Shown here piece by piece: positions 1 to 64,000 of a DNA stretch of 64,000 bases. Position 1 is the stretch's first letter. Every line of letters begins with the position of its first letter. Source of the stretch: Gammaproteobacteria bacterium (GTDB lineage: Bacteria > Pseudomonadota > Gammaproteobacteria > DSM-19610); the NCBI GenBank assembly GCA_026197075.1, contig JAPHQV010000015.1, forward strand, positions 1 to 64,000. The letters run 5' to 3'. The translations under genes were made by a program, and so were the position numbers. The notes beneath the pieces are model-generated. The model ran no database searches and was not told where the DNA came from. It was given only the letters and a program-made list of their open reading frames with translations.

Positions 1-85
1 ACGGCTATTCTCCTCAAACGATCGAAAAAATGACCTCACTCTCCCACCTTGCTCGCTACGATCGCTCAAGTCCGACAAGCTCCTA
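1..85 (-). repeat. Probable partial copy of the family-2 hairpin element, cut by the window edge
   Basis: Read on the minus strand, this stretch starts with the TAG stop codon of the neighbouring 95-aa gene, followed by GAGCTTG. An identical CGTAGCGAG block comes 25 bases in, the same offset at which CGTAGCGAG occurs in the complete copy at 16921-17105. That copy ends with TAG GAG CCTG next to a stop codon. The opposite arm would lie outside the window, so pairing cannot be tested here. The assignment rests on the shared terminus and one conserved block only. Confidence 0.4.
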
Positions 86-370
86 GTCTTCCCCAATCCA
101 ACCCTGCAAGGCCTCGATTATGGCCTTTGCCTGGTCCTTGCTGGAGATGTTGAACTTGGATTTCTGCTGGTACTCGCCACTGCGTTTCTGGTAGCGGCGG
201 ATGCTGTATTTCTCCGGACCGTATTCCTCCTTTCGCCGGTCCCAGTCCTGGTAGCGATAGAGGATGGTGGACCAGGCCCCCTTGGTCAGCACGACCTTAT
301 CCAGTTCCTTGACGGTCTCGATGCCGTCCTCTTCGTAACGTATTGTCAGCTCATCAACGGTTGTAGCCAT
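83..370 (-). CDS. Conserved hypothetical protein, 95 aa
   Basis: Small soluble protein rich in charged and aromatic residues (Arg-Arg-Lys-Glu patches and several Tyr/Trp). It has no signal peptide, membrane segment or recognisable catalytic motif. The ATG at 368-370 is preceded on the minus strand by a purine-rich stretch (GAAAGGACAGGAAA) that can act as a ribosome binding site. The stop codon coincides with the terminus of a probable repeat element. It lies downstream of rnd in the same orientation but is separated from it by another repeat element, so co-transcription is uncertain. I do not recognise a function; the intact length, clear start and plausible composition suggest a real gene. 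Confidence 0.65.
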   Translation of the reverse strand: MATTVDELTIRYEEDGIETVKELDKVVLTKGAWSTILYRYQDWDRRKEEYGPEKYSIRRYQKRSGEYQQKSKFNISSKDQAKAIIEALQGWIGED

Positions 371-422
371 TTTCCTGTCCTTTCTGTTTTCATGAGTGTC
401 GTGCCATTAGCAAGTGACATAA

Positions 423-526
423 CGCGGGCCGGCATCCTGTTACGGGACCGTAGGCCGCAGGGATGCGGCCTTCGAGCGTACAGGGATGTATTCACAGCGA
501 GTCCCGTAGCAGGATGCCGGGCTGCG
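423..526 (+). repeat. Family-1 hairpin element, copy 1 (R1)
   Basis: A 26-bp inverted repeat (423-448 and 501-526, 23 of 26 positions complementary) encloses a 52-bp core. The core holds the perfect small hairpin GGCCGC-AGGGAT-GCGGCC, then GAGCGTACAGGGATG and TATTCACAGC. The same core recurs at about 9600-9646 and 52063-52151 with different outer arms. The element lies 56 bp past the stop codon of rnd, in the same orientation relative to its gene as the other two copies. It carries no credible ORF. Confidence 0.85.
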
Positions 527-581
527 TGTCCCACCGCCGTGGGAAATTTTCGAAAGGCAAAGCCTGCCTGTCGATCAAGCT

Positions 582-1733
582 CTAATCCCGACCCCCGATC
601 CGCACCATGCCCTGCTCCACGCTCAGGGTGCGCTTGCCGTCCAGGATGGCCTGCAGTTCCGCTCCGATCAGGGAACGGCGCCAGCCATGCAGCAGTGGGG
701 TCGTGCTGTCGTCCTGCAGCAGCCGCGCCAGGTCCTTGCGCGAAGCAAGTACACTGGGATGCAGAGAATGCTCCATGCCGCGCAGCCGTACCACGGACAT
801 GAGCAGATCCGCCACGGCCTCCTCGGCGGGCGACAGCCGGTCCGGGCGTTGCGGCCGGGTATCCGGTTCCGGTTTGCGCTGACGCGCCGCTTCGATCAAG
901 TCCAGCAGGACCGTACCGTGGCTTTTGACGAAGCGCTCCTGTAAACCACGGATCCGTCCCAGCGCCTCCAGGTTTTTGGGCTGATGACGGGCGATATCCA
1001 GCATGGCATCGTCCTTCAACAGCCAGCCACGGGGCAGGTCACGGCCCTGGGCGGTGGTTTCCCGCCAGGCTGCCAGCGCCTGCAACACGGAAAGTTGCGC
1101 ACCCTTGTAACGTTCCGCGCCCTTGACCCTTTGCCAGGCCAGCGCCGGGGGCGACGCATAACGCCCGGGATCCGCGAGGGCCTCGAAGTCCTCCGCAAGC
1201 CATGCCAGCCGGCCCTGCTTTTCCAGACGCTCGAGCAACACCGGGTACAGCCTGGCCAGGTAGATGACGTCGTCGGCGGCGTAACGAAGTTGTTCCTCGC
1301 TGAGCGGACGTCGGCTCCAGTCGGCACGGGAGTGTGCCTTCTCGAGCTGTTCCCCCAACACCTCGGCCACCAGATTGCCATAGCCGATCTGATCCGCATA
1401 GCCCAGCACCGGAGCAGCGAGCTGGGTATCGAACAAGGGCGTGGGCAGGCGGCCATGGAGATGGTAGAGGATCTCCAGGTCCTGACCGGCGGCATGCAAG
1501 ACCTTGATGAGGTCGGTCCGGTACAACTGCTCATAGAGCGGTGCCAGGTCCAGGTCGGCAAGGGGATCGACGCAGGCGGCCCAATCCGGGGTCGCCAGCT
1601 GTAACAGGCAAAGCTGGGGATAGTAGGTCTTTTCGCGCATGAACTCCGTGTCCAGCGCCACCCAGGGGGCGGACTCCAGGCCCTGGCAGAGCTCCTGCAA
1701 GGTCTCCGGGCTGGTGATATAGGTGTATTGCAT
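582..1733 (-). CDS. rnd: Ribonuclease D
   Basis: 3'-to-5' exoribonuclease that trims tRNA precursors and other small structured RNAs in the cytoplasm. At 383 aa it is close to the usual length of about 375. The DEDDy signature is complete: Exo I D28-x-E30 (ALDTEF), Exo II D85 (HAAGQDLEIL) and Exo III Y151-x3-D155 (YAADDVIYL). A C-terminal HRDC-type region follows from about residue 205. A -10-like TATACT lies on the minus strand at 1760-1765, upstream of the start and in the gap shared with the divergent cls gene. Repeat element R1 begins shortly after the stop codon and may form the 3' end of the transcript. Confidence 0.96.
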   Translation of the reverse strand: MQYTYITSPETLQELCQGLESAPWVALDTEFMREKTYYPQLCLLQLATPDWAACVDPLADLDLAPLYEQLYRTDLIKVLHAAGQDLEILYHLHGRLPTPLFDTQLAAPVLGYADQIGYGNLVAEVLGEQLEKAHSRADWSRRPLSEEQLRYAADDVIYLARLYPVLLERLEKQGRLAWLAEDFEALADPGRYASPPALAWQRVKGAERYKGAQLSVLQALAAWRETTAQGRDLPRGWLLKDDAMLDIARHQPKNLEALGRIRGLQERFVKSHGTVLLDLIEAARQRKPEPDTRPQRPDRLSPAEEAVADLLMSVVRLRGMEHSLHPSVLASRKDLARLLQDDSTTPLLHGWRRSLIGAELQAILDGKRTLSVEQGMVRIGGRD

Positions 1734-1867
1734 GGCGAGTTACCTGATTGCGGAAAATCAGTATATCCAATTGTTCCCGCTCCCGCAGGCATAAGGCTAT
1801 CATTCGCGGCGGGCAGTCCGGATGGCTACAATGGCCCGACCCGACCACTACCGGAACAGGGAGGGAA

Positions 1868-3355
1868 ATGGATTTCAGCTCGATTACCGCCGAATGGTCG
1901 CGCCTGCTCGACGACCTGCCTTGGGAATGGCTGCTGGCCCTACTGGCCGGCCTGCATCTGGTCATCGCCCTGCTGGCGGCGGGTCACGCCCTGCTCTACA
2001 AGCGGGACCCGCGCTCGGCGCTCAGCTGGGTTGCCCTGTGCCTGCTGTTTCCCCTGGCCGGCCCCATCCTGTATTACCTGTTCGGCATCAACCGCATCCG
2101 CAGTCAGGCGCATCGCCTGACCACGCACAAACCCGCACCCCGGCTGGTCGGACACGAGCGTGGCAGCATGGGGCATACTGCCGCAGCCGTGCCGGCGGGC
2201 CTGGCCATGGAAATGCGGCCCTTTGCCCAGGTCTCCGGGCGCCTGACCTCGCGTCCCATCCTGGGCGGCAACCGGCTGGATGTACTGCACAACGGAGAAC
2301 AAGCCTATCCCGCCATGCTGGCCGCGATTGCCGGCGCCCGCAGGCGTGTGCTGCTGGCCAGCTACCTTTTCGAGTTCGACATGACAGGGAAGCAATTCGT
2401 CGCCGCCTTGTCCGCCGCCCGGGAGCGTGGTGTGGAAGTCCGCGTCCTCATCGACGGCGTGGGAGAACTCTATTCCTGGCCACGTATCGGCCGTGTCCTG
2501 CGCAAGGCCGGGCTGCCGATGGCGCGCTTCCTGCCACCGCGATTGTTTCCACCATCCCTGTCCATCAACCTGCGCAATCACCGCAAGATCCTGTTGGTGG
2601 ATGACCAGGAAGGCTTCACCGGCGGCATGAATGTCGGGGATCGCCACCTGGTGGAGGCATCACGACAGGGCACCAGCGACCTGCATTTCCGGGTGCGTGG
2701 CCCGATACTGGCGCAGCTGGAAGAAATCTTCATCAATGACTGGACGGCCGCCAGCGACGAACGCCTGTCACCCATCTGCCTGGATCTTCCACCCCTGCCC
2801 GATGGCGATGTCTGCTGCCGCTGCATCAGCGACGGCCCCAACGACGACCTGGACAAGATCGCCCTGACCCTGATGGGCGCCATCTCCGCCGCCCGCGAGG
2901 AGATCCTGATCATCAACCCTTATTTCCTGCCCTCGCGGGAAATGATCGCCAGCCTGCAATCGGCGGCCCTGCGCGGGGTAAAGGTCTGCATCCTGCTGCC
3001 CTCGAACAACAACCTTCCCTTCATTCACTGGGCCACGCGCAACCTGTTGTGGGAACTGTTGCTCTATGATGTGGAGATTCGTTACCAGCCACCGCCCTTC
3101 GCCCACACCAAGCTGTTCCTGGTAGACCGGCACTACGTACAACTGGGTTCAGCCAATCTCGACGCCCGCAGCCTGCGGCTGAATTTCGAGCTGAACCTGG
3201 AATCGTTCTCCGCTGGTTTCGCCGTGCCCTTGGCGGAGGAAGCCTGGCGCCTGTACCAGCAGTCCACCCCGGTAACGCTGGACGAGGTGGATAGCCGGCC
3301 CTTGCCGGTGCGATTGCGGGATGCTTTTTTCTGGCTGTTCCTGCCCTATCTCTAG
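1868..3355 (+). CDS. cls: Cardiolipin synthase (phospholipase D family)
   Basis: Inner-membrane enzyme that condenses two phosphatidylglycerol molecules into cardiolipin and glycerol. Two N-terminal membrane segments (about residues 18-42 and 50-70) are followed by two PLD HKD motifs, HRKILLVDD beginning at H238 and HTKLFLVD beginning at H413, each with a downstream GGMN or GSANLD motif. The ATG at 1868 was preferred over the in-frame ATG at 1748 because it has AGGGAGG just upstream, gives the normal length (495 aa) and puts the membrane segment near the N-terminus. The extra 40 residues of the longer reading frame are not hydrophobic. The gene converges on the next one with a single base between stop codons. 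Confidence 0.94.
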   Translation: MDFSSITAEWSRLLDDLPWEWLLALLAGLHLVIALLAAGHALLYKRDPRSALSWVALCLLFPLAGPILYYLFGINRIRSQAHRLTTHKPAPRLVGHERGSMGHTAAAVPAGLAMEMRPFAQVSGRLTSRPILGGNRLDVLHNGEQAYPAMLAAIAGARRRVLLASYLFEFDMTGKQFVAALSAARERGVEVRVLIDGVGELYSWPRIGRVLRKAGLPMARFLPPRLFPPSLSINLRNHRKILLVDDQEGFTGGMNVGDRHLVEASRQGTSDLHFRVRGPILAQLEEIFINDWTAASDERLSPICLDLPPLPDGDVCCRCISDGPNDDLDKIALTLMGAISAAREEILIINPYFLPSREMIASLQSAALRGVKVCILLPSNNNLPFIHWATRNLLWELLLYDVEIRYQPPPFAHTKLFLVDRHYVQLGSANLDARSLRLNFELNLESFSAGFAVPLAEEAWRLYQQSTPVTLDEVDSRPLPVRLRDAFFWLFLPYL

Positions 3356-3356
3356 C

Positions 3357-4064
3357 TCAGTTTACCGGCAGGCGGGTCCGCAACTCATCACGATCGAACC
3401 ACCACTGCTTGCCGACGATGGCATCGACGATCAGGGCAAGGCGGGGGAACAGTTTTTCGATATTGTTGAGTTCATACATCTCGATCCAGGTATTGAGGGT
3501 CGCCTGGTCCTCGATATTCCGATGTCGCTTGGCTACCTTGGCGATGAGCTGGGTGGTGAGGAAGGTGAGACTTTCGCGCTCCTTGCCCTCGGTGCGCAGG
3601 CCTGCGAGGTAATGGGCCACCATGGCGGCGACCGCGGCACCATCGGAATCGGGTGGCGTTTCATCGATCACATGGCTGAGCATGGTGACCGTGGTCTGCG
3701 CCTTGATGGGATAGGTCACTCCCAGCCAGACCCCGTGGCCCAGGGCGACGATGGAATCCTCCTGCTCCGTTTGGTAGAGGATATCGCAGGCCTCCACGGC
3801 CTCCTGCCAGGCATCGGCCGCCACCAGCGGATCGATCAGGGGCAGGACCGCCTGCCAGGCCTCGGCCTTGCGGTCCAGCCCCAGCAGGGCCTCGGCCTTG
3901 TCCAGCACCACCCGGGCCCGCTCCACCACAGGTGCGTTGGCGGGCATGGCGGCCAGGTGGGCCTCGTACTCCGCCAATTGCTGCTCGATGGCGGCACGGG
4001 TCTCCGCCGCGTCCACCCCCTTGATGGGCAGATCGGTATTTTGTTCAGGGTCTTGTTCCGCCAT
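3357..4064 (-). CDS. Conserved hypothetical alpha-helical protein, 235 aa
   Basis: Soluble, acidic, largely helical protein with Ala/Glu/Leu-rich helices over residues 20-110, including a stretch resembling degenerate TPR helices (ERARVVLDKAEALLGLDRKA). It has no signal peptide and no catalytic motif that I recognise. It probably acts in the cytoplasm. Its stop codon nearly touches that of cls, transcribed towards it. Its upstream region contains hairpin element A (4177-4358), so its promoter probably lies in the 110 bp between 4065 and 4176. No function is proposed. Confidence 0.75.
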   Translation of the reverse strand: MAEQDPEQNTDLPIKGVDAAETRAAIEQQLAEYEAHLAAMPANAPVVERARVVLDKAEALLGLDRKAEAWQAVLPLIDPLVAADAWQEAVEACDILYQTEQEDSIVALGHGVWLGVTYPIKAQTTVTMLSHVIDETPPDSDGAAVAAMVAHYLAGLRTEGKERESLTFLTTQLIAKVAKRHRNIEDQATLNTWIEMYELNNIEKLFPRLALIVDAIVGKQWWFDRDELRTRLPVN

Positions 4065-4176
4065 GACTGCTCCAGGCCGGTTGCCGTTGTGCGATGCGAG
4101 GAGTCCGCTTTGTACCGAAGGCGTGCGGATTTGGCAACCGGGGAAAGGGCGCGGATTCTGGCCGCGGAGAGAGGCT

Positions 4177-4358
4177 TAGCCTGCATTATTCATGAACGCC
4201 CTACTGCGGCCGCCGATCCGCTCGCTGTGGCGGGGCGTACTCCTTCCGCCCGGCTTGACGTAGTGTCGGCTACGCCGGCGCCGAGCTTCGGTCCGTGCGC
4301 CCCGCCACAGCGGCGCCTCGGCGCCCTCGCGACGGGCGTCCATGAATAATGCAGGCTA
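4177..4358. repeat. Family-2 hairpin element, copy A (about 182 bp, MITE-like)
   Basis: The ends are inverted repeats of 25 bp with one mismatch (4177-4201 and 4334-4358), each containing the TTCATGAA-like palindrome block. An inner perfect 15-bp stem pairs 4223-4237 with 4298-4312 (CGCTGTGGCGGGGCG). A central 5-bp stem with a 6-base loop sits at 4259-4274. On the minus strand its order of blocks matches the plus strand of copy B (16921-17105), including a near-identical stretch TCGGCGGCCGCAGTAGGGCG before the terminal TTCATGAAT. No transposase is encoded. The TAG stop of the adjacent TorF-like gene is part of the element terminus. Confidence 0.85.
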
Positions 4359-5042
4359 GGGCAAGGGTCGGGACAGGATTCCCATGAAACGCAGATCCTC
4401 GGCCTCGGTGCCACGAGGATCGGTGCTGCCCATCAATTGCAGGTTGAGCCCGAAGCCATACAGATCCCGCTTCCGGGCCGAAAAGACGTAGGCAGGATGC
4501 GGCTCGTGGGCAAAGCCATAGTCATTCTCGCCATAGCCCAGTCGCGCCGAGAGGGAGAAATCGCTGCCGACATTCCCTGTGATGCCGAACTCGTAATAGG
4601 AACGCGGCAGACCACTGCCCTGGTAGTCGTTGGTGTACCAGACCCGCCCTTGCCAGACTTCGTAGGACAGGCCGAAATAATATTCCTGGTAGCGGGACAT
4701 GGCCGGCCCCAGCCCGTACTGGGCGATACCCGTATCCAAGCCGAGGCCGCTACCGAAACGATGGCGGATGCCCGTATAGCGTTCGGCATCGGCCTGGGCA
4801 CCATGGCGATCGCCCGACCAGACCTCGTGATAGAGGCCCGGCTGCGCCTCCGCGCCGAGGTCGGGCGCCACCATCCAGCCCTGCCCGGTGAGCAGGCCCG
4901 GGGTGCCGAGCGAGAGCGCGTTGCCGTCGACAGCCAGGCAGGGTGCCGAACCCAGCAGCAGCAGGCAAAAGCACCCCAACCGGCGTGCCGCTGCGGCCGC
5001 GCCATCGGTTATCCTTCTACCATCGAGCAGTGGTTGTTTCAT
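4356..5042 (-). CDS. TorF-like putative outer-membrane protein (Gcw_chp family)
   Basis: An N-terminal signal peptide (hydrophobic core RLGCFCLLLLGSAPCLA, about residues 22-38) precedes a beta-rich mature protein. Its alternating aromatic/hydrophobic strands, such as YFGLSYEVWQGRVWYTNDY and SLSARLGYGENDYGF, are typical of the small TIGR02001/TorF porin-like family. The ATG at 5042 (228 aa) is preferred over the longer frame starting at 5180, whose first 46 residues are Arg/Thr-rich and would bury the signal peptide. The TAG stop lies inside the outer arm of hairpin element A. It is therefore possible that the native C-terminus was slightly altered by the element. The substrate is unknown. Confidence 0.8.
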   Translation of the reverse strand: MKQPLLDGRRITDGAAAAARRLGCFCLLLLGSAPCLAVDGNALSLGTPGLLTGQGWMVAPDLGAEAQPGLYHEVWSGDRHGAQADAERYTGIRHRFGSGLGLDTGIAQYGLGPAMSRYQEYYFGLSYEVWQGRVWYTNDYQGSGLPRSYYEFGITGNVGSDFSLSARLGYGENDYGFAHEPHPAYVFSARKRDLYGFGLNLQLMGSTDPRGTEAEDLRFMGILSRPLP

Positions 5043-5300
5043 ATGCCACCGTTTGCGCTGCCAGGCGCCCCCAAGTACGGCGGATGAGTTGTCGGCGATT
5101 CGCTGCACGGTATGTGCCTCGCCGGAACCAGTATAGCCAGTGGCCCGGGGCTTTGCACGAGCCGTGGTCGAGGCCTTCAAACATTGCGCATCGGTGCCGA
5201 TGAATAGGGAATGGCGATCCGAGACCCGGATCGAGGTTGTTACACCAACATATTGAAATAATTAGATTAGCTTGCCATCTCCCGGTATGCTGGAGCCCTT

Positions 5301-6236
5301 ATGAACCAGACTCCCCAAAGCCTTCTGCGCGACAATATCCAGCTGGTATCCCTGCCCGAGGTCTGCATGCAGGTGCAGATGATGGCCGAGGACCCGAACT
5401 GCGGGGCCGATGATCTGGGCCGTCTGATTGCCAAGGACACCGCCCTGACCTCCCGGTTACTGAAGCTGGTCAACAGCGCCTTTTACGGGTTTTCCTCCCG
5501 CGTCGAAACCGTGAGCCGGGCCGTGAGCCTGGTGGGCATCGCCGAGTTGCGTAACATCACCCTGGCCGCCTCCGCCGCCGAGGTATTCGCCGACATCCCC
5601 GGCGATCTGATGGATATGGTGTCCTTCTGGCGCCACAGCGTATTCACCGGCCTGGTGGCCCGCAAGCTGGCAGCCGAATGCCATGTGTTGCATCACGAAC
5701 GGCTGTTTACCGCCGGATTGCTGCACGATGTGGGGCGCCTGTTGATCTTCATGCGCCTGCCGGAACAAGCCAGCGAGATCCTGGCCTCGGGGCGCATGGA
5801 CCACGGGGACCTGTGTGAACTGGAGCGGGCCATCCTGGGCTTCGATCATGCCGAGGCCGGAGCCGAGTTACTGCATTACTGGAAACTGCCGCCGGCCCTG
5901 TGTTCGGCCATTCGCTACCACCACGCGCCCCGGCAGGCCAGCGAGGCCCCCCTGGAAGCGGCCATCCTGCATCTGGCGAATGCCATCACTCACTACCTGG
6001 AACTCTCCGACACCCAGCATCCCTCCCCCTACTACGACCCCTATGGCGCCCTGCTGAATCCACGCCGGGCCCTGGAGGAAGGATTGGTGGTGGCCGCGAT
6101 CCCGGCGGACCCCGAGATCTGGCAGCACAAGGGACTCGCCAAGGCGGATCTGGAAGGCATCATCATCGAATCGGCACATGATTTCGACGAGGTGCTGGAT
6201 CTCTTCTATCCCCTCCCGTCCCGATCCATGACCTGA
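5301..6236 (+). CDS. HDOD domain protein
   Basis: Single-domain HDOD protein (311 aa), a family used as a non-enzymatic signalling or scaffold module in bacterial regulatory networks. The HDOD core starts at once (SLPEVCMQVQMMAEDP, then KDTALTSRLLKLVNSAFYG) and keeps an HD pair at H142-D143 (AGLLHDVGRLLI). No receiver, GGDEF or EAL domain is attached, so the partner is not obvious. GGAG lies 6 bases before the ATG. A TTGTTA box at 5237-5242 followed by an AT-rich stretch to about 5270 is the likeliest promoter region. The upstream gap is shared with the divergent TorF-like gene. Confidence 0.88.
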   Translation: MNQTPQSLLRDNIQLVSLPEVCMQVQMMAEDPNCGADDLGRLIAKDTALTSRLLKLVNSAFYGFSSRVETVSRAVSLVGIAELRNITLAASAAEVFADIPGDLMDMVSFWRHSVFTGLVARKLAAECHVLHHERLFTAGLLHDVGRLLIFMRLPEQASEILASGRMDHGDLCELERAILGFDHAEAGAELLHYWKLPPALCSAIRYHHAPRQASEAPLEAAILHLANAITHYLELSDTQHPSPYYDPYGALLNPRRALEEGLVVAAIPADPEIWQHKGLAKADLEGIIIESAHDFDEVLDLFYPLPSRSMT

Positions 6237-6238
6237 GG

Positions 6239-6265
6239 CGAACGGTGCTTACTGATCGCCGTTCG
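6239..6265. terminator. Stem-loop between convergent genes
   Basis: A perfect 7-bp stem CGAACGG / CCGTTCG encloses a 13-base loop. It straddles the gap between the HDOD gene and the convergent membrane-protein gene and overlaps the last codons of the latter. There is no T-tract, so intrinsic termination is doubtful. Confidence 0.3.
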
Positions 6266-6884
6266 ATCTGGCACGTCCATTGAAATCGATGGCGAAGTAG
6301 CGGGGCTGACTGTTCATGAACACATCGAGGGTCGAGGCATGGGATCGGCTTTCCCCCGCGCCCAGGGCATCCCCCAGTTCCACCTCGTCGACGCCCACCT
6401 GTACGCCCATGCGGTCAAACACCAGCACCCGGAAACGGGGCTGAATACGCAAATGGGCGGGATTGTCCATCACCAGCTTGTATTCGTAGGTCTTATCCTC
6501 GCCCTGGTTGACCACGGTGAACACGATGTTCTTGATGTACTGTTCCTGTACCTGGATGACCTGGTCCGGAATCAGGCTGTGCAGGTTGGGCAGGCGTCCC
6601 TCCATGAGCATCTGGAGTTCCCGCTCGCTGGCCTCCAGCCGGGGGCGCAGTTGCCTGATCTCCTGTTCATTACGGAACAGTTCCTCGGTGAGCGCCCGGT
6701 TGGCATTGGCCAGGGACGTCACTCGTCCACCCAGGGTGATGGCGCCCACCACCAACAGAAAAACCGACAGCCCCAGCAGGCCGGCAAGCACTGACACCAG
6801 GGTGCTGTTACGGGAACTTCGCTGACGTCGGGAGCGACGTCCGGATCGGGTGCCGGGTATGGTTTCTTGGGGCTCGGTTGCCAC
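6249..6884 (-). CDS. Hypothetical single-pass membrane protein with coiled coil, 211 aa
   Basis: A basic cytoplasmic head (Arg-rich, residues 12-26) is followed by one membrane segment (about residues 29-52), a coiled-coil stretch (about 58-92) and a beta-rich C-terminal domain (about 100-205) presumably in the periplasm. I chose the GTG at 6884 because AGGAG lies about 10 bases upstream; the in-frame ATG at 6929 would add 15 residues without a visible ribosome binding site. The topology resembles cell-envelope accessory proteins, but no family was recognised. It converges on the HDOD gene and is separated from the arsenosugar operon by about 80 bp. Confidence 0.7.
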   Translation of the reverse strand: MATEPQETIPGTRSGRRSRRQRSSRNSTLVSVLAGLLGLSVFLLVVGAITLGGRVTSLANANRALTEELFRNEQEIRQLRPRLEASERELQMLMEGRLPNLHSLIPDQVIQVQEQYIKNIVFTVVNQGEDKTYEYKLVMDNPAHLRIQPRFRVLVFDRMGVQVGVDEVELGDALGAGESRSHASTLDVFMNSQPRYFAIDFNGRARSNGDQ

Positions 6885-6962
6885 TCGGTCTGGACTCCTG
6901 GAGCGATGATTTTTTATTCTGTGGCACACTATATCGGATAGGCGCTGAATTTTCCTCCCACC

Positions 6963-7571
6963 CTAGGCGTGATAGCGAAACAGATCCTGTGGCCGGTCCA
7001 GGTCCCACAGGGACGGGAGTTCCCGCCAATCCCAGCCCCGGTCCCTCAGCCGCTGGCGGGTGGTGGCCAGCACCCGTTCCGTTCCCCACTCCACGTCCTG
7101 GAACAGCTCCGGGGCCGACCGGCGCAGGCCCAGCAGTACGTAGCCACCATCCTCCGCCGGCCCCAGCACAGCGTCATGGCCCGCCATGAGGGCCTCGCAG
7201 GCCTCCACCAGCACGCCGGCATCGAGCAGGGGGCAGTCGGTACCCACCAACAGGGGCCAGTGCCCGGCCGCCAGGGTTTGGACGACCGCATGGCCCATGC
7301 GCTCCCCCAGGTCCCGGCCCTGCTGCGCCCGGCACTGGATGGGATACTGGCGGGCCAAGGTCTGAAACAGGGGATGTTCCGCGTCCGGGGCGCAATGGAG
7401 TTCCACGGGACAAAGCGGCTTGGCGGTGAAACGCCGGATGCTGTCCGCCACCAGCCCTGCATGCAGGGCGGCGGCCCCGGAGGCATCCAGGATCGGCAGC
7501 AACCGGGTCTTGACCTGGCCGGGGACGGGCGCCTTGGCGAACACCAGCAGGCGGATGCCGGGATAGCGCAT
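6963..7571 (-). CDS. TIGR04282-type arsenosugar biosynthesis glycosyltransferase (DUF2064)
   Basis: Small nucleotide-sugar-transferase-like protein (202 aa from the ATG at 7571) with a GT-A-like fold. Visible features are LLVFAKAPVPGQVKTRLLP at the N-terminus, VGTDCPLL with the metal-binding acidic residue, and GPAEDGGYVLLGL, all hallmarks of the DUF2064/TIGR04282 family. It is the last gene of the minus-strand arsenosugar set and starts 4 bases after the stop of the TIGR04283 gene. Longer in-frame starts at 7589 and 7628 overlap that gene. The biochemical role in arsenosugar formation is inferred from family co-occurrence with ArsS, not from motifs. Confidence 0.85.
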   Translation of the reverse strand: MRYPGIRLLVFAKAPVPGQVKTRLLPILDASGAAALHAGLVADSIRRFTAKPLCPVELHCAPDAEHPLFQTLARQYPIQCRAQQGRDLGERMGHAVVQTLAAGHWPLLVGTDCPLLDAGVLVEACEALMAGHDAVLGPAEDGGYVLLGLRRSAPELFQDVEWGTERVLATTRQRLRDRGWDWRELPSLWDLDRPQDLFRYHA

Positions 7572-7575
7572 GGGC

Positions 7576-8271
7576 TCAGCGCTCGCCATAGCGGCGTGCC
7601 AGCCGCGCCGGGTCCGCGCCCAGGGCAAAGGCCAGCCGCAAGCGCCACATCAACAGGACGGTGGCGAGGATGCCATGCCGCTCCCAGCGCCGGCTGGAGG
7701 TGAGCACCGTCTCGCGCAGGCAGCGGGGCCGTGCCACGGCCTTGAGGGTGCGGCTGAGGGCCACATCCTCCATGAGCGGCAGCGAGGGCCAGCCCCCCAC
7801 CCGCTCATACAGATCCCGACGCAGGAACAGGGCCTGGTCGCCGGTCGCGATGCCGCTGACACGGGAACGCAGGTTGATCAAGCGCTCGATCACCCGCAAC
7901 GGCCAGGCATGCCCCGACAGTCGCACATCGAAGCGACCCCAGCAGGCGGCCGGATCTTCCAGGACCCGCAGCAGGGCCGCCAGCCCCGCGGGGGAGACCC
8001 GCGTATCCCCATGGACGAACCACAACCAATCGCCTCGCGCCCGTTCCGCGCCCACTCGCATCTGCGCGGCACGACCAGGGTTGGTTCGCAGGACCTGGTC
8101 CACCAGTCCAGTGGCCAGTTCCGGGCTGCCGTCCATGCTGCCGCCATCCACCAGGATCACTTCATGGCCAACGGCGCGCAGTGATTGCAGGGGCTGCAGC
8201 ACCGCACGAATGCCTTCCGCTTCGTTCAACACCGGCAGTATGACGGACAGGCTGGGTAGCGGCTCAGTCAC
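7576..8271 (-). CDS. TIGR04283-type arsenosugar biosynthesis glycosyltransferase (GT2)
   Basis: GT2-family protein of 231 aa. It opens with LSVILPVLNEAEGI and VILVDGGSMDGS, has a DxD-like HGDT element at about residue 88, and ends with a C-terminal conserved region (GDQALFLRRDLYERVGGWP, then MEDVALSRTLK). This is the form that accompanies arsS and the TIGR04282 protein. It overlaps the end of arsS by 8 bases and precedes the TIGR04282 gene by 4 bases, so the three are very likely co-translated. The acceptor is not evident from the sequence. Confidence 0.87.
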   Translation of the reverse strand: MTEPLPSLSVILPVLNEAEGIRAVLQPLQSLRAVGHEVILVDGGSMDGSPELATGLVDQVLRTNPGRAAQMRVGAERARGDWLWFVHGDTRVSPAGLAALLRVLEDPAACWGRFDVRLSGHAWPLRVIERLINLRSRVSGIATGDQALFLRRDLYERVGGWPSLPLMEDVALSRTLKAVARPRCLRETVLTSSRRWERHGILATVLLMWRLRLAFALGADPARLARRYGER

Positions 8272-9229
8272 TCAGGGCGCCGCCACAACTGGAACCCTGG
8301 CCCGCGGTGCAGCCATAGCAATGGTCGGCCACCATGACCGGGTTGCCGGCCAGGTCCTGCCCCACCAGGTCACGGATATGGGTTCGGGCATGATCACGCC
8401 ACTGCAAGGGCATGTGCAGCATCTGGTTGAAGTCGCAATCGTAGACATAACCCTGCCAATCGATGCTGAGCAGGGAACGACACATGACGGTGGCCAGGTT
8501 CTCCATACGATGGGCCTGGCGCAGGGTATCCATGTAGGTTTCGAACTGGCCCCGGGACACCAGGGTGCTGCCGAAGCGCTGGATGGGCATGTTGGCCAGG
8601 GTCAGCAACTGGTCGAAGTGGATGCCATGGTCTTCCCGTAGCTGGCGCTTGTAATCCTGCTCCAGTGCCTGCTGGGGTGGCGGCAGCTGTGGCCCCTGGG
8701 GGTTGAATACCAGGCTCAGGGGCAGGTCCGGATTCCCCTGTCCGTACCCCAGCTCGTTGAGTCGGCGCAGGGCACGAATGCTGCGGGCAAACACCTGGTC
8801 GCCGCGCTGGGCATCCACGTTCTCTTCCCGGTAACAGGGCAGGGAGGCAACAATGGCCACGCCCTCCCCGGCCAGGAAGTCCGCCAGATCTTCCTGGCCG
8901 GGCTCCTCCAGGATGGTGAGATTACAACGATCGATGACGCGCACCCCAAGCCCGCGTGCGGCTTCCACCAGAAAGCGGAAATGGGGATTCAGTTCCGGCG
9001 CGCCGCCGGTCAGGTCGAGCTGGGGAATGCGGTTGCGGCGCAGGAGCTCCAGCACCTGTTCCACCCCTTCACGACTCATCTGTTCGCGGCGATTGGGGCC
9101 GGCGTTCACATGGCAATGCAGGCAGGACTGGTTGCAGGTATAGCCGAGATTGACCTGCAGGGTTTCCAGCGCGCCCCGCCGCAGTGACGGAAAGTCGGTA
9201 TCCTTGAGCAACGGCAGGGTGGCGTGCAT
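8264..9229 (-). CDS. arsS: Arsenosugar biosynthesis radical SAM protein ArsS
   Basis: Radical S-adenosylmethionine enzyme (321 aa) thought to transfer the 5'-deoxyadenosyl group to methylated arsenic. The [4Fe-4S] cysteines are C32, C36 and C39 (CNQSCLHC), followed by the DLTGGAPELNP glycine motif for SAM binding. The C-terminal DUF3641 part ends with a Cys-rich segment (CYGCTAGQGSSCGG) usual in the family. It is flanked downstream by the two family-specific glycosyltransferases. No arsM (As(III) methyltransferase) is present in the window, so the methylated substrate must come from elsewhere if the pathway is functional. Confidence 0.92.
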   Translation of the reverse strand: MHATLPLLKDTDFPSLRRGALETLQVNLGYTCNQSCLHCHVNAGPNRREQMSREGVEQVLELLRRNRIPQLDLTGGAPELNPHFRFLVEAARGLGVRVIDRCNLTILEEPGQEDLADFLAGEGVAIVASLPCYREENVDAQRGDQVFARSIRALRRLNELGYGQGNPDLPLSLVFNPQGPQLPPPQQALEQDYKRQLREDHGIHFDQLLTLANMPIQRFGSTLVSRGQFETYMDTLRQAHRMENLATVMCRSLLSIDWQGYVYDCDFNQMLHMPLQWRDHARTHIRDLVGQDLAGNPVMVADHCYGCTAGQGSSCGGALSD

Positions 9230-9241
9230 GTCAGGCGCTCC

Positions 9242-9526
9242 TCATACCTGGTTTTCCTGTTCCCAATCGGCGACCGCCTCGCGGCATTCCTCCCCTCCCA
9301 TGTCGAAGCGGCGGCAGATCAGGGGGCGTTGTTCATAGATGCCACACAACATGGTATTGCGGTCCAGGGCCGCGCACCAGCCGTCCTCCAGGCGCCGCAT
9401 GCGGCTCGGTCCCCAGGTCGTATGTTCAACATACTGCTCGGGCACGCCGGTATCAGAAATCAGCAATACCTCGAAACGGCAACAACAGGCACCACAGGTG
9501 GAGCATTGGATGGTCGGGTCATTCAT
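9242..9526 (-). CDS. YkgJ-type cysteine-cluster protein
   Basis: A 94-aa protein with the CxxCGxCC N-terminal cluster (CSTCGACC) and further conserved cysteines (WCAALD, LCGIYEQRPLICRRF) typical of the YkgJ/Fe-S zinc-binding family (PF03692). It probably binds a metal or Fe-S cluster; its biochemical role is unknown. Its ATG overlaps the dusA stop codon, and arsS follows 12 bases after its own stop, so it belongs to the same operon. Confidence 0.85.
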   Translation of the reverse strand: MNDPTIQCSTCGACCCRFEVLLISDTGVPEQYVEHTTWGPSRMRRLEDGWCAALDRNTMLCGIYEQRPLICRRFDMGGEECREAVADWEQENQV

Positions 9527-10703
9527 TCCGGACCAGCATCTCGTTGTCCAATACCACCGGCCCAGCCGGAGATGTGCCCTCCGACCTGGAGCCGGGTGTC
9601 GGCCGCAGGGATGCGGCCGTCAAGCCTACAGGGATGTATTCACGGCGTCCCGGCGCCGGGTCGGAGGGCACATCTCCGGCGCCCGTGGCACCTGATCGGG
9701 TGGCAGAAAAATCCGCCGCATTCCGCCCCGCCGCAGCCATCTTTTCCAGGGCGACCTCCACTACCCGGAGGCTCGCCCCCGGCCGGTGGGCGTTCTCGCT
9801 CAGGTGCCGGCGCCAGGCACGGGCGCCGGGCTGCCCCTGGAACAGGCCCAGCATGTGGCGGGTCATGTGCTTGAGATGGGTGCCCTGGGCGAGCTGTCCC
9901 TCGATGTAGGGCAACATGGCCTGTGCGACGGCCAGTCGATCGTCCAGCGGACGTTCTTCTCCGTACAGGCGCCCATCCACCTCCGCCAGCAGCCAGGGAT
10001 CGTGATAGACCTCGCGGCCGAGCATGACCCCGTCCACCTGCAGCAGATGCGCCTCCGCCTCATCCAGGCTGCGGATACCGCCATTGAGAATGATCTCCAG
10101 GCCGGGGCGTTCGGCCTTGAGGCGATAGACCCAATCGTAGCGCAGGGGTGGGATGTCGCGGTTTTCCTTCGGACTCAGGCCCTGCAGCCAGGCCTTGCGG
10201 GCATGGATGATGAAGGTCCGGCAACCGGCGGCGGCCACGGTATCGATGAAGGCTGCGAAGGTGGCATAGTCTTCCTGCTCGTCGATCCCGATGCGGCACT
10301 TGACCGTGACCGGGATGTCCACCGCGGCGACCATGGCCGCCACCCCCTCCGCCACCCGCGCCGGTTCCGCCATCAGGCAGGCACCGAAACGGCCAGACTG
10401 CACCCGGTCGCTGGGGCAGCCCACGTTGAGGTTGACCTCCGCGTAACCCCGCTCCGCGCCGAAATGGGCGCATTGGGCCAGTTCCCCGGGCTCGCTGCCG
10501 CCCAGCTGCAGCGCCACGGGTTGTTCGGCGGGATCGAAACCCAGCAGGCGCTCCCGGTCACCATGGAGGATGGCGCCGGTGGTCACCATTTCCGTGTACA
10601 GCCAGCTGTTGCAACTGAGGAGGCGCAGGAAATAGCGACAGTGCCGGTCGGTCCAGTCGAGCATGGGCGCCACGCTGAAGCGTCTTGGCGGGTACTCAGT
10701 CAT
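9519..10703 (-). CDS. dusA: tRNA-dihydrouridine synthase A with a repeat-encoded C-terminal tail
   Basis: Flavin-dependent reductase making dihydrouridine in the tRNA D-loop. The (beta/alpha)8 barrel starts with SVAPMLDWTDRHCRYF; the catalytic cysteine is C96 (NVGCPSDRVQSG), and the FMN-binding segments KCRIGID and ILNGGI are present. The normal DusA body ends at about residue 341. Residues 342-379 are translated from hairpin element R2 (9566-9679), and 15 more residues follow to a TGA overlapping the next ATG. The total of 394 aa is therefore roughly 50 longer than expected, with a Pro/Ser/Arg-rich, probably disordered tail. The gene overlaps the oxygenase gene by 8 bases. Confidence 0.92.
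   Translation of the reverse strand: MTEYPPRRFSVAPMLDWTDRHCRYFLRLLSCNSWLYTEMVTTGAILHGDRERLLGFDPAEQPVALQLGGSEPGELAQCAHFGAERGYAEVNLNVGCPSDRVQSGRFGACLMAEPARVAEGVAAMVAAVDIPVTVKCRIGIDEQEDYATFAAFIDTVAAAGCRTFIIHARKAWLQGLSPKENRDIPPLRYDWVYRLKAERPGLEIILNGGIRSLDEAEAHLLQVDGVMLGREVYHDPWLLAEVDGRLYGEERPLDDRLAVAQAMLPYIEGQLAQGTHLKHMTRHMLGLFQGQPGARAWRRHLSENAHRPGASLRVVEVALEKMAAAGRNAADFSATRSGATGAGDVPSDPAPGRREYIPVGLTAASLRPTPGSRSEGTSPAGPVVLDNEMLVRNE
9566..9679 (+). repeat. Family-1 hairpin element, copy 2 (R2), inside the 3' end of dusA
   Basis: A perfect 21-bp outer inverted repeat (9566-9586 and 9659-9679) continues inwards with a few mismatches to about 9597 and 9650. The core at 9601-9646 carries GGCCGCAGGGATGCGGCC and TACAGGGATGTATTCACGGC, nearly identical to R1 although the arms share no evident similarity with those of R1 or R3. 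It is in frame with dusA and is translated. No transposase is encoded. Confidence 0.88.
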
Positions 10704-11226
10704 CCCGATGCGGCCCGATGTTGATGCCGATGGACAGGCGTTCCTCCATGCTGCGGTTTTCCGTCACCTCGTGCAGGACCGTGGGCGGAAAGAATACGAA
10801 CAGGCCCTCGCGGGGCTCCACCCTGGTATGCACGGGCGGCTCATGCAACAGCAGTTCACCGGATTCGGGCGGTACCTGGACGTAGTACACCGCCGACAAC
10901 AGTTCGTCATCATCGTCATGGCGGTGCGGCAGGGTCACCTGGCCAGGCCCCATGCGGTTGAACCAGCCCCCGCAACGCAGGGGTGCGGTGTCCGGCAGGC
11001 CGAGCAGCCGACGCGCCACGACCGCGGCAACATCCAGTACCGTACCCAGTTCAGGAATGCGTGCGCGATCGATGTACAGGTTTTCATAGCGGCCATGGAA
11101 GAAGTGGGTTTTGCGGGTGGCGGGATCATCGGCATGACGGGCCACGCCCGCCACCAGGGCGCGGTTAAGTGCGGCGCTGTCGTCCAGCGCATGGAGGTGC
11201 AGGGGCGAATTGGTCCGGTACTGCAT
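10696..11226 (-). CDS. Putative 2OG-Fe(II) oxygenase family protein
   Basis: A 176-aa double-stranded beta-helix protein (from the ATG at 11226). The Fe(II) triad is HxD-like H101-R-H103-D104 followed by H152 (FFPPTVLHEV), with R163 (RLSIGINI) as the expected 2-oxoglutarate ligand. These match the TIGR02466 / prolyl-hydroxylase-like group. The target is unknown. A GTG at 11265 would add 13 residues; neither start has a strong ribosome binding site. It overlaps dusA by 8 bases and is the first gene of the operon that continues through arsS. A link to tRNA or arsenosugar chemistry is only suggested by position. Confidence 0.78.
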   Translation of the reverse strand: MQYRTNSPLHLHALDDSAALNRALVAGVARHADDPATRKTHFFHGRYENLYIDRARIPELGTVLDVAAVVARRLLGLPDTAPLRCGGWFNRMGPGQVTLPHRHDDDDELLSAVYYVQVPPESGELLLHEPPVHTRVEPREGLFVFFPPTVLHEVTENRSMEERLSIGINIGPHRDD

Positions 11227-11377
11227 GGCGGCGACTTGAAAAATAAACCCGGTGAGCACGGCCACCGGGTCCTGGTGATAAAGTTCGCTACGGGCCAGCG
11301 CAAAGGCAGGGAGGGTTTCCGAATGCCTTTTGTCCGGTTGTAACCGCCGTTCACCCCGGGGATCAGCCGGGGGCGCT

Positions 11378-11806
11378 TCAGCGGCCCGTAGCGAAACGCG
11401 GTTCGAGCAACTGCTCGATGGCGGTCAGCAAATGGGAAGCCGTGAAGGGCTTCGCCAGCGTGGCGCTGGCACCGAGTTTGCTGGCCACCGTCAGGTAGCT
11501 GCCACTAAATCCTGCATTGCCTCCCGACATGGCGATGATGGGCAGGGTCGGATGATCACGGCGCAGTTCCATGATCAACTCCATTCCTTCCTTTTCCGGC
11601 ATGACGATGTCCGTCAGCACCAGGTCCGGGTGATGGCGCGCGTACAACTCGCTCCCCTCGTTACCGTTGCCGGCCACCAGGACGCGGTAACCAGCCTGAT
11701 CCAGCACCTCACGCAGGAAGCCGCGTAACGGTGCATCATCATCGATGACCAGTATCGATGCCGGATGCGCACCTTCATCCCTCGTGTGCGAAGTTCCGGA
11801 TGGCAT
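11378..11806 (-). CDS. Single-domain response regulator (CheY-like)
   Basis: A 142-aa receiver domain with an acidic pocket at D22-D24, phosphoacceptor D66 (VLTDIVMPEKEGMEL), a conserved Ser in IAMSGG and Lys in LAKPF. There is no output domain, and no histidine kinase is nearby, so it must act by protein contact or serve an orphan kinase. The segment between sensor residues contains an unusual insertion NAGFSGSYL before beta-5. It has its own upstream region shared with the divergent gene at 12171. Confidence 0.9.
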   Translation of the reverse strand: MPSGTSHTRDEGAHPASILVIDDDAPLRGFLREVLDQAGYRVLVAGNGNEGSELYARHHPDLVLTDIVMPEKEGMELIMELRRDHPTLPIIAMSGGNAGFSGSYLTVASKLGASATLAKPFTASHLLTAIEQLLEPRFATGR

Positions 11807-12170
11807 CGCGATCTCCCATCATCACCCGTCAGGGCGCATGCGGCGACTCCGCCCCATGCGCAGGAGAAATCATAGCCCAGGCCGGTCACCCTGCACAAGC
11901 CGAACCTGTGACTATCTATTTATATTTTTCAATATGTTACGATTCCTTGTTACAATCAGGTATGAAAAAATATTTTTCCTGTTGGCCCGGAAATTCAGGA
12001 GAGGTGGGGAGGCGGCCCCGCTAGCGGGGCCCGGGATCCGGGATCCGGGCGATACAGGGCGCGCGGCAAGCGGAACTGTGGGATAATGCCAACAGTTCCG
12101 GCGTTGGTGAGACCCTGTTCCACCCGCACGGACCTTGCATCGACAGGGAAACTACAGACAATAATCCCAC
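11807..12170. other. Divergent intergenic region with AT-rich island and perfect palindrome
   Basis: This 364-bp gap separates the response regulator from the plus-strand gene at 12171. It contains a markedly AT-rich stretch (about 11905-11985), unlike the GC-rich surroundings and therefore the best place for the two divergent promoters. It also has the perfect 18-bp palindrome GGCCCCGCTAGCGGGGCC (12014-12031), immediately followed by a CCGGGAT direct repeat. No credible gene was found; a 20-codon frame from the ATG at 11962 lacks support. Confidence 0.5.
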
Positions 12171-12632
12171 ATGGCAGTCTGGATCGTAGCATTGATACTT
12201 TTGGCCGGTGCCGGGGTCATATTCTGGTTGCGGCACGATCGTTCCGGCAATTCCCACCCCCGGCCGCAAACCACCCGGCAAGACCCCCAGAAGCCGCACC
12301 TGCGCCCGCAATTGGAACGGCTCTATCGCGATGGGCGTTACTGGGGCGTGCGCATCGAGCACGACGGCACCGGCAATGCCTGCGACGCAGTCCTGAAGTG
12401 CAGTGATGACCGTTTCAGCTTCGAGAACGCCCCGCCCCTGCCCCTGCCCGAGTGCGCCGCCATGCGCTGTTCCTGCCGGTACAGGGGTCTGGAGGAACAG
12501 CGCCAGCCGCCCCCGCGCCGACAGACCACCGACCGCCGGGACAAGATCCGCTACGAACCCAAGCGCGGCAGCCGGCGCCAGCAGAAGGACCGGCGCAAGC
12601 TCAATAAATGGGACGACCAGACCAGCCTGTAG
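12171..12632 (+). CDS. Hypothetical membrane-anchored basic protein, 153 aa
   Basis: One N-terminal membrane segment (about residues 3-19) is followed by a hydrophilic domain. Residues 50-105 hold a small conserved-looking core with Cys residues (GNACDAVLKC, then ECAAMRCSCRYRGLEEQRQ), and the C-terminal 45 residues are extremely Arg/Lys/Gln-rich (RRQTTDRRDKIRYEP). The Cys/CRYR plus DRR pattern occurs in a small family of proteobacterial inner-membrane proteins of unknown role. The basic tail could bind nucleic acid or acidic lipid, which is speculation. It lies 38 bp upstream of galE in the same direction and may share its transcript. Confidence 0.7.
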   Translation: MAVWIVALILLAGAGVIFWLRHDRSGNSHPRPQTTRQDPQKPHLRPQLERLYRDGRYWGVRIEHDGTGNACDAVLKCSDDRFSFENAPPLPLPECAAMRCSCRYRGLEEQRQPPPRRQTTDRRDKIRYEPKRGSRRQQKDRRKLNKWDDQTSL

Positions 12633-12670
12633 ACACACCGGATTTCTAGATCAGGGGATAACAAAAAACC

Positions 12671-13672
12671 ATGCAGAACAAAACCATCCTGGTAACCGGC
12701 GGTGCCGGCTATATCGGCAGCCATGTGGTCCAGCAACTGAGCGCCCGCGGGGAACGGCTGGTGGTGCTGGACAATCTCAGTACCGGATTCGCGGATGCCG
12801 TGCAGGGCGCGGAACTCATCGTCGGCGACACCGGTGACGCGGCCACGGTGGACAAGCTGCTGGCCGATCACGAGGTGGACGCGGTCATCCATTTCGCCGC
12901 CAAGACCATCGTGCCGGAATCGGTGGCCGACCCCCTCAAGTACTACGGGAACAACACCTGCTGCACCCGCAACCTTCTGGATTGCTGCCAGCGTGCCGGG
13001 GTGAAGCATTTCATCTTCTCCTCCACCGCCGCCGTGTATGGCATCCCGGCGGGTGACAGCTGCTCGGAAGACAGTCCGCTGGCGCCCATCAATCCCTACG
13101 GTACCTCCAAACTGATGAGCGAATGGATGCTGCGCGACCTCAGTGCCGCCAGCGATCTCCGCCATGTGATCCTGCGCTACTTCAACGTGGCCGGCTGCGA
13201 TCCCGACGGTCGCATCGGCCAGTCCACCGTCAAGGCCACCCTGCTGATCAAGGTGGCGGCCGAGACCGCCGTGGGCAGTCGCGAACGGATTTCCATCTTC
13301 GGCACCGACTACCCCACGCCGGACGGCACCGGCGTGCGCGACTACATCCATGTATCCGACCTGGCCGACGCCCATATCAAGGCCCTGGACTACCTGCGCG
13401 ACGGCGGAGAATCCCGCATCCTCAACTGCGGCTACGGCCATGGCTTCAGCGTGCGCGAGGTGCTGGACGCGGTCCAGCGGGTGCATGGCGCGCCCATCGA
13501 CATCCGCGAGGAGCCGCGCCGCGCCGGCGACCCGCCGGCCCTGATCGCCGTGGCCGACCGGGTGCGCGAGGTGCTGGGCTGGACGCCCCACCACGACGAC
13601 CTGGACTTCATCGTCAAGACCTCGCTGGAGTGGGAGAAACGCCTGGCGCGGGGTGAGGTGTACGGCTCCTGA
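12671..13672 (+). CDS. galE: UDP-glucose 4-epimerase
   Basis: Interconverts UDP-glucose and UDP-galactose (possibly also the N-acetyl forms), supplying precursors for surface polysaccharide. This 333-aa short-chain dehydrogenase-type protein has the NAD-binding GGAGYIGSHV loop at residues 10-19 and the catalytic Y143-x3-K147 (NPYGTSK) with the preceding FSSTAAVYG. GVRDYIHVSDL and the C-terminal epimerase motifs are intact. It stands apart from the main polysaccharide cluster but close enough to serve it. Confidence 0.94.
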   Translation: MQNKTILVTGGAGYIGSHVVQQLSARGERLVVLDNLSTGFADAVQGAELIVGDTGDAATVDKLLADHEVDAVIHFAAKTIVPESVADPLKYYGNNTCCTRNLLDCCQRAGVKHFIFSSTAAVYGIPAGDSCSEDSPLAPINPYGTSKLMSEWMLRDLSAASDLRHVILRYFNVAGCDPDGRIGQSTVKATLLIKVAAETAVGSRERISIFGTDYPTPDGTGVRDYIHVSDLADAHIKALDYLRDGGESRILNCGYGHGFSVREVLDAVQRVHGAPIDIREEPRRAGDPPALIAVADRVREVLGWTPHHDDLDFIVKTSLEWEKRLARGEVYGS

Positions 13673-13681
13673 TGCATACGC

Positions 13682-13703
13682 CATTCCCGCGCAGGCGGAA
13701 ATG
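13682..13703. repeat. REP-like short inverted repeat, possible bidirectional terminator
   Basis: CATTCCCGC and GCGGAAATG pair over 8 of 9 positions with a 4-base loop, lying in the 56-bp gap between the convergent galE and nucleotidyltransferase-like genes. Its sequence (ATTCCCGCGCAGGCGG) resembles widely dispersed REP-type repeats of proteobacteria. No T-tract follows. Confidence 0.45.
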
Positions 13704-13728
13704 ACGGAAAACACATCAAAGAACTTCC

Positions 13729-14808
13729 CTAGGTCTTCCCCTCCCGCACCACCGCCTTGCGCGCCAGGTGCGGAATCAACAGGTGCGGAGGCATGCGCAG
13801 CCAGTGCGCGCGCACGAAGGCCGCCAGGCGGGCGGCCGGGGTAAGCAGGTCAGCGGAGCTGGCGTGGTCAGGCGCGAGTACGCGGGTGAAAATGCCATCC
13901 ATCAGGGCAAGCGTGGCGCGGCCGGGGGAGAAGGCATCCACGGCCGTCATGACCTTGTCGGGCACCGGGGTGGCGAGAAAGTGGCGTACGTAACGTAGCG
14001 CGTAGAACAGCGAGCGACCGAGCTGCAATTCATCGGCGCGGGCAATCAGGCGCGGCCAGAAGTCGTTGTCCGCGGCCGCCTCGCGCAACAGCAGGTCGAG
14101 ATCGGTGAGATCGCGCAGGCCGTGCGGGAGTTCACCATCATGGAACAGGTGCGTGGCCGAATGCAGGATACGGTCCTCCGCCGCCAGCACCTGGATGCCC
14201 GGCATATCCTCCACCGCGACGGCGCGGGCGCGCAGCTTGGCGGAATCGGGATGGTAGCGCGCGGTGTCGGGCAGGATGGCGTGGTGCACGTCGATCACGG
14301 TCTCGCGCCGCACGTGCCGCATGGGGGGGATCTCGTGCATCCAGCGGCGGTAGTAGCGCTTGTCGTATTCGGACAGGCCGGTGGCATGCCAGCCCGCCAG
14401 CATGAGCGAGGTCTCGACCCGCGGCAGGGCATCGCGCGGCACCAGGATATCGATATCGTTGAACAGACGCCCCGCGGCGGCGGGCAGTCGCGCGGCCACG
14501 TAGGCGGCGCCCTTCAGCACGATCAGCGGGCTGTCGAAACCGGCCAGCGCGGCCCGGATCTGTTTCAGTTCCCAGCACACCGCCGTGTACTGCTTGGCGG
14601 CCAGGGTTTCCGCCGCCTCGAAATGCCAGCGTGCCTGCATCGGGATGGCCTCCGACAGCCCCTGCTCGCGCAGACGATGACCCAGGCGCGCCAGCAGCCC
14701 GGCGGCCCGCGCCTGTCGCACCAGGATATCCCAGTCACGCAAAGCATAGCCCGATATGGCATCGGGCGTGCGCAGGGTTCGTACCAGCAGATCGCGGGAC
14801 AGGCTCAT
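13729..14808 (-). CDS. Nucleotidyltransferase family protein (PF14907-like)
   Basis: A 359-aa protein with the central motif LIVLKGAAYVAARLP followed by GRLFNDIDILVP, which matches the NTP_transf_5 nucleotidyltransferase fold with its D-x-D metal site. The ATG at 14808 was chosen because it sits 3 bases after the HprK-like stop codon; the frame continues upstream to 15429 only as an antisense-like passenger across the HprK-like gene. It is the last gene of a four-gene cassette with a PqqD-like chaperone and an HprK-related kinase, the composition of the HPr-rel-A system. The substrate is unknown. Confidence 0.85.
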   Translation of the reverse strand: MSLSRDLLVRTLRTPDAISGYALRDWDILVRQARAAGLLARLGHRLREQGLSEAIPMQARWHFEAAETLAAKQYTAVCWELKQIRAALAGFDSPLIVLKGAAYVAARLPAAAGRLFNDIDILVPRDALPRVETSLMLAGWHATGLSEYDKRYYRRWMHEIPPMRHVRRETVIDVHHAILPDTARYHPDSAKLRARAVAVEDMPGIQVLAAEDRILHSATHLFHDGELPHGLRDLTDLDLLLREAAADNDFWPRLIARADELQLGRSLFYALRYVRHFLATPVPDKVMTAVDAFSPGRATLALMDGIFTRVLAPDHASSADLLTPAARLAAFVRAHWLRMPPHLLIPHLARKAVVREGKT

Positions 14809-14810
14809 GT

Positions 14811-15734
14811 TCAGTCCGGCCGGGTGGAATCCGCCAGGCGGTCGAAGGCGGCGACCGCCTCGTGCAACTGGCTGTAGTGGAAATCGTAGCAGGTGGTCCG
14901 GTCGATCAGCGCCGTGCCGACGCGAAAGCCATCCGCGCCCAGATGACTGTAGTTGAATGCGTTCTGTGCCAGGAACATGAAGGTCTGGGCCCGTGAACGC
15001 GGCGTGAGTGCGACGGGCGCGCCGGCCTCCCATCTCGGGAAGATCACCCAGCCCGGGCGCGCCGGTTCGTGCTGGCGCCGCACGCTGTCGTCCGGCGGAC
15101 GCATATGGGCCACCGTCCCCTTGACCGTATCGTGCGAGGGGCGGTTGATGAAGACCTCCGGGGCGAATCGGCGCATGACTTCGATGGACTTGTTTTTCAG
15201 GCTGACCGGTCGCGGCAGCGGCTGGATCAGGCCGGTCTTGCGATCCACCAGGGCGAGTTCGTCGGACAGCAGGCGCCAGCCCGACAACACCAGCCCGGCG
15301 GTCAGCGTGCTTTTGCCGGAACCGGGCGGGGCCGGCAGGATCGCCGCCTGGCCGTTCTTCTCCACCACCGCCGCATGGATGATGAGGTACTGGTGTGCCT
15401 GGGTCGACACGCACCAGTTGAGCCCCCATTCCAGCATTGGAAACGCCTGGTCGCGCGGCAGGGGCTTGAAGGGCTGCACGCCGTCAAAGGAAAACGCGGC
15501 CTGGGGCCGCAGCCAGCGCCGCAGGCTGGCGGGGGGGTTGACCGCCACATGGAAGTCGGCAAAGGCCTCGTCCGCGCCACTCACCTCGAACTGGCCGTAG
15601 AGTTCCGCCAGGCCCTCCATCACGAAGGGGATACGCGATTGCACCCGGTGCGAAAAGGGGCCGGTGCGGATCCAGAGTCCCGCGCCGGCCAGCTGCCGGC
15701 GCAGCTCGCCGGTGGACAGTTGCTGCAGTCTCAT
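14811..15734 (-). CDS. HprK-related kinase A (HPr-rel-A system)
   Basis: A 307-aa P-loop protein related to the C-terminal kinase domain of HPr kinase/phosphorylase. The Walker A is at residues 134-143 (PAPPGSGKST), followed by LLSDELALVD, which corresponds to the Walker B / HprK signature region, and VSLKNKS. It lacks the N-terminal domain of true HprK, and there is no HPr gene nearby. Its start overlaps the PqqD-like stop (ATGA), and it is followed at once by the nucleotidyltransferase. The family (TIGR04352) is thought to modify a peptide or protein rather than HPr; the true target is not known. Confidence 0.88.
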   Translation of the reverse strand: MRLQQLSTGELRRQLAGAGLWIRTGPFSHRVQSRIPFVMEGLAELYGQFEVSGADEAFADFHVAVNPPASLRRWLRPQAAFSFDGVQPFKPLPRDQAFPMLEWGLNWCVSTQAHQYLIIHAAVVEKNGQAAILPAPPGSGKSTLTAGLVLSGWRLLSDELALVDRKTGLIQPLPRPVSLKNKSIEVMRRFAPEVFINRPSHDTVKGTVAHMRPPDDSVRRQHEPARPGWVIFPRWEAGAPVALTPRSRAQTFMFLAQNAFNYSHLGADGFRVGTALIDRTTCYDFHYSQLHEAVAAFDRLADSTRPD

Positions 15735-16003
15735 GCGGATTCCAGCAGGCCGATCTTGCGCAGGCTGGTGAGCGTTTCCAGCGTCTCTTCGTGGAGCTGC
15801 GGCGTGTTTTCCACGCCAAGGCGGGCCGCCAGCGTGGCGGTGAGCCTGACGGTGCCAAGCCCGGGCTGATCACGGCAGGTCTGGTACAGGGCCAGCGTGA
15901 AGGGTTTCAGATAGTGGGTATCGCCCGAGGCCGTGTCGTAGGCGACCGCTTCATCCCCCCAGTTTTTCAACAGGTGCGTGGCGGTGGACGCAGCGAGGGT
16001 CAT
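15731..16003 (-). CDS. PqqD-like peptide chaperone (HPr-rel-A system)
   Basis: A 90-aa winged-helix-type protein of the PqqD family, beginning with a short strand-helix unit (WGDEAVAYDTASGDTHYL) and ending in a Leu-rich helix (LETLTSLRKIGLLES). PqqD relatives bind leader peptides and deliver them to modifying enzymes. It starts 4 bases after the stop of the exported Cys-rich protein and overlaps the kinase gene, so it is clearly part of the same operon. This makes the upstream protein a candidate client. Confidence 0.85.
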   Translation of the reverse strand: MTLAASTATHLLKNWGDEAVAYDTASGDTHYLKPFTLALYQTCRDQPGLGTVRLTATLAARLGVENTPQLHEETLETLTSLRKIGLLESA

Positions 16004-16007
16004 CTCG

Positions 16008-16655
16008 TCACAGGGGACAGCCGCGATTGTTCAGCATGTCGAGCGAGTCCTTCAGGGCGGCTGCCTGACCGTTGAGCACACTGTCCTGGAACAGGTTGAT
16101 GACCTCTAGGGGCGTATAGCCGTAATTGATATTCGGATGTGCGGCGTTCAGCAGGGCGGCGACGGCATGGAAACCGAGGTTCGCGGAGATGGGGTCCCCT
16201 CCCAGGTTGCCGAAGGGAGTGCCGGCTCTGCAGTTCGCCGGAGGACCGCCCGGATTGGCTTTCTGGTTGCCAGGGCAGGAGTAGCTGTCGCCCTTCAGAT
16301 GCATCACATCGAGCAGGGTATAGGGCGTGCCCTCGCAATCCACGTAGTTGGTGACGCCGAACACGCTGTTGAAGGTATCGGTGGGACTGTAGAGCACCCA
16401 GTTGCTCAGATGCTGGCACACCTTCCAGTATCCCGGCGTGCAACCCTCGCAGGTCTCCTGGTGGGGCGCGGAAAGATTGCCGGAGGCCATGCCGGAAATG
16501 CTGCACTGACTGGCCCATACAGGCCGACTGGACAGTGTAAAGACCGCCGACGCACCCAGCGCGGCCCCGGTCAGCTTGCGGCGCGACCGGTCGATGGGGT
16601 CACTTTGCGGGGTTTCCGGCGGTGTGTCTTGGTCGTCGGGGGTATGGTCAGACAT
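16008..16655 (-). CDS. Tat-exported cysteine-rich protein with CTPGYWK motif
   Basis: The 215-aa product opens with an acidic, Pro-rich segment, then a twin-arginine signal S24-R-R-K-L-T29, a hydrophobic stretch and a cleavage site near WAS (about residue 48). The mature part has eight cysteines (51, 69, 72, 80, 107, 127, 142, 213) and the motif ETCEGCTPGYWKVC, seen in assorted secreted bacterial proteins. The even cysteine count suggests disulfides, or ligands acquired before Tat export. It is the first gene of the PqqD/HprK-like/nucleotidyltransferase cassette and may be its substrate. No PEP-CTERM tail is present. Confidence 0.82.
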   Translation of the reverse strand: MSDHTPDDQDTPPETPQSDPIDRSRRKLTGAALGASAVFTLSSRPVWASQCSISGMASGNLSAPHQETCEGCTPGYWKVCQHLSNWVLYSPTDTFNSVFGVTNYVDCEGTPYTLLDVMHLKGDSYSCPGNQKANPGGPPANCRAGTPFGNLGGDPISANLGFHAVAALLNAAHPNINYGYTPLEVINLFQDSVLNGQAAALKDSLDMLNNRGCPL

Positions 16656-16920
16656 GGCAGGCCTCGATATTCGATTTTGGGCGTCCGAGTTTCGGTAATG
16701 GCTTTCTCAGCTTCTTTTTCTCGCGCATGATAACAGCATCCACTGGTTTTGGGTCACTGGTCCCGCCAGGATCCGCATACAGGAAGCTCAGAGTCCCTGA
16801 AATTCAAGCAATAATCGCACCATGATTAAATAATCCAAGGTAATACAAAGAGATGATTTCCCACCCAGGACCCTGGGCAACCTGCCACAAGGTGAAGTGT
16901 AAAGTTTTTTGACGACCCAT
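16656..16920. promoter_or_regulatory. Upstream region of the HPr-rel-A cassette
   Basis: This gap contains AT-rich segments (about 16800-16850) and the imperfect dyad TGTAAAGTTTTTTGACG at 16898-16914 (TGTAAA / TTTGACG). The start codon of the Tat-signal gene lies at 16655 on the minus strand, so its promoter should be here; no convincing -35/-10 pair could be fixed by eye. The dyad may be an operator or the tail of the upstream transcript. No gene seen. Confidence 0.35.
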
Positions 16921-17105
16921 TAGTCTGGACGATTCATGAACTACCGTAGCGAGGGCGTCGAGATGCCTGAAAAGACAGCGTGGCGCGGACTGGAAGGCGC
17001 GCAGGCATACTTGACAGTATGTCGAGAACCTGGAGGGAGCACGCGCTGGCTTTTCAGGTATATCGGCGTCCGCAGTAGGTCGTTCATGAATCGTCCAGGC
17101 TCCTA
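16921..17105. repeat. Family-2 hairpin element, copy B (about 185 bp, MITE-like)
   Basis: The ends carry a perfect 17-bp inverted repeat (CTGGACGATTCATGAAC, 16925-16941 and 17082-17098). An inner stem pairs 16966-16980 with 17044-17058 (14 of 15), and a central hairpin CATAC-TTGACA-GTATG lies at 17006-17021. The layout and several single-stranded blocks match the minus strand of copy A, while all three stems differ from those of copy A and still pair. The right end, read on the minus strand as TAG-GAG-CCTG, supplies the stop codon region of the protease gene. Confidence 0.87.
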
Positions 17106-17873
17106 GGGTTCGCCCAGCCCCTTGCGCAGCAGCTCCCGGGCATGACGTACCGGGATGGCGTAGGCAATGCCGCTGGGGTCCTTGAGGATGTTCTCCTTGC
17201 CCGCCTTGACGAACACCAGGTTGACGATGCCCAGCACCTCACCGCTGCGCGGATCGAACAGCGGGCTGCCGCTGTTGCCGGGATAGGCGGTGGCATCCAG
17301 CTGGTAGACGTCGAAGCGGGTGCGCAGGCGGCGGATCTGGGCCGCGTCCAGTTGCCCGGAATGATGCGCCGGCAGCACCACGGGGGAGATGGCCGCCACG
17401 ATACCCCGGTGGGTCACCGGGTACAGCCCCAGGACCATCCCGATGGGGAAACCGGTAAAGGCGATTTCCTGTCCTTCGCGCACCCCATCTCCCGGCGCCA
17501 GACGCAATGCCGGCAGCGGGTCCCCCCCGATGCGCAACAGGGCCAGATCATGCACTTCGTCCACCAGGATCCGGGTTGCCTGCCGCGCCGCGCCCTGTGC
17601 GCCGCTGCCGGTGAACACGGCCAGACTTTCCTGATGCTCGCTGTCCAGGCGGGCGGGCAGGACATGGGCGTTGGTGATCACATGGCGGCCATCGGCCACC
17701 ACGAAACCGGTGCCCAGGAGAACGGCCGGCGGTTGCCGCGTGGCCTGCAGGGTGCCCACGGCGACGATGCCCGGCTTGACCCCTTCCAGGGTGTCCGCCA
17801 GATCCGCCAGCACCGGGCCGACAGGCAGCCACAACCAGGCCCACAACAGAATGTCAGCGTAGCCGCGGGACAT
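17103..17873 (-). CDS. Exported trypsin-like serine protease (S1 / Deg-like, no PDZ)
   Basis: The N-terminal signal peptide (about residues 6-23, ending VLADLAD) is followed by a chymotrypsin fold with triad H70 (VITNAHV), D109 (VHDLALL) and S201 (YPGNSGSPL). The total of 256 aa leaves no room for a PDZ domain, so it resembles stand-alone periplasmic S1C proteases rather than DegP. The TAG stop lies at the terminus of hairpin element B. It is transcribed divergently from the VanZ-heparinase gene, with only 36 bp between annotated starts. The target is unknown. Confidence 0.88.
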   Translation of the reverse strand: MSRGYADILLWAWLWLPVGPVLADLADTLEGVKPGIVAVGTLQATRQPPAVLLGTGFVVADGRHVITNAHVLPARLDSEHQESLAVFTGSGAQGAARQATRILVDEVHDLALLRIGGDPLPALRLAPGDGVREGQEIAFTGFPIGMVLGLYPVTHRGIVAAISPVVLPAHHSGQLDAAQIRRLRTRFDVYQLDATAYPGNSGSPLFDPRSGEVLGIVNLVFVKAGKENILKDPSGIAYAIPVRHARELLRKGLGEP

Positions 17874-17909
17874 GATGCTCGAGTATCCCTCCTCATCAAA
17901 TGAAACCGG

Positions 17910-20900
17910 ATGCCTGCATTCTCACCCATGGGGCCGTGGCGGGCAATGCAAGCCGAACGGTATAGTGGTGCGGTGATCAAAACAGATAACAACGGGAAAC
18001 AGCATCGGGACATCGATCCGCCGGCAAAGGGCCGCCAGCACTCCCTGCTGGCCTGGCTGGCTCTGGGTTATGGGGTGCTGGTCATCTACGGCAGTCTGTT
18101 CCCCCTCAGCGACTGGCAAACCCCCGCCACGGGCCGCTTCGCCTTTCTGTTGCCCCCGTACGAGGGGCGGCCGATCTACAGTGACATCCTGCTCAACATT
18201 CTGGTGTACATGCCGCTTGGCCTGCTGCTGGCGCTGCGCCTGCGACCGCGATTCGGCTTCGCCTGTGCCGTGCTGGCCGCCACCCTGCTGGGTGGACTGC
18301 TGAGCCTGGCCATGGAGGCCCTGCAGATGTCGCTGCCGGGCCGCGTGTCTTCCGTCATGGACCTGGCCACCAATGCCGGCGGCAGCCTGCTGGGTGCGCT
18401 GCTGGCCGCCTTCCTGGGGACCGGCGCCCGATTGGGACGCTGGCCGGCGGCCTGGCGCGCAGCCTGGCTGCTCCCGGGCCGCGGCACTGACCTGGTACTG
18501 CTGACGACCGGTCTCTGGATCCTTTCGCAACTGAGTCCGCTGGCGCCGTCCCTGGACATCGGCAACCTGCGCCAGGGCCTGGCACCGCTGGCGCAGGTCC
18601 TGAGAGGCAACATTGATTTCGACCGGGCCGCAGCCCTCGCCTACGCCCTGTACCTGTCGGGCCTGGGGGTACTGGCGCTGCGGGTGATCCGCCCGGAGCA
18701 CCCGCGCCTGCTGCTGTACCTGGCCTTCGTGACCCTGGTGCTAGTGCTCAAGGTACCGGTGGTGGGCCGGCAACTGTCCCTGGAGGCGCTGACCGGCCTG
18801 GCACTGGCCGCCCTGTTCCTGCCCCTGCTGAGCCGTCTGTCCAACACCCGGACCCTGCTGGCGGGGGTTACCCTGCTGGCCGGGGGCTACCTGGCCACCG
18901 CTTTGACCCCCGTGGCCGATGCCGGCGCCCTGTACTACCCCTTCAACTGGATCCCCCTCAAGGGCCATATGCCCGGCATCATGGGCCTGGCCAACATCCT
19001 GGCCAGTCTGTGGCCCTACGCGGCGGCCGCCACCCTGTCGCGACTCATGCTGCCGCCATCACGGCAATGGCACGCCGCCCTGGGTGGTGGTCTGCTGGTA
19101 CTGTTGCTGACCTTCGGCGTGGAATGGCTGCAACAATCCCTGCCAGGCCGCTATCCCGATTTCACCGATGTATTGCTGGCCCTGGTGGGTTGGTCTCTTC
19201 CCTGGTGGCTACTACTACCGCCGCCCGCCCGACCCCTGCAACAGGCGATGGCCAGGTCGCCTGCCCCGGTCTGGCCCACCCTGGTCACGGCATTGACCGC
19301 CAGCCTGCTGCTGGTGGGAATCGCGGCCTGGAGCATGGCCCAGCATCCCTCCAGCCCCCTGCCCCGGCCCGACAAGCCAGCGGCGCTGCCCGACCCCCAG
19401 GCACTGCCTGCCCCGGATCTGCCGGGCTTCGAGCGGGCCCATCCACGCTTGCCGGCACCCGGCCCGAAGGACATCGCACGCCTCCAGGCCGAGAACCCCC
19501 GCTACCTGGCCGGGGTGATGAAACGGGCCGGTGGTGGCGGTGGTGCACTGGAAACGGTGGTCCTGGCAGCCTGGATCGAGCCAGGCAGCCAGGACCTGGA
19601 CCTGTTGCACCGGCGCCTGATGGAACTGAGATTCACCGGTCGGGGCGACAGCCAGGGCAAGGCCCTGGCCCTCGGTTACGACTGGCTGCACGGTCAATGG
19701 AGTCCCGCCCAGCGGGAATCCCTGCGCATGAAGCTGGCCGAGGCCGGCGACTATCTCATCGATTTCACCCGCCGTAGCCGCCTCTCCCCCTACAACGTAT
19801 ATCTCTACAACAGCCCCCTGCAGGCCCTGATGGCGGTGGCCATCGCCCTCTACCAGGATGATGCCCGGGGTGATCCCATCATGGCCTTCACCCAGGACCT
19901 GTGGCTGCAGCGGGTATTGCCGGTGTGGCGCCAGGTAATGGGCGCGAACGGGGGCTGGCACGAAGGTGGCGAGTATGTGGGCATCGGCATCGGCCAGGCC
20001 GTCTACCAGTTGCCGGCCATGTGGCGGGCCGCGACCGGCGAGGATCTGTTCGCCACCGAGCCAGGCCTGCGCGGTTTCCTGGATTTCCTGGTCTATCGCA
20101 CCCGCCCCGATGGCAGCCACTTCCGCTGGGGCGACGGTGGCCATTTCAACCGCGCCGTGCCCGACCGTGTCCCGCTGGCCCTGGAATACCGCCATGCCGC
20201 CGCCTACAGCCTGGATCCGCCGCGTGACATCACACCCTCCGCCTGGCCCTGGGGGCCGCTGCCCGACCCCACCCTGCACGATGCCGGCGCCATCGCCCGC
20301 CTGCCCCTGACACGATTCTTCGACGGCCTCGGGCTGCTGGTGGCGCGCAGCGATTGGAGCGAACAGGCCACCTACGTGACCTTCAAGACCGGCCCCAACT
20401 ACTGGTCCCATGTGCACCTGGACCAGGGTGCCTTCACCATCTTCAAGGGCGGACCGCTCGCCATCGACAGCGGCCTGTACGGACCCGATTACGGTTCCGA
20501 TCACCACATGAACTACAGCTACCAGACCATCGCCCACAACAGCATCACCGTCACCGACCCGGCGGACACCCTGCCCGGGCCGGCCCGCCGCAAGGAAAAG
20601 GAACCCCGCCCCATCGCCAACGACGGTGGTCAACGGCGGGTGGGATCCGGCTGGGGCGAGGAAGCCGCCCCCATTGACCGGGCGGAATGGGAGGCACTGC
20701 GACACCTCTACGACACCGGCCGGGTTGACGCGCTGCTGGACGAGGACGGCCTGGCCGTTGCCCTGGCGGACGTCACTCCCGCCTACACCAACCACCGCTC
20801 CGGCACCGACACCTTCTCCGACCGCAGCCGCCGGGTGGAGCGCTTCTGGCGTACCTTCGGCTACGACCGGATCGATGACGTGATCGTGGTGTTCGACCAG

Positions 20901-21470
20901 GTTTCCGCCACCCGGCCGGAATTCCGCAAGCGCTGGTTGTTGCACAGCCTGGAACGGCCACAGGTCCACGAACAGGGTTTCACGGTGCGCGTGCCTCCCG
21001 ACACGGGTGCCGGCCGTGCCGGCGGCCGCCTGGAGGGCCATGTCCTTCTGCCGCGCCGCGCCCTGATGCAGGTCATCGGTGGCCCGGGCTTCGAATACTA
21101 CGTGGACGGCCGCAATTACGATGAGGATGGCACCCTCTGGGACAGCATTCGCAGCCGTAAGCAACAGCAAGTGGAACCCGGTGCCTGGCGAATCGAACTA
21201 CAGCCGCTGCAGGTGGCCCGTGACGACCTGTTCCTGGTGGTGCTGCTGCCCACCGACGGCACGGAACCCTTGCACCGGGTGCGGCGGCTGGAGGGCGATG
21301 ACCGGGTCGGCGTGGAGATTACCGGGCCGCGGCGCACCAGCCGCTGGTGGTTCGTACCGGGCCGGCACCAGGTGGAGATCGAGGTCGAGGACCAGGCAGG
21401 CGTGCACCACCACCAACTGGCTGTGGAACCGCTCCGGACCACCGTGCGCTACCGGGCCCGGGAGCGCTGA
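17910..21470 (+). CDS. VanZ-like membrane protein fused to a heparinase II/III-type lyase
   Basis: A 1186-aa two-part protein. The N-terminal part (to about residue 480) has many hydrophobic segments and two VanZ-like units, one at about residues 45-165 (GSLFPLSDW, NILVYMPLGLL, ALQMSLPGR) and one at about 335-440 (ANILASLWPYA, VEWLQQSLPGRYPDFTDVLLA). A Pro-rich linker (about 485-530) leads to a helical toroid and then the heparinase II/III core at about 825-890 (YWSHVHLDQGAF, then TIAHNSITV). The beta-sandwich tail ends at 1186. This implies a membrane-anchored polysaccharide lyase facing the periplasm. The start is uncertain: ATG at 17946 or GTG at 17973 are alternatives. It heads the plus-strand polysaccharide block. 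Confidence 0.87.
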   Translation: MPAFSPMGPWRAMQAERYSGAVIKTDNNGKQHRDIDPPAKGRQHSLLAWLALGYGVLVIYGSLFPLSDWQTPATGRFAFLLPPYEGRPIYSDILLNILVYMPLGLLLALRLRPRFGFACAVLAATLLGGLLSLAMEALQMSLPGRVSSVMDLATNAGGSLLGALLAAFLGTGARLGRWPAAWRAAWLLPGRGTDLVLLTTGLWILSQLSPLAPSLDIGNLRQGLAPLAQVLRGNIDFDRAAALAYALYLSGLGVLALRVIRPEHPRLLLYLAFVTLVLVLKVPVVGRQLSLEALTGLALAALFLPLLSRLSNTRTLLAGVTLLAGGYLATALTPVADAGALYYPFNWIPLKGHMPGIMGLANILASLWPYAAAATLSRLMLPPSRQWHAALGGGLLVLLLTFGVEWLQQSLPGRYPDFTDVLLALVGWSLPWWLLLPPPARPLQQAMARSPAPVWPTLVTALTASLLLVGIAAWSMAQHPSSPLPRPDKPAALPDPQALPAPDLPGFERAHPRLPAPGPKDIARLQAENPRYLAGVMKRAGGGGGALETVVLAAWIEPGSQDLDLLHRRLMELRFTGRGDSQGKALALGYDWLHGQWSPAQRESLRMKLAEAGDYLIDFTRRSRLSPYNVYLYNSPLQALMAVAIALYQDDARGDPIMAFTQDLWLQRVLPVWRQVMGANGGWHEGGEYVGIGIGQAVYQLPAMWRAATGEDLFATEPGLRGFLDFLVYRTRPDGSHFRWGDGGHFNRAVPDRVPLALEYRHAAAYSLDPPRDITPSAWPWGPLPDPTLHDAGAIARLPLTRFFDGLGLLVARSDWSEQATYVTFKTGPNYWSHVHLDQGAFTIFKGGPLAIDSGLYGPDYGSDHHMNYSYQTIAHNSITVTDPADTLPGPARRKEKEPRPIANDGGQRRVGSGWGEEAAPIDRAEWEALRHLYDTGRVDALLDEDGLAVALADVTPAYTNHRSGTDTFSDRSRRVERFWRTFGYDRIDDVIVVFDQVSATRPEFRKRWLLHSLERPQVHEQGFTVRVPPDTGAGRAGGRLEGHVLLPRRALMQVIGGPGFEYYVDGRNYDEDGTLWDSIRSRKQQQVEPGAWRIELQPLQVARDDLFLVVLLPTDGTEPLHRVRRLEGDDRVGVEITGPRRTSRWWFVPGRHQVEIEVEDQAGVHHHQLAVEPLRTTVRYRARER

Positions 21471-21592
21471 ATGCGGTCCGTCCGGTTCGCTACAGGCACA
21501 GCGCGATATGCTATTCTGGTGCCTTCACACACAACAAGAGCCACATCGGCGGAGGCTGCCGGTCGCAGGGCGGTAGCAAGGGGAATCCGGGG

Positions 21593-22471
21593 ATGAGTTT
21601 GCTCGACACGCCGCGCAAGCTGTTGCATGAATGGAGCACGCGGCGCAAGAACCAGCGCACGATCGATTCACTGGAAGACGTCCTCGGCAGTGACGCCCCC
21701 ATCCTTCTGGTTCACCAGATGGGGCGTGCCGGTTCCATGACGACTGTAAACACCTTGCGCGCCGCGGGTCTGGATCTGGCCGTATTCCATACCCACTGGC
21801 TCAATCCCGCCAGTGTGAAGCGACGCCAGGAATGGGTGAGCCACCTGCCGGAATCCCGCCAGCCCTTGAACATCAGGATGAGCGCCCGTATCGCCGCGCA
21901 ACTCCAGCAGGAAGGGACGGCCCGCCGCCGCTGGAAACTGGTTACCGTGTTTCGCGAGCCGATCGCCAGGAATGTATCCGTGTTCTTTCTCAGCATCGAC
22001 GCCTTCGTGGAAGATTTTCAGCAGCGTTTCCAGAGTGGCGAACTGGATAACGGGGCACTGATGGAGATCTTCCTGAACAGGTTTCCCCATGAACAGACCT
22101 TGCAGTGGTTCGAGGAGGAGATCGAGGCCGTGTTCGGGGTCAATGTGTACGGCGAGTCCTTCCCGGTGGAGCGGGGCTACCAGCTCATCCGCGCGGGCCA
22201 GGTCGACCTGCTGCTGATCAAGCTGGAACAACTCAATGACTGCTACCATGCGGCCTTCCGGGATCTCCTGGAAGTCGAGATCCCCGCCCTCGAACACACC
22301 CACGTAACCGAGCAGGATCCCACCAAACCCATGTATACCGATTTTGTACGAAATGCCGTCTTCCCGGCGGAATACCTGGACCGCATGTACGACTCAGCTT
22401 TCGCACGTCACTTCTACTCCGAGCAGGAAAGAGACGCCTTCCGCCGGAAATGGTCCACTGCCGGCAAGTGA
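21593..22471 (+). CDS. Putative sulfotransferase of the capsular polysaccharide type (NKWYS-like)
   Basis: A 292-aa cytoplasmic protein with an N-terminal strand-loop-helix ILLVHQMGRAGSMTTVNTL that resembles the PAPS 5'-phosphosulfate loop, and a second segment KLVTVFREPIARNVSVFF that matches the 3'-phosphate-binding strand (R...S). The C-terminus DRMYDSAFARHFYSEQE fits the PF10364 putative capsular polysaccharide synthesis group. The ATG at 21593 has GGGG just upstream; the longer frame upstream is Pro/Gly-rich and overlaps the lyase gene. It would add sulfate to a polysaccharide or lipid-linked sugar; the acceptor is unknown. Confidence 0.75.
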   Translation: MSLLDTPRKLLHEWSTRRKNQRTIDSLEDVLGSDAPILLVHQMGRAGSMTTVNTLRAAGLDLAVFHTHWLNPASVKRRQEWVSHLPESRQPLNIRMSARIAAQLQQEGTARRRWKLVTVFREPIARNVSVFFLSIDAFVEDFQQRFQSGELDNGALMEIFLNRFPHEQTLQWFEEEIEAVFGVNVYGESFPVERGYQLIRAGQVDLLLIKLEQLNDCYHAAFRDLLEVEIPALEHTHVTEQDPTKPMYTDFVRNAVFPAEYLDRMYDSAFARHFYSEQERDAFRRKWSTAGK

Positions 22472-22559
22472 AACGTCGATTACGCATGCCAGGCCCTCTT
22501 ACCGTTCATGACCGCGCCTGCGCGGGGGCGCCCGTATGTACACAGCGGGCAGGCAGGCG

Positions 22560-24029
22560 ATGAACCCGGTCAACAGCATCCGCCATGGGGTCACCTGGCT
22601 CTTCATGGGCAGCACGGGGGGCAAGCTCCTTGCGTTTGGCTTCGGCATCGTGCTGGCGAGACTGCTGGCCCCGGAAGATTTCGGCATGCTGGTCACCATT
22701 CATATCTTTACCGGGCTTGCGGGCTTTGTTTCCGGTGGCGGTATGGGGCAGGCGCTGATTCGCGCCAAGGAAGCCGTCAAGCCGGATTACGATATCGTCT
22801 TCACCCTGCAGATCCTCATCGGCTGCCTGATCTATTCCGCCTTTTTCCTCGCCGCGCCCTGGTTCGCACAGTGGTATAAGACCCCCCTCTACGCCGACCT
22901 GCTGCGCGTCTCCGCGCTGTCCTTCATCTTCCGGCCGTTCGTGAACCTGCCCAGCAGCATCCTGCACCGGAATATGCGCTACAAGGCGAAGACCGCGGTC
23001 CAGATCGCGACCTTGCTGATCTCGAGCATGGTCAGCATCATCATGGCCTATTACGGCTATGGCGTGTGGAGCCTGATCATAGGGGGCATCGCCGGATCCG
23101 TCGTCAGCATGATACTGCTCGCCCCGCTGGCCGGCTGGCGGCCCGGGTTTTCGCTGGATTTCCGCCGGGCCCGGGATCTCGCCCGTTACGGCGTACTGGT
23201 CTCGGCCAATGACATCGTGGTGTACGTGCGCAACCAGGCGGCCAACTTCATCCTGGGGCGCACCCTGGGCGCGGCGCCCGTGGGGCTGTTCAACAAGGCG
23301 GACAGCCTGTCGCGCATGCCGCACGGTCTCATCACCGGTTCCGTATACCAGGTGATCTTCCGGGCCATGGCGAAGGAACAGGATGATCTGGACAAATCCC
23401 ACTATCTGTTCATTCGCAGCCTGTGCCTGGTCTCGGTTTATGTGACACCCTTCTATCTCATGGCCCACTGGATCGCAGACCCGCTCATTACCTTCCTGTA
23501 TGGCGCCAAGTGGGCCGGGGCGGCTGCGCCGCTGGCCATTCTCGCGCTGGCGGGGCCCTTCCTCACCATTGCCAACATGTCCGGCGCGGTCCTGGCAGCG
23601 CGTAACTGGCTTGGCAGGGAACTCGGGGTCCAGCTCATCCTGCTCGTACTGGTGGTCATCGCCACTCTGGCGGGATTGCCATACGGCCTGGTGGGCGTGG
23701 CCGGTGCCCTCGTGCTGGTTGCCGTCTACAATGCCGTCCACATGTACAGTCTGGCGTCACGCTGTCTGGGCACGACCTGGATACAACTCCTCGTTGCCCT
23801 GCGGCCGGCAATCATCCTGAACACGGTGCTCGCCAGCGTACTGCTCCTGCTGCATCACACCCTGCCCGAGGCTGTGCGTGACAACGACCCGGGCTACCTT
23901 GCGGCGATGCTCCTCGGCGGGGGGCTGATCTATGCACTCTGCTTCCTGTTCCTGCCGATCGCCGCGCTTGCCAGCGAACAGGACCGATGGAAGGCGAGAT
24001 TGCGCCATCGCGGCAGCAGCAGACCGTGA
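22560..24029 (+). CDS. Wzx-type polysaccharide flippase (MOP superfamily)
   Basis: A 489-aa integral membrane protein with 12-14 predicted hydrophobic segments, no signal peptide, and the N-terminal segment RHGVTWLFMGSTGGKLLAFGFGIVLARLLAPEDFGM typical of the WzxC/PF13440 polysaccharide exporter group. It is expected to move undecaprenyl-linked repeat units across the inner membrane. The ATG at 22560 is preferred (AGGCAGG upstream); an ATG at 22536 would add 8 residues. It follows the sulfotransferase and precedes the deacetylase and glycosyltransferases, consistent with a Wzy-dependent-style assembly. Confidence 0.88.
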   Translation: MNPVNSIRHGVTWLFMGSTGGKLLAFGFGIVLARLLAPEDFGMLVTIHIFTGLAGFVSGGGMGQALIRAKEAVKPDYDIVFTLQILIGCLIYSAFFLAAPWFAQWYKTPLYADLLRVSALSFIFRPFVNLPSSILHRNMRYKAKTAVQIATLLISSMVSIIMAYYGYGVWSLIIGGIAGSVVSMILLAPLAGWRPGFSLDFRRARDLARYGVLVSANDIVVYVRNQAANFILGRTLGAAPVGLFNKADSLSRMPHGLITGSVYQVIFRAMAKEQDDLDKSHYLFIRSLCLVSVYVTPFYLMAHWIADPLITFLYGAKWAGAAAPLAILALAGPFLTIANMSGAVLAARNWLGRELGVQLILLVLVVIATLAGLPYGLVGVAGALVLVAVYNAVHMYSLASRCLGTTWIQLLVALRPAIILNTVLASVLLLLHHTLPEAVRDNDPGYLAAMLLGGGLIYALCFLFLPIAALASEQDRWKARLRHRGSSRP

Positions 24030-24098
24030 TGACGATTCCATGCCCGCAGGAAATCCTTCCATTGCGAAACAGCGCCAGACAGGAGGCATTGCGCACCC

Positions 24099-24914
24099 GT
24101 GATTGATCCCCTGACCAGCTTGCTGCATCGCCAGGCCGGCAGGCACGGGCCGGTGATGCTCATGTACCACTCCGTCCAGCCCGGCGCCGCAAAGCCCGAC
24201 TGGCCCTGGGCCATCTCCATGCGGCGCTTTCGTGAACAGCTCGATTTACTTGCCGCCGGGGGATGGACCACGACCACCATGGCGGAGCTTGCCGCCAAGC
24301 CGGATCGATGGCCCGAACGTACCCTGGTCATCACCTTCGACGATGGCTACGCCGACAATCTTGCCGCCTGCGAGGAACTGCACAGCCGCGGCATGCGCGC
24401 CACATGGTTCATCGTATCCGGGTCCATCGGCCGCGCGCCGGGCTGGGAAGCAGATCGTCGTCCTCATGGCCGGATGCTCGATGCCGGGGAGTTGCGTGAA
24501 ATGCATGCCGCGGGCATGGAGATAGGCTCGCACGGCGTGGGACATGTACGCCTTACCGAAGTGTCCGACGACAGACTCCTCGAGGAACTGGCCCTGTCCA
24601 AGACGACACTGGAGGCACTGCTGGGAGAAGGCATCGACAGTTTCGCCTATCCATATGGCGCCTGGGATGCGCGCTGTGAATCGGCCGTACGCCGGGCCGG
24701 ATACCGGTATGCCTGCACGACCCGGACCGGCTTGGCCCTTAAGGACGCTCACCCGCTGCGCATGCGCAGGCTGGCGGTATTCAATCATGACGATGCCGGC
24801 AGCCTGGCGAGAAAATTGTCGTTGACGACCAACGACGGGGGTTGGAATAATGTTTTTCACTATCTGCGCGCCAGGGCGGTCGCGCGCGTCAGCGGGAACA
24901 TGACAAAAAAATGA
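24099..24914 (+). CDS. Polysaccharide deacetylase (NodB homology, CE4)
   Basis: A 271-aa protein with the CE4 motifs in order: MYHSV near residue 23, TFDDGYADN (D81, D82), SHGVGH (H144, H149) and FAYPYGAW. It would remove N-acetyl groups from a sugar or its lipid-linked precursor. There is no signal peptide, so it probably works in the cytoplasm during assembly. The start is GTG at 24099; its stop overlaps the ATG of the next glycosyltransferase, implying translational coupling. Confidence 0.88.
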   Translation: MIDPLTSLLHRQAGRHGPVMLMYHSVQPGAAKPDWPWAISMRRFREQLDLLAAGGWTTTTMAELAAKPDRWPERTLVITFDDGYADNLAACEELHSRGMRATWFIVSGSIGRAPGWEADRRPHGRMLDAGELREMHAAGMEIGSHGVGHVRLTEVSDDRLLEELALSKTTLEALLGEGIDSFAYPYGAWDARCESAVRRAGYRYACTTRTGLALKDAHPLRMRRLAVFNHDDAGSLARKLSLTTNDGGWNNVFHYLRARAVARVSGNMTKK

Positions 24915-25849
24915 CCTCCGAAGCCCTTATCACCATCATCATGCCCTGCTACAACGCCTCGGCAACCATCCGCGACGCCATTGCCAGCATCCAGTGCCAG
25001 AGCCTCTCCGACTGGGAGTTGATCGTCGTGGACGACGGCTCCAGCGATGATTCCCCGGCGCTCGTACGCGCCATCGGGGAGCCGCGCCTGCGTCTCTTCA
25101 CCCAGCCCAACCAAGGCTCCGCCGCGGCCCGGAACCATGGCCTCCGCCACGCAGCCGGACGCTATATCGCATTCCTCGACGCCGACGACTCCTGGAGTCG
25201 CGAGTTTCTCGAAAAGATGCTCCACGCGCTGGAGGCCCGGGATGATGCCGTTCTCGCGTATTGCGGCTGGCAAAACCTCGGCATTGAGGGTGGCCGCGGG
25301 AAACCATACATCCCGCCCGATTACGAGCCGCTGGATCGCAGCGAGGTCCTGCTGGGTGGCTGCCGCTGGCCGATTCACGGTGTCCTGGTACGCCATCGTG
25401 CCATCGAAGAGGCCGGCGGTTTCGATGAAAGACTCCAGGCCTCCGTGGACTATGATTTATGGCTCAGGGTCGCGCCCCGTGGGAAGCTGGTCCGCGTTCC
25501 CGAGGTACTGGCCTATTACCATCACCACGAGGGAGAACAAATCACCAAGAACAAGCTGAGTGTCGCCCTCAATCACTGGCGTGCCCAGAACAAATACCTG
25601 GAACAACACCCGGATGAAGCAAGAAGACTGGGCAGAAAACGTGTTCGGGAACTGGTCCAGGGGGAATTGCTCAGGCGCGCCTACACATGCTACTGGAACC
25701 GGGATCTTGCCACCGCGCGTGCGTTGTTCCGCATGGTCATGCGTGCCGGTTATGGACGGCCCAGGGACTGGGTATACATGCTGCCTGCCCTCCTGCCGCA
25801 ATCCGCGCACGCCTGGCTTCTTCGCAAACGGGATATGAGCATATCGTGA
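24911..25849 (+). CDS. Glycosyltransferase family 2
   Basis: A 312-aa GT-A enzyme with LITIIMPCYNASATI, VVDDGSSDDS, and the metal-binding FLDADDSW at about residue 93-100; the acceptor-side motif DYDLWLRVAPRGK follows. It transfers a sugar from a nucleotide donor to the growing lipid-linked unit on the cytoplasmic face. It overlaps the deacetylase by 4 bases and the next glycosyltransferase by 4 bases (GTGA). Donor and linkage cannot be read from the sequence. Confidence 0.9.
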   Translation: MTSEALITIIMPCYNASATIRDAIASIQCQSLSDWELIVVDDGSSDDSPALVRAIGEPRLRLFTQPNQGSAAARNHGLRHAAGRYIAFLDADDSWSREFLEKMLHALEARDDAVLAYCGWQNLGIEGGRGKPYIPPDYEPLDRSEVLLGGCRWPIHGVLVRHRAIEEAGGFDERLQASVDYDLWLRVAPRGKLVRVPEVLAYYHHHEGEQITKNKLSVALNHWRAQNKYLEQHPDEARRLGRKRVRELVQGELLRRAYTCYWNRDLATARALFRMVMRAGYGRPRDWVYMLPALLPQSAHAWLLRKRDMSIS

Positions 25850-26796
25850 ATAAAAAAATCACCGCTGCCTTCTGCACCTACAACCGGGCAGCGCGTCTGC
25901 CCGCCCTGGTGACCGCCCTGCGCGCGCAGGCCTGTCCGATTCCCTTCGATATCCTCGTGGTGGACAACAACAGCAGTGACGACACCCCCGAGGTGCTGGC
26001 GCGTCTGAGCCAGGAAGACGGCCCGGTGCTGCGCCATGTCCGGGAAACCACCCAGGGCATCCCATTCGCCAGGAATCGCGCGCTCGAGGAATGCCTGTCG
26101 GCGGGTTCGGATTTCATGCTGTTCATGGATGATGACGAACTCCCCGGCGAGGGGTTGCTGGCCGCCGCCGTGGATGCCCTGGAACGCGAAGGGGCCGAGT
26201 GCGCCGGCGGGCGGGTCGAAATCGTCTTCCCGCCAGGGCAGCGTCCCGCCTGGCTGGAGGATGACCTGCTGGGATTCCTGGCCGAGATCGATCATGGCCA
26301 GGACGCCTTCTGGATCACAGACCGCGGCACTCCGCTATGGACCGCCAACATCGCCTACCGCATGGAGATCTTCTCCCGGCATCCGGACCTGCGCTTCGAT
26401 ACCCGCTACAATCGCCTTGGGCACGCGGTCGGCGGGGGCTCCGATGCCATCATGTTCAGGGCCATGGTCGATCGCCAGATCAGGATCCGTTACCGTCCGG
26501 ACATGGTGGTCGAGCATTACGTGGACGACTGGCGGTTGAAACGGCGTTATTTCCTCAAACTCCACTTCATTGCCGGGCGCAAGCATGGCCAGTTCCAGAC
26601 CGGGGATTATCCGCGCACCCTGTTCGGTGTTCCGCCCTTCATGGTCAGCCAGGCCATCGGCCAGTGGCTCAGGACGGGAGCGATGCTGCTGACCCGCCGT
26701 CCCGGCGTATTGCGCCAGGCGATGAATGGCACGCATGCGACCGGAATGATCTGGGGCCGCTTCCTGCGGCACCGGGAGCAGGCGCGAGAGACATGA
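25846..26796 (+). CDS. Glycosyltransferase family 2
   Basis: A 316-aa GT2 enzyme starting at a GTG inside the previous stop codon (GTGA). It shows AAFCTYNRAARLP, VVDNNSSDDTPEV, and the metal site FMDDDELP at about residue 94. The C-terminal part (LGHAVGGGSDAIMFRAM) contains the ED/SD catalytic-base region of the family. No membrane segment is present. The longer frame beginning at 25687 is an overlap artefact with the preceding gene. Confidence 0.88.
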   Translation: MNKKITAAFCTYNRAARLPALVTALRAQACPIPFDILVVDNNSSDDTPEVLARLSQEDGPVLRHVRETTQGIPFARNRALEECLSAGSDFMLFMDDDELPGEGLLAAAVDALEREGAECAGGRVEIVFPPGQRPAWLEDDLLGFLAEIDHGQDAFWITDRGTPLWTANIAYRMEIFSRHPDLRFDTRYNRLGHAVGGGSDAIMFRAMVDRQIRIRYRPDMVVEHYVDDWRLKRRYFLKLHFIAGRKHGQFQTGDYPRTLFGVPPFMVSQAIGQWLRTGAMLLTRRPGVLRQAMNGTHATGMIWGRFLRHREQARET

Positions 26797-27815
26797 GCGA
26801 AGCCAGCGCGCGCCAGGCGGGATACCCGGATGCACCGGATGTGGAAGTGCTCATCTGCACCCATAACCGGGCGGACCTCCTCGCACGCACCCTGAACTCA
26901 CTCAACGCCAGCGATCCTCCAGCCGATTGCCGGCTGGGCATACTCGTGGTGGCCAACGCCTGCACGGATGGGACCCGGGCGTTTCTCGAAGGCTATGTGG
27001 CGTCACTGGATCCCGCCTCGAATCGGGATGCGGAAAGGCATGGCAACCGACTGCCGTTGCGCTGGCTCGAGGACCCGATAGCGGGCAAGAGTCACGCCCT
27101 CAACTTCGCACTGCCCCAGACCACCGGCGCGGTGATCGCCTTCGTGGATGACGATCACCGCGTCGATACCGGCTACCTGAAGGCGGTTTGTTCAGCATCC
27201 CGCCAATATCCATCCGCGGCCCTGTTCTGCGGGCGCATCCTGCCCGACTGGGACGGAACGGAACCGGACTGGGTGCACGAGGACGGTCCCTACCGTATCT
27301 ATCCACTGCCCGTGCCACGTTTCGACCTGGGACAGGAGGCAAAGACCGTCACGCTCGGTTCGGTGACGCCAGGTGGTGGTAACCTTGCGATTCGTCGCGG
27401 CCTTTTTGAACGCGTCGGTGAATTTCAGCTCGACCTGGGTCCACACGGACACAACCTGGGAGGAGCCGAGGATATCGAATGGGTGCGCAGGTCACTACGC
27501 GGTGGCGCAACCCTGCACTACATCCCGGACATGCTGCAATACCACTATGTAGATGCAGAACGCCTCACCCTCTGGTATGTGATGCGCAAGGCCTATGAAC
27601 GCACAGCGTCCACGACACGCCTTGCCTTGGACGACAATCAAGGCTCCAGGGTGCCACGATTCATGATACGCAAGGTTCTGACATACCTGCTGAAAGCAGC
27701 CACGTCCCTTGGCAGCAGCAGGCGCAGGTTCTACCTGACCCGGCTTGCCGCCGCATTTGGTGAGATAAAGGGATTCCAGCTGCAAAAACACCACCAACAC
27801 AACAACACACCATAA
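26793..27815 (+). CDS. Glycosyltransferase family 2
   Basis: A 340-aa protein from the ATG at 26793, which overlaps the upstream TGA (ATGA). Motifs are VEVLICTHNRADLLA, VVANACTDGT, the metal site FVDDDHRVD and the catalytic-region LGGAEDIEWVRR. VTPGGGNLAIRR is typical of GT2 members acting on polysaccharide units. It shares its N-terminal layout with the preceding gene, so the two may be paralogues with different acceptors. Confidence 0.88.
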   Translation: MSEASARQAGYPDAPDVEVLICTHNRADLLARTLNSLNASDPPADCRLGILVVANACTDGTRAFLEGYVASLDPASNRDAERHGNRLPLRWLEDPIAGKSHALNFALPQTTGAVIAFVDDDHRVDTGYLKAVCSASRQYPSAALFCGRILPDWDGTEPDWVHEDGPYRIYPLPVPRFDLGQEAKTVTLGSVTPGGGNLAIRRGLFERVGEFQLDLGPHGHNLGGAEDIEWVRRSLRGGATLHYIPDMLQYHYVDAERLTLWYVMRKAYERTASTTRLALDDNQGSRVPRFMIRKVLTYLLKAATSLGSSRRRFYLTRLAAAFGEIKGFQLQKHHQHNNTP

Positions 27816-27835
27816 ACACACACTGGACAGGGAGC

Positions 27836-28792
27836 ATGGCAAACCCCGCAAATATCTTGAAGCTGCTGGATCCGGAAATACGCGCCAAGAACCTCGATGC
27901 CATCAGGCTAAACGCCCGGGGTCTGTGGTGGAGTCTGCGGCGGCCGTACATACCGGATCCGGTCTTCGTGGTCGGCTGTTCCCGGTCCGGTACCACCGTG
28001 ACCTACGAAACACTCGCCGCCTCCCCGGCCTTCATGTCCTTTGGCTACGAAATACCACAGTTCTGGAACAGCCTGCATGGCCCACTGAACAACGGCTGGG
28101 ATTCGGAGGCAGCGGGCGCGGACGTTGCACGCCCAGAATACCGGGATGCCGCATTCCGCTATTTCTACCAGCAACTGGGCACAGGGCTGCTGCTGGACAA
28201 GACCTGCATCAATACGATGCGCGTACCGTTTCTCCACCGCCTGTTCCCCCGGGCCCGTTTCGTGTACCTACACCGTAACGGCTATGACAACATCAGCTCC
28301 ATGATGGACGGCTGGAGAAAGGGGCGGACCGATGGCGGCTTCGGCTTGACCCAATTCTTCGGGCCGTCGCCGGAGCCAGTCGCCATCAATGGCGGCGAAT
28401 TCAGGGAATGGCATTTTTTCCTGCCGCCAGGCTGGCGTGAATACAACCATGCCAGCCTGGAGGAGGTATGCGCCTTCCAATGGACCAGCGCCAACCGGAT
28501 GGCACTCGATGCCGCACGAACCATCCCGCGCGAGCAGTGGGTACAAGTCCGCTACGAGGACATCGTAGACGATCCGGTGGGGACCTTTCGCGGAATCTTC
28601 CAGCACCTGGCAGTCAACTTCGACGAGGACATCCAGGACCGCTGCGCAAGCCTGCACCAGCACCCTACCAGCATGGTCTCGGGTCCACCACGACGCCAGA
28701 AATGGCGAGAGCAGAACCCGCAAGCCATTCAACGCATCGCCAATCGCATCCGCCCCATGATGCTGGAACTGGGTTATGACACCGGCATCTGA
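27836..28792 (+). CDS. Sulfotransferase family protein
   Basis: A 318-aa cytoplasmic enzyme. The PAPS-binding loop is FVVGCSRSGTTVTYETLA near residues 44-61, and the 3'-phosphate element is VYLHRNGYDNISSMM. The C-terminal YEDIVDDP followed by a helical region fits the Sulfotransfer_3 type. It would place sulfate on a sugar hydroxyl or amine of the polymer. It is followed, with 17 bases of overlap, by another GT2 gene. Its base composition seems slightly lower in GC than the housekeeping part of the window. Confidence 0.85.
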   Translation: MANPANILKLLDPEIRAKNLDAIRLNARGLWWSLRRPYIPDPVFVVGCSRSGTTVTYETLAASPAFMSFGYEIPQFWNSLHGPLNNGWDSEAAGADVARPEYRDAAFRYFYQQLGTGLLLDKTCINTMRVPFLHRLFPRARFVYLHRNGYDNISSMMDGWRKGRTDGGFGLTQFFGPSPEPVAINGGEFREWHFFLPPGWREYNHASLEEVCAFQWTSANRMALDAARTIPREQWVQVRYEDIVDDPVGTFRGIFQHLAVNFDEDIQDRCASLHQHPTSMVSGPPRRQKWREQNPQAIQRIANRIRPMMLELGYDTGI

Positions 28793-29687
28793 ACAGGAAA
28801 AACGCTGGGTCAGCATCGTCATACCCGCCTACAATGCCGCCGATTTCATCCGGCGGGCAATGGACAGCGTGCTCGCTCAGACCTGGCCGTACCGCGAAAT
28901 CATCGTTGTCAACGATGGCAGCACCGACGATACACTCCGGGAACTCGCCACCTACAGAGACGAGATACGGATCATCGACAAGCCAAACAGCGGTCTCCCG
29001 GCAGCGCGCAATAGCGGAATCCGCGCCGCTACCGGTGAATATATCGCATTCCTCGATGCCGATGACCGATGGCTTCCCGAAAAGCTCACACGACAGGTTG
29101 AGACCCTCGAGGCCGATCCGGATATTGGCTTTTGCTCCACTGTCACGCTGGTCGAGGATCCCCAGGGCTCGCCAAATGGCGAGTGGCCTTGCCCCCGTAG
29201 CAAGGAATCACTGCTGAAAACCCTTTTCCTGCAGAACGGTGCGATTCCCGGCAGCGGTTCTGGCGTCATGGTCCGACGCGAACTGTTCCAACAGGTGGGA
29301 CTTTTCGATCCTACGCTGCGCAGCCTCGAAGATATCGACATGTGGATGCGCCTGGCAGCCGTCTCCCGCTATGTCTGCATCGATGAAGCACTCACCATAA
29401 TCGTCAAGCATCCGGACAGCATGAGTCGCAACCTGGACACCATGCGGGCATCCGCGCTGCAGGTCATGAAAAAGAACCGTGAGCTGCTGCCCCAAGCAGA
29501 CCGTGGCGGCCTATGGCGGGCCGGTTATGCAAACGTAATGGCTGACTACGCCAAATGGGAATACCGCAGCGGACAGCGAGTAAAGGCGATCGCACATCTA
29601 GTGAATGCACTTGGACATTCCCCCATCCGGCGCGGAAGAATGCTCGCCGGCTTGCTGCTGGCCATGGCCCTGGGGCGTACATTATGA
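28776..29687 (+). CDS. Glycosyltransferase family 2
   Basis: A 303-aa GT2 enzyme with VSIVIPAYNAADFIRRAMDSV, VVNDGSTDDTLREL, and the metal site FLDADDRWLP; the acceptor-site motif LEDIDMWMRLA follows. The start overlaps the end of the sulfotransferase gene by 17 bases in another frame, and its TGA overlaps the ATG of the sulfatase-fold gene. It is typical of glycosyltransferases extending lipid-linked repeat units. Confidence 0.9.
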   Translation: MTPASEQEKRWVSIVIPAYNAADFIRRAMDSVLAQTWPYREIIVVNDGSTDDTLRELATYRDEIRIIDKPNSGLPAARNSGIRAATGEYIAFLDADDRWLPEKLTRQVETLEADPDIGFCSTVTLVEDPQGSPNGEWPCPRSKESLLKTLFLQNGAIPGSGSGVMVRRELFQQVGLFDPTLRSLEDIDMWMRLAAVSRYVCIDEALTIIVKHPDSMSRNLDTMRASALQVMKKNRELLPQADRGGLWRAGYANVMADYAKWEYRSGQRVKAIAHLVNALGHSPIRRGRMLAGLLLAMALGRTL

Positions 29688-31801
29688 ATGCCCTGCTGGC
29701 CGATTCGATCTGGACCCTGATAAGCAGCGCGGCGATCATCTCGCTGATCTTTTCCTCGCTGCTCGTGGTCAAGACCCTGCGCGATTACAGCACGGCAGGG
29801 CCACAGATCCAGCAGGAGATCATCGCCCATTACCGTCTCTACGCCGCCTGGACGGTCGGACGGCTCACCATCCTGGCATTCCTGATAGCGCTTTACTGGG
29901 CACTTGCAGGCGTATTGGCATACCTGCACCTGTCGATACTCCTCGACCTGCCACTAACCCGTGGCCATGCCATCCTCGCCGCCTCTGCCATGCTGCTTGG
30001 TGCCACCACGATGCAGTTCTTGCGGAACCTGCTGTATTGCCCTGCCGTAATCGCAGCCTCCTCACATTACCGCATGAGCCGGTTCTTCACGATATGGGAA
30101 TGGCTAAACCCTGGTCGACTCCGCAAGATCGACCTGGCACTGATGACAGCCGCATTATTTCTCGCAACAGGCACCTTCGTTTACCTGGTTGCGCAGCAGG
30201 ACTGGGCCACTGCCGTGGTGATACTGTCCGCCAACCTGGCAATGACCGGCATTGCATTGGCGTCCAGCTGGAAACGGGGCGCACCTCCCACCAACGGGAA
30301 CACCGGCTCGAGCACGCAACCCAATATCCTGATGCTGGGGTCCGATACCTTGCGCGCCGACCGGCTCGGCCTGGCAGGCTACAAGCGTTCGCTGACCCCC
30401 ACACTGGACGCCCTTGCCGACCGCGGTGCCTGGTTCGAGAACTGCTACACCCCCTGCGGCCGCACCGCGCCCAGCCTCCTGTCGTTGCTGACAGGGACCT
30501 GGCCCCATACCCACGAGGTTCGTGACAACTTCGTCTCGGACGCTGAAGCCCATATCACGCTACCCTCCCTGCCTGGCCTCCTGGCCGACCAGGGCTACCA
30601 TACGGCGGCCGTCAGCGACTGGTGCGGAGCCGACCTGGGCAAGTTCAATCTCGGCTTCCAGCACCAAGACCTGCCCTCCGATTCCTGGAACCTGCGCTAC
30701 CTGATGCGCCAGGGGCCGAAGGATTTGCGTCTTTTCCTGTCCCTGTTCCTGCGCAACCGCCTTGGGAAGAGGATTGCTCCGGAGATCTACTACCTTGGAG
30801 GCGTCCCGCTCACCGATGCCCTGGGACGCGACGCGCGGCATGCCTTGAGCCGGCTTGCGCAAGGCAACAAGCCTTTTCTGCTCAATGTGTTCTTTTCCAC
30901 CACGCATCCGCCGTTCGGGTCCGAATACCCCTACTACACACAGTATGCAGATCCCGCCTACACAGGCGAATCGAAGTTCGTCATGGCAAGGCTTACAGAC
31001 CCATTCGACATCATTCGACGTCAGGGTGAACCTCGAAAGGAATTCGATCTCGACCAGATCCTCGACCTGTACGATGGCTGCGTAAAGCGATTCGACGACG
31101 AGGTTTCCCGGATATTGGATCATCTGGAGGCTTGCGGCCTGGCGGACAACACCATTGTGGTCATATACAGTGACCACGGGATGGAGTTCTTCGAACACGG
31201 CAGCTGGGGGCAAGGCAACAGTGTCCTGGGAGACCATAGTGCACGAATCCCGATGATCATCCACGACCCCAGGAAGGCAGGTGGACATCGAATTCGATCG
31301 ACCGTACGCACGATCGATATCGCACCCACACTGCTGTCATTGTGCGGGAAGCCCGTGCCTTCCACCATGGAGGGGGTATCGCTCGCGGACTGCCTGGACG
31401 GATCCCTGCCACCCACGCTTCCGGCCTACAATGAAAGCGGTATATGGCTCACCGACCTGCCGGGCATGCCAAGGGATCACCTGCGCTATCCGAACCTGCT
31501 GCAGCTGCTCGATATTCCAGACCATGGAAGCGGCACCTTTGCCATCCGCAAGGATTACCAGGACCTGATCATCGAAGCCAAGGATCGCATGATTCGCCTT
31601 GACCGCTGGAAACTCACCTACCAGCCCACCAGGACCGCCGCGCTCTACAGCCTGTACGACCTGGAATCGGACCCTGGCTGCCGTCACGACGTAATCGACC
31701 AGCACCCAAAAATCGCACAGGAACTCAAGGAATTACTCGTTGAATGGCTTTGTCAGGACAAGAAAAGGCGCTGGGAGAATGAGCATGTGATCAGCAGGTA
31801 G
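29684..31801 (+). CDS. Membrane-anchored sulfatase-fold enzyme with Thr at the nucleophile position
   Basis: A 705-aa alkaline-phosphatase-superfamily protein. About five membrane segments (residues 8-205) precede a periplasmic catalytic domain starting near residue 215. Metal ligands are visible at D221 (LGSDTLRADR) and D497-H498 (YSDHGMEFFEHG). The nucleophile region reads CGRTAPSLLSLLTG: aligned on LLTG, the residue at the formylglycine position is T261, and the Arg of the CxPxR signature is absent. That pattern fits phosphoethanolamine- or phosphoglycerol-transferase-like members better than FGly sulfatases, although the overall protein is sulfatase-like. It may attach or remove a charged group on the polysaccharide. 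Confidence 0.82.
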   Translation: MNALLADSIWTLISSAAIISLIFSSLLVVKTLRDYSTAGPQIQQEIIAHYRLYAAWTVGRLTILAFLIALYWALAGVLAYLHLSILLDLPLTRGHAILAASAMLLGATTMQFLRNLLYCPAVIAASSHYRMSRFFTIWEWLNPGRLRKIDLALMTAALFLATGTFVYLVAQQDWATAVVILSANLAMTGIALASSWKRGAPPTNGNTGSSTQPNILMLGSDTLRADRLGLAGYKRSLTPTLDALADRGAWFENCYTPCGRTAPSLLSLLTGTWPHTHEVRDNFVSDAEAHITLPSLPGLLADQGYHTAAVSDWCGADLGKFNLGFQHQDLPSDSWNLRYLMRQGPKDLRLFLSLFLRNRLGKRIAPEIYYLGGVPLTDALGRDARHALSRLAQGNKPFLLNVFFSTTHPPFGSEYPYYTQYADPAYTGESKFVMARLTDPFDIIRRQGEPRKEFDLDQILDLYDGCVKRFDDEVSRILDHLEACGLADNTIVVIYSDHGMEFFEHGSWGQGNSVLGDHSARIPMIIHDPRKAGGHRIRSTVRTIDIAPTLLSLCGKPVPSTMEGVSLADCLDGSLPPTLPAYNESGIWLTDLPGMPRDHLRYPNLLQLLDIPDHGSGTFAIRKDYQDLIIEAKDRMIRLDRWKLTYQPTRTAALYSLYDLESDPGCRHDVIDQHPKIAQELKELLVEWLCQDKKRRWENEHVISR

Positions 31802-31842
31802 CAAGGAGTGGCCCAGCATGCCCGGGCATCCCCTTGCCCACG
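31797..31842. terminator. Stem-loop region between convergent polysaccharide blocks
   Basis: The gap between the plus-strand sulfatase-fold gene and the minus-strand asparagine-synthetase-like gene contains GCAAGG and CCTTGC arms around the perfect 10-bp palindrome TGCCCGGGCA. It is a candidate bidirectional terminator. No T-tract is visible, so the call is weak. Confidence 0.4.
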
Positions 31843-31844
31843 TA

Positions 31845-33701
31845 TCACGCCACCTGGCGGATCGATGCCAGGTAGATGTTGAGCTGCATGATCCGCAGGA
31901 CAAGACTCACAGGACTAACCTCGTTAGTGGTCTTGTGGAAACGATGCATTCCCGGGATACGGGCCCAGAGGGGAATCCGCACGCCAGGTAAGCGCTCTCC
32001 GTCCAGCAGGGCTTTCACGAAGGGCTTGAAACGTTCTGGATCGATCAGCTCACACAGGCGGTCGTCCAGGCCCTCCACCAGGCAAGACCAGACATAGCCG
32101 CGCATTGCCGCATCCTGGGAGAACAGTCGACGATAGGTTTTGGCTACCGGAATCGAATCCTTCGTTGCCAGAGGCACCTCCATGAGGTCCGGGTAGCAAA
32201 CATCAAGGAGTTTGCGCAACAGTCGCTTGTCATAACGGTAGCGAACGGGAATCCTCCCCATAAAGTCCACGACATCCTCATCCAGGAAGGGGCGCGCCTG
32301 ATCCATGTAGCGCAAGCGCTGGGCCGTGAAGGCATTGAGCATGTTTCCCATTCTCTGCTCGTAGTACATCGTATCCATAAGATCAGCGGGAGAAACATCA
32401 CCGGCGCGGGACACGAGATCGGCGATGGTACGATCAATAAACCGTCCTGCATGCGCGCGCGCGGCTGGCCTGAGCCAGTCGCTTAACCTGCCAACCTCGT
32501 GGAGGCTGCGCAGGCCAATGGCGTGAATGGCATCTACAGGCTGCAATTGCGCCGGGTTTTCTATGCCACGGCTGTGCCAACCAAAGCACTCATCGCCATT
32601 GAGAAATGCCCCGAACTCACTCCCGAGGATCCGATGCAGCTTCGAAGCCATCGGTGAATCTATCGTTTCAGCACGGCAATCGGCATCGAGGGTAGCGGCC
32701 TCGAAATGATCCTGCAGCCCTTTCAATGGAATGCTGAACTTCGTTGCATCGAGATTACACCGTTGCGCAAGCGTGGAAGCGATGCTGAAGTCGTCCCCAT
32801 CCTCCGTTCCATAGATCACCACGGGGAGTGGTTCATCCTGCTCCAGCAGCGTGCCCAGCAGGATCCTGGAGTCCACGCCTCCACTCAAGAACAGGAAGGG
32901 CCTGTGCACGGCACTGAGTGTGCGACGAGCGGCCTGTTTGATCAGGACATGACACTCCTCGATCAACTCCTTTTCACCGCCAGCCTCGCGGCCTTCATGG
33001 AAGGCAATCCTCCAGTATCTTTGCTCATCCAGGCCAGATCGGCTGCAGGCCATGACGGCGGCCTGGGGGAAACTCGTTATACCTGAAAAAAGCGTGTGAT
33101 CATCGCAGCTTGCGCCTAAGATCAGGAACTCGACCACGGCCTCCGCCCACAGGCCCGGGCAGGGCTTGTCGTCGACCCAGAGAAGTTCGCGCACCTCGGG
33201 TGAAAAGCAGATATCCCCCGGCTCAATCTGGCGGGAGAACATAGGACGGGAGCGCCGCCGGTCAGTGATGAAATAGGCTGTGTCCCTATGATCATCGCAA
33301 ATCGATATCGTGTACGAACCGCGCAATTCCTTGACGAAATCGAGACCCGTTTTTCTGTACCTTTCCAGGACAGCCTTGGCACAATCCTGCGGCAAAGTTG
33401 CGCGACCATTGATTACGCTGATATAGCCGTCCACCAGGACCGTCACACCCTCCTCACGCCCTGCACATGAAGTCGCGCCATTTCTGTTCACGGGAAGCCA
33501 TGCCTGGAACCAATCGCCAACCCGGCCGGCACAGGCCTGGCCTTGTCCCGACATTGCACGCCAGCTTTTCCCACCGGCAGGCATTCCCTTGGCATACAAG
33601 CGTGCACGAATACCAGGCAATGGCGGCGTCTGCTCAGATATGGCTTTTTTTCCCATCATGGGCATACCACCAGGAAAAACAAGAACACTGCTGTCAACCA
33701 T
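31845..33701 (-). CDS. Asparagine-synthetase-like protein lacking the glutaminase cysteine
   Basis: A 618-aa protein. The N-terminal half has a degenerate glutamine-amidotransferase-like domain (about residues 60-230, with ELRGSYTISICDD and a DRRRSRPMF segment). The C-terminal half is an asparagine-synthetase ATP-pyrophosphatase domain with the PP-loop FLSGGVDSR (272-279). There is no Met-Cys-Gly N-terminus, so glutamine hydrolysis is unlikely and the nitrogen source or even the reaction is open. It lies at the end of the XrtA-linked minus-strand block next to a second such gene (19-base gap), suggesting amide or peptide-type decoration of the exopolysaccharide. Confidence 0.8.
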   Translation of the reverse strand: MVDSSVLVFPGGMPMMGKKAISEQTPPLPGIRARLYAKGMPAGGKSWRAMSGQGQACAGRVGDWFQAWLPVNRNGATSCAGREEGVTVLVDGYISVINGRATLPQDCAKAVLERYRKTGLDFVKELRGSYTISICDDHRDTAYFITDRRRSRPMFSRQIEPGDICFSPEVRELLWVDDKPCPGLWAEAVVEFLILGASCDDHTLFSGITSFPQAAVMACSRSGLDEQRYWRIAFHEGREAGGEKELIEECHVLIKQAARRTLSAVHRPFLFLSGGVDSRILLGTLLEQDEPLPVVIYGTEDGDDFSIASTLAQRCNLDATKFSIPLKGLQDHFEAATLDADCRAETIDSPMASKLHRILGSEFGAFLNGDECFGWHSRGIENPAQLQPVDAIHAIGLRSLHEVGRLSDWLRPAARAHAGRFIDRTIADLVSRAGDVSPADLMDTMYYEQRMGNMLNAFTAQRLRYMDQARPFLDEDVVDFMGRIPVRYRYDKRLLRKLLDVCYPDLMEVPLATKDSIPVAKTYRRLFSQDAAMRGYVWSCLVEGLDDRLCELIDPERFKPFVKALLDGERLPGVRIPLWARIPGMHRFHKTTNEVSPVSLVLRIMQLNIYLASIRQVA

Positions 33702-33719
33702 GACACACCGGCTTTCCGT

Positions 33720-35291
33720 TCATTGTTGTGCAGCGGACTCCAGGCATACGCCCAGGGGATGGACTGGAACGGTATAGTGCGACTTGGCACGCTCCAGGGC
33801 CCATGGAAACTGGTATCGCCTCAGATACAGGGGTTTTGCCAACACATCCAGCATGCCAAGTCGAAACAGGAATTCGCTGTTTCCGTAGCGCCAGAGCACC
33901 GGGATATTGCTCATTCGCGGAACCATTTTTCTGACGACCCTGGATAGGCGGTTGATCCCCGCACAAAGCAGTCTATCGAGGGTTGGACTCACGACCACCG
34001 GAAAAAGGTTCTGTGAAACGAGTTCCCACCGATGACTCTTCAACCATCTCAGGTAATCATCCATGAGCCCTGGGGAAAGAAAGGCAGCCGAGGTAAAGGG
34101 CTGCTCTGAGGAGGCATGCTTCTTCACACCAAACGCCTCCCTGGGGATGCCCGCCTCTTCGCAGATCCTCCTGCAGACCGGGCGCGAATAGGACCCGCCA
34201 ATGTCCCAGGGCTTCATTTCAGGCGAATTCGATATCCGGTTGATGTCCTTGATATTGCGCACATACCAGAATGCGACGGCACAGTTCTGGAAACCGGCAT
34301 GAAGCCGGTATTCGGACAAGGAAAGGCCCGACCTGTCACCACGAACGACATCCCTGGAAAGCTTTTTCGTTTTCTTGTCCCACATCTTGTCTCCATGGTA
34401 GCCGGTGAGCAGTACCTTTCCTTCCAGCAGCTCCTCGGTGGACACGAAGTACCTGTCCTCGCCCTTGGCATCGACGGAAATAAACAGATATTCCCTGGCG
34501 CGTTCCGCCCAGGCCTCACGATCGAACAGGCTGAGTTCCACTCGCAGGGACTGTGCCGCCGATGCCCCGTGATCCTCGACACCGCCTCGACCATGCTCGA
34601 ACCCTATCGCCCTGCCGCAACCCACGGCACTTCCCAACGTCGTGACCGTCGTGGAGTCATAACCCGAGGACAGGGTGCCCAGGAACTCATATCCTATCCT
34701 GCGCGCAGGATCTGCCAGGTTTCCCGACAACCTGGAAAAGGCCTTACGTAGCAAGCCATGGTAATCATCGAAGCTGTCCAGCTTGCCGGCCAGGTCTGGC
34801 TTTTCCTGAAGCGAGACCGCGGCGCCGTCCCACACCGCGTTATGGAAATAGACAAAGTTCACGCGCCCCTTCGATGTCCCCAGGCCCAGGGGAAGCTCGC
34901 CCAGGCCATCCACGATCTTTCCGAAATCCTCGAAATACCGACCATAACCTGTCTTGACAGAGGCATCGGTCAACGCCATCAGGCAAGCCAGGGAATTCGA
35001 TACCCAGACCGTGCCATCTATATCAATCCATTGCAGGCGATCCACCGTACTGGCTGATGACACGAAAACCAGCCTGCCATCCCGTAGCCGGCCACCGCTA
35101 CCCGATACAACATCCGTCGCATCGAAAGCCCCTTCGGAAAAATCACCATCCCAGACTGCTTCGCAAAACCATTCTTCACGGGTCTCGACACTCGGACCAT
35201 GAAAGACGGTCACGCATCCTTCCCCCGCGATGCAACGGCATGCCCAGGCGAGTGGCGGCCAGGTCGGCACTAATTGGTATTCCATACGCAT
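33720..35291 (-). CDS. Divergent asparagine-synthetase-like protein (SSGYDS PP-loop)
   Basis: A 523-aa protein. The C-terminal domain has a variant PP-loop GTLSSGYDSTTV (SSGYDS at 208-213 instead of SGGxDS), so ATP binding is plausible but altered. The N-terminal domain (to about residue 165) has the outline of an Ntn-type amidotransferase domain but no Cys2. The start may be ATG 35291 or 35285. Codon use looks somewhat less GC-biased than in the XrtA core genes, which would fit later acquisition of this pair. The function is unknown; neighbouring methyltransferase, sulfotransferases and ligases suggest polymer modification. Confidence 0.72.
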   Translation of the reverse strand: MRMEYQLVPTWPPLAWACRCIAGEGCVTVFHGPSVETREEWFCEAVWDGDFSEGAFDATDVVSGSGGRLRDGRLVFVSSASTVDRLQWIDIDGTVWVSNSLACLMALTDASVKTGYGRYFEDFGKIVDGLGELPLGLGTSKGRVNFVYFHNAVWDGAAVSLQEKPDLAGKLDSFDDYHGLLRKAFSRLSGNLADPARRIGYEFLGTLSSGYDSTTVTTLGSAVGCGRAIGFEHGRGGVEDHGASAAQSLRVELSLFDREAWAERAREYLFISVDAKGEDRYFVSTEELLEGKVLLTGYHGDKMWDKKTKKLSRDVVRGDRSGLSLSEYRLHAGFQNCAVAFWYVRNIKDINRISNSPEMKPWDIGGSYSRPVCRRICEEAGIPREAFGVKKHASSEQPFTSAAFLSPGLMDDYLRWLKSHRWELVSQNLFPVVVSPTLDRLLCAGINRLSRVVRKMVPRMSNIPVLWRYGNSEFLFRLGMLDVLAKPLYLRRYQFPWALERAKSHYTVPVHPLGVCLESAAQQ

Positions 35292-35441
35292 ATGATTCGC
35301 CTCGCAGTGAAGCTCCCGGCGGCTGAGGATGGTGGCATTCCGATTGGAACATGCCGGCAGTCCTGCCAGCAGGATAGCGCCAAGCCTCCCCCCGGGGGTT
35401 GGCAGGCGGAAATTCCGCCATAGATCGAACTCTTGATCAGC
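35292..35441. other. Intergenic gap with hairpins upstream of the tandem asnB-like genes
   Basis: This 150-bp gap between two minus-strand genes contains GGCGGA-AAT-TCCGCC (a 6-bp stem) and a second stem GCCAA...TTGGC around CCCCCC/GGGGG, both close to the upstream stop codon at 35442. They could end the methyltransferase/136-aa transcript, with a separate promoter for the two asparagine-synthetase-like genes further along. No gene seen. Confidence 0.4.
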
Positions 35442-35852
35442 TTACTGGTTGAATCGCACCTGCGCCTTGCGCTGCCGAGCCTCCACGGTGAGCGGATGAC
35501 TTGGCGGCCAGCGCTGAATCACGTAATCGAAGTTCGTGGCAGCGCGCTGGGCCAGGAATGTCTTTTCTTTATTGTCCACCGTCAACATCATGCGATTCAT
35601 GAAGTTCAGGCCAAAGCAATAATGATGCAGATGGACAAATATATCGTTACCCATCTGGTTACTCCACATCCTCTTCGTGTTGGCATCCCCCTTGAGCCTG
35701 GCATGACAGTACGGGGGCAGCATCATCAGTTCCTGATCCGTTGGATTGATGTTTCTCAGGTCCCGGGCATGCGCAGACAGGGCATGCAAACCCAGGAGAA
35801 TACACAAAGATACTTCGCAAAGTCTTTTCGAAAGCATGCGTCTACTCCTCAC
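35442..35852 (-). CDS. Exported hypothetical protein with a YCHAR / HLHHYC motif, 136 aa
   Basis: A signal peptide (about residues 9-29, ALSAHA) precedes a short mature domain with LPPYCHAR and, 30 residues on, DIFVHLHHYCFGLNFMNR. This Cys/His-rich pattern (YC...W...HxHHYC..N..NR) is a recognisable N-terminal signature of exported proteins that usually carry TPR repeats. Here the protein stops after about 60 further residues, with only one TPR-like helix pair. A metal- or haem-binding role is possible from the His/Cys spacing but unproven. It follows the methyltransferase gene by 6 bases. Confidence 0.72.
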   Translation of the reverse strand: MRSRRMLSKRLCEVSLCILLGLHALSAHARDLRNINPTDQELMMLPPYCHARLKGDANTKRMWSNQMGNDIFVHLHHYCFGLNFMNRMMLTVDNKEKTFLAQRAATNFDYVIQRWPPSHPLTVEARQRKAQVRFNQ

Positions 35853-35858
35853 TGACCA

Positions 35859-36722
35859 TCACGGCCCTCTGCTCAGCAGGCATACACCGTCCACGGTATC
35901 GAACCATCGAGTCTTCCAACGATCATCCTCCGCAAGCCAGCGCTCCACCATCTTCTTCTCGGAATCCCGGTTGGCATCGTCGACGAAGACAAGTGCATCC
36001 ATGGACAAGGAACCACGCAGAAATGGAAGGGCTGGATAGCGCGCCTGTACGTCACTCCCGTGCTTCTGGGGTGGCCCGTCCACCAACAGCAGGTCGATGG
36101 AGCCTAACTGCTCAATGGCGGATTTTGGTATGTCATACCATTCCACCATCTGCTCCCCCAGTGCTTGTTTATTCAGGGGCGCGTCGACCACCGACACGAT
36201 GTCTTCCAGGCCAAGAAGCTTCACATGCCGGCGCGTCTCATCGGCCCAAGCACCATCATGGTCGATGGACAGGAGACGGCCACGGCCATTCTTCCTGAGG
36301 ATTTGCCCCAGAATCAGTGTAGACGCACCGGAGCCCAGTTCGAGCACGGTTTCAGGTTTCCTGGCCAGGGCCTCTCGCGCCAGCAATGCCGCCGAATCGC
36401 CGGTCAGCGCCCATCCGCCACCCATCGGAAGCGGCAGCTCCCCGGTATAGGGTCCGAGCCGGACGAGTCCATGGATGTCGCCGACGTCCCGTCGTATCCG
36501 GTCGATGCGATTGCTGAGGGTATGCGTACGGTTATCCACCATCCCCAGGATCGACTGTCTCGTGTTATGCAGCAGCGCAGCCAGGATCCCGCAGGTCACG
36601 AACACGGGCCAGGCAGACTCGAAGGTGCCGAAACCCAGGAGCACACCGCCGGCGGTTGCGCCGCCTCCCGCCATGCCCGCCAGGAGACCGAAGACCAGGC
36701 TTCTCGTTATTGGTCGTTTCAT
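35859..36722 (-). CDS. Membrane-anchored class I SAM-dependent methyltransferase
   Basis: A 287-aa protein. Two hydrophobic segments at the N-terminus (about residues 9-31 and 37-53) and a short coiled stretch lead to a Rossmann methyltransferase with ETVLELGSGASTLILGQIL (motif I), LLSIDHDGAW (motif II) and IDLLLVDGPPQKHG (motif IV), as in the Methyltransf_24 group. It would methylate a polymer or lipid-linked sugar at the membrane. The ATG at 36722 was chosen; the frame extending to 37100 overlaps the TIGR03790 gene and is implausible in composition. The membrane anchor is unusual for this methyltransferase type. Confidence 0.8.
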   Translation of the reverse strand: MKRPITRSLVFGLLAGMAGGGATAGGVLLGFGTFESAWPVFVTCGILAALLHNTRQSILGMVDNRTHTLSNRIDRIRRDVGDIHGLVRLGPYTGELPLPMGGGWALTGDSAALLAREALARKPETVLELGSGASTLILGQILRKNGRGRLLSIDHDGAWADETRRHVKLLGLEDIVSVVDAPLNKQALGEQMVEWYDIPKSAIEQLGSIDLLLVDGPPQKHGSDVQARYPALPFLRGSLSMDALVFVDDANRDSEKKMVERWLAEDDRWKTRWFDTVDGVCLLSRGP

Positions 36723-36772
36723 GATAACCCCAACCCGACGCAGTGCGCAGGAAAATTGTTTTCTTTGTATAT

Positions 36773-38995
36773 TCAATATGTTGCATCGTAATCCGGCGAG
36801 TGGCGCAGGCGTTGCCCCTCCAGGAGAAACGCCGGCTCCGGTCCCTGCAGGCTGAGCCTGGGCAGGCCATCCCGCCGCCCTGGACGGTACCTGATCTCGA
36901 ACGGGTGCCATCCCGCCGACAGGGGCAAGGGCACGGCGATTCGTGTCACCTCGCCAGGACCGGCCTCGCCTGCCATCATAACGCCATTCACCTTCACACC
37001 CAATCGCCCCGGTATCGTCATATCCAGCTCGTAGAGACCTTCGGCACGGGTTTGAAAGGCGCCTGCGAGCGTGACCCTCTCCGGGCGCTGGTCGCCCCAT
37101 TCCCTGGGCCTGCGCCCGCCCCCCAGGCCATCCAGCATGTGGATCTCCCGCTCTCCGTCGCCCATGTCCAGGATAGCCAGTACGCCCTCCCTCGCCGGCG
37201 CTTCCACCGGCACCTCCCGCGATACCAGAGGGGGAGCGACGTCGAGGCGCACGACTCCAGACCGGGAAACCTGCCCGCCGGGGTACTCCGCCTCTGCGTA
37301 CAGCTGGATCATCCCCTGCCCGGTCAGGCTGGAATCCAGGCTGACCTGCCAGCGTCCATCCACCACCTCGGCCTCCGCCAGGATCCTTCGGCCCTGATAG
37401 AGCATGACCCGGCGGGCATCCTCGGCCAGCCCTTGCGCCGTCACGCTGGCCCCATAGGACACGCCTGTCCGCTCCAGGAACAGTGAAACCCTGTGTCCCC
37501 GGTTCTCCACCCGGACCGTCCGCTTCAGGTAACTGCGCGTCTCGATGTCACCCTCCTCCACCGCCACAAGGCGTAGGTCATGATGACCATCGGTAAGCTG
37601 CAGGGTATCGAGCTTGAGGGTAGCGCCTGGACGGCCATGGGCCATGGGCCGGCCATCGACCCAGAGTTCGACCCTCTCCAGCACCCTGCCGGGTGGCGGC
37701 ACCGCCCGCAGCGAAATCGTCACCTTGCCATGCCAGGTACGGTCGGTATCCGGTGCCAGCAGCTCGAGCTGGGCAAAGCGAGCAAAAGGCCGGGCAAGCG
37801 GGTCGCCGACGATGAGTAGCTGATAGGGGGAGGACAGGCTCTGGTAGAAGGCCTCGGCGAGAGAACAGCCGTCCGCATAATATTGATGGAGCTGGGGAAG
37901 CGGGAACTTCTCCACGAAACTGAAGGGTTCCTGCACGGCACCGCTCGAACCGGCGGCCCCGTTGCGCAGGAACTCCGACAACTTGGTCTGCACCCCGTGG
38001 GCGAAATGCCCGCCGTAGCTGGTGAAGGATTCGGCGATGGCCCCGGGCAGCATGCGACTGTCAGCCCCCCAGTCGAAGGTGCGCGTACCCGCCACCAGCC
38101 CAATGATGTCGCGCCGCTGTCGGGGCACGCGCCCGTCCTGGCCCGGCTGGCCCTGGTCGGTGACCTCCACCGCGCGCCCCCGTTCCTGCAGGGCCTGTTG
38201 CAGCGCGGGAAAGAACGGCTGGCGTACCCGGCTGCGGATGTTGCGATTTTTCATCAGATACACGGTGCCATCGGGCTGCGCGCCATCGGCAGCGGCGGCC
38301 GTGCCGAGATACTCGACAATCTCCGGGAGGCTGTTGCCACGCATGCCGGCATAGCCGAGCATGACGGAAAGATAGTAGCGGTCGAATGCCGAGCTTGCCA
38401 CCCGGGAACTGCCCTGTGTCCAGACATGGCGGCTGCGAAAGCCCCGGCTCGCCGCAAAGGCGATGCCGGTGCCTTCCGGAGCCGTGCGCAAGGGACGGAA
38501 GTACTGGTTGGCGCGCGGATGTAGATAGCCCATGTCCATGGCGGCCACCCGGTGCATGAAATAGGTCAGTCCCGTCAGCGATCCCGTGTTGCCCACCCGC
38601 TTGTGGTATTCCAGGCCGGCCCGCTGCAGGTCGGGAGAGAAATCCACGCGATAGGGGAAACCCGCCGAGTAAGCGATGAGATCGATCTCGTTCCCGAGAC
38701 CAGTTCTGATGAAGTGGTTGCGAACCGGATCCAGGATATGGCGCCGGAAGGAATCGATGTCGATGGTTTCTCCCACCGGGATGTTGCGCAGCCAAAGCAC
38801 CTGCTGTTCCGGCAGGTCCCTCAGGCGGATGTACTCGTTGGCCACCGCCAGGGAAACGGGGGAATCGGCATTGACCAGCAGCAGCGTCGTTTCGGGACTG
38901 CCGCCGGGCCAGGCCGGTGGCGCGATCAGCAGGAGCAATAGCGCCAACAGATGGGACTGGAATCCGTTCATGGGCATACTTGCACGCCGTGGCAC
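36773..38995 (-). CDS. TIGR03790-family exported protein with C-terminal PA14-like domain
   Basis: A 740-aa product with a signal peptide (hydrophobic LLALLLLLIAPPAWPG) followed by the TIGR03790-type region: LLLVNADSPVSLAVANEYIRLRDLP, DLIAYSAGFPYRVDF, and the YADGCSLAEAFYQSL plus VGDPLARPF segment that recalls C25/caspase-like catalytic folds. Ig-like beta domains follow (about 410-590), then a PA14-like sandwich (about 630-735, GLYELDMTIPGRLGVKVNG). The start is uncertain: GTG 38995, ATG 38977 or ATG 38971. Members occur with exosortase loci, but their role is undefined; a protease- or carbohydrate-binding role is possible. Confidence 0.78.
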   Translation of the reverse strand: MPRRASMPMNGFQSHLLALLLLLIAPPAWPGGSPETTLLLVNADSPVSLAVANEYIRLRDLPEQQVLWLRNIPVGETIDIDSFRRHILDPVRNHFIRTGLGNEIDLIAYSAGFPYRVDFSPDLQRAGLEYHKRVGNTGSLTGLTYFMHRVAAMDMGYLHPRANQYFRPLRTAPEGTGIAFAASRGFRSRHVWTQGSSRVASSAFDRYYLSVMLGYAGMRGNSLPEIVEYLGTAAAADGAQPDGTVYLMKNRNIRSRVRQPFFPALQQALQERGRAVEVTDQGQPGQDGRVPRQRRDIIGLVAGTRTFDWGADSRMLPGAIAESFTSYGGHFAHGVQTKLSEFLRNGAAGSSGAVQEPFSFVEKFPLPQLHQYYADGCSLAEAFYQSLSSPYQLLIVGDPLARPFARFAQLELLAPDTDRTWHGKVTISLRAVPPPGRVLERVELWVDGRPMAHGRPGATLKLDTLQLTDGHHDLRLVAVEEGDIETRSYLKRTVRVENRGHRVSLFLERTGVSYGASVTAQGLAEDARRVMLYQGRRILAEAEVVDGRWQVSLDSSLTGQGMIQLYAEAEYPGGQVSRSGVVRLDVAPPLVSREVPVEAPAREGVLAILDMGDGEREIHMLDGLGGGRRPREWGDQRPERVTLAGAFQTRAEGLYELDMTIPGRLGVKVNGVMMAGEAGPGEVTRIAVPLPLSAGWHPFEIRYRPGRRDGLPRLSLQGPEPAFLLEGQRLRHSPDYDATY

Positions 38996-39024
38996 CTCCA
39001 GGACCCCCGCATCACCAAGCGGAT

Positions 39025-40164
39025 CTACAGGACAGCGGTTTTCTCCGCCACTCGCTCCCAGGCAAGCTCGGATTCGGCCCGCAGGCGCCCGGCCTCGGCC
39101 AGTCGCCTGCGCAGCTCCTCGTCACCCAGCAGCCGCGCCAGTGCCTGGGCCACGGCGGCCGCATCCGCACCATCCACACGCAGGCCGGTCTGCTCATCGA
39201 GCACTGCCGCACCAGTGCCGCCCGCCTGGCCGGCCAGCGACGGCGTGCCACAGGCCGCCGCCTCCACGAACACCATGCCAAAACCCTCGGTGTCGCCATC
39301 GATCTCGCGATTGGGCATGGCGAACAGCTCGGCGGCGCAATACCAGCGCGGCAGATCGGCACGCTCGACGTGGCCGAGCAGGTGCACCCGCTCGGCCACA
39401 CCCTGCTCTATCGCCAGTTCACGCAGGTAATCATGGTCCTCTCCGATCCCAATGATGGCGTAGTGGGCATCCAGCCCGCCACGCAACAGCTCTGGCAAGG
39501 AACGAATGACCTGGTCGAAACCCTTGCGCCTACTCAGGCGTCCCACGGACAGGATGAGTTTCTGCCCCGCCCCCAGCCCCAGTCCCTGGCGCAGGTCAGC
39601 GATCTGCTGGTCCGGATGGAAAACCTGCAGGTCCACACCGGGATGGATGATCACGATGCGCCCCGGATCCACTCCCAGCTCCAGAAGCCGGTCGCGAGTG
39701 AACTCGCTGTTCGCCACCACCCGGTCTGCGCGCCGGTACGCGAAGGTCATGGCCTTGAGCCGTCGCGGCGAGCGCCGCCAGGTGGTGATCTCCTCGCCAT
39801 GGGCGTAGATCACCAGTGGCAGGCGCAGCAGGCGGGCAAGGTATACACCCACCCATCCTTCTGGCAGCACCCGACCGGCATGAATGGCATCGAAACGATG
39901 CCACAGGCCCAGCCACATGCCCTTCAGCAGCAACTTAGTATAAACAGGCAGGGAGGAAGGTCGCAGCCAACGCGAATGCCGCAGACGCAATCGATGTACC
40001 CGGTTGGGATGCTCCCGGTCGTGTTCCTCGCCACCAGGCACGCTGGCGGTGAGGATATGGGTATCCCGGTCACCGAGTCTCCGATAGACCTCGTCGAACC
40101 ACACCGCCGTGCCGCCTTTGGTGGGCAGGAACAGTTCACTGATGACCAGGTAACGCCCCTTCAT
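39025..40164 (-). CDS. Glycosyltransferase family 4 (GT-B)
   Basis: A 379-aa enzyme with the GT4 hallmarks: an N-terminal glycine-rich acceptor loop (LFLPTKGGTAVW), HGEEITTW, ILSVGRLSRRKGFD, and the donor-binding EGFGMVFVEAAACGTPSLAG (E-x7-E). It builds the repeat unit on the cytoplasmic side. Its ATG overlaps the stop of the deacetylase-like gene (ATGA). The frame upstream to 40323 is an overlap artefact. Confidence 0.9.
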   Translation of the reverse strand: MKGRYLVISELFLPTKGGTAVWFDEVYRRLGDRDTHILTASVPGGEEHDREHPNRVHRLRLRHSRWLRPSSLPVYTKLLLKGMWLGLWHRFDAIHAGRVLPEGWVGVYLARLLRLPLVIYAHGEEITTWRRSPRRLKAMTFAYRRADRVVANSEFTRDRLLELGVDPGRIVIIHPGVDLQVFHPDQQIADLRQGLGLGAGQKLILSVGRLSRRKGFDQVIRSLPELLRGGLDAHYAIIGIGEDHDYLRELAIEQGVAERVHLLGHVERADLPRWYCAAELFAMPNREIDGDTEGFGMVFVEAAACGTPSLAGQAGGTGAAVLDEQTGLRVDGADAAAVAQALARLLGDEELRRRLAEAGRLRAESELAWERVAEKTAVL

Positions 40165-41402
40165 GCGGGTATTCCTGCCCGCCGCGCCGACGTGGCGCTC
40201 AACCACCACAGCAGGGCCGCCGGAAGGGCCAGGCCCGACAGCCAGGCCAGTTTTCGCAAGCGCGGCAGCGCGGCCAGGCGCCGAAGCCAGAGATGCAGGC
40301 GCGCCCACCAGCCGTGCACGCACCAGTCGGCGGGACGTTCGCGGTACAGGCGGGCGAGCTCCCGTGGACTCAGAAATCGCAGGTCGGGCCAGTCGCGCCT
40401 GGCATCGCCCAGCAGGGTATCCAGCTGGGTAAGGCTGTGCTCGAAATCCGCTTCCGAACCGACAAAGTTGCTGCGATGGGTCTCCAGCAGCGCAGGCCGC
40501 CCCAGTCGGAAACGCCGCCGTGCCTCTGCCAGGACCTTGGCGGGCGCGTGGCCCCGGAGGGGCTCGAAATAGATATCCCGCACCAGGTAGAGCGCCATGG
40601 GGCCCGCCGACTCGCCGTTATGAATGCTGGCTTCCACTCCCGTGGGTTGGCCCGTCGCATCGCGACCCGTGTAGCGCCGCCCCGGAGTAATGATCACCTC
40701 GATGCCGGCCGCCATCCAGGCCGTTTCCACCGTTCGGGTCCAGATGAAGGTGGGCGGTACCGCCACCCGGGGTGCGGACTGGAAAATCCGCTGGAAGGCC
40801 TTCGTTTCCTCGCGCACGGCACGGCCGATGCTATCGGCATCCAGGGTACCGGAAGGCAGTTGCGCGCCATCCACCCAGCGGCTTTGCAAGGGGGGCGGCA
40901 GGTCCTCATAAGCGGGGAATTCCTGATCCAGCAACCAGGCGCGCAGGCTTGCATCGTCCCGTGCGGCGCGCAACAGCGCCGGCGGCCAGTAGTGTTCCAT
41001 GCCATGCAGCTGCAGGGCGAACACACCCCGGGTGGCACCCTGCTCCATTGCCGACAGCACACCGGCGCTGCGCGGATCATCCAGCTCGAGGCGCCGGTAG
41101 TCCTGCACACTGCCCGCGCGCATAGCCGCACTGTCGGGCACCGCCAGCACCAGGCCCAGGGTCATCAGGGCCGGGTGGTCCACCCTGTCCCGGTGCCGCG
41201 CCAAGGTATCGGCGAGGGCCGTGAGCCGCTCGCCGTGCAGCGGTGGGCCTGGTCCCCAGTCGTCACTTTCGATAATGAGTACAGGGTGGCGCAGCATCGG
41301 TTCTTTCCAGTGACGGCACAACGATGTACGCCAGCTCCAGAGCAGGACAGCCCAGGCCAGCAGCAAAGCCAGTGCCAACAACAGGAGGAACTCAGTCCCC
41401 AT
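40161..41402 (-). CDS. Membrane-anchored polysaccharide-deacetylase-fold protein
   Basis: A 413-aa protein with an N-terminal membrane anchor (residues 5-25) and a catalytic region starting with VLIIESDDWGPGP, where the D-D pair corresponds to the deacetylase metal/base residues. LQLHGMEHYW may supply the His ligands (HGxxH), and PPTFIWT and LLETHRSNF continue the barrel. A hydrophobic C-terminal segment (about 385-405) suggests a second membrane contact. It resembles the ESDDWG-type hydrolase/deacetylase group rather than classical NodB. It overlaps the sulfotransferase gene by 11 bases and is followed by a GT4 gene. Confidence 0.75.
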   Translation of the reverse strand: MGTEFLLLLALALLLAWAVLLWSWRTSLCRHWKEPMLRHPVLIIESDDWGPGPPLHGERLTALADTLARHRDRVDHPALMTLGLVLAVPDSAAMRAGSVQDYRRLELDDPRSAGVLSAMEQGATRGVFALQLHGMEHYWPPALLRAARDDASLRAWLLDQEFPAYEDLPPPLQSRWVDGAQLPSGTLDADSIGRAVREETKAFQRIFQSAPRVAVPPTFIWTRTVETAWMAAGIEVIITPGRRYTGRDATGQPTGVEASIHNGESAGPMALYLVRDIYFEPLRGHAPAKVLAEARRRFRLGRPALLETHRSNFVGSEADFEHSLTQLDTLLGDARRDWPDLRFLSPRELARLYRERPADWCVHGWWARLHLWLRRLAALPRLRKLAWLSGLALPAALLWWLSATSARRAGIPA

Positions 41403-42366
41403 AGAGGACCCCCGCGCGGCTGGCATGGGTGATGCGCAACACCCGGTCGATATCTTCGCGGGTAAGCTGCTTTTCCCAACTGCGGGCCGCCTGTGCCGGA
41501 TCCCGGAAGACACTGTAGTAGCTGTCACTGTTGCTGCCGGTACTGCGTTGCACGAACTGTTCGGTCTGGGCGTCCCAGGGCAGTTCCGTGGCGGCGAACA
41601 ACTGACGGTAACCCGCGAGCGGATTCGCACACAGGTCCTCGTAACGCACGCGGGTACAGCCGGCCAGGTCGGCCGTATCGGCCATGGCCTTCTCGTTGTA
41701 CAACACCCAGCGCCAGGCGAGCCGTTCCACGGGCAGCAGGGCGCGCAAGGTCTCCAGGTTCAGGTCATGTGCGCGGGCCGCCTCGGTGGCCAGCAGCAGC
41801 TCGAGGATGCCGTAATCCTCGCTGGCCGGCACGTCGCCGCCCAAGCGGCCCTGGGACTCGCCGCGCAGCACCGAGGATACATAGCCACAGGGGTGGCGCA
41901 GGATATGTACCGCATGACAATCGGGCAACAGGCGTGCTATCACCCCCAGGCGACCCAGGGACTCGATGGACTTCCATACCAGGTAGGCCCGGTCCGTGTA
42001 GTGGCGGTCGATCATGGCGGGCAACGGGAATTCCACTTTGCTCACCCGGCCCGTGACCTTGCCCGTCAACAGCAACAGGCGTCGCAACTGGAAGGCCAGG
42101 GGACCCTGGTAGTCCTTGGGAAACAGGGGCAGCTTGCCCGTCACCCGTGCCGAGGTGGTCCCGGGCAGGGCAGCGGTGAAGTCTTCCACCAGGGTTCGAT
42201 ACTGTTCCGCATTGGCCGGTTCGGGAAACAGCGGCATGGCGTCCAGGGTGCCAAAACTGTCCGGCTCATGACGGTACAGGGTGCGTGGGTGGCTGTCGAA
42301 CACCTTGCCCAGCCAGGTGGTGCCGGAACGGGGCATGCCGAACAGCAAAATGGGGCGCAGATCCAT
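41392..42366 (-). CDS. Sulfotransferase family protein
   Basis: A 324-aa protein with a near-canonical PAPS loop, ILLFGMPRSGTTWLGKVFDSHP at the N-terminus, and the 3'-phosphate element HILRHPCGYVSSVLRG. YEDLCANP and the C-terminal helical part match the Sulfotransfer_1/3 fold. The ATG at 42366 places the loop within the first 25 residues, as usual; the frame continuing to 42453 overlaps the upstream gene. It would sulfate the XrtA-locus polysaccharide. Three related genes occur in the window, each with different loop residues. Confidence 0.88.
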   Translation of the reverse strand: MDLRPILLFGMPRSGTTWLGKVFDSHPRTLYRHEPDSFGTLDAMPLFPEPANAEQYRTLVEDFTAALPGTTSARVTGKLPLFPKDYQGPLAFQLRRLLLLTGKVTGRVSKVEFPLPAMIDRHYTDRAYLVWKSIESLGRLGVIARLLPDCHAVHILRHPCGYVSSVLRGESQGRLGGDVPASEDYGILELLLATEAARAHDLNLETLRALLPVERLAWRWVLYNEKAMADTADLAGCTRVRYEDLCANPLAGYRQLFAATELPWDAQTEQFVQRSTGSNSDSYYSVFRDPAQAARSWEKQLTREDIDRVLRITHASRAGVLYGD

Positions 42367-42367
42367 G

Positions 42368-44128
42368 TCAGGGCTTCTCGCGGGCCGCCAGCCACTGTTC
42401 CAGCATGAGCAGGGTCCAGACCATGGTGCCGAAATAGGCGGCATGTTCCGCATGGTGACGGTCCAGCAGTTCGTCGATAAAGGCCGGGCGCACGATGCCC
42501 CGTTGCTTGAGGGAGGACAGGCTGTCGCCAGTCAGTTCCCGCAGCCCGGGATGCGTGGCGAGCCAGAGCCCGAAAGGCAAACCGAAACCCTGCTTCTTCT
42601 TGGTGAGAATCTCCGGTGGCAGGAAATCCCGCAAGGCGTCCTTGAACAGATAACGCAGCCGGGTGCCCCTGACCTTTTCGCGCGTCGGCAGACTGGCGGC
42701 AAAGGCCATCAGCTGCTCGTCCAGGAAGGGAAAGGCCACCTCGATGCCGGCCATCCCGCAGGCGCCGGTCACCTTGGGCAGGTCGCTGTCCGCCAGGGTA
42801 AAGCGCATATCCACCGCCAGCATGCGGTTGAGCATGTGGCCGGCGTGGGCGCCATGATAGGTGTCGCGCAACAGCGCCATGGGCACACCCCGGTCGATGC
42901 GGGAAAGGTACTCGTCCGTCAGGATACGTTCAGGGCCGAGGCGGTCCAGCAGGTTGTAGGTCTCCATGCGTTCCGGCATGGGCAGGCGCGCCTGGCGTAC
43001 GTAATTGCCCAGCTTGCGAATGGGGCCGAGACGGCCCAACGGCGTGTCAAACAGCAAGGGCTCAATGCCGAAGCGGCGCAGGGAAGCGGGTATCCGGCCA
43101 TACCAGGCGAACATCTGCTGCTTGGCATAGCGGTAGTTACCGCCGAACAGTTCATCCCCTCCATCGCCCGCCAGCAGGCGGCCGATGCCGTCCTCACGAG
43201 CCATGCGCGCGCAGTAGTAAGCCGGCACCGCAGAGGCATTGGCAAAAGGCTGGTCGAAATGGCCCGCCACCATCGGCACACCGGTCACCACGTCTTCGGC
43301 GGTGACATAGTATTCATGGTGCTCGGTACCGAAGTGGCGCGATACCAGGCGCGCGTACTCCATTTCATCATAGCCCGGGGCATCGAAGCCGATGGAATAG
43401 GTGCGGGCGGGAGCGCCCTGCACCTGGCCGAGCATGCCGCTCACCGTAGAGCTGTCGGTGCCGCCGCTCAGAAAGGCACCCACCGGGACATCCCCCTGCG
43501 CGCGCTGGCGCACGGCGTCACGCACCCGTTCACGGAATTCCTCGCGCAAGCTCGCGGGATCCCCGTGAGCATTGTCTTCCCGGTATTCCATGACCCAGTA
43601 GGGATCGACCCGGGCTCGGCCCCCCTGCCAACGCAGGCACTCCCCGGGCTGCAGGCGTCGTACCCCTTGATACACCGTTTCCGGGCCGGGTACCACGTGG
43701 AAATATAGATAGTCATAAAGGGCCTGTGGGTGCAGTTCGGCATTGACACCCGGTTGCGCCGCCACCTGATCGGCTCGGCTTCCGAAGACCAGACCGCTGT
43801 CCGTGTCCGCATGGAACAGGGGCACGCCGCCCACGCGGTCGGTGGCCAGCAGAACGAGCTCGGCGCCCGCGTCCTGGAGGGCCAGGGCGAAACTTCCGTG
43901 CAGGAACTGCAAGATGCCCTCGCCATGGCGATGATAGCCTTCCAGCAGGGCACGCGCATCGCCCAGTTCCCGTGCCAGCCGCGCCAGATCTCCATCACGC
44001 CACACCGGCAGACCTTCCAGTGCCACGGCCAGCCGGCGCTCCGCGCAGTGCGCCACGGCAGTAGCGGCACGCCAGCTGGCGGCGGTCTCGCCAGCCGCCT
44101 CCGTCAGCCGTCCGAACAAATGGTTCAT
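42368..44128 (-). CDS. Asparagine-synthetase-like protein, XrtA locus, without Cys2
   Basis: A 586-aa protein of the AsnB class. The C-terminal synthetase domain is complete (PP-loop AFLSGGTDSS at 219-227; AGDGGDELFGGNYRY; EVAFPFLDEQLM). The N-terminal Ntn-type domain keeps the fold (LHGSFALALQD, ATDRVGGVPLFH) but the protein begins MNHLFGRL, so the N-terminal nucleophile cysteine is missing. The start codon overlaps the preceding stop (44125), which makes a missed upstream Cys unlikely. It would need free ammonia, another amine, or a partner glutaminase. Similar genes are common in exosortase A loci. Confidence 0.86.
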   Translation of the reverse strand: MNHLFGRLTEAAGETAASWRAATAVAHCAERRLAVALEGLPVWRDGDLARLARELGDARALLEGYHRHGEGILQFLHGSFALALQDAGAELVLLATDRVGGVPLFHADTDSGLVFGSRADQVAAQPGVNAELHPQALYDYLYFHVVPGPETVYQGVRRLQPGECLRWQGGRARVDPYWVMEYREDNAHGDPASLREEFRERVRDAVRQRAQGDVPVGAFLSGGTDSSTVSGMLGQVQGAPARTYSIGFDAPGYDEMEYARLVSRHFGTEHHEYYVTAEDVVTGVPMVAGHFDQPFANASAVPAYYCARMAREDGIGRLLAGDGGDELFGGNYRYAKQQMFAWYGRIPASLRRFGIEPLLFDTPLGRLGPIRKLGNYVRQARLPMPERMETYNLLDRLGPERILTDEYLSRIDRGVPMALLRDTYHGAHAGHMLNRMLAVDMRFTLADSDLPKVTGACGMAGIEVAFPFLDEQLMAFAASLPTREKVRGTRLRYLFKDALRDFLPPEILTKKKQGFGLPFGLWLATHPGLRELTGDSLSSLKQRGIVRPAFIDELLDRHHAEHAAYFGTMVWTLLMLEQWLAAREKP

Positions 44129-45396
44129 GGGCGCGCGCCTCCCGCCACCACGCCGCGCACGGCAGCTTCCTCGAGCGCAGGAGCCTCGGCCACGTCCAGG
44201 CGCTGTTGCACTACCACCCTGGTCATGACCACGATGGCGATCAAATGGTAGAACAGATCGAAATACTGCAGCCCCAGGAAGGCACCGGCGGACATATAGC
44301 CGACGAGGCTCACCTGGATCATGGCCGCCAGATCACGCGCCCAATAGAGTTCCTTGTGTCGCTTGGTCTTGGCAATGATCCAGCTGGCTGATCGCCAGGT
44401 GAAGAACAGCAGCACCAGGAACAAGCCAAGGCCGACCCAGCCGTGTTCTCCCAGCATGCCGAAATAGATGCTGTGGGAATCCCGGCCACCCCAATACACC
44501 AGTGCACGCATGCCACCGCCGATAAAGCGGGTATTGGCGAGATCGAAGGCATTGTTCCAGGCACGTACCCGTTCCGTGGCTGAGCCGTCCTCCTGCCAGG
44601 TTTCGATGGTCTCCATGCGCTGGAACCAGTGATCGGGCATGACGGTGTAGAGCACCAGCGCCAGCGGGATCAGGGATAACAAGGCCACGAACTTGCGCCG
44701 GGTCTTCAGCAGATAGAACATCAGCATCACGGCGATGCCCAGAAGGGCGCCGCGCGAATGAGTGCCGACGATGGCCACCAGGGTCAGGGCGACCCCTCCC
44801 ATCAGGGCATAACGGAAATACCAGCGGGTCATTTGCATCTGCATGTAGTGCAGCAGTGGCACCACCATGATGAGCGCCAGACCTATGGAATTGCGATCGC
44901 CGATGAAGGTGCGGGCCGGCCCCATCACCGAGTGATTACCGCCAGTCTGGATGACAAAAATCCCGCCCTTGAAACCATAAAACCCCAGTGACAGGGCGAT
45001 GACGAACACCAGCATCTTGAGACGGTGTTCGTCGGTTATCAGCATCATGGTAACGAAGGTCATCAGCACGATGCGCCAGACCTTGTCCCACTGTTCCCAG
45101 GCGACCCATGGGTAGAGGGAAAAGACCGTCGTCATGAACATCCAGGCGGTCAGGACCAGCAACAGGATGGTTTCCCGGGTCCAGGGGATGCGCTTGGGCT
45201 CCTTGCTCGCCAGCAGGGCCACGAGCGTGGTCACAGCCACCATCATGGCGAATGGCATGGTATAGGCGAAGCCCCAGGTCAGCCGGTGCGGATTCATGTA
45301 GCCCAGCCAAGACCACACCAGCACCCCCACGTAGGGTCGGTACAGAATGAACGGCAGCAACCCGAAGATGACCAGCGTTACCGCGATATCTCTCAT
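44125..45396 (-). CDS. O-glycosylation ligase / polymerase-like protein, exosortase A system-associated
   Basis: A 423-aa integral membrane protein with about ten hydrophobic segments and the Wzy_C/O-antigen-ligase region containing GTHSRGALLGIAVMLMFYLL and the periplasmic loop with RDSHSIYFGMLGEHGWVGLGLFL. The start RDIAVTLVIFGLLPFILYRPYVGVLVWSWLGYMNPHR is characteristic of TIGR03097. It would either polymerise repeat units or transfer glycan to protein at the periplasmic face. It is coupled by 4-base overlaps to both neighbours. Confidence 0.92.
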   Translation of the reverse strand: MRDIAVTLVIFGLLPFILYRPYVGVLVWSWLGYMNPHRLTWGFAYTMPFAMMVAVTTLVALLASKEPKRIPWTRETILLLVLTAWMFMTTVFSLYPWVAWEQWDKVWRIVLMTFVTMMLITDEHRLKMLVFVIALSLGFYGFKGGIFVIQTGGNHSVMGPARTFIGDRNSIGLALIMVVPLLHYMQMQMTRWYFRYALMGGVALTLVAIVGTHSRGALLGIAVMLMFYLLKTRRKFVALLSLIPLALVLYTVMPDHWFQRMETIETWQEDGSATERVRAWNNAFDLANTRFIGGGMRALVYWGGRDSHSIYFGMLGEHGWVGLGLFLVLLFFTWRSASWIIAKTKRHKELYWARDLAAMIQVSLVGYMSAGAFLGLQYFDLFYHLIAIVVMTRVVVQQRLDVAEAPALEEAAVRGVVAGGARP

Positions 45397-46781
45397 GAAT
45401 TCTTCTCCACTGGCACCACGACCGTTGCCGGAACCACCCGGCTCACCACATAGCGAAACTTTCCGGACGCCTCGGCCGGGATCTCCGGTACGAGTTCCAC
45501 GTCCACCCGCACGGCGTCGCCAAGCCGGGCCCTCGCCTCTGCCTGGATCGTCGCACTACGGGCCGGGTCGAAACCGGCCTCCGTCACCAGCAGGAAGCGG
45601 GTATGCTCCAGACTTTCCTGGATGACCTTGAAATTCGCCACGCCGGGGATGTCCCGCACGATATAGATCAGAGACAGGCCATGCATCAGGGTGCCGTCCT
45701 GGGCGACGATGAAATCCGTGCTGCGCCCCTCGATGGCCCGCAACACCGGCAAACCGCGTCCGCAGGAACAGGAAGCATCGGACAGGACGCCGATATCGCC
45801 GGTTCGGTAGCGAATGAAAGGATAGTCCGCTGTAGCCAGATGGGTCACCACGATCTCCCCCGATTGCCCGGCCGGCAATACCTCGCCATGGGCGTCGACG
45901 ATCTCGACGATGATGTCTTCGGCCGTGATGTGCATACTTCCCCGCGGACAGGCGTGGGCGATGAAGCCCGCATCGCGGCCACCATAGCCATTGGCCACGG
46001 GACATGCAAATACCCGTTCGATCTCCTCGCGCTGGTGATCATAGAGCCGCTCCGAGGTAACGAAGGCCACGCGGATGCCCAGGTCATCCATGGACTGTCC
46101 CTGATGGTGTGCATGGCGGGCGATATGGGCCAGGGCCGAGGGATACCCGAACAGCATGCGCGGGCGAACACGGCGGATGGCGCGCACGAATTCATCCAGT
46201 TTCGCCTCCGACATCTCGAAGGCCGCCAGCAGATGGGTACGCAGCATACGGTCACGCCAATAGCGGATACGGTCCTGGCTGCCCAGTTCAATGGGGGAAC
46301 CCCAGACCACCATCTCGGGATCGCCGATATCCACGTCCCACCAGCGGGTGGCGCGCCACTTGGCGGCCACATCATGGCTCACCCGATTCTTGCCGATGAA
46401 GAAGATCAGGGGTTCACCGCTGGAACCGCCGGTATTGAAGCGTGCCAGACCACGGGCCTGTGCGGATCTGAGTTCTTCCTGGTGCGCACGGATCAGCGGT
46501 TTGTCCAGGAACGGCAGCTTGCACAGGTCATCGAGAGCCTGGATATCCGTGCTGTCCAACCCTGACTCCTCGAACAAGCGACGGTAGTAGGGCACCTCGG
46601 CCTGCGCGTGCCGAAGCAGTGCCTGCAGTCGTTGCAGTTGCAGTTCGCGCAACCGTTCTGGACTCCACCATTGGGTTTTTTCCAGGTCCCGGCGCACCGC
46701 CACCGTACTGTGTCCCTTGAGGCGCTCATGCAGGGGAAAAAGCAGGCTGGACACCAGGCGGGTGTAGGGACGCAGGCTCAC
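45393..46781 (-). CDS. CapK / phenylacetate-CoA ligase-like AMP-binding protein
   Basis: A 462-aa adenylate-forming-enzyme relative. Features are NTGGSSGEPLIF (phosphate-binding P-loop), GYGGRDAGFIAH, YPFIRYRTGDIG and the hinge-region Asp/Gly residues. Such CapK-type proteins occur in capsule and exopolysaccharide loci and are thought to activate an acyl group for transfer to the sugar. I chose the GTG at 46781, whose last bases overlap the upstream TGA (GTGA). The longer frame to 46838 is an overlap artefact. Confidence 0.85.
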   Translation of the reverse strand: MSLRPYTRLVSSLLFPLHERLKGHSTVAVRRDLEKTQWWSPERLRELQLQRLQALLRHAQAEVPYYRRLFEESGLDSTDIQALDDLCKLPFLDKPLIRAHQEELRSAQARGLARFNTGGSSGEPLIFFIGKNRVSHDVAAKWRATRWWDVDIGDPEMVVWGSPIELGSQDRIRYWRDRMLRTHLLAAFEMSEAKLDEFVRAIRRVRPRMLFGYPSALAHIARHAHHQGQSMDDLGIRVAFVTSERLYDHQREEIERVFACPVANGYGGRDAGFIAHACPRGSMHITAEDIIVEIVDAHGEVLPAGQSGEIVVTHLATADYPFIRYRTGDIGVLSDASCSCGRGLPVLRAIEGRSTDFIVAQDGTLMHGLSLIYIVRDIPGVANFKVIQESLEHTRFLLVTEAGFDPARSATIQAEARARLGDAVRVDVELVPEIPAEASGKFRYVVSRVVPATVVVPVEKNS

Positions 46782-47629
46782 GTGGTCACCCCCGCCAACG
46801 GACGCAGGGCTTCGAAACGGGCGGTCATGGCCTCGCACAGTTCCCGCACCGCCGGCTCGATCTCCGGTTGCCGGGCCTTGCGAATGGAATGAGCCACCAC
46901 CTTGCGGCTGTGCCAGGGACGGTAGGGTAGTTCGAGAAAGGCAAAGATACGCTGGAACTCCAGGGTCGGTTGCGTGACCAGGGACTCATAACGCACCAGC
47001 AGCACCCGCGGATCCCGGTCGAAGCCCTGGTCGAAGAACAACTGGTTGCGGAAATACCAGATCAGGGCCGCGGCACTGACATCCGTGATTTCGGGATGCA
47101 CCCGCTCCTTCACCAGGGCATGGGTGGTATCGGACATGCCCTGGCCCTGCCAACCATCGCTGTCCCGATCCTTGGCAATTCGCTTCACCTGCTTTGCCTG
47201 GTTGCCGAAGGAAACCCGCATGGAATTGACCACGTCGTTGTAGTCCCGCACGATCCATACCGTACGCGCTGGAGCGAACTCTTCCATCAGACACGTCAGG
47301 TGCTGCAACTCACACAGGGATTTGATGATGAAATGCCCGCCACGACTGCCTTCCACCAGGGCACGGATCACCGCCGGCTCACGCATCTGGAAGCGCTCGA
47401 AGGCACGCCGGTCGCGCTCGTGGATGACATCGGTGACGAAACTCCGCTCCAGTACGTCCATGAGCATATTGGTACCGGAGCGCTGCACACCGGCCACGAA
47501 ACTTACCGCGGGAAGCGACGCCCCGTGATTGCGGGATGCCAGCTTCTGATACAGCCCCTTGGCGATCATCAAGCCGTCCCGCTCCAGACGTTCGAGCCCG
47601 CGCCGCAACCAATGATCACGACTAGCCAT
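46778..47629 (-). CDS. Sulfotransferase family protein
   Basis: A 283-aa cytoplasmic protein with the PAPS loop SFVAGVQRSGTNMLMDVLERS and the 3'-phosphate segment TVWIVRDYNDVVNSMRVSF. RYESLVTQP and a final helical part agree with the sulfotransferase fold. The ATG at 47629 gives the standard spacing of the loop from the N-terminus. Its start overlaps the end of the GT4 gene by 8 bases. It is one of four sulfotransferase-like genes in the window. Confidence 0.85.
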   Translation of the reverse strand: MASRDHWLRRGLERLERDGLMIAKGLYQKLASRNHGASLPAVSFVAGVQRSGTNMLMDVLERSFVTDVIHERDRRAFERFQMREPAVIRALVEGSRGGHFIIKSLCELQHLTCLMEEFAPARTVWIVRDYNDVVNSMRVSFGNQAKQVKRIAKDRDSDGWQGQGMSDTTHALVKERVHPEITDVSAAALIWYFRNQLFFDQGFDRDPRVLLVRYESLVTQPTLEFQRIFAFLELPYRPWHSRKVVAHSIRKARQPEIEPAVRELCEAMTARFEALRPLAGVTT

Positions 47630-48851
47630 GGGCCACCGCCCCGGGTGTTTCGACACCCATGGCCGCAAAGATCCCGCGCAGCCGACCCACTCTTTCCTCC
47701 CAGCTGTTGGCACGGGCATGGGCGGCAATGGCATCGCGGTCCCAGTCCTGGCCGAGGGCCTGTGCCAGGCTGTCCCGCAGGGCCTGGCGGTCATCGAAGG
47801 GAACGATGCGACCAAGCTCCGCGGATCTCACCACCTCGGCATTGCCGCCCACGTCCGTGGCCACCACCGGCAGGCGGCAGGCCATGGCCTCCAACAGCAC
47901 ATTGGCCCAACCCTCGTTGCGGGTGGAAAGCACGAAAAGATCCGCAGCGGACAGCAGCTCGCGAATACGGTCATGGGCCACGGTGCCTATGAAATGCACA
48001 CAATCCTGCAGACCCGCCGCGCGCACCATGGCCTGTAATCGTTCCGTCCAGTCGCCTTCCGCCGAGGCACCGCCCACGATAAGGTAGTGCAGGTCCGGGT
48101 ATTGCTTGCGCAACTCCGGCAGCACCTCGAGGACACGGTGGAAACCCTTGCGCTCCACCAGGCCGCCCACAGTGATGAGAAAGCGGCCTTCCTCGGGCAG
48201 ACCCCAGGCCCTGCGTGCCGCGGTCACCTCCATGGGGAAGAATTTTTCCGTATCGACCCCATTGCCCACTACCGTGATCTTGTCACCGGGGATACCCATT
48301 TCCAGCGCCTGGCGCCGCAGGGAATCAGACACGGTAATGATATGTCGCGCGCGCTGCAGCGCGCGGATCAGCAGGGGGCGCAAGGCAGGTGTGCGGCTGT
48401 GACGCGGTTCGGTACCTCGCAGGGTGATGGTCACCGGCAGGTCCAGCCAGCGTCCCAGCAGGGTGGCGGCGTAGCCGTCGGGATACCCGAAGTGACTGTC
48501 GATGACGCGCAGGTCATGCTGCCGGACCAGGCGACGCACGGTACGGTAGCTGCCCAGGGCCAGAAACAGGCCGTCCAGCCATTTGCCGATACCGGGAATG
48601 CAGAAGAAACGCGGGTGGTACACCTCGATGCCCTGCTGCACCTCCCGGTGCGGGGCCATGGGTCGGAAATGGGGACGAAAACGGCGGATCACTCCCTGCA
48701 GGGGAAACCAGGGAATGGGCGCCACCACGACCAGGGGCAGGTGGCGTGCGACCCGGAACATGCGCTCGCGGATAAAGACACCGGCATGGGGCTGCGCCCC
48801 GTTGGGAAACAGGGTGGAGAACACCAGGATACCGGGCGCGTCCGTGGCCAT
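47622..48851 (-). CDS. Glycosyltransferase family 4
   Basis: A 409-aa GT-B enzyme starting VFSTLFPNGAQPHAGVFIRERM, with FGYPDGYAA, the domain-linker VVGNGVDTEKFFP, TVGGLVERKGFHRVL and the donor site EGWANVLLEAMACRLPVVAT (E-x7-E). It acts on the lipid-linked unit in the cytoplasm. Only 3 bases separate it from the following gene (48855), and it overlaps the sulfotransferase start, so it is within the long XrtA operon. Confidence 0.9.
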   Translation of the reverse strand: MATDAPGILVFSTLFPNGAQPHAGVFIRERMFRVARHLPLVVVAPIPWFPLQGVIRRFRPHFRPMAPHREVQQGIEVYHPRFFCIPGIGKWLDGLFLALGSYRTVRRLVRQHDLRVIDSHFGYPDGYAATLLGRWLDLPVTITLRGTEPRHSRTPALRPLLIRALQRARHIITVSDSLRRQALEMGIPGDKITVVGNGVDTEKFFPMEVTAARRAWGLPEEGRFLITVGGLVERKGFHRVLEVLPELRKQYPDLHYLIVGGASAEGDWTERLQAMVRAAGLQDCVHFIGTVAHDRIRELLSAADLFVLSTRNEGWANVLLEAMACRLPVVATDVGGNAEVVRSAELGRIVPFDDRQALRDSLAQALGQDWDRDAIAAHARANSWEERVGRLRGIFAAMGVETPGAVAHG

Positions 48852-48854
48852 GGA

Positions 48855-50063
48855 TCAGTTCCCCGTCAACGCGGCATAGACCGGCCGGTAGCGTTCGGCA
48901 CTGGCACGCCAGTTACGGACCCGCTCCACGTAGTCACGCCCGGCCGCCAGGCGTTGCGGCCAACGGCTCTCATCGTCCAACAGGCGCAACACGGCGTTGG
49001 CCAGTCCGGCGGCATCTCCGGCGGGAAACAATTCACCTGTCAGGCCGGACTCGATGAGTTCCTTGTGCCCACCTACGTCCGAGGCCACCACCAGGCGTCC
49101 CTGGGCCATGGCCTCCAGGGGCTTCAGCGGTGTCACCAGCTCCGTGAGGCGCATGGACAGGCGCGGGTAGACGAAGATATCCACCAGGGAATAGTAGCGC
49201 TGCACCTCGTTGTGGGATACGCGCCCGGTGAAGATCACCTTGTCTCCCAGGCCCAATTGTTCGGTCAGCTGTCGCAGTGCTTCATCCTGTGGTCCGCCAC
49301 CCACCAGCAGCAACCGCACATCATCGCGCTGCGACAGGATCAGGGGCAGTGCCTCCAACAGCAGAGGCAGGCCTTCATAGGCATAGAAGGAACCGATGAA
49401 ACCCACCACCCGGCAGCCCCGCAGACCCAGCCCGGCAAGCAGGGTCTCGTCCTTACCATTCAACAGCGGAAACCGCTCCAGGGCCACGGAGTTGGGAATG
49501 ACCGTCACTTTCCCTTCCGGCAGGCCGCGACCGATGATGTCGCCGCGCAGACCCTCGCAGATGGTGGTGACCGCGTCCGCGCCCTTCAGCACATGGGTTT
49601 CCAGCGCCCGGGTGAGTCGGTAGCGCAACCCGCCTTCGCGGCTGGTGCCATGATCCACCGCCGCGTCCTCCCAGAAGGCGCGCACCTCGTATACCAAGGG
49701 GATACCATGACGACGGGCCACCGACAGGGCAGCAAGGCCATTGAGGGCCGGGGAATGGGCATGCAGGATGTCCGGCTTGAGCTTGCGCACCACTTCATCG
49801 AGGCGCTTGCGCAGGCCATGCACGACCGCCCATTGGTTGTAGATCGGCAGTCGCGCCACCAGGCCTTCCAGGGGCGGGCTGCGATAGAAATGCAGTCCAT
49901 CCACGTCCTCTTCCACCTGCCCGCTGCCCTTGCCCTGCTTGGCGCCGGTGATATGAAAGGTCTCCCAGCCGAAAGAGCGTTGTTGCTCCAGTATGGCGCG
50001 GGTGCGGAAGGTGTAGCCGCTCTGCAAAGGGATGGAATGATCCAGCACGTGCAGGATGCGCAT
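48855..50063 (-). CDS. Glycosyltransferase, exosortase A system-associated (TIGR04063-like)
   Basis: A 402-aa GT4 enzyme whose N-terminus RILHVLDHSIPLQSGYTFRTRAIL is the recognisable form found in exosortase A loci. AHSPALNGLAAL, IPNSVALERFP and the donor region YPRLSMRLTELVTPLKPLEAMAQGR follow. Its ATG shares one base with the stop of the amidotransferase gene (TGATG). It is expected to add an early or middle sugar of the XrtA polysaccharide. The upstream frame to 50423 is spurious. Confidence 0.93.
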   Translation of the reverse strand: MRILHVLDHSIPLQSGYTFRTRAILEQQRSFGWETFHITGAKQGKGSGQVEEDVDGLHFYRSPPLEGLVARLPIYNQWAVVHGLRKRLDEVVRKLKPDILHAHSPALNGLAALSVARRHGIPLVYEVRAFWEDAAVDHGTSREGGLRYRLTRALETHVLKGADAVTTICEGLRGDIIGRGLPEGKVTVIPNSVALERFPLLNGKDETLLAGLGLRGCRVVGFIGSFYAYEGLPLLLEALPLILSQRDDVRLLLVGGGPQDEALRQLTEQLGLGDKVIFTGRVSHNEVQRYYSLVDIFVYPRLSMRLTELVTPLKPLEAMAQGRLVVASDVGGHKELIESGLTGELFPAGDAAGLANAVLRLLDDESRWPQRLAAGRDYVERVRNWRASAERYRPVYAALTGN

Positions 50064-51982
50064 CAGCGGGCTCCTGTCACGGCCAGATCCAGGTCGGGCT
50101 GGGCACGACGCAGAAAGGCCTCGAACATGAGCAGTGCCCAGAGGGCGGCGCTGTGGTCGCGCGCGCCTGACTGGTGCTGCTCCACCAGCCGTGCCAGGAA
50201 GGCCTGGTCGAAGATCCCGCTGTCCGCCAGCACCGGCCCCAGCAGGGCGTTGCGTAATTTCTCCCGCAGTGGGCCGCGGAACCATTTCGCCAGTGGTACC
50301 GCAAAACCCATCTTGCGCCGGTACAAGATGTCCCGGGGCAGATGCGGTTCCAGTGCCTGCTTGAAGATGCGCTTGCCCTCGCCACCCGACAGCTTCCATT
50401 CCGGCGGCAGGCCCGACACCCACTCCACGAACCGGTGGTCGAGGATGGGCACGCGCACCTCCAGGGCATGGGCCATGCTGGCGCGGTCGACCTTGGTTAG
50501 AATGTCACCGGGCAGGTAGGTCTTCATATCGAGGTACTGCACCCTCGAGAGGGGATGTTCCGGGGCATCGTCCAGGTAGCGATTGAATACCTCAATGCCG
50601 TGATATCCGGCCAGCTCGCGCTTGAAGCCGGCGCTGTACAGGGACTGGCGCAGGGCGTCGGGCAGGATGGAGAAATTATGAAAATAGCCCTCCACCGCGT
50701 CGCGTGCCAGGGCCTGGAAAGTGGACTTGGCGCGCAGCACCCGCGGTGCCCAGTCGATCTTGGGATAGAGGGCCCCCAGGGCACCGAACAGGGGTTTGCG
50801 CAGGCCGCGCGGCAACAGTCCACGCAGGCGATCCTCGTACATCTGCCAGCGGTAACGCCGGTAGCCGGCGAAGTTCTCGTCGCCGCCATCGCCGGACAGG
50901 GCCACGGTCACCCGTTTCTTTGCCAGCTCGCACACCCGGTAGGTGGGCATGGCGGAACTGTCCGCGTAGGGCTGGTCATACAGGTCGATCAACTGGTCGA
51001 TGAGGTCGAAGTCGTCGGCCTCCACCTGCTCCACCTGGTGGCGGGTACCAAATTGCTTCGCCACCTGGGCGGCATAGTCGGCCTCGTCGAACTCGGCCAC
51101 GCCGAAGGAGATGCAACTGGTATTCACCGGCTGTTCCGAAAGGCCCGCCATCATGGCCACCACGGCGGAGGAATCCACGCCGCCGGACAGGAAGGCGCCC
51201 AGCGGCACCTCCGCCACCAGGCGGATGCGCACCGCCTCGCGCAGGCGCTCGACCAGTTCCTCGCGGGCCTCGTCGCGGGATTTCACGCCGTTGTCCCGGA
51301 AGGGTACATCCCAATAGCGATGCGGTGCCGGCAGGGCTGTGCCCGTGCGCAGGGTCAGGGTATGACCCGCCTCCAGGCTGTGCACGTCCGCGAAGATGGT
51401 GCGGGGATCGGGCACGTAGCCATAGGAGAAGTAGTCTTCCACGGCGCGGGGATCGATCCTGCGCGGCAGCTCCGGGCAGACCAGCAGGGCCTTCAGCTCG
51501 GAACCGAACAGCAGACGGCCGTCGGCGAGCAGGGCATAGTGCAGCGGCTTGATGCCGAGACGGTCGCGGGCCAGGAACAGGGTTTTTTTCTGTCGGTCCC
51601 AAAGGGCGAAGGCGAACATGCCGCGAAAGCGCTGCACGCAATCCTCGCCCCACTCTTCCCAGGCATGGACGATCACCTCGGTATCGCAGTGGGTGCGGAA
51701 GCGGTGGCCGGCGGCCAGCAACTCCTCCATCAGTTCGGGGAAGTTGTAGATCTCCCCGTTGTAGACCACCACCACCGAGCCGTCCTCGTTGAACAGCGGC
51801 TGGTGACCATTTGAAAGGTCGATGATGGACAGGCGGCGGTGCGCCAGGCCAACGCCGGGCTCGGTATGCAGCCCACCTTCGTCGGGTCCGCGGTGGAATT
51901 GCACCTGGTTCATGCGCGACAGCAGCGCCTCCTCGATGGGACGCTGTTCCCGGGTGTCGAAAATGCCTGCGATTCCACACAT
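50063..51982 (-). CDS. Amidotransferase 1, exosortase A system-associated (AsnB-type)
   Basis: A 639-aa glutamine-dependent asparagine-synthetase relative with the N-terminal nucleophile intact (MCGIAGIFDT, Cys2). The glutaminase part also shows RGPDEGG, NGEIYNF and DTEVI. The synthetase domain contains the PP-loop FLSGGVDSS (264-272) and SGDGGDENFAGYRRY. It matches the TIGR03108 type. The ATG at 51982 (MCGI) is required for activity, so the six upstream in-frame codons to 52000 are rejected. It is the only one of four AsnB-like proteins here with a Cys2 and may supply ammonia or amide groups for polymer modification. Element R3 lies upstream of it. Confidence 0.95.
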   Translation of the reverse strand: MCGIAGIFDTREQRPIEEALLSRMNQVQFHRGPDEGGLHTEPGVGLAHRRLSIIDLSNGHQPLFNEDGSVVVVYNGEIYNFPELMEELLAAGHRFRTHCDTEVIVHAWEEWGEDCVQRFRGMFAFALWDRQKKTLFLARDRLGIKPLHYALLADGRLLFGSELKALLVCPELPRRIDPRAVEDYFSYGYVPDPRTIFADVHSLEAGHTLTLRTGTALPAPHRYWDVPFRDNGVKSRDEAREELVERLREAVRIRLVAEVPLGAFLSGGVDSSAVVAMMAGLSEQPVNTSCISFGVAEFDEADYAAQVAKQFGTRHQVEQVEADDFDLIDQLIDLYDQPYADSSAMPTYRVCELAKKRVTVALSGDGGDENFAGYRRYRWQMYEDRLRGLLPRGLRKPLFGALGALYPKIDWAPRVLRAKSTFQALARDAVEGYFHNFSILPDALRQSLYSAGFKRELAGYHGIEVFNRYLDDAPEHPLSRVQYLDMKTYLPGDILTKVDRASMAHALEVRVPILDHRFVEWVSGLPPEWKLSGGEGKRIFKQALEPHLPRDILYRRKMGFAVPLAKWFRGPLREKLRNALLGPVLADSGIFDQAFLARLVEQHQSGARDHSAALWALLMFEAFLRRAQPDLDLAVTGAR

Positions 51983-52031
51983 GTCTAGGGCTCCGCCCAT
52001 TCAGTATTCAAGATCATAACCAGCGGCACAG

Positions 52032-52181
52032 CGGTTTGGTGGTCACCCTGTGACGGGACCGTCGGCCGCATGGACGCGGCCGTCGAGCGTACAGGGACAA
52101 GGTGAGACCGCGTAGCGGTCGAGAATGTGCCCTGGGGTACCTATTCACAGCAAGTCCCGTCACAGGCTGACCGCCAAACCG
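52032..52181 (+). repeat. Family-1 hairpin element, copy 3 (R3), with an expanded core
   Basis: A 28-bp inverted repeat (52032-52059 and 52154-52181, 26 of 28 complementary) flanks the core GGCCGCATGGACGCGGCC, GTCGAGCGTACAGGGA, then TATTCACAGC. Compared with R1 and R2, about 45 extra bases lie between ACAGGGA and TATTCACAGC, containing a small hairpin ACCGC-GTA-GCGGT. The element lies 23 bp past the stop of the TIGR03088-type gene and upstream of the amidotransferase start, interrupting the otherwise compact XrtA operon. Confidence 0.87.
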
Positions 52182-52203
52182 TCTCCATGGGAAACGGCAC
52201 ATT

Positions 52204-53367
52204 TCATGCCCCTTCATCCGTAGGATGCCGGCATAACTCGTCGTACAAATCCGTATAGCGCGCCACCATGCCATCGAGGCTGAACTGTTCCTCGATGCGC
52301 TGGCGGGCGGCGGCGCCATGATCCTGGCGTAACACGGAATCATGCACATAGCCTGCCAGGGCCGCCGCCATGGCGGTGGGATCGTCCCGCTCCACCAGGA
52401 ACCCGGTCTTCCCCTCCTCCACCAGCTCGGCATTGCCGCCGACCCGGGTGGCCACCACCGGCAGGCCGCAAGCCATGGCCTCCAGGACGGTGTTGGAGAT
52501 GCCCTCGGCCAGGGATGGCAACACGAACAGATCCAGGGCGGCCATGAGGGCCGGCACATCGTCCCGGGCGCCCGCCAGCCATACCTGCCGTGCCAGGCCG
52601 GTCTCGGCCAGCAGGGCCTCGATGGCTGCGCGCAGGCTGCCCTCCCCCACCAGTACCAGGCGCAAGCGTTCCCCTTCGGGCAGGCTCCGCACCAGTTCCA
52701 CGAAGGCCTTCACCAGGGTCAGCTGATCCTTGACCGTTTCAAGACGTCCCACCGTGCCGATGACCAGACTGTCCTCTCCGGCAAAACCCGAGGGCAGCAC
52801 CCCCGCGCGTATGGCCCCGGGTCGGAAGCGTTGCGTATCAACGCCATTGCAGATCAGGCGGATCCGTGACTCGGGCACGCCCACCGGACCCCGCAGGTAA
52901 GCCTCCAGGTCCCGTGACAGGGGCACGTAGCGGTGGATCAAGGGGCGAAAACCGCGCCGCAGCCACCGGTACTTACGGCTATTGCCGTCCAGGTCGTGCA
53001 CGTCACGGCCATGCTCGCCATGGATGCGCACCGGCACTCCCGCCAGCCAGGCCGGCAGTTGGGCATCCATGGCGGCGAGGTTGCGACTGTGCACGATCAT
53101 GGGACGCAGTGCGAGGAATAGCCGCCACAAGCGCCACAACATGCGCAGGTCGTGACCTGGGCGTTTGTGCAGGGCGAAGCAATCCACATCCGGACGCTCG
53201 AGGCGTTGCCGGAAATCAGAGATATCCGTCAGGCTCACGATGGCGTGGCGATAGCGCCCGGCCGGCATGCGGTTGATGAGATTCACCAGTCCGTTTTCCA
53301 GCCCCCCCACCGCCAGGCGGTAGATGACATGGACGATCAACGGCGGCGGCCCGTCTCCCCGGGTCAT
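52204..53367 (-). CDS. Glycosyltransferase, PEP-CTERM/XrtA system (TIGR03088-like)
   Basis: A 387-aa GT4 enzyme with VHVIYRLAVGGLENGLVNLINRMP at the N-terminus, a signature of this XrtA-linked family, then GEHGRDVHDLDG, ICNGVDTQRFRPG, IGTVGRLETVKDQ and EGISNTVLEAMACGLPVVAT. The ATG at 53367 has GAGGGA just upstream; the longer frame to 53469 overlaps xrtA. It lies directly downstream of xrtA (13-base gap), with hairpin element R3 after its stop codon. Confidence 0.93.
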   Translation of the reverse strand: MTRGDGPPPLIVHVIYRLAVGGLENGLVNLINRMPAGRYRHAIVSLTDISDFRQRLERPDVDCFALHKRPGHDLRMLWRLWRLFLALRPMIVHSRNLAAMDAQLPAWLAGVPVRIHGEHGRDVHDLDGNSRKYRWLRRGFRPLIHRYVPLSRDLEAYLRGPVGVPESRIRLICNGVDTQRFRPGAIRAGVLPSGFAGEDSLVIGTVGRLETVKDQLTLVKAFVELVRSLPEGERLRLVLVGEGSLRAAIEALLAETGLARQVWLAGARDDVPALMAALDLFVLPSLAEGISNTVLEAMACGLPVVATRVGGNAELVEEGKTGFLVERDDPTAMAAALAGYVHDSVLRQDHGAAARQRIEEQFSLDGMVARYTDLYDELCRHPTDEGA

Positions 53368-53380
53368 GGCGTCCCGTCCC

Positions 53381-54934
53381 TCAATCCAGCCGTGCCAGTT
53401 CCGCCTCGAGCGGCTCCAGCATGGCGTCGACGAAGGCCTGGAGATGCCGCTCCGCGCCATCCCGGTCATGTTCGTAGGGGGTATAGAGCACGATCCCCAC
53501 GGAAGGATGGCGTCCGCCCCGCAGGCGGTTGCCCGCCTCGACCAGCTTGGCCAGTATGTCGTTGGCGGTGTGGGTACCTTCGAGCCAGTTCCAGTGCCAA
53601 ATGAGGATGCGCTGGTCGGCGCCTGCCAGTCGCGCCTGCTGTACCCTGACGAGGCCCCGGCCAGGCAAATCGATATCCACCTTGCGTCGCTCCACCTGCC
53701 GCCATACCGGGTGTTTCTGTACCACCATGACGTTCTGTGAATTGATCAGCTCCGCATCCTGCTGTTGACGGCCGTAGAAGGCCAGGTACATCCCAACCGG
53801 GCGCTCGTTAAATCGGTAGCTGACCTGTATTTCCTGATCCGGAGCGATATAGCGGGGCTTCCAGTCCAGCCAGTCATGTTCCGCCCGTTGCCATCCGCCG
53901 CTGCCCGCCGGCGCCACGGCCTCGTGCTGACCCGGCACCCAATGGGCGCGCTGCTGTTCCAGCTGGTGGCTCCAGACCGGCCACACCAGCAGGATCGCCA
54001 GGGCGGCGGCCGCGCTGGCGGTTAAGCGGCTCAGCCGCAGCGGCGCATGGGTGTCTTCAGGCGGCCCCGCGGCCTCCCGGTCGGAGGCCTCCGGCTCGCT
54101 CCAGCGGGAACCGATCCAGAACAGCAGCAGCATCACCAGGCCGAAGAATACCCAGCCATAAATGAAATGGTCCACGCCCATGGCCAGCTTCATACCGCTC
54201 AGGTGGCCGATCATGACGATCATGTAGGCACGCAGGCCATTGGCGATGATGGGCGCCACCAGGGCCAGGGCGATGAACAGCGCGCGCCGCCAATAGCTGC
54301 GATAGGACAGATAGGCGAACAGGCTGCCGATGGTGACCGAGGCGATGAGGTAACGCACCCCGCTGCAGCCCTCCACCACCGACCAGTTGCCACTGGGAAT
54401 ACTGAAATAGAGACCTTCCAGGTACACGGGCAGCCCGGTGAGTCGCAGGGCGGTTACGGTGAAGTGCGCGGTGAAATTCATCAGCGGTGGAATCAGTCCT
54501 TCGCCCATGGGCACGGCAAAGAACAGGAACAGCAGGGGAAACAGGATCACCCGCACCAGGGGCCAGCCCAGGCAGGTGAGCACCAGGGTGGGCAGCATGG
54601 CCACGAAGGCCAGTTGCTGCACCACCTGTACATCGGCTACACGCGCCAGCAGCCAGGCGAAACCCAGCAGTGCCAGCACGCCCAGGCCACGCCAGTCGCT
54701 GCGCGGCGTCACCAGTGCCAGTGCCGCGCGTTTGCGCCACACCAGCCACAGGCTGATGGGCAGGATCAGGTAGCCGTGCGCGAAGGTCTCCGAACGTTCC
54801 CATATCCTGACCATGGACCAGGCGGTGGGCCAGAACAGCAACAGCGTAACCAGCAGGCTCGCGGCACAGAGCACGAAAGCCAGGGTGACCTGGCTCGTCG
54901 TGGCGGGGGCAAGAGATTCACTACGCGTTTCCAT
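53381..54934 (-). CDS. xrtA: Exosortase A fused to an EpsI domain
   Basis: Integral membrane cysteine protease / transpeptidase that cuts PEP-CTERM proteins at the C-terminal sorting signal. This 517-aa protein has about eight hydrophobic segments to residue 290 and the catalytic set C190 (VVEGCSGVRYL), R235 (ANGLRAY) and H256 (GVDHFIYGW). The C-terminal part (about 320-517, periplasmic) is the EpsI domain, with FYGRQQQDAELINSQNVMV and IWHWNWLEG. A fused XrtA-EpsI protein is the usual form in exosortase A loci. No PEP-CTERM substrate is encoded in the window. Confidence 0.96.
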   Translation of the reverse strand: METRSESLAPATTSQVTLAFVLCAASLLVTLLLFWPTAWSMVRIWERSETFAHGYLILPISLWLVWRKRAALALVTPRSDWRGLGVLALLGFAWLLARVADVQVVQQLAFVAMLPTLVLTCLGWPLVRVILFPLLFLFFAVPMGEGLIPPLMNFTAHFTVTALRLTGLPVYLEGLYFSIPSGNWSVVEGCSGVRYLIASVTIGSLFAYLSYRSYWRRALFIALALVAPIIANGLRAYMIVMIGHLSGMKLAMGVDHFIYGWVFFGLVMLLLFWIGSRWSEPEASDREAAGPPEDTHAPLRLSRLTASAAAALAILLVWPVWSHQLEQQRAHWVPGQHEAVAPAGSGGWQRAEHDWLDWKPRYIAPDQEIQVSYRFNERPVGMYLAFYGRQQQDAELINSQNVMVVQKHPVWRQVERRKVDIDLPGRGLVRVQQARLAGADQRILIWHWNWLEGTHTANDILAKLVEAGNRLRGGRHPSVGIVLYTPYEHDRDGAERHLQAFVDAMLEPLEAELARLD

Positions 54935-54951
54935 CGGCTTGGCTACCTTGT

Positions 54952-56199
54952 TCAGAGTCCCAGGCCCGCGGCAAGCACCGCCTGGGGATTCACAACGCTG
55001 GGCGCTGCCAGATACTGGTCCAGGCGGGCCAGGTTGCGATTCCAGTCATAGTGCTGGCACACCCAGGCGCGCATGCCGCGATCGGGCGCGGGCGCAGCTT
55101 CCTGCTGTAACAGGTCGCTACAGGCGCGCACTTGCTCACTGGCCGCATCGCAGACCATCACCCCGGAGAGGCCGTCGAGCGGGATGCCATCGGCGGCGGC
55201 CGAGGTCATCACCAGCGGCCGCCCCAGGGCCATCGCCTCCAGCACCTTGTTCTGGATGCCACGTGCCACCCGCAGCGGCGCCACGGCAACATGGGCATGG
55301 GCGACATAGGGACGAACATCCGGCACGGTGCCGGTCACCTGGATGCCGGGTCGTTGCGCCAGGGCTTGCACCGCAGCCGTGGGCCGGGAACCAACGATAT
55401 AAAAACGGGCCGCGGGTTGTTGGCGCAGGATCTCCGGCCAGACCTCCGCGGCGAACCAGCACACGGCATCCACATTGGCCCAGTAGTCCATCGCCCCGGT
55501 AAACACCAGTGCCCGCTCCCCCTCGGCATAGGGCCGATTGAAGACCTGATCCGGGTAGAAATGGGCTACATCCACGCCATTGTTCAGGGCGTGGATGCGG
55601 GCCGCCGATTCCGGCGCCCGCTCGCGCAACCACTGGGCCTCGACCTCCGAGACCAGCAGGCAGGCATCCCATTCGGCAGCCAGACGGCGCTCGTAGGTGC
55701 CCAGCGTGCGCGCCTCGCGGGCATATACCCAACTCATGGGCCAGGCCTTGCGCTCGCTGTACTGGTGCCACTTGTCCGAGTCCACGTCCACCAGGTCCAT
55801 GACGCGCCGCATGGGCCATTCGCGCGGCTCCGGTGCATATTGGCCCATAGCGGAGGAAAAGGCGAACAGGTGGCGGATGTCCTGTTCGCGCTGACACTCG
55901 CGCACCCAGCGCGCCATGGCAGCATCCCGGTAATAGGGCAAGGTCAGCGGCTCGCCGCTGAGCAAACCACGCAGGCTGCGCACACGGGCGCGCAACCTCG
56001 GCAGGGGGCGCACGAACACCTCGGCGCAGATCTTCTCCACGGCAGCAACGTGCTGCCAGTCCTGCTCGTCATCCACGAAGGTGCCGAGATACACCCGGTA
56101 GCGTTCCGCCAGGTGCCGCAGCAGATGCCAGGAACGGATCTTGTCGCCCTTGTTGGGCGGGTACGGCAGGCGATGGGAAAGAAACAGCAGCGGCTCCAT
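54952..56199 (-). CDS. Glycosyltransferase, PEP-CTERM/XrtA system (TIGR03087-like)
   Basis: A 415-aa GT4-like enzyme beginning LLFLSHRLPYPPNKGDKIRSWHLL, the diagnostic start of TIGR03087. AEWDACLLVSEVEA, NNGVDVAHFYPD, VFTGAMDYWANVDAV and the donor region VAPLRVARGIQNKVLEAMA follow. It is 17 bases upstream of xrtA in the same transcript. It probably acts early in assembly of the exosortase-linked polysaccharide. Confidence 0.95.
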   Translation of the reverse strand: MEPLLFLSHRLPYPPNKGDKIRSWHLLRHLAERYRVYLGTFVDDEQDWQHVAAVEKICAEVFVRPLPRLRARVRSLRGLLSGEPLTLPYYRDAAMARWVRECQREQDIRHLFAFSSAMGQYAPEPREWPMRRVMDLVDVDSDKWHQYSERKAWPMSWVYAREARTLGTYERRLAAEWDACLLVSEVEAQWLRERAPESAARIHALNNGVDVAHFYPDQVFNRPYAEGERALVFTGAMDYWANVDAVCWFAAEVWPEILRQQPAARFYIVGSRPTAAVQALAQRPGIQVTGTVPDVRPYVAHAHVAVAPLRVARGIQNKVLEAMALGRPLVMTSAAADGIPLDGLSGVMVCDAASEQVRACSDLLQQEAAPAPDRGMRAWVCQHYDWNRNLARLDQYLAAPSVVNPQAVLAAGLGL

Positions 56200-56202
56200 G
56201 GC

Positions 56203-57273
56203 TCAGCCCAGGTTCCTGGCGATCCAGGGGCCCAGCAACCGGGTTACCGGCAAGGGCAGGCGTTTCCAGGACTCGATAAAAAGGCGGTACTTCGGATTGG
56301 TGGGGCTTACATTGGGCATGGCATCGGCCTTTACCAGCCAGTATTCGTAATGCAGTGGTTCCGGCTCGAAGCCCCAGTTCTTCTTGAAGCTGTAGGAACC
56401 CGTGCCTTCCTTGCTGCGTCCATAATCGAACCATTTGAATCCGCGCTCGCCACTGCGTCGCATCAGTTCCCAATACATGAAGTCATTGCCTTGCACGCTT
56501 CTAGCCGCGGCAGTACCGCCACCGTAATAAGGCAACACTTCGTCGCGAAAGTAGAAACTCATGACACTGCTCACCAACTCTCCATCGCGGGTGACGGTAA
56601 GAATCTCGCAATCCTTTCCGAACACTTCCTGGAGGATACGGAAGTACCGCTGACCGAACACCGGGGTGCCAAGGTTGCGCACACTTTCGGAATAGGCCAT
56701 ATAGAGTCGATCGGTATGCTGGTCAATTTCGCTTACCAGGCCGGCCTTGATGCCCTTGCGCACCATGGCGCGCTGCTTGCGAGGAATGGCGAGCAGATTG
56801 GCCTCTGGATCGGCATCGATGGCCTTGCGAAAGCGCACATAGAGGTCCTTGCTCACCCAGTCCGGGTTGCGCGCCTCCAGGTTGCGGAATTCCAGGTAGT
56901 CCACACCCAGCCGGGTAGCAAGCGATTGTGCGGCTTCCTGCAAGGCGGTGGCGGCGGCATCGTTGCTGGCCGCGATGCCACCATAGACGCAGAAGGGGCT
57001 GGAAATAAGCGCATTGCCGAACAGGCGGCTGCGCACGTGGCCGAGCGGCAGTATGCCCTCGATGCGCCCGTTTGTTTCCGCGAAGAGAAAATGGGTATGG
57101 TGGCCGAAGGCCTGCTCCACGACATCGCGCCAACCCGCACGGTGGAAAAAGGTGGCGTTGGGACAACCTTCCACGAACGCATCCCAGTCGGCGGCACGGC
57201 TGGCATCGAGTTCCCGCACGACGGGCTGTCCGTGCAATACCGCACCTGGAACCGAGTGGGCGGCCATGCTCAC
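56203..57273 (-). CDS. FemAB-like protein, XrtA/PEP-CTERM system-associated
   Basis: A 356-aa protein with two GNAT-like halves as in FemAB/peptidyl-transfer enzymes: WDAFVEGCPNATFFHRAGW and FGHHTHFLFAE in the first, GELVSSVMSFYFRDEVLPYYGG and MRRSGERGFKWFDYGRSKEG in the second. FKKNWGFEPEPLHYEYWL is the signature end of the TIGR03019 group. It may attach amino acids to a sugar or lipid intermediate. The start is a GTG overlapping the previous stop (GTGA); ATG 57267 is the alternative. Four bases separate it from the TIGR03087 gene. Confidence 0.93.
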   Translation of the reverse strand: MSMAAHSVPGAVLHGQPVVRELDASRAADWDAFVEGCPNATFFHRAGWRDVVEQAFGHHTHFLFAETNGRIEGILPLGHVRSRLFGNALISSPFCVYGGIAASNDAAATALQEAAQSLATRLGVDYLEFRNLEARNPDWVSKDLYVRFRKAIDADPEANLLAIPRKQRAMVRKGIKAGLVSEIDQHTDRLYMAYSESVRNLGTPVFGQRYFRILQEVFGKDCEILTVTRDGELVSSVMSFYFRDEVLPYYGGGTAAARSVQGNDFMYWELMRRSGERGFKWFDYGRSKEGTGSYSFKKNWGFEPEPLHYEYWLVKADAMPNVSPTNPKYRLFIESWKRLPLPVTRLLGPWIARNLG

Positions 57274-58115
57274 GGGCGCACCGCCTGATCACCGAGGAAC
57301 ACCCGATCCATGCGGTCCCAGCGGAAATCCCGCAGCAGGCGTGTCAGGCGCTGCTCCATGCGTCGCAGGTTCAGGTAATGGCGGAAGCGGGTCTTGAAAC
57401 CCAGACCGGCCTGGCGCGGTTGCTCGGGATCCAGCTCCCAGGGGTGGAAATAGAATACGCAGGACTGGCCATCCCGCTCGTTGACCCGGCGCATGGCCCA
57501 GCGTGACAGGGCATACGGCAGGAGACGGAAATAGCCCCCACCACCACAGGGATAATTGCGCTCGAAAAGCTCCACGGTGGTAACCGGCACCTCGATCATG
57601 GTTCCGCCGTTGGCCTGGAAGGCGAAGCGTGGCGCCTCCGGCATGCCATAGAGGTCATGACGGATGGGATAGATACTGGAACTGTAACGGTGTCCCGTCT
57701 CCTCCAGTACGTCCAGGGCCCAGAGATTCTTTGCCCCGATGGAATAGCTTGCCGCCCGGTAACCCCGCACCTCCTGCCCTGTGACATCCTCGAGCAATGC
57801 CTTGGTGCGCACCACATCGGCACGAAATTCATCCGGAGACTGGTTCGTGACCCGCACATGGGAATAACCATGGCTGGCCACCTCATGCCCATTTTCCACC
57901 ATCCGTCGCAACAGTTGCGGGTAGCGCTCGGCAACCCAGCCCAGTGTGAAAAAGGTGGCGCTCACGCCATGGTCGGCAAACAGCTGCAGAATGCGATCGG
58001 TGTTGCGTTCCACCCGGCATGGCAGGCTGTCCCAGGCCGTCCGGTCGATATGACGCTCAAAAGCGGAGACCTGGAAATAATCCTCCACGTCCACGCTCAT
58101 GGCATTGGTGATCAT
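57270..58115 (-). CDS. Polysaccharide deacetylase, XrtA system (TIGR03006-like)
   Basis: A 281-aa CE4-type enzyme with the N-terminal MSVDVEDYFQVSAFER (catalytic Asp pair), SHGYSHVRVTNQ (metal His pair), YRAASYSIG and the C-terminal FYFHPWELDPEQPR. These are the hallmarks of the exosortase-linked deacetylase. The ATG at 58115 gives the usual start just before the catalytic Asp; an ATG at 58133 would add 6 residues. No signal peptide is evident, so it probably acts on cytoplasmic precursors. Confidence 0.93.
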   Translation of the reverse strand: MITNAMSVDVEDYFQVSAFERHIDRTAWDSLPCRVERNTDRILQLFADHGVSATFFTLGWVAERYPQLLRRMVENGHEVASHGYSHVRVTNQSPDEFRADVVRTKALLEDVTGQEVRGYRAASYSIGAKNLWALDVLEETGHRYSSSIYPIRHDLYGMPEAPRFAFQANGGTMIEVPVTTVELFERNYPCGGGGYFRLLPYALSRWAMRRVNERDGQSCVFYFHPWELDPEQPRQAGLGFKTRFRHYLNLRRMEQRLTRLLRDFRWDRMDRVFLGDQAVRP

Positions 58116-58197
58116 TTGTCCCGTTGCGGACATAATATGCGTCAGTGACGCCCCCGGTTCGATGATAGAAATAGTTTTTGAGCGGGCTGATGGTCAA

Positions 58198-59373
58198 TCA
58201 GTTCGCCACGGCCACCGGTGAATCACGTCCCGCCAGCCATTCCACCAGGAAGGCCTTGATGCGCTGCGCCGCCTGACCATCCCAGTATTCAGGCACCCGG
58301 CCGCGCTTGCCGCCGGTTTCCAGCACGTCGGCTACCGCGGCGAGAATCTTTTCGGCATCGGTACCCACCACGGTATTGGTGCCCTGCTCCACGGTAATCG
58401 GCCGCTCGGTATTTTCCCGCAGGGTGATGCATGGCACTCCGAGGGCCGTGGTTTCCTCCTGCAGGCCACCGGAATCGGTCAACACCAGTCGGGCATGGCG
58501 CATCAGCCCCAGCATTTCGAGGTAACCCAGGGGCTCCAGTTGCACGATTCGTGGGGAAGTCAACAGGTCACTGAAGCCGGCTTCCCGAATCCTGGCACGG
58601 GTCCGGGGATGGACGGGAAACAACAATGGCATCTGTTCACTGATGGTCCGCAGGGTTTCCAGCAGACGCCGCAGGACGCGCGGGTCATCCACATTGGACG
58701 GCCTGTGCAGCGTGAGCAGGGCATAGCCGGAAGAATCGTCCAGCAAGACAGGATCGATGCCGGAGGCACGAAGTGTGTCAGCCCCTGGGACAGCACGTTC
58801 GAGATGCTGGCGCAAGGTGTCAATCATCACGTTGCCGGTAAAAATCACTCGCGTGCCATCGACACCTTCGCGTTCCAGATTGCCCAGGGCATCTCGCTCC
58901 GTGGTGAACAGCAGATCGGAAATCTGGTCCGTGAGCACCCGGTTGATCTCCTCAGGCATGCCACGGTCATAACTGCGCAACCCGGCTTCCACATGAATGA
59001 CCGGTATGCCTTTTTTGCTGGCCACCAGGGCACAGGCGATGGTGGAATTCACATCACCCACCACCAGGATGGCGGCAGGGCATTCCGCGTCCAGTACCGG
59101 TTCGAAGCGCTTCATGATTTCGGCGGTCTGCAGGGCGTGACTTCCCGACCCGACCCCCAGGTCGATATCGGGCTCGGGGATACCAAGCTGGTGAAAAAAG
59201 GATTCCTTCATGGCCGCGTCATAATGCTGGCCAGTATGGAGCAGGCGGGCGGGTATCGCATTCGGCCCTTTGCGAAAAGCGGCCATCAGTGGAGCGATTT
59301 TCATGAAATTGGGCCGCGCGCCAACGACACAAAGAATGCCCGCGCCAGTAGTGTGATTCACTGCAAACTCCAC
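58198..59373 (-). CDS. wecB: UDP-N-acetylglucosamine 2-epimerase (non-hydrolysing)
   Basis: Converts UDP-GlcNAc to UDP-ManNAc, a donor for the polysaccharide. The 391-aa GT-B-fold protein has CVVGARPNFMKIAPL, LHTGQHYDAAMKESFF, VVGDVNSTIACALVA, HVEAGLRSYDRGMPEEINR, and the donor-site TDSGGLQEETTALGVPCITLRENTERP. All family catalytic segments are intact. It sits 21 bases downstream of the ATPase gene and about 80 bases upstream of the deacetylase start in the XrtA operon. Confidence 0.95.
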   Translation of the reverse strand: MEFAVNHTTGAGILCVVGARPNFMKIAPLMAAFRKGPNAIPARLLHTGQHYDAAMKESFFHQLGIPEPDIDLGVGSGSHALQTAEIMKRFEPVLDAECPAAILVVGDVNSTIACALVASKKGIPVIHVEAGLRSYDRGMPEEINRVLTDQISDLLFTTERDALGNLEREGVDGTRVIFTGNVMIDTLRQHLERAVPGADTLRASGIDPVLLDDSSGYALLTLHRPSNVDDPRVLRRLLETLRTISEQMPLLFPVHPRTRARIREAGFSDLLTSPRIVQLEPLGYLEMLGLMRHARLVLTDSGGLQEETTALGVPCITLRENTERPITVEQGTNTVVGTDAEKILAAVADVLETGGKRGRVPEYWDGQAAQRIKAFLVEWLAGRDSPVAVAN

Positions 59374-59394
59374 TTGTCGCCGTACGGCATTTCG

Positions 59395-60471
59395 TCAGGC
59401 CTTGTCGGCTTTCTTCAAACTCTGCAACACCTCGGAAAGGTCCAGATCCTCACCGGACAACATGGCCATCATGATCAGCTTCTGGAGTCGTTCCTGGTCA
59501 CGGCGGATCTTGCCTTCCAGTTCTTCGACCTTGCGTTCAAGGTGCTGCATGCGCCGCTCCAGATCCAGGGGTACGGCGGCCATGGGTACCGACGCCTGCG
59601 GCTGGGGATCAAGATTCGGGCGCGGTTTGAGCGGCTCCTGCTCGGATTCCGCCTTCCTGGGGATTTCCGTCTGCTGCTCTGCAATGACATCCCCTACCAC
59701 CCCGGCATCGATCTCGTGCATCTCGTCCAGCGCCGCGGTCAGCAGCAGCCGGTCACACAGGGTGTTGATCTGGCGCGGGATGCCTCCCGTGTACTCGTGG
59801 ATCTTCTCGTAGGCATCCTCACTGAAGTGAGGGTCATCCTTCCATCCCACCACGCGTAGGCGGTGATTGATGTAATCACGGGTTTCATCGTCGCCCAGCG
59901 GCCCGAGATGATGGGCTGCGATGACTCGCTGGCGAAATTGTTCCAGGCCCTTCGCCTGCAGGGTATCGCGGAATTCCCCCTGCCCCAGGAGAAAGGTCTG
60001 CAGCAGGGCACGATCACCCGCCTGAAAATTCGACAGCATGCGCAACTCTTCCAGGGAGCTTGCGGACAGGTTGTGACACTCATCGATTACCAGCAGGATA
60101 CGCTTGCCCTCGCGGGCACGGGCGGAGAAGAAATTTTTCAGCACCTTGAGCAGGGCCGTCTTGGACAGGTCGTCATTGCTCAAACCGAAGCCGGACGCCA
60201 CCATGCGTAACAATTCCTCGGGATCGAGGTTGGTGGTCACCAGCTCGGTGGCCACCACATTACTCATGCGCAACTGGCTGTCCAGGGCCCGTACCAGCGT
60301 GGTCTTGCCAGCCCCCACCTCGCCGGTTATCACCACGAAACCTTCGCCCTGCTGCAGGCCATAGCGCAGGTAGGCGAGGGCCTTGGAATGTCCGCGACTG
60401 TGGAACAGGAACTTGGGGTCCGGTGTCAGCCGGAACGGCATGCTCTGCAAATTGTAGTATTGGTCATACAC
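59395..60471 (-). CDS. XrtA/PEP-CTERM system-associated ATPase (ExeA-like)
   Basis: A 358-aa AAA+ ATPase starting YDQYYNLQSMPFRLTPDPKFLF, the typical beginning of the ExeA/TIGR03015 group. Walker A is at residues 50-57 (GEVGAGKT), Walker B at about ILLVIDECHNLS, and a sensor/arginine region follows (YTGGIPRQINTLCDRLL). The C-terminal 45 residues form a coiled coil (ERRMQHLERKVEELEGKI). It probably assists envelope assembly or export of the polymer. It lies 5 bases after the outer-membrane protein gene. Confidence 0.94.
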   Translation of the reverse strand: MYDQYYNLQSMPFRLTPDPKFLFHSRGHSKALAYLRYGLQQGEGFVVITGEVGAGKTTLVRALDSQLRMSNVVATELVTTNLDPEELLRMVASGFGLSNDDLSKTALLKVLKNFFSARAREGKRILLVIDECHNLSASSLEELRMLSNFQAGDRALLQTFLLGQGEFRDTLQAKGLEQFRQRVIAAHHLGPLGDDETRDYINHRLRVVGWKDDPHFSEDAYEKIHEYTGGIPRQINTLCDRLLLTAALDEMHEIDAGVVGDVIAEQQTEIPRKAESEQEPLKPRPNLDPQPQASVPMAAVPLDLERRMQHLERKVEELEGKIRRDQERLQKLIMMAMLSGEDLDLSEVLQSLKKADKA

Positions 60472-60476
60472 AGCGG

Positions 60477-62078
60477 TCAGAACTCGATATCGAGGCGGAC
60501 AATGATGCGGTTTTCGGTGTATTCGGCGCTACCCTGAGTGGAGTCGTTGCGGGTAAACCGGTAACCCACCGATCCGGTGGCGTTCCTGGAGAGCGTTCGT
60601 GCCAGCAAGGTGTCGACATACCAGCGGTCATCCTCTCTTCCGTCGGAACTGAATTCCGTGCGTCTCCAGCCTCCCCGCACGTTGGTATGGGAAAGGCCAC
60701 TGAATTGCCAACGCCAATGGGCCGTGGCACCCCGCGACTTTTCCGTGTCCGCCACATCGCCGATCAAATTCGATTCCAGAAAATCGCGCTCCTCGGTGAA
60801 TGCCGAGAGGGCGAATATCGATTTTCCGGTCCGGTAGCTTGCGGATGCCTGGCCGCGTTTGCGCTCGAACACCTCTTCACGGAGTGAAAAGAAATCGAAT
60901 GGGTCTACGTTGAGAATGATGTTCCCATCCGCATCCAGGAAAAAATCACCCGCATTGAACGCATCTTGTGCCGCATCCTGGAGTGCCAGCGAATCGATCA
61001 GGGCACGCTGCGTGGTTTGAGTGTCCTCGAAATAATTCAATTGCCAGACCGTGCGCCGGGTGCGATGCCGGAAGGAGCCGGACCATACGGAACCGGGATT
61101 CAGGCCCACTTGCCGTTCCCGGTACGACACCAGCAACGAGGTACGCTGGCCGGGCGTAAGGCGCACGGTGCCGCTTTTGTACCGGTCTCCCTCCAGGGCG
61201 GTCAGCGACAGGTAACGGTTCGGCGTCCAGGTGGCGCCCGCAGCCCAATAAGAACCATTCTGGGCGATTCTCGTGGATCCGTAATCATTATCCTCCCGGC
61301 CGCCTTCCGCCACCAGACTGAGCTTCGGATGCAGGCGGTACGCCACATTTGCATCGATGCTCTCCCTGTCGAGGCGATCACGGGAACCCCGATCCTCTCG
61401 TCGCTTCAAATAGTTCAGGCTCCAGTCCAGCAGACCGAAGTTGACTCCGCTGTTCAGGGCGCCGGTAACGAAATTGGACTCAGAAGTCTGAATGGTGTTG
61501 TCCGTATAGACCCGCTCATGGCCGACACGCAGCGTCCCATTGAAGTAATTGGAGAAATTATGGAGCAGGTAGGGGCTGATACTATAGGCCTGCACATCCG
61601 TCAGGTTCCGACCCCCGCCGATGCCGTCCAGCGACTGTGGTGCGCGCGCATCGACGATGGCCTGACTCATACGGGCGCTCGCGTCCAGAAAAACGAGGTC
61701 CTCGCGGAGTTCGGCATTCATGGTTCCATTCAGGCCATGGTTGACCCGGTTGGCGTCATCGTCCTCGACATAGATGAGCGACTGCGCCTGATAGTCGACT
61801 TTGAGCTTAAGCCGGGCAGCTTCGCGCTGCAGGGTAAAGCCCGGCGTGATCACCGTGATCAGGTCGCTGTCCTCCTGGCCGGAAGGTTCCAGTTCGGCAT
61901 TGTCCGTGTAGATCTCACTCACGCTGAGGCGTGGCGTAAACACCCAGTCACGCGCTACGGCGGTGCCGGAACACAATCCGCCCAGCAGAAGGACGCCACT
62001 CGATGCATGGGTGATCTGCCGGGCAAGGCGGACCACCAAGTCTGCGTGAGAGGCGGCTTTACTGCGGCCCATATCCAT
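60477..62078 (-). CDS. Outer-membrane beta-barrel protein, PEP-CTERM system-associated (TIGR03016-like)
   Basis: A 533-aa protein with a signal peptide (about residues 22-41, GVLLLGGLCSGTAVA) followed by a beta-barrel with alternating hydrophobic strands throughout (for example FTPRLSVSEIYTDNAEL near the start). It ends with Phe (IIVRLDIEF), the Phe-terminal signature of outer-membrane barrels. It is the presumed export or anchor porin of the XrtA polysaccharide. The start is uncertain: ATG 62078 or ATG 62072; both lie inside the 3' end of the tyrosine kinase gene, where the hexanucleotide repeat also sits. The frame extending to 62162 is rejected. Confidence 0.88.
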   Translation of the reverse strand: MDMGRSKAASHADLVVRLARQITHASSGVLLLGGLCSGTAVARDWVFTPRLSVSEIYTDNAELEPSGQEDSDLITVITPGFTLQREAARLKLKVDYQAQSLIYVEDDDANRVNHGLNGTMNAELREDLVFLDASARMSQAIVDARAPQSLDGIGGGRNLTDVQAYSISPYLLHNFSNYFNGTLRVGHERVYTDNTIQTSESNFVTGALNSGVNFGLLDWSLNYLKRREDRGSRDRLDRESIDANVAYRLHPKLSLVAEGGREDNDYGSTRIAQNGSYWAAGATWTPNRYLSLTALEGDRYKSGTVRLTPGQRTSLLVSYRERQVGLNPGSVWSGSFRHRTRRTVWQLNYFEDTQTTQRALIDSLALQDAAQDAFNAGDFFLDADGNIILNVDPFDFFSLREEVFERKRGQASASYRTGKSIFALSAFTEERDFLESNLIGDVADTEKSRGATAHWRWQFSGLSHTNVRGGWRRTEFSSDGREDDRWYVDTLLARTLSRNATGSVGYRFTRNDSTQGSAEYTENRIIVRLDIEF

Positions 62079-63006
62079 ACCCGTATCCGTATCCGTATCC
62101 ACCGTAGTAGTCCGCACCTCCCGGTCGCTTGCTCTTGTTGAGCACCAATCCCACCACTTCACAGGATTCCAGCATACTCAGAGCCTCTTTCAACACCGGC
62201 TGTGAGGTACGGGATTCCTCCACCACCACCACGATCTGCCCCACCAGGGTTGCCAGCACCCGCGCTTCCGTCGTCATCAGCAGGGGCGGCGAATCGAAAA
62301 TGATGATGCGATCCGCATACCGGGTCGCCAGTTCCTCGGCAAAATTGCGCATGGCCCCACTCGCCAGCAACTCGGTGGACTTCACATGCCGTTGCCCGGC
62401 CGGCAGAAGCATCAGGTTCGGGACATCGGTCTTGATGAGGACATCCTTCAGTTTCACCTTGCCGCTCAGCACATCGGTAAAACCGTCCTTGGCCTGCACA
62501 CCCAGTCGGTTGCTGACCTCCGGCTTGGCAACGTCGGCATCGATCAGCAACACGCTCTTTTCCATCTCCATGGCCAGGCTCATGGCCAGGTTGATGGAGG
62601 TAAAGGTCTTGCCTTCTCCGGAAATCGAACTGGTCACCATGACCAGGTTTGGGTGGGTAACCGGTGAGGCCGCCAATCCGTTGATATGCATCAGCAGCGG
62701 ACGCTTGATGTTACGAAATTGCTCGGAAATATGGGTATTGTGCTCGCCGCGGGGATCGATGACACCCATGGCCGTCAGGTGTTTCCAGTCCAGCTTAACC
62801 CGGTTCGTTTCGGCCAGATCGGCCGGCAGCGAAGTGCCGGGGCCGTCGGCGCGGCCGTCCTGCGCACCCGCCTCGACCGGCTCCGCTACCGCCGCATCCG
62901 CGGCGACCGGGCCAATTTCATCGTTTTTGACGCTGGCGCCCGACGGCAATGATGTTCCGTTGGCGAGGCCGCCGAGTTTTTCCATTGCTTTCTCGATGGT
63001 GCTCAT
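62059..63006 (-). CDS. XrtA-associated bacterial tyrosine kinase (BY-kinase, Wzc/CpsD type)
   Basis: A 315-aa cytoplasmic kinase that autophosphorylates on a C-terminal Tyr cluster to control polymer chain length. Walker A is VTSSISGEGKTFTS (about 125-138), Walker A' VLLIDADVAKP (about 152-162) and Walker B IIIFDSPPLL. The last residues are DYYGGYGYGYGYGYGPQ, a Tyr-Gly repeat encoded by GGATAC/GGGTAT-type hexamers at 62069-62098. It has no membrane segments; those are in the separate chain-length protein encoded immediately upstream, whose stop codon directly precedes this start. Confidence 0.95.
   Translation of the reverse strand: MSTIEKAMEKLGGLANGTSLPSGASVKNDEIGPVAADAAVAEPVEAGAQDGRADGPGTSLPADLAETNRVKLDWKHLTAMGVIDPRGEHNTHISEQFRNIKRPLLMHINGLAASPVTHPNLVMVTSSISGEGKTFTSINLAMSLAMEMEKSVLLIDADVAKPEVSNRLGVQAKDGFTDVLSGKVKLKDVLIKTDVPNLMLLPAGQRHVKSTELLASGAMRNFAEELATRYADRIIIFDSPPLLMTTEARVLATLVGQIVVVVEESRTSQPVLKEALSMLESCEVVGLVLNKSKRPGGADYYGGYGYGYGYGYGPQ
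62069..62098. repeat. Hexanucleotide repeat encoding the Tyr-Gly tail
   Basis: Five consecutive 6-base units on the plus strand (CCATAT, CCATAC, then CCGTAT three times) are two codons each of the kinase tail (Tyr-Gly on the minus strand). The three identical units make slipped-strand changes of copy number, and so of Tyr count, plausible without a frameshift. The array also lies at the likely start of the downstream outer-membrane protein gene. Confidence 0.8.
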
Positions 63007-64000
63007 CTAACCCAACCCCATTCTTGATGTGACTTTAGCCATGATGTCGAGATCCATGATCTCGATCATCGCCACGCCACCGTAGGCTGCGAGCAGCAAT
63101 AGCCACGAGGAGGTGAATGCCACAATCGCCACGCGACGCTTATTGATGTAGTCGTCTGTACGCACCATGGAAATCACTCCAAGGACCGGCAGCCCGGTAA
63201 TATCCTTCATCGATTTCGTATCATCGAATGTGGGACGAACCAGGGACAGCAGAAAGGCTGAACCCACACCCATCGCCAGGCTGCCCAGCATCACGATGGT
63301 CATGAACAGCAGCCGGTCCGGGCCGGAAGGCGAAAGTGGCACACGCGGCGGGTCGATCACCCTGAACTTGCTGCCATCACCGCGCACATCCGCGCTCTCC
63401 GAGATACTGGCGGCCTCGCGGCGTTGCAGAAGCTCGTTGTAATTACGCCGGTTGACATCGTAGTCGCGATTGAGGCGTTGCAGTTCCGCCTCGACCTGGG
63501 GCACCGTATCCACCAGATTCTTCAGCTCATCCACGCGACGCTGGTATTCCTGCACTCGCGCCTTCATGGATGCAATCTGGGAATTGGTTTCCGCCATCAT
63601 CATCTCCATCTGCTGCAGCATGGGATTGGAACTCGAAGCAGGAGCCAGTTCGGCCTGCTGTTGCTGCTCTTCCCTGCGCTGCTCCTCCAGGCTCTCGATC
63701 AGGCGACGCGTCTCGATGACATCGGGATGACTTTCGGTGTACCTCAACAGCATCTCGTCCATCTGCGACTGAAGATTCTGAATCCTCATATCCAAGGGCG
63801 AGGAGTACCCGCCCGCGGCACCAGGGAAGAGACTGTTCGAGGAATCATCGCGCTGCTTGATATCGGCCACCTGGCCCTGCTGGGAACGACGGCGGTTTTC
63901 CATCTCCTCCAGGGCCAGCCGGGCCTGGTCGAGATCAGCCAGGGCGGCCTGCAGTCGCCCGTAATAATCCTGCCCGGAACCCGGCATCAGGCCGACATTC
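63007..64000 (-). CDS. Polysaccharide chain-length determinant, XrtA system (partial, N-terminus outside window)
   Basis: The visible 331 codons are the C-terminal part of a Wzz/PCP-2-type protein (TIGR03007 group); the frame is open to the right edge, so the N-terminal membrane segment and start are missing. It shows a long coiled coil (about 63250-63950 nt, with YTESHPDVIETRRLIESLEEQRREEQQQQ), then RVIDPPRVPLSPSGPDRLL, the PCP proline motif, and two membrane segments (TIVMLGSLAMGVGSAFLLSL, then FTSSWLLLLAAYGGVAMIEI). It controls polymer length together with the BY-kinase encoded directly downstream. Confidence 0.94.
   Translation of the reverse strand, partial: NVGLMPGSGQDYYGRLQAALADLDQARLALEEMENRRRSQQGQVADIKQRDDSSNSLFPGAAGGYSSPLDMRIQNLQSQMDEMLLRYTESHPDVIETRRLIESLEEQRREEQQQQAELAPASSSNPMLQQMEMMMAETNSQIASMKARVQEYQRRVDELKNLVDTVPQVEAELQRLNRDYDVNRRNYNELLQRREAASISESADVRGDGSKFRVIDPPRVPLSPSGPDRLLFMTIVMLGSLAMGVGSAFLLSLVRPTFDDTKSMKDITGLPVLGVISMVRTDDYINKRRVAIVAFTSSWLLLLAAYGGVAMIEIMDLDIMAKVTSRMGLG

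Follow-up and report, generated by a model that had tools for sequence, protein, structure and literature searches.

The window, the whole 64,000-nt stretch of DNA analysed here, carries two near-palindromes of 182 bp each with an identical block order, copy A on the minus strand at 4177-4358 and copy B on the plus strand at 16921-17102. In copy A, with all features on the minus strand, the outer arms are TIRs at 4334-4355 (left, CCTGCATTATTCATGGACGCCC, which matches the TIR of an IS1380-family IS at 18 of 22 positions) and 4180-4201 (right). Inside them lie a conserved left block (CCGTCGCGAGGGCGCCGAG, 4317-4335) and a conserved right block (ATCGGCGGCCGCAGTAGG, 4200-4217), an inner stem with its 5' arm at 4298-4316 and its 3' arm at 4218-4237, and the apical hairpin GGCGTAG-CCGACA-CTACGTC at 4257-4276. 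The left end is bordered by a CTAG target (4356-4359), whose TAG is the stop codon of a TorF-like porin gene (4356-5180), and the right end by CTAA (4176-4179), an imperfect duplicate of the target. The corresponding plus-strand features of copy B are the left and right TIRs or outer arms (16924-16945 and 17078-17099), the conserved left block CCGTAGCGAGGGCGTCGAG (16944-16962) and right block ATCGGCGTCCGCAGTAGG (17062-17079), the 5' arm ATGCCTGAAAAGACAGCGTG (16963-16982) and 3' arm CGCGCTGGCTTTTCAGGTAT (17042-17061) of the inner stem, and the apical hairpin GGCATAC-TTGACA-GTATGTC (17004-17023).

A mechanical inverted-repeat search recovered outer arms of 25 nt in A and 24 nt in B, which are 96% and 92% complementary, respectively, as well as the inner stem of A. 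Folded as single-stranded DNA, copy A reached -78 kcal/mol (z -9.2) and copy B -59.9 kcal/mol (z -10.3), with none of 200 shuffles as low in either case. The left block CCGTAGCGAGGGCGTCGAG occurs within the window in A and B only (0.04 expected), and the right block CCGCAGTAGGNCGTTCATGAA three times genome-wide, once each in A and B and once in a further copy, C. These results bear out the preliminary description in placing A and B at these sites with a common block order, in stating that their stems differ yet pair within each copy, and in holding the block similarity to be above chance; its coordinates were right for A and for the start of B, which ends at 17102 and not at 17105. The blocks that it took to be unpaired are conserved but not fully unpaired, since a 6-bp stem CGYCGA/TCGGCG beneath the inner stem partly pairs them. 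Between the inner stems of A and B, 6 of 15 inner positions are identical, and their positional homology is uncertain when these two copies are taken alone; an ungapped alignment proved to be off by 1-2 bases and was replaced by a structural alignment. That A and B form one family follows from the many further copies described below. A second palindrome family was observed in the window at 422-527, 9565-9680 and 52032-52181, with a common core GGCCGCAGGGATGCGGCC..TCGAGCGTACAGGGATGTATTCACAGC, which extends further in the 52032 copy, and with flanking arms that are particular to each copy and pair internally; it had no Rfam match above gathering score.

Copy C lies on contig 34 of the window's genome (G000), and a full-length fourth copy, D, was found in Thiogranum sp. 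MAG mag.26 (G009), which belongs to the same bacterial family. A covariance model built on the inner 141 nt of A-D, with most of the TIRs excluded, matched strongly, nearly always over its whole length, in 21 of the 368 gammaproteobacterial genomes sampled when at most 8 candidates per genome were scored, with E-values reaching 1e-28 outside the host's bacterial family. In a deeper search of 17 genomes the highest copy numbers were 77, 50, 40, 33 and 29; many of the genomes designated here by G numbers are fragmented and probably MAGs. In a second, phylum-wide sample none of 397 other genomes matched the model at 1e-4, which indicates a specific model and a patchy distribution of the family. 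The core of A is nearest to copies in G282 and G192 (85-87%) and that of B to the Thiogranum copy and C (92-95%), and two separate lineages of the family thus coexist in the window's genome.

Rfam 15 scans of the window and 14 other copies returned nothing above gathering score, and permissive Rfam scans yielded weak, chance-like matches only. No match was obtained by BLAST of copy B against plasmids and phages, by BLAST of an L104-type copy against plasmids, or in two pattern scans of viral contigs for the element, and the TIR strings had no relevant match in the literature. Right-block pattern matches in Bosea, Thauera and Chloroflexi were rejected, as their flanks were unlike the element and no TIR was present. 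Copies A and B are members of a large, previously uncatalogued family of ~180 bp elements in many gammaproteobacteria; the 182-nt element is multi-copy and dispersed and has no transposase gene of its own.

Structural alignment of A-D revealed compensated double changes in 14 of 44 pairs (mean of 3.9 in shuffles, none of 500 reaching 14), and 96% of the cells pair, compared with 25-46% when the register is slid by 1-3 columns. Even between C and D, at 92% identity, both partners of three inner-stem pairs have already changed. In an alignment of 98 copies, which was fitted to the covariance model and whose sampling favoured strong matches, 39 of the 44 pairs show double changes and 91% of the cells form standard pairs versus 69% after shuffling. 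Moreover, a model-free MAFFT alignment of 20 diverse copies recovered the lower stem and the apical hairpin, with 27 pairs of which 18 carry compensated changes, and folded at -21.0 kcal/mol on the plus strand versus -5.9 kcal/mol on the minus strand. Asymmetric loop blocks are retained in 81-85 of the 98 copies and symmetrised in none, and at 70-80% identity unpaired columns change more slowly than paired ones (0.157 versus 0.314). By its asymmetric loops, covarying stems and strand-specific wobble the core behaves separately from the TIRs.

Single-sequence folding identified the plus strand as the better folder in 97 of the 98 copies and in 22 of 22 sequence clusters, which do not represent 22 independent events, as conserved G-U positions are inherited by descent. 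G-U exceeded A-C by 540 to 97 cells in the 98 copies and by 127 to 18 with one representative per cluster, whereas strand-symmetric processes such as arm-to-arm conversion or selection on a cruciform predict equal numbers of both. For the 15 outermost pairs of the TIRs, these counts lie close together (roughly 17 versus 10). The combination of asymmetric loops, covariation and strand-specific wobble suggests that selection acts on a folded single strand in lineages still transposing, and the compensated stem changes together with the wobble tolerance of one strand point to RNA as its most likely form. It is from the strand-specific wobble pairs that we infer that the core acts as RNA; RNA and single-stranded DNA are not distinguishable by sequence alone as the form under selection. 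Among recent copies within clusters the wobble bias is much weaker (41 versus 22 events), for which reason individual copies may be non-functional; this weak recent bias fits neutral decay of single insertions combined with selection on spreading lineages.

Most copies are bounded by CTAG or a near variant. Among 82 copies with clear TIRs, CTAG flanks both ends exactly in 35, and the two flanking 4-mers are identical in 42; the target duplication is perfect in C, CTAG/CTAA in A and degraded in B (TTAG/CTCC). The 11 copies in G011 have median identities of 98% for the core and 100% for the TIR, with flanks at the chance level of 21%. In the same-genus genome G001, the gene orthologous to the porin gene at copy A ends with the identical CCTTGCCCTAG, containing a native CTAG, and is followed by no element, the alignment of this empty site covering the left junction only because the downstream side is not alignable. 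Just downstream of that porin gene, a different palindrome-like repeat was observed (ATTGCGAGCGAAGCGCGGCAATCTCC ... GGAGATTGCCGCG; L236, G001:C62). None of 33 copies viewed in their gene context clearly interrupts a gene, one lying in a spurious-looking predicted ORF, and in 6 of 33 copies examined, copy A among them, CTAG provides the TAG stop codon of a gene. An orientation bias relative to host genes was looked for and not found, the surveyed insertions being intergenic and randomly oriented to both the upstream gene (13 co, 14 anti) and the downstream gene (15 co, 17 anti). Two mini copies of 74-77 nt in the Thiogranum MAG mag.26 (L012/L021 and L014/L025) retain the TIRs and the right block and have neither the inner stem nor the apical hairpin. 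They may be post-insertion deletion products, or the core may be dispensable for movement; their missing inner stem means that transposition may not require the core.

A search with NF033539 identified IS1380-family transposases in G282, G287, G303, G192 and G177. The complete IS L125 ends in CTAGCCCGGACTATTCATGAAC, which matches the TIR of copy D at 21 of 22 positions and those of A and B at 18 of 22 each, the complete ISs L119 and L120 end in CTAGCCCGCATTTCTCACC, and plasmid IS1380 elements of Endozoicomonas, Bradyrhizobium and Sphingobium have similar ends. The 45-nt TIR of L126 (G177:C84) contains the subterminal block TTCGTAGCGAGACGGTTCAA and is identical at 41 of 45 positions to that of MITE L116 of the same genome. 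Autonomous IS1380 partners share a genome with the MITEs in G177, G287 and G303. Based on this identity of the ends, an IS1380 transposase probably moves the MITE. At the threshold used, the NF033539 search detected no IS1380-family transposase in the window's genome, G001 or the Thiogranum genome G009, and several copy-rich genomes likewise had no recognisable one; the three copies in the window's genome are therefore probably stranded.

L126, which encodes a divergent 516-aa IS1380-like transposase, bears the left block of the MITE at both ends and is perhaps an IS that captured MITE ends. We rejected the MITE as a simple deletion derivative of L126 because the MITEs have a distinct right block, and the core model (R1) found no core in L126 or any other IS locus examined. 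A third TIR type, AAGCACTCCTTGTTCA, was observed at L109 (G264:C2:3166131-3166268) and suggests TIR exchange around one core. The explanation of block conservation by transposase binding alone is weakened, as the same core was found with different TIRs.

We assign a probability of about 0.78 to the reading that A and B are non-autonomous IS1380-type MITEs with a strand-specific folded core, which is most likely RNA. The conserved nucleic-acid structure that the preliminary description had proposed is strongly supported by the 98 copies from many genera, and the covariation it expected across further copies is present in them. Its alternative of a structured RNA or a mobile unit turned out to be a matter of both, as structure and mobility each hold and only the either/or falls away. 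The trans-acting transposase that it envisaged elsewhere has a probable counterpart in the IS1380-family ISs with near-identical TIRs in some family-bearing genomes. Mobility based on a hairpin or a Y1 nuclease is not supported, since the duplicated CTAG and the similarity of the TIRs to those of ISs in this DDE family point to an ordinary DDE-type MITE.

In the mechanism we propose, the DDE transposase of an IS1380-family IS, now gone from the window's genome, would have recognised the matching TIRs and put the ~180-bp unit into CTAG, duplicating this target; insertion into CTAG would sometimes hit a TAG stop codon, which would survive. The core of ~140 nt between the TIRs is maintained, on one strand only, as a rod in which a short stem leads to an internal loop (CGYNGCGAG facing CGCAGYAG), followed by the 20-bp inner stem, a purine-rich loop and the apical hairpin. 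Read-through from either neighbouring gene would transcribe the element, one orientation of the transcript would fold into the rod, and the core would be kept because lineages losing it cease to spread. Tentatively, and at somewhat less than even odds, the core may be a true, previously undescribed structured RNA that serves the element, for example by acting on transposition in trans or by protecting host transcripts, that passes between genera as its TIRs are swapped for ones matching different IS1380 transposases, and that is kept by selection on spreading lineages and not on single copies.

The same observations can be read as a plain palindromic IS1380 MITE with a functionless core, its arms matched by fork template switching or intrastrand conversion. 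This reading agrees with the clear MITE nature of the elements, with adjacent double changes from CA/TG to GC/GC between C and D that look templated, and with the many uncorrected mismatches of recent copies. However, arm conversion would erase the asymmetric internal loops, which are conserved and never symmetrised, and would generate G-U and A-C intermediates equally, whereas G-U dominates; the slower change of unpaired than of paired columns also speaks against this explanation, which we regard as unlikely. It is quite unlikely, too, that a MITE captured a non-coding RNA gene or cis-regulatory element of the host, which would now benefit the host at particular genes. Such an origin would agree with the deep, strand-specific conserved fold with its loop motifs and with the many copies that adjoin gene ends, but not with the random orientation to neighbouring genes or the lack of an Rfam match, and no shared host gene was noticed on informal inspection.

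Strand-specific folding is also compatible with selection on single-stranded DNA, in which G-T is more stable than A-C, and some loops contain GTAG-like motifs, as might be expected of a hairpin element of which one strand is read by a Y1-type (IS200/IS605 or RAYT-like) nuclease. Yet CTAG is duplicated on both sides, and Y1 insertions are not known to duplicate a target; the TIRs match ISs with DDE transposases, and the GTAG motif of the left loop (CGTNGCGAG) is not conserved, which makes a Y1-type element very improbable.

Bacterial MITEs are usually viewed as passive, ends-only derivatives. The non-autonomous IS1380-type family described here combines at least two TIR types with a single folded core that is strand-specific and deeply conserved across many genera of gammaproteobacteria, and offers a clean test case for whether a miniature transposon can depend on its own RNA. 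It also accounts for a repeat otherwise annotated as anonymous intergenic DNA.

IS1380 is absent from the main text of a review on prokaryotic MITEs published in 2024 (PMC10969869). The element resembles IS1380-family ISs (DDE_Tnp_1_4, NF033539) in TIR sequence and CTAG insertion site, but lacks a transposase gene, and its core is absent from the IS loci examined. The GTAG-tagged REP palindromes with RAYT transposases are likewise intergenic palindromic repeats, of 20-40 bp (PMC3733652), whereas the element is 182 bp long, has TIRs and a target duplication, and does not conserve a GTAG foot. CTAG flanks it on both sides and not on one, which separates it from IS200/IS605 (Y1) or PATE-type elements. 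The bcr repeats of the Bacillus cereus group, including bcr1, are 100-400 bp long, occur in tens per genome and behave as mobile elements (PMC6542083). Their mobility is tied to TTTAT and they are confined to that group, whereas our element has a CTAG target and gammaproteobacterial hosts, which sets it outside the bcr repeats, and we claim no sequence relation. ERIC (IRU), a 127-bp enterobacterial palindromic MITE, is likewise small, intergenic and palindromic, has TIRs and duplicates its target, and its foldable transcript changes mRNA stability in an orientation-dependent manner (PMC2229807, PMC10969869); it differs in TIRs, size and hosts, and has a 5'-TA-3' terminus where the element has CTAG. 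The Correia (NEMIS) elements of Neisseria are MITEs whose folded transcript is cleaved by RNase III (PMC2229807, PMC10969869); they differ in size and hosts, and the sections of these papers drawn on here do not describe a deep covarying core for them. ERIC and Correia are the closest precedents for the rod RNA proposed here.
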